Assembly: GCA_022837365.1 (NCBI GenBank)
Contig: JALHHV010000015.1
Location: forward strand, 2,165 to 17,441
Source of the DNA: Desulfovibrio sp.
Lineage (GTDB): Bacteria; Desulfobacterota; Desulfovibrionia; Desulfovibrionales; Desulfovibrionaceae
Length of the DNA: 15,277 nt
Direction: 5' to 3'
Positions 1-15,277 of the stretch are shown here, piece after piece. The notes beneath the pieces were generated by a model, which ran no database searches, was not told the DNA's origin, and saw only the letters and a list, made by a program, of their open reading frames with translations. The position numbers and the translations under genes are program-made. Numbering within the stretch: position 1 is the stretch's first letter; each line of letters starts with the position of its first letter.

Positions 1-139
1 GGGGGCAACAGGGGGTATCCCAAGGGGTATCCCCCCACGGGGGGACGTCCATTCACGCCTCCCAGTCTGCCCGAAAAACGCGCCCCCACCTTTTCGCAAG
101 ACGAAGGCCGGGCTCGCGCCTGCGCTCTTTTTCCTTATG

Positions 140-164
140 CCCCGCGATGGCTTCCATCGCGGGG
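140..164. other. perfect 11-bp hairpin
   Basis: CCCCGCGATGG (140-150) pairs perfectly with CCATCGCGGGG (154-164) around a CTT loop. A T-rich stretch lies on its left (127-137), not after the stem in either reading direction that would suit an intrinsic terminator of the upstream minus-strand operon. The role is unknown. Confidence 0.7.
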
Positions 165-216
165 GGCTGGTGCGGAGACGATGCAAGAAATTACGATGTT
201 TGAGGTCGGGCAAGGC

Positions 217-274
217 GAACCGGAATTTTTGAGCGCAGCGTACTTTTGTACGTGAGCATCAAAAATTCCGGTTC
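217..274. repeat. 58-nt palindromic stem-loop
   Basis: A 16-nt arm, GAACCGGAATTTTTGA (217-232), has its exact reverse complement at 259-274. The 26-nt centre contains a second perfect hairpin, CGTAC-TTTT-GTACG (239-252). It lies 75-132 nt beyond the stop of the ABC ATPase gene. Because the stem itself carries the A/T runs and nothing T-rich follows it, it is not a standard terminator. It could be a dispersed palindromic repeat or a processing/termination structure that works in both directions. Confidence 0.7.
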
Positions 275-348
275 AACGCCGCCCGGCCCCAAAGGGCGGA
301 TTTCGCTAGCAGCGTGGCCGCGCTGACCTGCAAGCCGGCACTTCCCCG

Positions 349-1076
<728 letters not shown>

Positions 1077-1080
<4 letters not shown>

Positions 1081-2090
1081 CGGATGGCCCTGCGTTCAAG
1101 GTACTGCACGAACAGCGAAAGGGTGAAGGTAAGCACGAGGTACAGCACGGCACAGACGATCCACAACTCGAACGGCTGCAACGACGTGGTGACCACCTCG
1201 CGCGTGGCCTTGGTCAGTTCGCGGATGGCGATGACCCCGAGCAGGGACGAGTCCTTGATCAGGCTGATGAACTGCCCGGCCAGCGGCGGCATGATGCGCC
1301 GGAACGCCTGGGGCAGGATGACCTTGCGCATGGCCTGGGCGTAGCTCATGCCCAGCGAGCGCGCGGCCTCCATCTGTCCCCGGTGCACCGACTGGATGCC
1401 CGCGCGCACGATTTCCGCCACATAGGCCCCGGTGAACAGGGCCAGCGCCATGACGCCGTACCACAGCGGGGATATGCCGCCGAGGCCCACGTGTTCCAGC
1501 AGGGCGTTGATGAGCGTGCCCACCACGAAATACCACAGGAATATCTGCACCAGCAGCGGGGAACCGCGAATGATCTCGATGTAGGCGATGGAGCCCCAGC
1601 GCAGCATGGGGTTGATGGAGATGCGGCACAGCCCCGTGACCACCCCGATGACGATGCCGCCGATGATGGCCAGCACGCTGACTTCAAGGGTGATCCACAG
1701 CCCTTCCAGCAGGATGCCGGGCTTGTTCAGCTGGTAGCGGCCCAGCACGTCGCCCCGGTAGGCGAAATCGCCGGTGGAAACCAGCACCGTGCCCTCGCCG
1801 GGCAGCATGTGGGGGTGTTCCTCGCCCGAGGCGTCGCGCACCACCACGCGCTGTTCGTTGCCCTGGCGGTCGATGATGGTGACGTCGCCCTCCGCCTCGG
1901 CGCGCACGTCCGCAGCTTCGTTCACCCAGAAGTATTGCGGCACGCGGTTCCAGCGCCAGATGTATTCCACCGACGAGGAGGCGACCCAGAAGAACGCCAC
2001 CAGCGCCAGCATGGCCGCCACGAACATGGCTTTCCAGAACAGGAAGAATCCCCTGCCCTTGGGCTTGTCCAGCCCTCTGTACTGCGTCAT
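1077..2090 (-). CDS. polar amino-acid ABC transporter, permease with extra N-terminal segment
   Basis: This 337-residue inner-membrane permease belongs to the HisM/GlnP family. The conserved EAA loop for docking the ATPase is at about 241-265 ([20 protein letters not shown]), and hydrophobic segments cover about 128-155, 177-197, 207-227, 270-290 and 308-328. The family core is usually near 220 residues; here about 115 residues precede it, namely one membrane helix (about 17-38) and a soluble, charged stretch (about 45-120). I chose the ATG at 2090 because AGGA lies 6 nt upstream; an open frame continues farther upstream, but its translation is Pro/Arg/Ala-rich and not protein-like. It overlaps the ATPase gene by 4 nt. 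The extra domain's role is unknown. Confidence 0.93.
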
Positions 2091-2201
2091 CGTGATTCCT
2101 TTTGCTGCGCGGCCGCGCGCCCGGCACGGGTGCGGAACCGTGCGGAACGGCGGAAGCGCCGGGGGGATGGCCGCGCCGGAGCGCGGCGAAAGCCGCAGGG
2201 C

Positions 2202-2275
2202 TTCGCGCGGGGGCGGTTCCCTGCCCTGTCCCTGTGACGGGGGGGACGGGGAGACGGGAACCGCGCCCGCGCGAA
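2202..2275. other. long GC hairpin upstream of the permease
   Basis: The outer stem pairs 2202-2221 with 2256-2275: 19 of 20 positions match, with one G-G mismatch (2212/2265). The loop folds again, with CCCTGTCCC (2224-2232) pairing to GGGACGGGG (2243-2251) through one G-U. That gives about 28 pairs in 74 nt. It would form in the transcript between binding protein and permease. No T-run follows on the minus strand. Confidence 0.7.
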
Positions 2276-2427
2276 ACCGTGGGGACGCGGGCAAGGCGGG
2301 GCGGGCACGCGCCCGCCCCTGCCGGGACACTGAAAGCAATACGTTCCCGCAAGAGGAATTTTTCGCTTCTGCCAAGGAAGAACGACTTTTTATGAAGGAA
2401 GTGTACTCTTCGGTACTCGACCGGAAT

Positions 2428-2449
2428 AAAAAGGCGTTCTGACAGCCCT
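2428..2449 (-). terminator. possible weak terminator/attenuator after the binding-protein gene
   Basis: Read on the minus strand, AGGGC pairs with GCCTT (one G-U) around TGTCAGAAC, which can form two more inner pairs. The stem is followed directly by TTTTTATT. The stem is short, so partial termination with read-through to the permease is more plausible than a full stop. Confidence 0.35.
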
Positions 2450-2553
2450 GCTCTCGATGCCCGTAGAACTCGCGCTACGCGCTCGCCCAACGGGCACGCT
2501 TCGCGCCCTTCGGGTCGGTCAGGCAGAAGGAAAAAGGCCCTTGCGGCAGATTG

Positions 2554-3372
2554 CTACTGCACCTGGGCGCGCCACTCGGTGGACTTCATCCACTTGTTGT
2601 AGATGCGGTCGTAGCGGCCGTCGTTCTTGATCTGGCGCAGGAAATTGTCGAGGAAGTTCAGGAAGTCGGGGTCGCCCTTCTTGATGCCGAAGCCCAGCGG
2701 CTCGTAGGTGAAGGGCTTGTCCAGGTGGATGGCCTTGCCCGCGCCCTGTTCGGCCATGAACACCACGTTGAAGGGCATGTCGTACACCCAGGCGTCGGCC
2801 TTGCCGTTGATGACTTCCAGCGCGCCGTCGGCTTCCTTTTCGAAGGACTTGTACTTGGCCTTGGGCAGCAGGCGCTTGGTGGCTTCCTCGCCGGTGGTGC
2901 CGAGGCGCGAGACCACGGTGTATTCCGGCTTGTTCAGGTCTTCCCAGCTCTTGATCTTGCCTTCCAGCTTCTTGCTGACGATGACCGACTGGCCGACCAC
3001 GATGTACGGATCGGCGAAGTTGATGCGCAGGTTGCGTTCCTGGGTCACGGTCATGCCGCTGAGGATGATGTCGAACTTGTCGCTGAGCAGGGCCGGGATC
3101 ATGCCGTCGAAGTCGGTGTTCACGGGCACGAACTTCACGCCCATGGCCTTGGCCAGTTCCTTGCCGAGGTCGATGTCGAAGCCGACGTAGTTGCCGTTCT
3201 TGTCGGTCATTTCGAAGGGCATGTAGCCCGCGTCGAAGCCGACGCGCAGTTCGCCGCGCGCCACGATTTCGTTGAGGGTGGACTTCTTGGCCAGCTCGAT
3301 GTCGGCGGCCATGGCGGGCGCGGCGACGAGCACGGCCAGCAGCATGGCGGCCAGCAGCTTGAACAGTTTCAT
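2554..3372 (-). CDS. polar amino-acid ABC transporter, periplasmic substrate-binding protein
   Basis: This 272-residue precursor captures substrate in the periplasm and delivers it to the permease. It has a clear Sec signal peptide: Lys near the N-terminus, a hydrophobic core (about 6-20) and probable cleavage after AMA (22) before ADIELAKK. The mature part has family-3 solute-binding hallmarks: ELRVGFDAGYMPFE near the start, GFDIDLGKELA, the DGMIPALLSDKFDIILSGMT segment, TQERNLRINFADPY with a substrate-carboxylate-binding Arg typical of the family, and a C-terminal YNKWMKS. The start ATG has GGAGG at 3382-3378, five nt upstream. It is the first gene of the importer. The upstream 220 nt hold a 7-bp hairpin (3429-3449) and a GC palindrome (3504-3517) but no clear promoter. 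The precise ligand is not readable. Confidence 0.95.
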   Translation of the reverse strand: MKLFKLLAAMLLAVLVAAPAMAADIELAKKSTLNEIVARGELRVGFDAGYMPFEMTDKNGNYVGFDIDLGKELAKAMGVKFVPVNTDFDGMIPALLSDKFDIILSGMTVTQERNLRINFADPYIVVGQSVIVSKKLEGKIKSWEDLNKPEYTVVSRLGTTGEEATKRLLPKAKYKSFEKEADGALEVINGKADAWVYDMPFNVVFMAEQGAGKAIHLDKPFTYEPLGFGIKKGDPDFLNFLDNFLRQIKNDGRYDRIYNKWMKSTEWRAQVQ

Positions 3373-3592
3373 GCGTTCCTCCATCGGATATCGTTGAAAA
3401 ACCACAACCGGCAACGCGATGCCGCGCCCCGACGCACGGCGGGCGTCGGCAATCCGCCCACGGGAGCCCGCTTTGAAATTTCCGTCCCGCTCCGGGGCGT
3501 CCCGCCCGGCGCCGGGCAGCCCGGCGCGCACGGCGGAAACCTCGCGCTCCGGGCGAACCATGGCCCCGAAGGACGAAAGGCCGCCGTGCGGA

Positions 3593-3796
3593 CTAGTACT
3601 TGCCCTCGGTAAGCACTTCCTTGACGATCATTTCCACGCGGCAGTTCTCGCAGCGCGGCATGGGCTCTTCCGGCACCACGATGATGCGCGTGGTGCGGCA
3701 CTTGGGGCACACGACCTCGACGAAGCCGCGCCTGTAACGGTCCTTCAGCGGACCGTCCTTATGGTGCCCGTCCTTGTGATGTCCATCCTTGTTCAC
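3593..3796 (-). CDS. small His-rich zinc-ribbon protein
   Basis: This 67-residue protein is not one I can name. It begins with GTG, supported by AAGGAGG eight nt upstream. Residues 3-15 are a tandem KDGHH-type repeat (KDGHHKDGHHKDG), encoded by a repeated 15-nt unit. It is followed by a basic stretch and two CxxC knuckles, C30-C33 and C49-C52, separated by 15 residues. Four cysteines in this arrangement normally bind one zinc. It lies between the glutamate dehydrogenase and the amino-acid importer on the same strand, with 110 nt and 220 nt gaps, so cotranscription is possible but not shown. The His repeat could bind additional Ni, Zn or Co. A nucleic-acid-binding or metal-handling role is speculation. 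Confidence 0.8.
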   Translation of the reverse strand: MNKDGHHKDGHHKDGPLKDRYRRGFVEVVCPKCRTTRIIVVPEEPMPRCENCRVEMIVKEVLTEGKY

Positions 3797-3861
3797 GGCA
3801 GCAACCTCCTTCTCGCCTCCGGGCAGCGCACGCCTGCCCGCGCCCCGGAAGCGGACCCGGC

Positions 3862-3890
3862 ATATTGGGCGAGCCCCCGCGAAAAATCAA
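3862..3890 (-). promoter_or_regulatory. weak candidate promoter for the zinc-ribbon gene
   Basis: On the minus strand TTGATT (3890-3885) and CAATAT (3867-3862) are separated by 17 nt. The -35 is fair and the -10 poor. It sits in the 110-nt gap after the dehydrogenase stop. A 7-bp hairpin, CGGGCAG/CTGCCCG, could form in the leader that follows. Confidence 0.25.
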
Positions 3891-3906
3891 GCCCGCATCG
3901 TGGCGG

Positions 3907-6900
3907 TCATTCCAGCCCCAGCGCTTCTTCCGTGGCCCGCTTGCGCGCGCCGCGCTCCAGCAGGTGCACCACCGCCGTGGCTTCCGGCAACCCGCTGCGC
4001 GACACCGCCGCGATCAGGTCGCGGATGCGCACGTCCTCGCGCAGCCAGGCCCGGGCCACGCTTTCGGCGTCGCGCTGGCGCGCCAGCGGAGCCAGCCAGC
4101 CCGCGCCCTCTGCATAGACGATGCGCGAAGCCGTGTGCGCGGCCACCAGCGCGTACTGGTGCCGCAACGGGATGCGCTCGAATATCCGCTCGGGAAAGCG
4201 CTCCACCAGCACCGGCGGCAGGTAGCCCAGCAGCACCTGGCGCAGGGCCGGGTCGGCCTCCACCGGTTCGCCGCGCGCCACCAGCGCCGCGTACAGCGCG
4301 TCCGCCACGGCGTTCATCTCCAGCGAGATGTCCACCGATATCTCGTGCAGGGCCTTGCAGCCGTCGCAACGACGTATCTCGGCCAGCAGCAGGCGCGCCT
4401 CGTCGCGGGCGCGCACCCGCAGGATGTCCAGCACTTCGGCCACGAAGCGGTCCTTGTGGGCGATGAACTCCTCGTCGGTCATGACCAGTCCGCCCAGCAC
4501 TTCGTACGAGGAGCAGATGACCCCGGTCTTGTTGGCCGACGAGCCGTGCACCACCAGCACCCCCCGCTCGGCCAGGCGCTTGCGCGCGTCGGGCGCCACG
4601 AACAGGTTGGCCCCCTCGATGACCGCGCGCGCCGTGGGCACCCCGCCCCGGTCGAAGAAGTCGTGCCAGTTTCGGGTGTTGACGGTGTCGGGCCGCCCCC
4701 CGGCGGGGATGAAGATGTCCGCGTGGGCGGTGTTGTGCAGGGTGTCGCGGCGGCGCACCCCTTCCGGGGTGTCGGCCGTGACCACCCACGCCCCCTCGCC
4801 GCGCAGCCGCGCCGGATCGAAGGCGCTGATGCTGCGCTGCACGTCGGCGAGGCGCAGCAGTTCGGCCGGGTCCAGCCCGTCCGGGTCCCAGGCCCCGCCG
4901 TGCCCGTCGCTGACGGCCACGACGCGCGCGTTGTCGCCGTACGCCTCGAACATCAGGCGCATCAGGTTGCCCGCCACGTCGCCCTTGGGACCGCCGGTGA
5001 TCTTCACCGTGAACGACTGGGAGAAGGGATCAATGCCCAGATGGCGCAGCATTTCCTCCGCGAAGACCATCACCCCGATGCTGGTGACGCCGTACTGCTT
5101 GTGGTTGATGCCCGCCCCGGCCTTGGAGCTCATGAACGCCGAGGGCCAGCGGTAGCCGCGCTGGCGGGCGCGCTCCACCATCCAGGCGATGTGCGCGGGC
5201 TGGATATTCTCGTCCGGGCCGCAGTAGATGATCTCCTCCCGGCCCAGGTAGTCCACCACGCCGGGCAGGGCCGGGGTGTCCTGGCCGGGCAGCACCACGT
5301 CCAGCAGCGAGTTGATCACCGAGGCCACGGCCAGGCCCACGTCGCCCAGGGGTTCCAGCAGGATGACCGCCTTGGCCCCGCCCTCGGGAATGTCCTTGTT
5401 CTTGACCTGCTGGGCGTAGGCCAGCCGCCGCACCTCGTCGTACAGGCGGTTCGACTCCAGTTCGAACTGCTCCTGGGTGCGGGTGGGCACCAGGCGCACC
5501 CCGCCGCGCGCCATGTCGCGGTAGCGGATGTGGAAGCCGAGGCCGCCCGGCGTGTGGAAAAAGAAGATGCCGAAGGGCAGTTCCTCGCCCTCCTGGCGGT
5601 AGGCGGGCGGCAGGAATTCCGGGTCCAGCCGGAAGGACAGGCCGTAGATGGTGTCCAGGAAGTAGTTGGTGCGCAGCACGTGGCGGAAGAAGCGCTGGAT
5701 CATCAGCAGCACGGCGCGCTCGCGCTCGTCGGCCACCCCGTTCACGGCGTCGGCGGCGTCGGCCTCCAGCCTGCGGGCCGCCGCCTCGCGGTCGCCCAAC
5801 GTGGGGTCGAAGCGAGCCTCGAACCAATCCACCAGCGCGGCGGTCTCGGCCCGGCGGGCCAGCACGATGCGCACCACGTTCTGGGTGCTGAAGGCCCACT
5901 GGTTGTCCTTGGCCAGGAACACGTGGGCGAAGCCGCAGGCGGCCTGCAACAGCATGATGCGCTTGATGGGCCAGGATTCCTCGTCGGCCAGGATTTCCAG
6001 CTCGTGCGGGGCGAACCACTTCACCAGGCGCAGCTTCTTGCGCAGGTTCTGCCACAGGGCGGAATCGTCCAGGATCAGGTCGCCCTTGTGCGAGACGTAG
6101 AAGCTCATGATGGCCGTCTCGCCGGAGGCGTCGGAGAAGGTGTCCGCGTAGGCGCGGTGCACGGTGATGTCCAGGCGGCGCATGATCCTGGCGATCTGCA
6201 GCAGCAGGCCCGTGGCCGGGGGATGGCGCATGGCCACCACGATGCGCGTCTCGCGCCGGACGTCGCAGGGCTCGGCCGACAGGGATGCCCCTTCCGGAGC
6301 CACCGGGGCGCCGGGCGCGGAGCACTGCTCGATGAGCAGCCCGGTGTCGTCACCGCCGCCGATCTCGCGCAGCAGCCGGAAATGGCGGGCCGCCCGCACC
6401 GGATCGAACTTTTCCGCGTATTCCGCGTTGGCGGAGGCCAGGAACGCCGCAAAGGGCGCAAGGTCCGTCTCCGGCAGTTCGCCGCTGGCGCGCATGGCGT
6501 CCAGGGCGGAGCCGAACAGGCCGTCGCCGTCGGCGGTGCGCAGGCTGCCCGCGCGGGGCTGCGGGGCCAGCAGGAATTCGTTCAGCCCCAGCTGTCCGTC
6601 GGCCGTGGTGTAGATGCGCGCGGTCTCGATGTGTTCGCCCAGCAGCCCGGCCAGAATGCCGTGCAGGTCGCGCGAGGCGGAGGGGGAAATGTAGGTGATC
6701 TTGCGGCCGTCGGGGCTGGCCAGGCGCACCGCGTGGTTGTCCGTGACCACCCGGCCGGAAATGATGGCCTGGAGGTGGTGCACCTGCTCGGTCACCGAAT
6801 GGGTGCGCAGGTAATAGTCCGGCATGTTGGCAAAAAACCACGGCACCACCTGATCGGCAATGCCGCCAAGCCCGCCCTTGACGAGCGAGAGCGCTTCTTC

Positions 6901-6927
6901 GACACCTTTGGCATGCGGTTCGGCCAT
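3907..6927 (-). CDS. NAD-type glutamate dehydrogenase, large (about 115 kDa class)
   Basis: This 1006-residue enzyme should oxidatively deaminate glutamate to 2-oxoglutarate and ammonia with NAD in the cytoplasm. The catalytic core is at about 450-830: RYRDMARGGVRL (468-479), the Lys of PEGGAKAVI (K519), NHKQYGVTSIGV (608-619), KITGGPKGDVAGN (642-654) and EGANLFVAPDARK (771-783) followed by SSANKTGV. About 450 residues precede the core, with an ACT-like segment near 228-300, and about 180 follow it. This is far longer than the 450-residue hexameric enzymes and shorter than the roughly 1600-residue GDH-180 class. The ATG at 6927 has GGAGG seven nt upstream. It diverges from queF. The amino-acid importer downstream on the same strand fits a glutamate-utilisation theme, which is inference. 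Confidence 0.92.
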   Translation of the reverse strand: MAEPHAKGVEEALSLVKGGLGGIADQVVPWFFANMPDYYLRTHSVTEQVHHLQAIISGRVVTDNHAVRLASPDGRKITYISPSASRDLHGILAGLLGEHIETARIYTTADGQLGLNEFLLAPQPRAGSLRTADGDGLFGSALDAMRASGELPETDLAPFAAFLASANAEYAEKFDPVRAARHFRLLREIGGGDDTGLLIEQCSAPGAPVAPEGASLSAEPCDVRRETRIVVAMRHPPATGLLLQIARIMRRLDITVHRAYADTFSDASGETAIMSFYVSHKGDLILDDSALWQNLRKKLRLVKWFAPHELEILADEESWPIKRIMLLQAACGFAHVFLAKDNQWAFSTQNVVRIVLARRAETAALVDWFEARFDPTLGDREAAARRLEADAADAVNGVADERERAVLLMIQRFFRHVLRTNYFLDTIYGLSFRLDPEFLPPAYRQEGEELPFGIFFFHTPGGLGFHIRYRDMARGGVRLVPTRTQEQFELESNRLYDEVRRLAYAQQVKNKDIPEGGAKAVILLEPLGDVGLAVASVINSLLDVVLPGQDTPALPGVVDYLGREEIIYCGPDENIQPAHIAWMVERARQRGYRWPSAFMSSKAGAGINHKQYGVTSIGVMVFAEEMLRHLGIDPFSQSFTVKITGGPKGDVAGNLMRLMFEAYGDNARVVAVSDGHGGAWDPDGLDPAELLRLADVQRSISAFDPARLRGEGAWVVTADTPEGVRRRDTLHNTAHADIFIPAGGRPDTVNTRNWHDFFDRGGVPTARAVIEGANLFVAPDARKRLAERGVLVVHGSSANKTGVICSSYEVLGGLVMTDEEFIAHKDRFVAEVLDILRVRARDEARLLLAEIRRCDGCKALHEISVDISLEMNAVADALYAALVARGEPVEADPALRQVLLGYLPPVLVERFPERIFERIPLRHQYALVAAHTASRIVYAEGAGWLAPLARQRDAESVARAWLREDVRIRDLIAAVSRSGLPEATAVVHLLERGARKRATEEALGLE

Positions 6928-6960
6928 GGAAGTTCCTCCGTCACGGGCGGTTTACCGCTC

Positions 6961-6988
6961 AGGATAGCGCAATGGCCCGCCGTGGCAA
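6961..6988 (-). promoter_or_regulatory. candidate sigma70 promoter for glutamate dehydrogenase
   Basis: On the minus strand TTGCCA (6988-6983) and TATCCT (6966-6961) are spaced by 16 nt, each matching four or five consensus bases. Transcription would begin near 6954, leaving a short leader of about 27 nt that contains the GGAGG ribosome-binding site. Confidence 0.45.
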
Positions 6989-7050
6989 CCGTTTTCTGCC
7001 GCCTGCCGTGGTTGTCGTCGGTACCACCATGGGCGAACCGCCCGCACCGC

Positions 7051-7079
7051 TTGCCAAGCCCGGCCCCAGCGGCCACAAT
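7051..7079 (+). promoter_or_regulatory. candidate sigma70 promoter for queF
   Basis: TTGCCA (7051-7056) and CACAAT (7074-7079) are separated by 17 nt. The leader to the queF ATG would be about 26 nt, too short for a preQ1 riboswitch, and no such aptamer is seen. Confidence 0.45.
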
Positions 7080-7111
7080 GCGCGCATCATATTCCCACGG
7101 GAGAGCATCGC

Positions 7112-7678
7112 ATGACCACGAAGAACGACACCCGCGCGTCCGGTTCCGCATCGAGCCCCGCATCGGACTCCGCCGACGCCCCCTATACCCGTAGCCAGGA
7201 CCAGACCGGGCACCTGCGCACGCTGGGCGTGAAGGCCGACTATCCCCAGGCCGGACCCGGCCCGCACATCCTGGAGGCCTTTCCCAACAACTTCCCGGAC
7301 CGGCCGTACATCGTGAGCATCGGCTTTCCGGAATTCACCTCGCTGTGCCCGGTGACCGGCCAGCCCGACTTCGCCACCATCGTCACCGAGTACATCCCCG
7401 ACCGGCTGTGCGTGGAATCCAAGAGCTTCAAGCTGTACATGTTCGCCTACCGCAACCACCAGTCGTTCATGGAGACCATCACCAACACCGTGCTCGACCA
7501 CATGACCGAAGCCCTGGATCCGCTGTGGTGCCGGGTGAAGGGCCTGTTCACCCCGCGCGGCGGCACCCACCTGCACGTGTTCGCCGAGCGCTTCAAGCAG
7601 GTGGAGGCGGAACGCGCGGCCATGGTGCGCGAGATGGTTTCGGAGTGGAAACGCGAGAGCGGACGGCATACGGCGTAG
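7112..7678 (+). CDS. queF: NADPH-dependent 7-cyano-7-deazaguanine (preQ0) reductase
   Basis: QueF reduces the nitrile of preQ0 to the aminomethyl group of preQ1, a step in making queuosine for tRNA wobble positions. The 188-residue protein is the short, single-module form. The catalytic cysteine is in FTSLCPVTGQPDFATI (C79), the paired general acid is D86, and the QueF signature ESKSFKLYMFAYRNH spans 102-116. RVKGLFTPRGGTHLHV near 141-156 is also typical. The first 30 residues are Ser/Ala/Asp-rich and probably disordered. The ATG at 7112 follows a GGGAGA-type ribosome-binding site. It stands alone: it is divergent from the dehydrogenase and convergent with lptD, so preQ0 must be made by genes elsewhere or taken up. 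Confidence 0.96.
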   Translation: MTTKNDTRASGSASSPASDSADAPYTRSQDQTGHLRTLGVKADYPQAGPGPHILEAFPNNFPDRPYIVSIGFPEFTSLCPVTGQPDFATIVTEYIPDRLCVESKSFKLYMFAYRNHQSFMETITNTVLDHMTEALDPLWCRVKGLFTPRGGTHLHVFAERFKQVEAERAAMVREMVSEWKRESGRHTA

Positions 7679-7712
7679 CGCCGCGCCTATCACCAGACAC
7701 CAGGACCACGAA

Positions 7713-7742
7713 GACGCCGCCGGAGAATGCTCCGGCGGCGTC
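7713..7742. terminator. probable bidirectional terminator between queF and lptD
   Basis: GACGCCGCCGGAG (7713-7725) pairs perfectly with CTCCGGCGGCGTC (7730-7742) around AATG, a 13-bp stem in the gap between two convergent genes. The flanks are only moderately T-rich (GTTGCGTT on the plus strand, TTCGTGG on the minus), so it may be Rho-assisted or a transcript-end stabiliser. Confidence 0.65.
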
Positions 7743-7802
7743 GTTGCGTTCCTGGTTGCTGGACGGAAGGCGGCGGCGCTCAAGCGAGCGTGGCGACACC
7801 AT

Positions 7803-10145
7803 CTAGTCGCTGAGGCCCGGCAACACCACCAACACCTCGTAGCGTTCCTCGTCGCGGTCGAAGGTGGTCCGGCCGATGACCTTGAAGCACTGGTGGTTAT
7901 AGATGACGTCGAAGATCCGCTCCAGGTCGCGGCCGTCCTCGATGTCCACGCGGTATTCGCCGCCCACGCTCCACGGCCCCCACACGGCGGCGTCGCCGCG
8001 CAGGTACAGCGAGTTGATGTCCCTGTCGCGCGACCTGCGGTACTCGTCGATCTGGGCACGCCAGTTGTAGCCCAGCCGTAGCGTGCCCCGTTCAGGGTCG
8101 ATGAGGGCCAGGCTGTGGTCGTGCTGGGTGGAATCGCCGGTGTAAGGAGACCACGCCGTGACGCTGCGCCACGACAGCCAGGCCACCGGGAAGTATTCCA
8201 CCTCGGCCCGGTAGTCGAGCACCGGTCGGCGTTCGTAGGTGTCCAGGTCGTTGTCGCGGTTGGCTTCGCGGATGTCGTAGCCGCTCTGCAGCTTCAGGCG
8301 CAGGAACTCCAGGTAGTCGGTGGCCAGGCTTGGCTCCGCCTCCCCTTCGTCGTTGGCCTTCATCTGCACCACTTCGCGCTTGCGCGTGAACACGTTGGTT
8401 ATGGAGTAGACCAGTTCGTTGCGCGCGCCGATGCGGTCGTCATCGTCGTAGCGGGGGTTGTCGTGCTGGTCCACCAGCGGAAGGTTGTTGTACTCCACGC
8501 GCGGCTGCACCGCATGGCGGATGCCGGTCCAGCGGCTCTGCCCCGCCTGCTCGGCCGACAGCGTGAGCGGCGCGCCCTCCAGGTGGTAGACGCGGGCGAA
8601 TTCGGTGGAGGCCGCCACGTTGTAGTCGGGCAGGGTGCGGCCCTCGCCGGAGGAGTCGCCGCCGTCGCCGGGCAGGCTTTCACGGCGCTCGGTATCGTAC
8701 ACGGTCTGGCGCAGGCCCACGGTGGAAATTACCGAGCCGTACTTGCCGTTCACCGGCAGCACCATCTGCGGATGCACCTCGTGCCGCGCGCCCTGGGTGC
8801 CGTTGCGGCGGTGGAAGTACACCGACTGGGCCGAGGCCTGCACTTCCAGCGGCAACCCCTCGAACAGGGCCCCCCGGTGCAGGTACACGTCGGCCTCGGG
8901 CAGGCGCTGGGGCAGGGAATCCTCCGAGTAGGCCCGGTTGCCGTGGCCCAGTTCCGGGTCCTGGTCGTACCGGCCCCCCAGAGCCACGGACACGCGGTCC
9001 CAGTCGCGGGTCAGCATGACCTGGCTGGTGCGGTAACGGTCGCGTTCGTTGATGTCCCGCCCGAACAGTTCGAACAGGTTGTCGCGCGAATCGCCGAACC
9101 CGCCCAGCCCCCGCTTGAACTCGCGCAGGTAGTTCTGGTCGGACACGAAGTCCAGGTCGCCCTTGAGCCGCCAGCGCGGATCGCCCAGGCGCGTCTCGAA
9201 CATGCCGCGCAGCCAGTACCGCTCGTGGTTGGTGCGGAGCAGGCCGTCATTGCTGTCGATGGGGTCGTCGCCGTCGCTGTCCACCACCTCGTTGTCGTAC
9301 AGCCAGTCGAAGCGCAGCCAGGTGGTCTGGTCGGTGGTGGGCCGGGCGCGGTACTCCACGCCGTGCATGAATCCGCGCTCGGACATGAAGTATTCGTTCA
9401 GGGTCACGTCGCTGGTTTCATCCAGCACCCAGTAGTACGGCTGGTTGTAGTAGAACCCGTCGCGCGAGCTGATGCCGTACTGCGGCATCAGGAAGCCCGA
9501 CTGGCGGGTGCGCTTGGCGGGCATGACGAAATAGGGGGAATAGGCGACGTCGTTGTCCTTCACCTGGAAGTTGGAGCGCCACAGGCGGGCGTAGCCGTCG
9601 ATCTCGACCACGGCCTCCTCGGCGGTGAGCGCCCAGGCCGGGGTGTCGCCGTCGCACACGGTGATCTTGGCGTTGGTGAAGGTGTAGAGGTCGCCCCAGT
9701 TCTTGTCGATGCGCTCGCCCGCGAAGTAGGCGTGGGGGTCGCCCATGAAGATGCGGCCGTTCTTCATCCAGCCGGTGCGGCTGCGCAGGTCAAACTCGGC
9801 CTCTTCGGCGGCGATGTCGTCCTTGCCGAAGTGCACCTCGACGTTGCCCTTCAGGTACACCCAGTTGGTGGTGGAGTAATAGCGGATGTAGTCGGCCTTC
9901 AGGTAGTCCTTGCCGCGCCGCAGGGCCACGCGGCCCTCGGCCTCGATGATCTTGCTGTCGTTCTGCGTGGTGACGGAGTCCGCCGTGAGGTTCCAGGTCA
10001 CCTCGCGGTCGTCCTCTGTGCGCATTTGCAGCACGTTGGGCTGCGCCTGCTGGGCGTGCGCCCCGCCCGCGAACAGGATGCCGGAAAGCAGCAGGAACAC
10101 ATACGCCGCGAACCCGGCGAGCGGGCGGAATCTGCCGTCTGTCAT
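7803..10145 (-). CDS. lptD: LPS-assembly outer-membrane protein LptD
   Basis: LptD is the outer-membrane barrel that, with lipoprotein LptE, inserts lipopolysaccharide into the outer leaflet. The 780-residue precursor opens with a signal peptide (hydrophobic about 9-28, cleavage near AHA-QQAQ). An OstA/LptA-like beta-jellyroll follows (about 45-150: LTADSVTTQNDSKIIEAEG, then GNVEVHF). The barrel domain runs to the C-terminus, with the LptD hallmark PYYWVLDETSDVTLNEYFMS. Only two cysteines occur, about 164 and 753, against four in E. coli; they would match the Cys173-Cys725 disulfide between periplasmic domain and barrel. The ATG at 10145 is preferred over a TTG two codons upstream; the ribosome-binding site is weak. 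Length is near the E. coli protein. Confidence 0.95.
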   Translation of the reverse strand: MTDGRFRPLAGFAAYVFLLLSGILFAGGAHAQQAQPNVLQMRTEDDREVTWNLTADSVTTQNDSKIIEAEGRVALRRGKDYLKADYIRYYSTTNWVYLKGNVEVHFGKDDIAAEEAEFDLRSRTGWMKNGRIFMGDPHAYFAGERIDKNWGDLYTFTNAKITVCDGDTPAWALTAEEAVVEIDGYARLWRSNFQVKDNDVAYSPYFVMPAKRTRQSGFLMPQYGISSRDGFYYNQPYYWVLDETSDVTLNEYFMSERGFMHGVEYRARPTTDQTTWLRFDWLYDNEVVDSDGDDPIDSNDGLLRTNHERYWLRGMFETRLGDPRWRLKGDLDFVSDQNYLREFKRGLGGFGDSRDNLFELFGRDINERDRYRTSQVMLTRDWDRVSVALGGRYDQDPELGHGNRAYSEDSLPQRLPEADVYLHRGALFEGLPLEVQASAQSVYFHRRNGTQGARHEVHPQMVLPVNGKYGSVISTVGLRQTVYDTERRESLPGDGGDSSGEGRTLPDYNVAASTEFARVYHLEGAPLTLSAEQAGQSRWTGIRHAVQPRVEYNNLPLVDQHDNPRYDDDDRIGARNELVYSITNVFTRKREVVQMKANDEGEAEPSLATDYLEFLRLKLQSGYDIREANRDNDLDTYERRPVLDYRAEVEYFPVAWLSWRSVTAWSPYTGDSTQHDHSLALIDPERGTLRLGYNWRAQIDEYRRSRDRDINSLYLRGDAAVWGPWSVGGEYRVDIEDGRDLERIFDVIYNHQCFKVIGRTTFDRDEERYEVLVVLPGLSD

Positions 10146-10152
10146 GCGCAAT

Positions 10153-10177
10153 CCGGATCATCCGGGCAGGCGCCCGG
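10153..10177. other. overlapping hairpins at the lptD translation start
   Basis: Two mutually exclusive stems share bases 10162-10165: CCGGAT/ATCCGG (10153-10158 with 10160-10165) and CCGGGC/GCCCGG (10162-10167 with 10172-10177). They sit 8-32 nt upstream of the lptD ATG and include the only purine-rich stretch that could serve as its ribosome-binding site. A translational switch is possible but unproven. Confidence 0.4.
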
Positions 10178-10251
10178 TTTATGAAGTCACGTGGGTCTCC
10201 GGTCCCCCGGCGCGGCGTGTCGCACCTGGCGCGGCGGGGACGTCGAAGATG

Positions 10252-10280
10252 TTGAATGTCGCGGCGCGAGGGGGTACAAC
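10252..10280 (+). promoter_or_regulatory. candidate sigma70 promoter for alr
   Basis: TTGAAT (10252-10257) and TACAAC (10275-10280) are spaced by exactly 17 nt, each with four consensus matches. Transcription would begin near 10287, giving a leader of about 142 nt before the alr ATG. Confidence 0.5.
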
Positions 10281-10296
10281 CGCTCCCTGCACAATA

Positions 10297-10362
10297 CCGG
10301 GACCGCAGTCGTTTACCATAACTTTCCCGGCAGGAAAAGCCGCCGGGAGCCCCCGGTCCCGG
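10297..10362 (+). promoter_or_regulatory. nested stem-loop in the alr leader
   Basis: CCGGGACCG (10297-10305) pairs perfectly with CGGTCCCGG (10354-10362), enclosing 48 nt. Inside is a second stem, CCCGGC (10326-10331) with GCCGGG (10342-10347). It begins about 10 nt after the predicted start of transcription and ends 66 nt before the ATG. It matches no riboswitch class that I recognise. Confidence 0.45.
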
Positions 10363-10428
10363 CGCCTGCCCGTTCCCCTTCCCGAGCCGTCGCCGGATTC
10401 CCTGGCCGGCCCCGAGCATGGAGCCCGC

Positions 10429-11547
10429 ATGACCATCGCCTACAACAAGCTGTCCGTCCGCGTGCGCCTTGGCGCGCTGCGCCGTAATTTCCAGCGGCTG
10501 CGCCGCATGGCTCCCGCCGCCATGCCGGTGATCAAGTCCGACGCCTACGGACACGGCCTCATGCCCGTGGCCCGCGCGCTGGAAGCCGCCGGGGCCGACG
10601 CCTTCGCCGCGGGCACCGTGGACGAATGCGTCCAACTGCGCGACGGCGGCATTCCCGGCCGCATCGTGGCCCTGCTGGGCGCCACCGACGCCGACGACGC
10701 CGAATGCTGCGTCGCCCGGTCCATCGTGCCCGCCGTGTATTCCGCCGACCAACTGGAACTGCTGGCGTCGCGCGCCGCGCCCGGCCAGCAGGTGGACATC
10801 GCCCTCAAGTTCGACACCGGCATGGCGCGCCTTGGCTTCACCGAGGCCGACCTGCCCGCCCTGCTCGACCGGCTGCACGCCCGGCCCATGCTGCGCCCGG
10901 TGCTGGCCATGTCGCACCTGGCCGTGTCCGACGACCCGGAGCGGGCCGACTTCACCCGGCAGCAGGGCGAAGCGTTCGCCCGCATCCTGGCCGGGGTGCG
11001 CGCCGCCTGGCCCGCCGCGCAGGGTTCGCTGGCCAACTCCGCCGCGCTGCTGGCCCATCCGGAACTGCACTTCGACGTGCAGCGCCCCGGCATCGCCCTG
11101 TACGGTTCCAACCCCTTGCGGGGCACCCCCCAGGCGCACCACGGGGACGGGCTGGAACCGGCCATGGACGTGACCGCGCCCATCCTGCAGGTGCACCCCC
11201 TGCCCGCCGGGCGGTCCATCAGCTACGGGCGCACCTTCACCGCCCCGCGCGGCATGACCGTGGCCATCGTGGCCACCGGCTACGCCGACGCCTACAGCCG
11301 GGGACTTTCCGGCAGGGGGGCCATGACCGTGCACGGCCGCCGCGTGCCCATCCTGGGCCGGGTGTGCATGCAGATGACCGCCGTGGACGTGTCGGACGTG
11401 CCCGGCGTGGCCGCCGGGGATGCGGCCCACCTGCTGGGCGGCCCCGGCGAGGCCCTGACGCCCGACGACCTTGCGGACCTGTGGGGCACCATATCCTATG
11501 AGGTGCTCTGCCTGCTGGGCATGAACCCGCGCACCCACGAGGAATAG
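10429..11547 (+). CDS. alr: alanine racemase
   Basis: Alr interconverts L- and D-alanine with pyridoxal phosphate, supplying D-alanine for peptidoglycan. The 372-residue protein has the usual length and order: an N-terminal TIM barrel with the PLP lysine in VIKSDAYGHG (K36), KFDTGMARLGF (127-137) and RPGIALYGSNP (219-229), then the C-terminal beta domain. The second catalytic base is the tyrosine in ISYGRTFTA (Y266), and GRVCMQMTAVDV (310-321) is the conserved strand near the active site. The ATG at 10429 has GGAG five nt upstream and gives the natural N-terminus; the frame is open farther upstream but not protein-like. It diverges from lptD and ends 115 nt before the rpsF promoter. Confidence 0.95.
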   Translation: MTIAYNKLSVRVRLGALRRNFQRLRRMAPAAMPVIKSDAYGHGLMPVARALEAAGADAFAAGTVDECVQLRDGGIPGRIVALLGATDADDAECCVARSIVPAVYSADQLELLASRAAPGQQVDIALKFDTGMARLGFTEADLPALLDRLHARPMLRPVLAMSHLAVSDDPERADFTRQQGEAFARILAGVRAAWPAAQGSLANSAALLAHPELHFDVQRPGIALYGSNPLRGTPQAHHGDGLEPAMDVTAPILQVHPLPAGRSISYGRTFTAPRGMTVAIVATGYADAYSRGLSGRGAMTVHGRRVPILGRVCMQMTAVDVSDVPGVAAGDAAHLLGGPGEALTPDDLADLWGTISYEVLCLLGMNPRTHEE

Positions 11548-11661
11548 GCGCACGGCGGGACTGGTCCGAGTCGGCCGGAATCTCCCGGAGCCGCCCCCGA
11601 TGCGACCAACCGGGAACCGACCATCCCCGCCCGGCCTTGTCCCGCGCCGCCAACAGGGTTG

Positions 11662-11690
11662 TTGACACCCGCGCGGCCTGCGACTATAGA
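11662..11690 (+). promoter_or_regulatory. strong sigma70-type promoter of the rpsF operon
   Basis: A perfect -35 TTGACA (11662-11667) and a TATAGA -10 (11685-11690) are spaced by 17 nt. Transcription should begin near 11697, leaving a leader of about 57 nt before rpsF. The quality suits a highly expressed ribosomal-protein operon. Confidence 0.85.
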
Positions 11691-11705
11691 CCCTGTTTCT
11701 GCCTT

Positions 11706-11738
11706 GCTCGCCCCCACGTGAGGGGCGGGCCAAAGCCC
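11706..11738 (+). promoter_or_regulatory. rpsF leader with two alternative hairpins
   Basis: GCTCGCCCC (11706-11714) pairs with GGGGCGGGC (11722-11730) through one G-U, with a CACGTGA loop. Alternatively GGGC (11727-11730) pairs with GCCC (11735-11738) around CAAA. Both cannot form together. The AGGAGG ribosome-binding site is at 11742-11747, just downstream. Many bacteria regulate rpsF through an S6:S18-binding leader motif; whether this structure is that motif needs a covariance-model search. Confidence 0.4.
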
Positions 11739-11753
11739 ACAAGGAGGAATCCC

Positions 11754-12059
11754 ATGAGGAAATTTGAAACGCTGCTGCTCCTTTCCCCGGAGCTGGCCGC
11801 GGATGCCCGCGAGGCGCTGCTCGGCACCCTCACCGGCGTCGTCGAGCGTGAACAGGGCAAGATGGTCACCGCCGACCACTGGGGCATGCGCGACCTCGCC
11901 TACCCCGTGCAGAAGCACATGCGCGGCTACTACGTGCGCCTCGAATACCTCGCCCCCGGCGAGGCCGTGACCGAAGTGGAACGCAACATCCGCATCTCCG
12001 ACGGCATCTTCAAGTTCGTTACCGTCAAGCTGGCCGACGCGGTCGAGGAGGTTGCGTAA
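11754..12059 (+). CDS. rpsF: 30S ribosomal protein S6
   Basis: S6 binds the central domain of 16S rRNA as a heterodimer with S18 during small-subunit assembly. The 101-residue protein is of normal length and begins [14 protein letters not shown], with the typical [15 protein letters not shown] stretch and the C-terminal [20 protein letters not shown]. The ATG at 11754 has an ideal AAGGAGG upstream. It is the first gene of the operon; its stop is one nt before the rpsR start, and the rpsR ribosome-binding site (GAGGAGG) lies inside its last codons. Confidence 0.98.
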
Positions 12060-12060
12060 C

Positions 12061-12324
12061 ATGGCCTTCAAGAAGAAGTTCACCCCGCGCCGCAAGTTCT
12101 GCCGCTTCTGCGCCGACAAGGACCTGCCCCTCGACTACAAGCGCGCCGACATCCTGCGCGACTTCATCACCGAGCGCGGCAAGATCATCGCCCGCCGCAT
12201 CACCGGCACCTGCGCCCATCACCAGCGTCTGCTCACCCGTGAAATCAAGCGCGCCCGTCAGATGGCCCTCTTGTTCTACACCGCGGGTCACTCCAGCGAC
12301 GTCAAGAAAAAGAGCCAGATCTAG
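12061..12324 (+). CDS. rpsR: 30S ribosomal protein S18, zinc-binding form
   Basis: S18 is the partner of S6 on the small-subunit platform. The 87-residue protein contains the family core [20 protein letters not shown] and ends in a short Lys-rich tail. It keeps the metal-binding pattern of C-plus S18 proteins: C14 and C17 in KFCRFCADK, then C51 and H54 in GTCAHHQR. Zinc-independent paralogues usually lack these residues, so this protein probably needs zinc. An earlier in-frame ATG at 12052 lies inside rpsF; I prefer 12061 because it gives the normal MAFKKKF N-terminus and has better spacing from GAGGAGG. Confidence 0.97.
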
Positions 12325-12333
12325 GAGGATGGG

Positions 12334-12837
12334 ATGAAGCTGATCCTTCGTGCTGACGTTGAAAACCTGGGCCGCCTCGGCGACGTGGTGGTGGTGAAGC
12401 CCGGTTTCGGCCGCAACTTCCTGTTGCCGCAGGGCCTGGCCATGCTGGCTTCCGATGCCAACCTGAAGGCGTTCGAACTGGAGCGCAAGAAACTTCAGGC
12501 CAAGATGGACGCCCTGCGCACCGCAGCCTCCGACCTGTCCGCCAAGATCGCGGCCACCGAACTGGTGATCCCCGTTCGCGTGGGTGAAAACGACAAGCTC
12601 TACGGTTCCGTCACCACCGCTATCATCGGCGACGCGCTGGCCGAAAAGGGCGTGGACATCGACCGTCGCCGCATCCTGCTCGACGCCGCCATCCGCACCC
12701 TGGGCACGCACGAAGTGCGCGTCCGCCTGCACGCCGACGTGGTGGCCACCCTGAACGTCAAGGTTGTTGCCGAAGACAAGGTGAGCGATGCCGCAGAACC
12801 CGTCGTGGACGCCGAGCCGGAAACCCCGGCCGAATAG
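12334..12837 (+). CDS. rplI: 50S ribosomal protein L9
   Basis: L9 binds 23S rRNA near the L1 stalk and reaches between neighbouring ribosomes, helping to maintain reading frame. The 167-residue protein has the rRNA-binding N-domain with the family signature GDVVVVKPGFGRNFLLPQG (16-34), a long connecting helix (about 40-75) and the C-domain. The last 20 residues are an acidic, Ala/Pro/Glu-rich tail beyond the usual end. An ideal AGGAGG sits six nt before the ATG, nine nt after rpsR. The tail-coding part overlaps the start of dnaB by 50 nt in another frame. Confidence 0.97.
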   Translation: MKLILRADVENLGRLGDVVVVKPGFGRNFLLPQGLAMLASDANLKAFELERKKLQAKMDALRTAASDLSAKIAATELVIPVRVGENDKLYGSVTTAIIGDALAEKGVDIDRRRILLDAAIRTLGTHEVRVRLHADVVATLNVKVVAEDKVSDAAEPVVDAEPETPAE

Positions 12838-14272
12838 CCGCACCGATTCCGACGCCGCCTCCGCCTACCAGGGCGGGGGCGGCGCTCCCGATCCGACGGA
12901 ACGCGCTTCCGCCGATCTGTTGCGCCGAGTCCCCCCGCACAGCACCGAAGCCGAACAGGCCGTGCTCGGGGGGATTCTGCTTCGCAACTCGGTGCTGCAT
13001 TCCGTGGTCGACACCCTGCGGCCGGAAGACTTCTACCTGCCCGCCCACCAGCAGATCTACGACGCCTGCCTGGAACTGTACCGGCGCAACGCCCCCATCG
13101 ACCTCGTGACCATGGCGGAATACCTGCAATCGCAGAGCCGCCTGGAAGGGGTGGGCGGGGCCGTGTACCTTGCGGAACTGGCCCAGTCCACCATCAGCGC
13201 CGCCAACGCGGAGCACTACTCCACCATCGTGCGCGACAAGTCGTTGCTGCGCTCGCTGATCGGCGCGGGCTCCGAGATCATCAGCAACTGCTACGACGCC
13301 TCGCGCGAGGTGCAGAAGCTGCTGGACGAATCGGAGCAGGCGGTGTTCGCCATCTCTGAGCGGGTCAGCGGCAAGATGTTCCGCAGCGCCAAGGAAATGG
13401 TGAACAAGGTCTTCGAAGACCTGGTGAAGCGCTGCGACCGCAAGGAAGTGGTCACCGGCGTCACCACCGGCTTCGTGCAGTTGGACCAGATGACCTCGGG
13501 CCTGCAACAGTCGGACCTGATCATCGTGGCCGCGCGCCCCTCCATGGGCAAGACCGCCTTCGCCCTGAACATGTGCCTGCGCGCTGCCGTGAACCAGAAT
13601 GTGCCCGTGGCCGTGTACTCCCTGGAAATGTCCATGGAGCAGCTGGTCATGCGCATGCTCTGCTCGCTGGGCAAGGTGGACCTTTCCAAGGTGCGCAAGG
13701 GATTCCTGGACGACGAGGACTGGCAGCGCCTGTACCACGCCGCCGACGTGCTCTCGCAGGCGCCCATCTACATCGACGACACCCCCGCCATCACCACCCT
13801 GGAACTGCGCGCCCGCACCCGCCGCCTGAAGGCGGAACGCGGCGTTGGCCTGGTCATGGTGGACTACCTGCAATTAATGCGCTCCGCCCGCCGGGTGGAT
13901 TCGCGCGAACTGGAAATTTCCGAAATCTCGCGCTCGCTGAAGGCCCTGGCCAAGGAACTGAACATCCCGGTCATCGCCCTGTCGCAGCTGAACCGCAAGG
14001 TGGAAGAGCGCACCAACAAGCGCCCCATGCTTTCGGACCTGCGCGAATCGGGCGCCATCGAGCAGGACGCCGACGTGATCATGTTCATCTACCGTGACGA
14101 CGCCTACAACAAGCGCGACGACAACCCGCGCAAGGGCATCGCGGAAATCATCATCGGCAAGCAGCGCAACGGCCCCGTGGGTGTGGCCGAGCTTGCCTAC
14201 CTGCCCTCGTACACTGCGTTCGAGGATTTGACGTTCGTCCCGCCGCCGCCCTCGGAGGGGTATGGGGATTAG
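12788..14272 (+). CDS. dnaB: replicative DNA helicase DnaB
   Basis: DnaB is the hexameric helicase that unwinds DNA ahead of the replisome, 5' to 3', and recruits primase. The N-terminal domain is recognisable at about 45-150 (RRVPPHSTEAEQAVLGGILL). The RecA-like motor carries Walker A ARPSMGKTAFAL (249-260, K255), the catalytic Glu in YSLEMSMEQL (E280), Walker B VMVDYLQLM (D359), the sensor region IALSQLNRKVE (Q400) and KQRNGPVG (458-465) with the trans-acting arginine. The 494-residue length is normal apart from a 45-residue disordered N-terminal stretch. The ATG at 12788, with AAGGTGAG upstream, lies inside rplI; no better in-frame ATG follows before the conserved domain. No intein is present. 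It ends 44 nt before a strong terminator. Confidence 0.97.
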   Translation: MPQNPSWTPSRKPRPNSRTDSDAASAYQGGGGAPDPTERASADLLRRVPPHSTEAEQAVLGGILLRNSVLHSVVDTLRPEDFYLPAHQQIYDACLELYRRNAPIDLVTMAEYLQSQSRLEGVGGAVYLAELAQSTISAANAEHYSTIVRDKSLLRSLIGAGSEIISNCYDASREVQKLLDESEQAVFAISERVSGKMFRSAKEMVNKVFEDLVKRCDRKEVVTGVTTGFVQLDQMTSGLQQSDLIIVAARPSMGKTAFALNMCLRAAVNQNVPVAVYSLEMSMEQLVMRMLCSLGKVDLSKVRKGFLDDEDWQRLYHAADVLSQAPIYIDDTPAITTLELRARTRRLKAERGVGLVMVDYLQLMRSARRVDSRELEISEISRSLKALAKELNIPVIALSQLNRKVEERTNKRPMLSDLRESGAIEQDADVIMFIYRDDAYNKRDDNPRKGIAEIIIGKQRNGPVGVAELAYLPSYTAFEDLTFVPPPPSEGYGD

Positions 14273-14315
14273 GAACGAGAGTGGGGTTGTTGAGAAGAGA
14301 ATATGGAGAGTGTTG

Positions 14316-14348
14316 CGGGGCTGCCGGAAGGTGGCCCCGTTTTTGTTT
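14316..14348 (+). terminator. intrinsic terminator of the rpsF-dnaB operon
   Basis: CGGGGCTGCC (14316-14325) pairs with GGTGGCCCCG (14330-14339), including two G-U pairs, around a GGAA tetraloop. TTTTTGTTT follows immediately. This is a textbook Rho-independent terminator. Confidence 0.92.
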
Positions 14349-14373
14349 GGGGTATGGGGGAGTGGGAGGGGTA

Positions 14374-14450
14374 GTGCGCGGCTGCACCCGGCTTCTACGA
14401 AGACACGCCAGCGTTATTGAACACGCTCGATCTCGTTATGCCTCCGGCGG
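14374..14450 (+). repeat. 77-bp direct repeat, copy 1
   Basis: This copy matches 14462-14538 at 74 of 77 positions; the differences are at 14378, 14427 and 14432. The offset is 88 bp. It contains CGGCTTCTACGAAGACAC and ends in TATGCCTCCGGCGG. Confidence 0.9.
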
Positions 14451-14461
14451 AGGGATGGGTT

Positions 14462-14538
14462 GTGCACGGCTGCACCCGGCTTCTACGAAGACACGCCAGC
14501 GTTATTGAACACGCCCGATTTCGTTATGCCTCCGGCGG
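14462..14538 (+). repeat. 77-bp direct repeat, copy 2 (tip of the left arm)
   Basis: This is the second copy of the direct repeat. Its portion from 14477, extended to 14540, is the reverse complement of 15175-15238 at 63 of 64 positions. It is closer to the inverted copy than copy 1 is, because it shares the C at 14515 and T at 14520. Confidence 0.9.
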
Positions 14539-14568
14539 GCAAGGGGCCATGAAACGATGGCCCCTTGC
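14539..14568. other. left-arm hairpin, 12-bp stem
   Basis: GCAAGGGGCCAT (14539-14550) pairs perfectly with ATGGCCCCTTGC (14557-14568) around GAAACG. Its counterpart in the right arm is 15148-15176. A second hairpin, CCAGGGG/CCCCTGG with an inner GGC/GCC, follows immediately at 14580-14603 and is conserved in the right arm (15113-15136). Confidence 0.8.
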
Positions 14569-14760
14569 ATCCCCGCGTTCCAGGGGGGCTTCGCCACCCC
14601 TGGACCCCCAACGCTGCATGCGCGGCGTCCCTTCGGCGGCAGCTTCCCTCCGGCGCAAAGCGCCTCCGGGCGATCTGCCGCCGGTGCCGCCAATGCGCAC
14701 AAGACTCCCGCTGGCATGGCAAAGCGAGGGTGCTTTTACCTTCGCCCCCGTTGCGACGCA

Positions 14761-14788
14761 TATGCCGCCGTCAAAGCCCGGCGGCATA
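14761..14788. other. core hairpin, 9-bp stem
   Basis: TATGCCGCC (14761-14769) pairs perfectly with GGCGGCATA (14780-14788) around a 10-nt loop. It lies at the boundary between left arm and core. Confidence 0.75.
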
Positions 14789-14863
14789 CGCTTCTACGCG
14801 CGGAACGTGGTCGTGCGGGTGACACGGAAAAATATTCTCTGCATGATCGTACCTGTTGGTTTG

Positions 14864-14880
14864 GCAAAGGGAACCTTTGC
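14864..14880. other. core hairpin, 7-bp stem with 3-nt loop
   Basis: GCAAAGG (14864-14870) pairs with CCTTTGC (14874-14880) around GAA. It lies near the midpoint of the inverted-repeat element. A second small stem, GCGGC/GCCGC (14881-14885 with 14894-14898), follows. Confidence 0.7.
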
Positions 14881-14899
14881 GCGGCGATACGCAGCCGCA

Positions 14900-14942
14900 G
14901 CCGGAGATCACCGCCGAGGCTTCGCGAGGCGGAAGCTCCGGC
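14900..14942. other. nested core hairpin
   Basis: GCCGGAG (14900-14906) pairs with CTCCGGC (14936-14942), enclosing CCGCC (14911-14915) paired with GGCGG (14928-14932). That makes 12 pairs in two stems. It marks the inner boundary of the right arm. Confidence 0.65.
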
Positions 14943-15147
14943 GTCGCGGATGCGCGCCGCAGAAAGAGCGAAATAACAAGCACCCACCCTCCTTCGCCTT
15001 GCTACCGGGAGCCTTGCGCACATCGCGTTCCCGTTGGCAGATCACCCGAAGGCGCTTTGCGCCGCAGGGAAGCTGACAACGGAAGGAACGCGGTGCAGGA
15101 AGCGTTAGGGGTCCAGGGGTGGCGAAGCCCCCCTGGAGCGCGGGGGT

Positions 15148-15176
15148 GCAGGGGGGCCTCGCTAAAGGCCCCCTGC
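15148..15176. other. right-arm hairpin, counterpart of the left-arm stem
   Basis: GCAGGGGGGCC (15148-15158) pairs with GGCCCCCTGC (15167-15176), with one bulged G and the loop TCGCTAAA. Relative to the left-arm hairpin, the fourth pair changed from A-T (14542/14565) to G-C (15151/15173), keeping the pairing. Confidence 0.75.
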
Positions 15177-15238
15177 CCGCCGGAGGCATAACGAAATCGG
15201 GCGTGTTCAATAACGCTGGAGTGTCTTCGTAGAAGCCG
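15175..15238 (-). repeat. inverted copy of the terminal repeat
   Basis: This is the reverse complement of 14477-14540 with one difference. It forms the right tip of the long inverted-repeat element and has no tandem duplicate beside it, unlike the left tip. Confidence 0.9.
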
Positions 15239-15277
15239 CACCCAACAGAGCACGACTCCCACCGCGCCACCGCGCCA

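Follow-up and report, generated by a model that had tools for sequence, protein, structure and literature searches.

Long palindromes are normally unstable. Among described repeats with inverted or modular parts, REPINs are paired inverted REPs, the pneumococcal BOX element is an intergenic repeat made of modules, one of which varies in number, and the foldback elements of eukaryotes have a central segment between long inverted repeats whose tandem sub-repeats vary, and they serve as rearrangement breakpoints. The REP units themselves are described, in the cited sections of the respective papers, as palindromes of 20-40 bp (PMC3733652) that occur in more than 100 copies per genome (PMC2817692) and are targets of insertion sequences (IS) (PMC1525189), while MITEs are described in the cited section of PMC2229807 as <200 bp long and A+T-rich. 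The main text of PMC3733652, the part of that source considered here, does not mention Desulfovibrio.

We analyzed a 15,277-nt stretch of DNA from Desulfovibrio sp. (the window), in which a long inverted repeat follows dnaB. We read this repeat, with a probability of about 0.6, as a large BIME-like composite palindromic intergenic repeat that is ancient, is inherited in place and probably serves as a transcription-unit boundary. Its modules were cut from the window and sought with blastn in eight genomes, which gave the order (M1)n+ M2+ (M3)n+ [M4 M5] (M3)n- M2- (M1)n-, inverted about the core. This nested order is obeyed by 60 of the 62 elements annotated in these genomes (partial elements included), and the two that depart from it, L138 and L159, appear to be fusions or partial duplications of elements.

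The element resembles BIME/REP clusters in being intergenic, in carrying hairpin units in alternating orientation and in being an IS target; two IS3-like insertions at one M2 position parallel the description of REPs as IS targets in the cited section of PMC1525189. It differs from BIMEs in its single fixed nested order and its larger size. The M3 and M5 hairpins measure ~80-90 nt, in contrast with the 20-40 bp of BIME/REP units, and the complete genome in our set holds at least 16 element sites rather than more than 100 copies. By eye, the GTAG/CGTC end tag of REPs is absent from the ends of the M5 and M3 consensus sequences, and GTAG occurs inside the M1 motif CTTCGTAGAAG. The RAYT gene of REP/BIME systems gave no hit in the same complete genome.

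Like a REPIN, the element has two inverted hairpin units about a spacer, but it carries several module types per arm, is far larger and occupies old fixed sites. It shares with MITEs its non-coding character, inverted ends and dispersed intergenic locations, whereas it is G+C-rich and ~1 kb long, and neither a target duplication nor a pristine empty site was seen. The likeness to foldback elements, which lies in the long inverted arms, the varying tandem sub-repeats, the central segment and the role as rearrangement breakpoints, is an analogy only, the element being bacterial and showing no sign of transposition. It is modular and intergenic, with one module variable in number, as BOX is; however, BOX is much shorter and is not a nested palindrome. 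The family is distinct, belongs to one genus of sulfate reducers and unites features that are usually found apart: large size, occupation of the same sites in different species, hairpins that covary, and local inversions that are frequent. Two questions thereby become testable, namely what allows a bacterial genome to retain long palindromes while species diverge, and whether inversion breakpoints are tolerated at composite palindromes.

Anatomy of the inverted repeat downstream of dnaB

The upstream neighbor, dnaB (12788-14272, + strand), has orthologues in seven of seven congeners at 95-96% nucleotide identity, and its 3' end points toward the element. A terminator-like site follows at 14315-14340 (+ strand), outside the element, where one such site was found and 1.8 were expected from shuffles. 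The inverted repeat, at about 14364-15256, is genuine: compared with its own reverse complement, the element scores 382 bits, whereas none of 100 mononucleotide shuffles exceeded 39.2, so that the long inverted repeat without a transposase proposed in an earlier note on this DNA is borne out. A gapped alignment between the arms spans 257 nt at 84.8% identity (E 1.6e-75), and the ungapped arm pairs measure 90 nt (89%), 93 nt (83%) and 57 nt (82%). When 14364-15271 was folded as RNA, the energy was -622.9 kcal/mol (z = -22.9 versus 20 shuffles), and it is possible that the element gives rise to a long folded RNA.

Several details of the earlier note could be compared with this anatomy. The identity of 63/64 that it gave for the tip agrees with a 62-nt match to the opposite arm, at 98% for the second left tip copy and 95% for the first. 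The core is larger than the ~165 bp it described, since the unpaired center comes nearer to 250 nt (about 14733-14984). It missed a duplication at the left tip, where two direct copies stand in tandem (14364-14450 and 14452-14538, 94% alike). The decay of identity that it saw toward the center does reflect divergence, but the succession of distinct modules M1, M2 and M3 also contributes.

On the left, the outer and inner M1 copies (the two duplicated tip segments, both on the + strand) are followed by M2 (14539-14624, + strand), a module also found in congeners that comprises two G+C-rich hairpins, with an internal 12-nt inverted repeat and a second hairpin recognized by eye. The left-arm M3 module was placed at 14625-14735 (+ strand) by blastn module comparison with congeners, while the left-arm M3 hairpin, supported by an R1 hit of 35.7 bits and by the M3 covariation described below, lies across the M2/M3 boundary at 14610-14701 on the - strand. 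The core comprises M4 (14745-14815, + strand), a conserved module supported by module comparison and by its identity relative to fourfold sites, and the conserved hairpin M5 (14880-14968, + strand), with an R1 hit of 109.4 bits and with its pairs counted below. Module comparison placed M3 (14985-15091), M2 (15095-15176) and a single tip copy of M1 (15177-15256, also recognized by its match to the other arm) in the right arm, all on the - strand.

Across the family, M1 is present in up to five and M3 in up to three tandem copies per arm. The 42 of 62 elements that are two-ended and >500 bp range from 638 to 2249 bp with a median of 1122 bp, and the longest of all, L121, contains an IS, as does L115. 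At S124 and S125, in genomes G007 and G003, only M3-M5 are present and the tips are absent. The IS3-like element (HTH_Tnp_1, HTH_21 and rve domains; low GC3) lies at L115:3880-5190 and L121:3115-4430; both insertions are in G007, in different elements but at the identical M2 position, between the two M2 hairpins.

Inside the dnaB element of G007 (G007:C1:1733051-1733083) lies a further hairpin repeat, of 33 bp, whose stems are fixed and whose loop varies. Its pattern has 6-18 exact matches per genome in eight of eight congeners (none for a reversed-pattern control), and the copies are dispersed in G000-G007, some of them within elements.

Distribution of the family and sites shared between species

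The repeat family is present in all eight Nitratidesulfovibrio genomes compared (G000-G007). The genus name rests on G006, Nitratidesulfovibrio liaohensis XJ01; G001 is Desulfovibrio sp. Rs511_bin20 and G004 is Desulfovibrio sp. A2. The home genome of the window, G000, is a draft that is 75% complete in 589 contigs, and it holds one further large copy, on C114, for two large copies in all. G007 is a single-contig complete genome, for which the 16 element sites are a lower bound because only 40 of 96 candidates were scored. Clustering of these sites along the G007 chromosome was considered by eye, and we make no claim for it. The dispersed repeat suggested by the earlier note is thus confirmed, and the finding that it said would speak against it, a single copy without relatives, is not the case. 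In the draft genomes, repeat elements occur at several contig ends.

A search for relatives in which at most eight candidates were scored per genome gave matches in 13 of 59 genomes, including long matches in all eight of the genus and, in each of five genomes outside it, 1-4 matches with best E values of 1.9e-5 to 8e-4. The M5 covariance model, run under stricter filters and with up to 15 candidates per genome scored, detected all eight genomes of the genus and one of 280 others of the bacterial family; this lone match scored 24 bits with an E value of 0.0064 per genome, which is chance level over 288 genomes. An earlier search with the M5 model had found none in 51 non-genus genomes. Plasmid and phage records contained no sequence similar to the element, and no description of the family was found among titles and abstract openings in the open subset of PubMed Central, which does not prove its absence from print.

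Element sites are shared between species. At 14 of the 16 G007 sites, both flanks match those of a full or partial element in at least one other species, while at L115 and L116 an inversion makes the flanks match L143 and L144 of G003 crosswise. At the dnaB site, the element precedes a convergent DUF748 gene (identified by Pfam in G007), and the flanks match in G003, G004, G005 and G006. G001 carries extra genes between dnaB and the element, the G000 contig ends just past the element, and the G002 contig ends soon after dnaB, with what appears by eye to be the start of an ISL3-type transposase (L079:100-218). The family probably expanded before the Nitratidesulfovibrio species sampled here split, and was thereafter inherited in place.

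The interval between dnaB and the element in G001 also contains two frames separated by an in-frame TGA (L076:1456-3342), which, by eye, resemble selenocysteine-containing glycine/betaine reductase, but the downstream frame had no Pfam match at E<=0.001.

Inverted ends and dispersed copies would equally be expected of a MITE- or foldback-type element that moves now, or did until recently, with a transposase acting in trans. The tandem sub-repeats at the tips recall those of eukaryotic foldback elements, and two sites, S112 and S120, are occupied in some species only. We nevertheless consider such an element unlikely. All 16 G007 sites were found to be common to another species, which argues against recent movement, by foldback transposition as well, and nothing similar to the element occurs in the plasmid and phage records. 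Inspection of S120 and S112 revealed no pristine empty site. The LIR-free S120 allele of G003 first seemed empty, and a TGCA 4-bp target duplication left by transposition was considered there; this candidate was rejected, as the allele appears to retain element remnants. Because it keeps outer M1 sequence at its left and, at its right, the linker that is found between two M1 copies in G001, G005 and G006, we read the allele as the scar of a deletion, although the linker could still represent the original flank, with M1 added later. G002 has another insertion at S120, of ~3.7 kb and without detected modules, and its left match extends ~30 bp into the element. S112 was likewise rejected as an empty site, since G002, G003 and G006 have a gene there instead of the element (L170:1650-2630, L171:1221-2138 and L172:1690-2628), which in the G003 copy is Methyltransf_24 by Pfam. 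Within the single transposase family sought, PF01797 (Y1_Tnp), no hit was obtained in six of the eight genomes, including G000 and G007, and partial frames of 74-75 aa were found in G001 and G003. The MITE-like mobility raised in the earlier note is therefore not upheld, and the element does not look currently mobile, no sign of movement having been found in the genomes compared. The same note's alternative of two dispersed repeats placed head to head fails on the single nested order of 60 of the 62 elements.

Inversions, constraint and covarying hairpins

Elements or their remnants bound both ends of two inversions. One, of ~12 kb, distinguishes L143/L144 in G003 from L115/L116 in G007 (the latter both incomplete elements), and the other, of ~5.5-6.5 kb, distinguishes L141/L142 in G003 (L142 being a lone M1) from L163/L213 in G004. 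The element family serves as a breakpoint for DNA inversions. At L063, a G001 contig links flanks that are ~208 kb apart in G007; this case was kept out of the inversion count because G001 was assembled from a metagenome and only the first breakpoint was inspected.

The core has also inverted. Eleven sites have M5 in at least two genomes and could be compared, with orientations derived by hand (S138, matched on one flank only, was not used), and core orientation differs between species at four of them. Relative to the fixed flank, M5 at the dnaB site is + in G000, G005 and G007 and - in G001, G004 and G006, while at S114 it is + in G003 and G004 and - in G000, G005 and G007. At S123, G002 is unlike four other genomes, and at S144, G004 is unlike two others. 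Orientation is uniform at the other seven sites (S112, S113b, S117, S118, S121, S124 and S125). Recombination between the inverted arms, via RecA or replication template switching, could flip the core and change the tip copy number. The comparisons show elements changing in three ways: in the number of tip copies, by inversion of the core and by recombination with other elements.

Both core orientations at four of 11 sites might instead point to an invertible regulatory switch in which core inversion alters the expression of a neighbor, and the core does contain one promoter-like match (14819-14847; 0.1 expected from shuffles). However, a single match to a promoter consensus proves little, hairpin-rich arms separate the core from any gene, and the seven sites with one orientation only also speak against a switch, which we regard as highly improbable.

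The core is conserved. Fourfold sites of the flanking genes have a mean identity of 0.87 over 25 genome pairs, compared with which M4 (0.927 versus 0.859) and M5 (0.936 versus 0.861) are each more similar in 17 of 18 pairs. The identities of M1 (0.885; higher in 16 of 25 pairs) and M3 (0.880; higher in 13 of 25) are close to those of fourfold sites, and M2 has an identity of 0.906 (higher in 16 of 23), all module values being inflated because they come from the best of several copies of modules detectable by blastn, over genome pairs that are not independent. Concerted evolution across sites was rejected, as copies within a genome are no closer than copies between genomes (0.797 versus 0.799 for M1 and 0.894 versus 0.896 for M5). 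Opposite M1 arms of one element, at 0.828, are slightly above M1 at other sites (0.80). Since likeness within and between genomes is the same, constraint acting since the family expanded long ago seems a better explanation of the shared M5 sequence than copying does.

The M3 and M5 hairpins are related. The M5 model detects M3 at up to 38 bits, finding left-arm M3 on the - strand, and by eye the paired flanks of both enclose much the same asymmetric internal loop, with AGATCRCC on one side and GGAAGCT on the other. Pairs were counted in MAFFT alignments made without structure, A3 with 40 M5 sequences and A4 with 43 M3-type hits (divergent-looking rows L154 and L139:3560 retained), which together comprise 83 of 125 hits, the 42 lower-scoring or reverse-strand hits being left out. 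The structures counted were predicted from these same alignments, which favors them in the following figures. For M3, 12 of 18 pairs changed on both sides, compared with a mean of 4.5 in 500 shuffles, none of which was as high, and 96.8% of cells were paired, falling to 33-49% when the partner was slid by 1-3 columns. The M3 hairpin thus covaries strongly. For M5, 96.7% of cells were paired and 28 changed on both sides versus a shuffled mean of 7.6, while the four pairs changed on both sides were equaled in 43 of 500 shuffles and the pair types in all 500; M5 is too conserved for a strong covariation test. Covariation was not judged from the combined alignment A2, because M3 and M5 hits stand there together with hits to these hairpins on the reverse strand.

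These hairpins may have been kept because their folded form is recognized, whether as RNA, single-stranded DNA or cruciform DNA, although the covariation could come from palindrome correction at the DNA level instead. A transcribed, structured non-coding RNA with a role in trans could also account for the covariation of the M3 hairpins and for the asymmetric internal loop that the related M5 hairpins share with them. We find this very unlikely, as Rfam gave no match at E<=1 over 14200-15277 and each element carries several hairpins in both orientations.

Neighboring genes and open frames

According to gene calls made in G007 by a crude composition-based script, 15 of 16 elements have at least one flanking gene with its 3' end toward the element, and 14 of the 19 3'-facing flanks lie within 34-114 bp of it. 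The 16 sites are intergenic, save for overlaps of 17 bp and 43 bp with called ORF starts. Divergent sites account for one of 16, compared with 19 of 104 control intergenes, which is no clear depletion. Elements adjoin rpoC, dsrA, qmoC, ffh and ptsI, which were named by eye and whose Pfam domains agree with these names (RNA_pol_Rpb1, NIR_SIR, Fer4 with a weak gamma-subunit match, SRP54 and PEP-utilizers, respectively). Codon adaptation, measured with the S10 region as reference and with control genes from 18 spaced regions, was not enriched in 32 flanks next to elements relative to 207 control genes (p=0.21) or in the 3'-facing flanks (n=19, p=0.25), and the idea that the neighbors are highly expressed was dropped.

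The element would act as a boundary between transcription units, and taken alone this role of a structured boundary is a tentative proposal. Its intergenic position, the 3'-facing neighbors in G007 and hairpins apparently under selection point toward it, whereas dnaB is followed by its own terminator-like site, codon adaptation is not enriched next to elements and the depletion of divergent sites is not decisive. A genus-specific chromosome-organizing element, in which a lineage-specific protein would recognize the repeated hairpin with its conserved asymmetric internal loop, and which would be kept at ~16 fixed sites as a border where core flips and inversions of whole segments leave genes unharmed, strikes us as quite unlikely.

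Thirteen open frames of 70-219 aa (listing threshold 60 aa) overlap the dnaB element, and these frames, created by the element, are probably spurious. Twelve had no Pfam match at E<=1, and the frame at 14565-14822 (+ strand) had a 25-residue match to Zn_ribbon_Nudix with an E value of 0.00057, whose 20.2 bits fall short of the curated cut-off (25.6), so the earlier note was right that no gene can be supported. We give practically no credence to a protein-coding gene, for which the number of frames and this one match would speak but not the other 12 frames, or to an assembly artefact, as other assemblies have the same kind of element at the dnaB site.

Elsewhere in the window, at 3865-7194, a + strand frame of 1109 codons lies antisense to a - strand frame of 1006 aa, an overlap that is probably an artefact of high G+C content.
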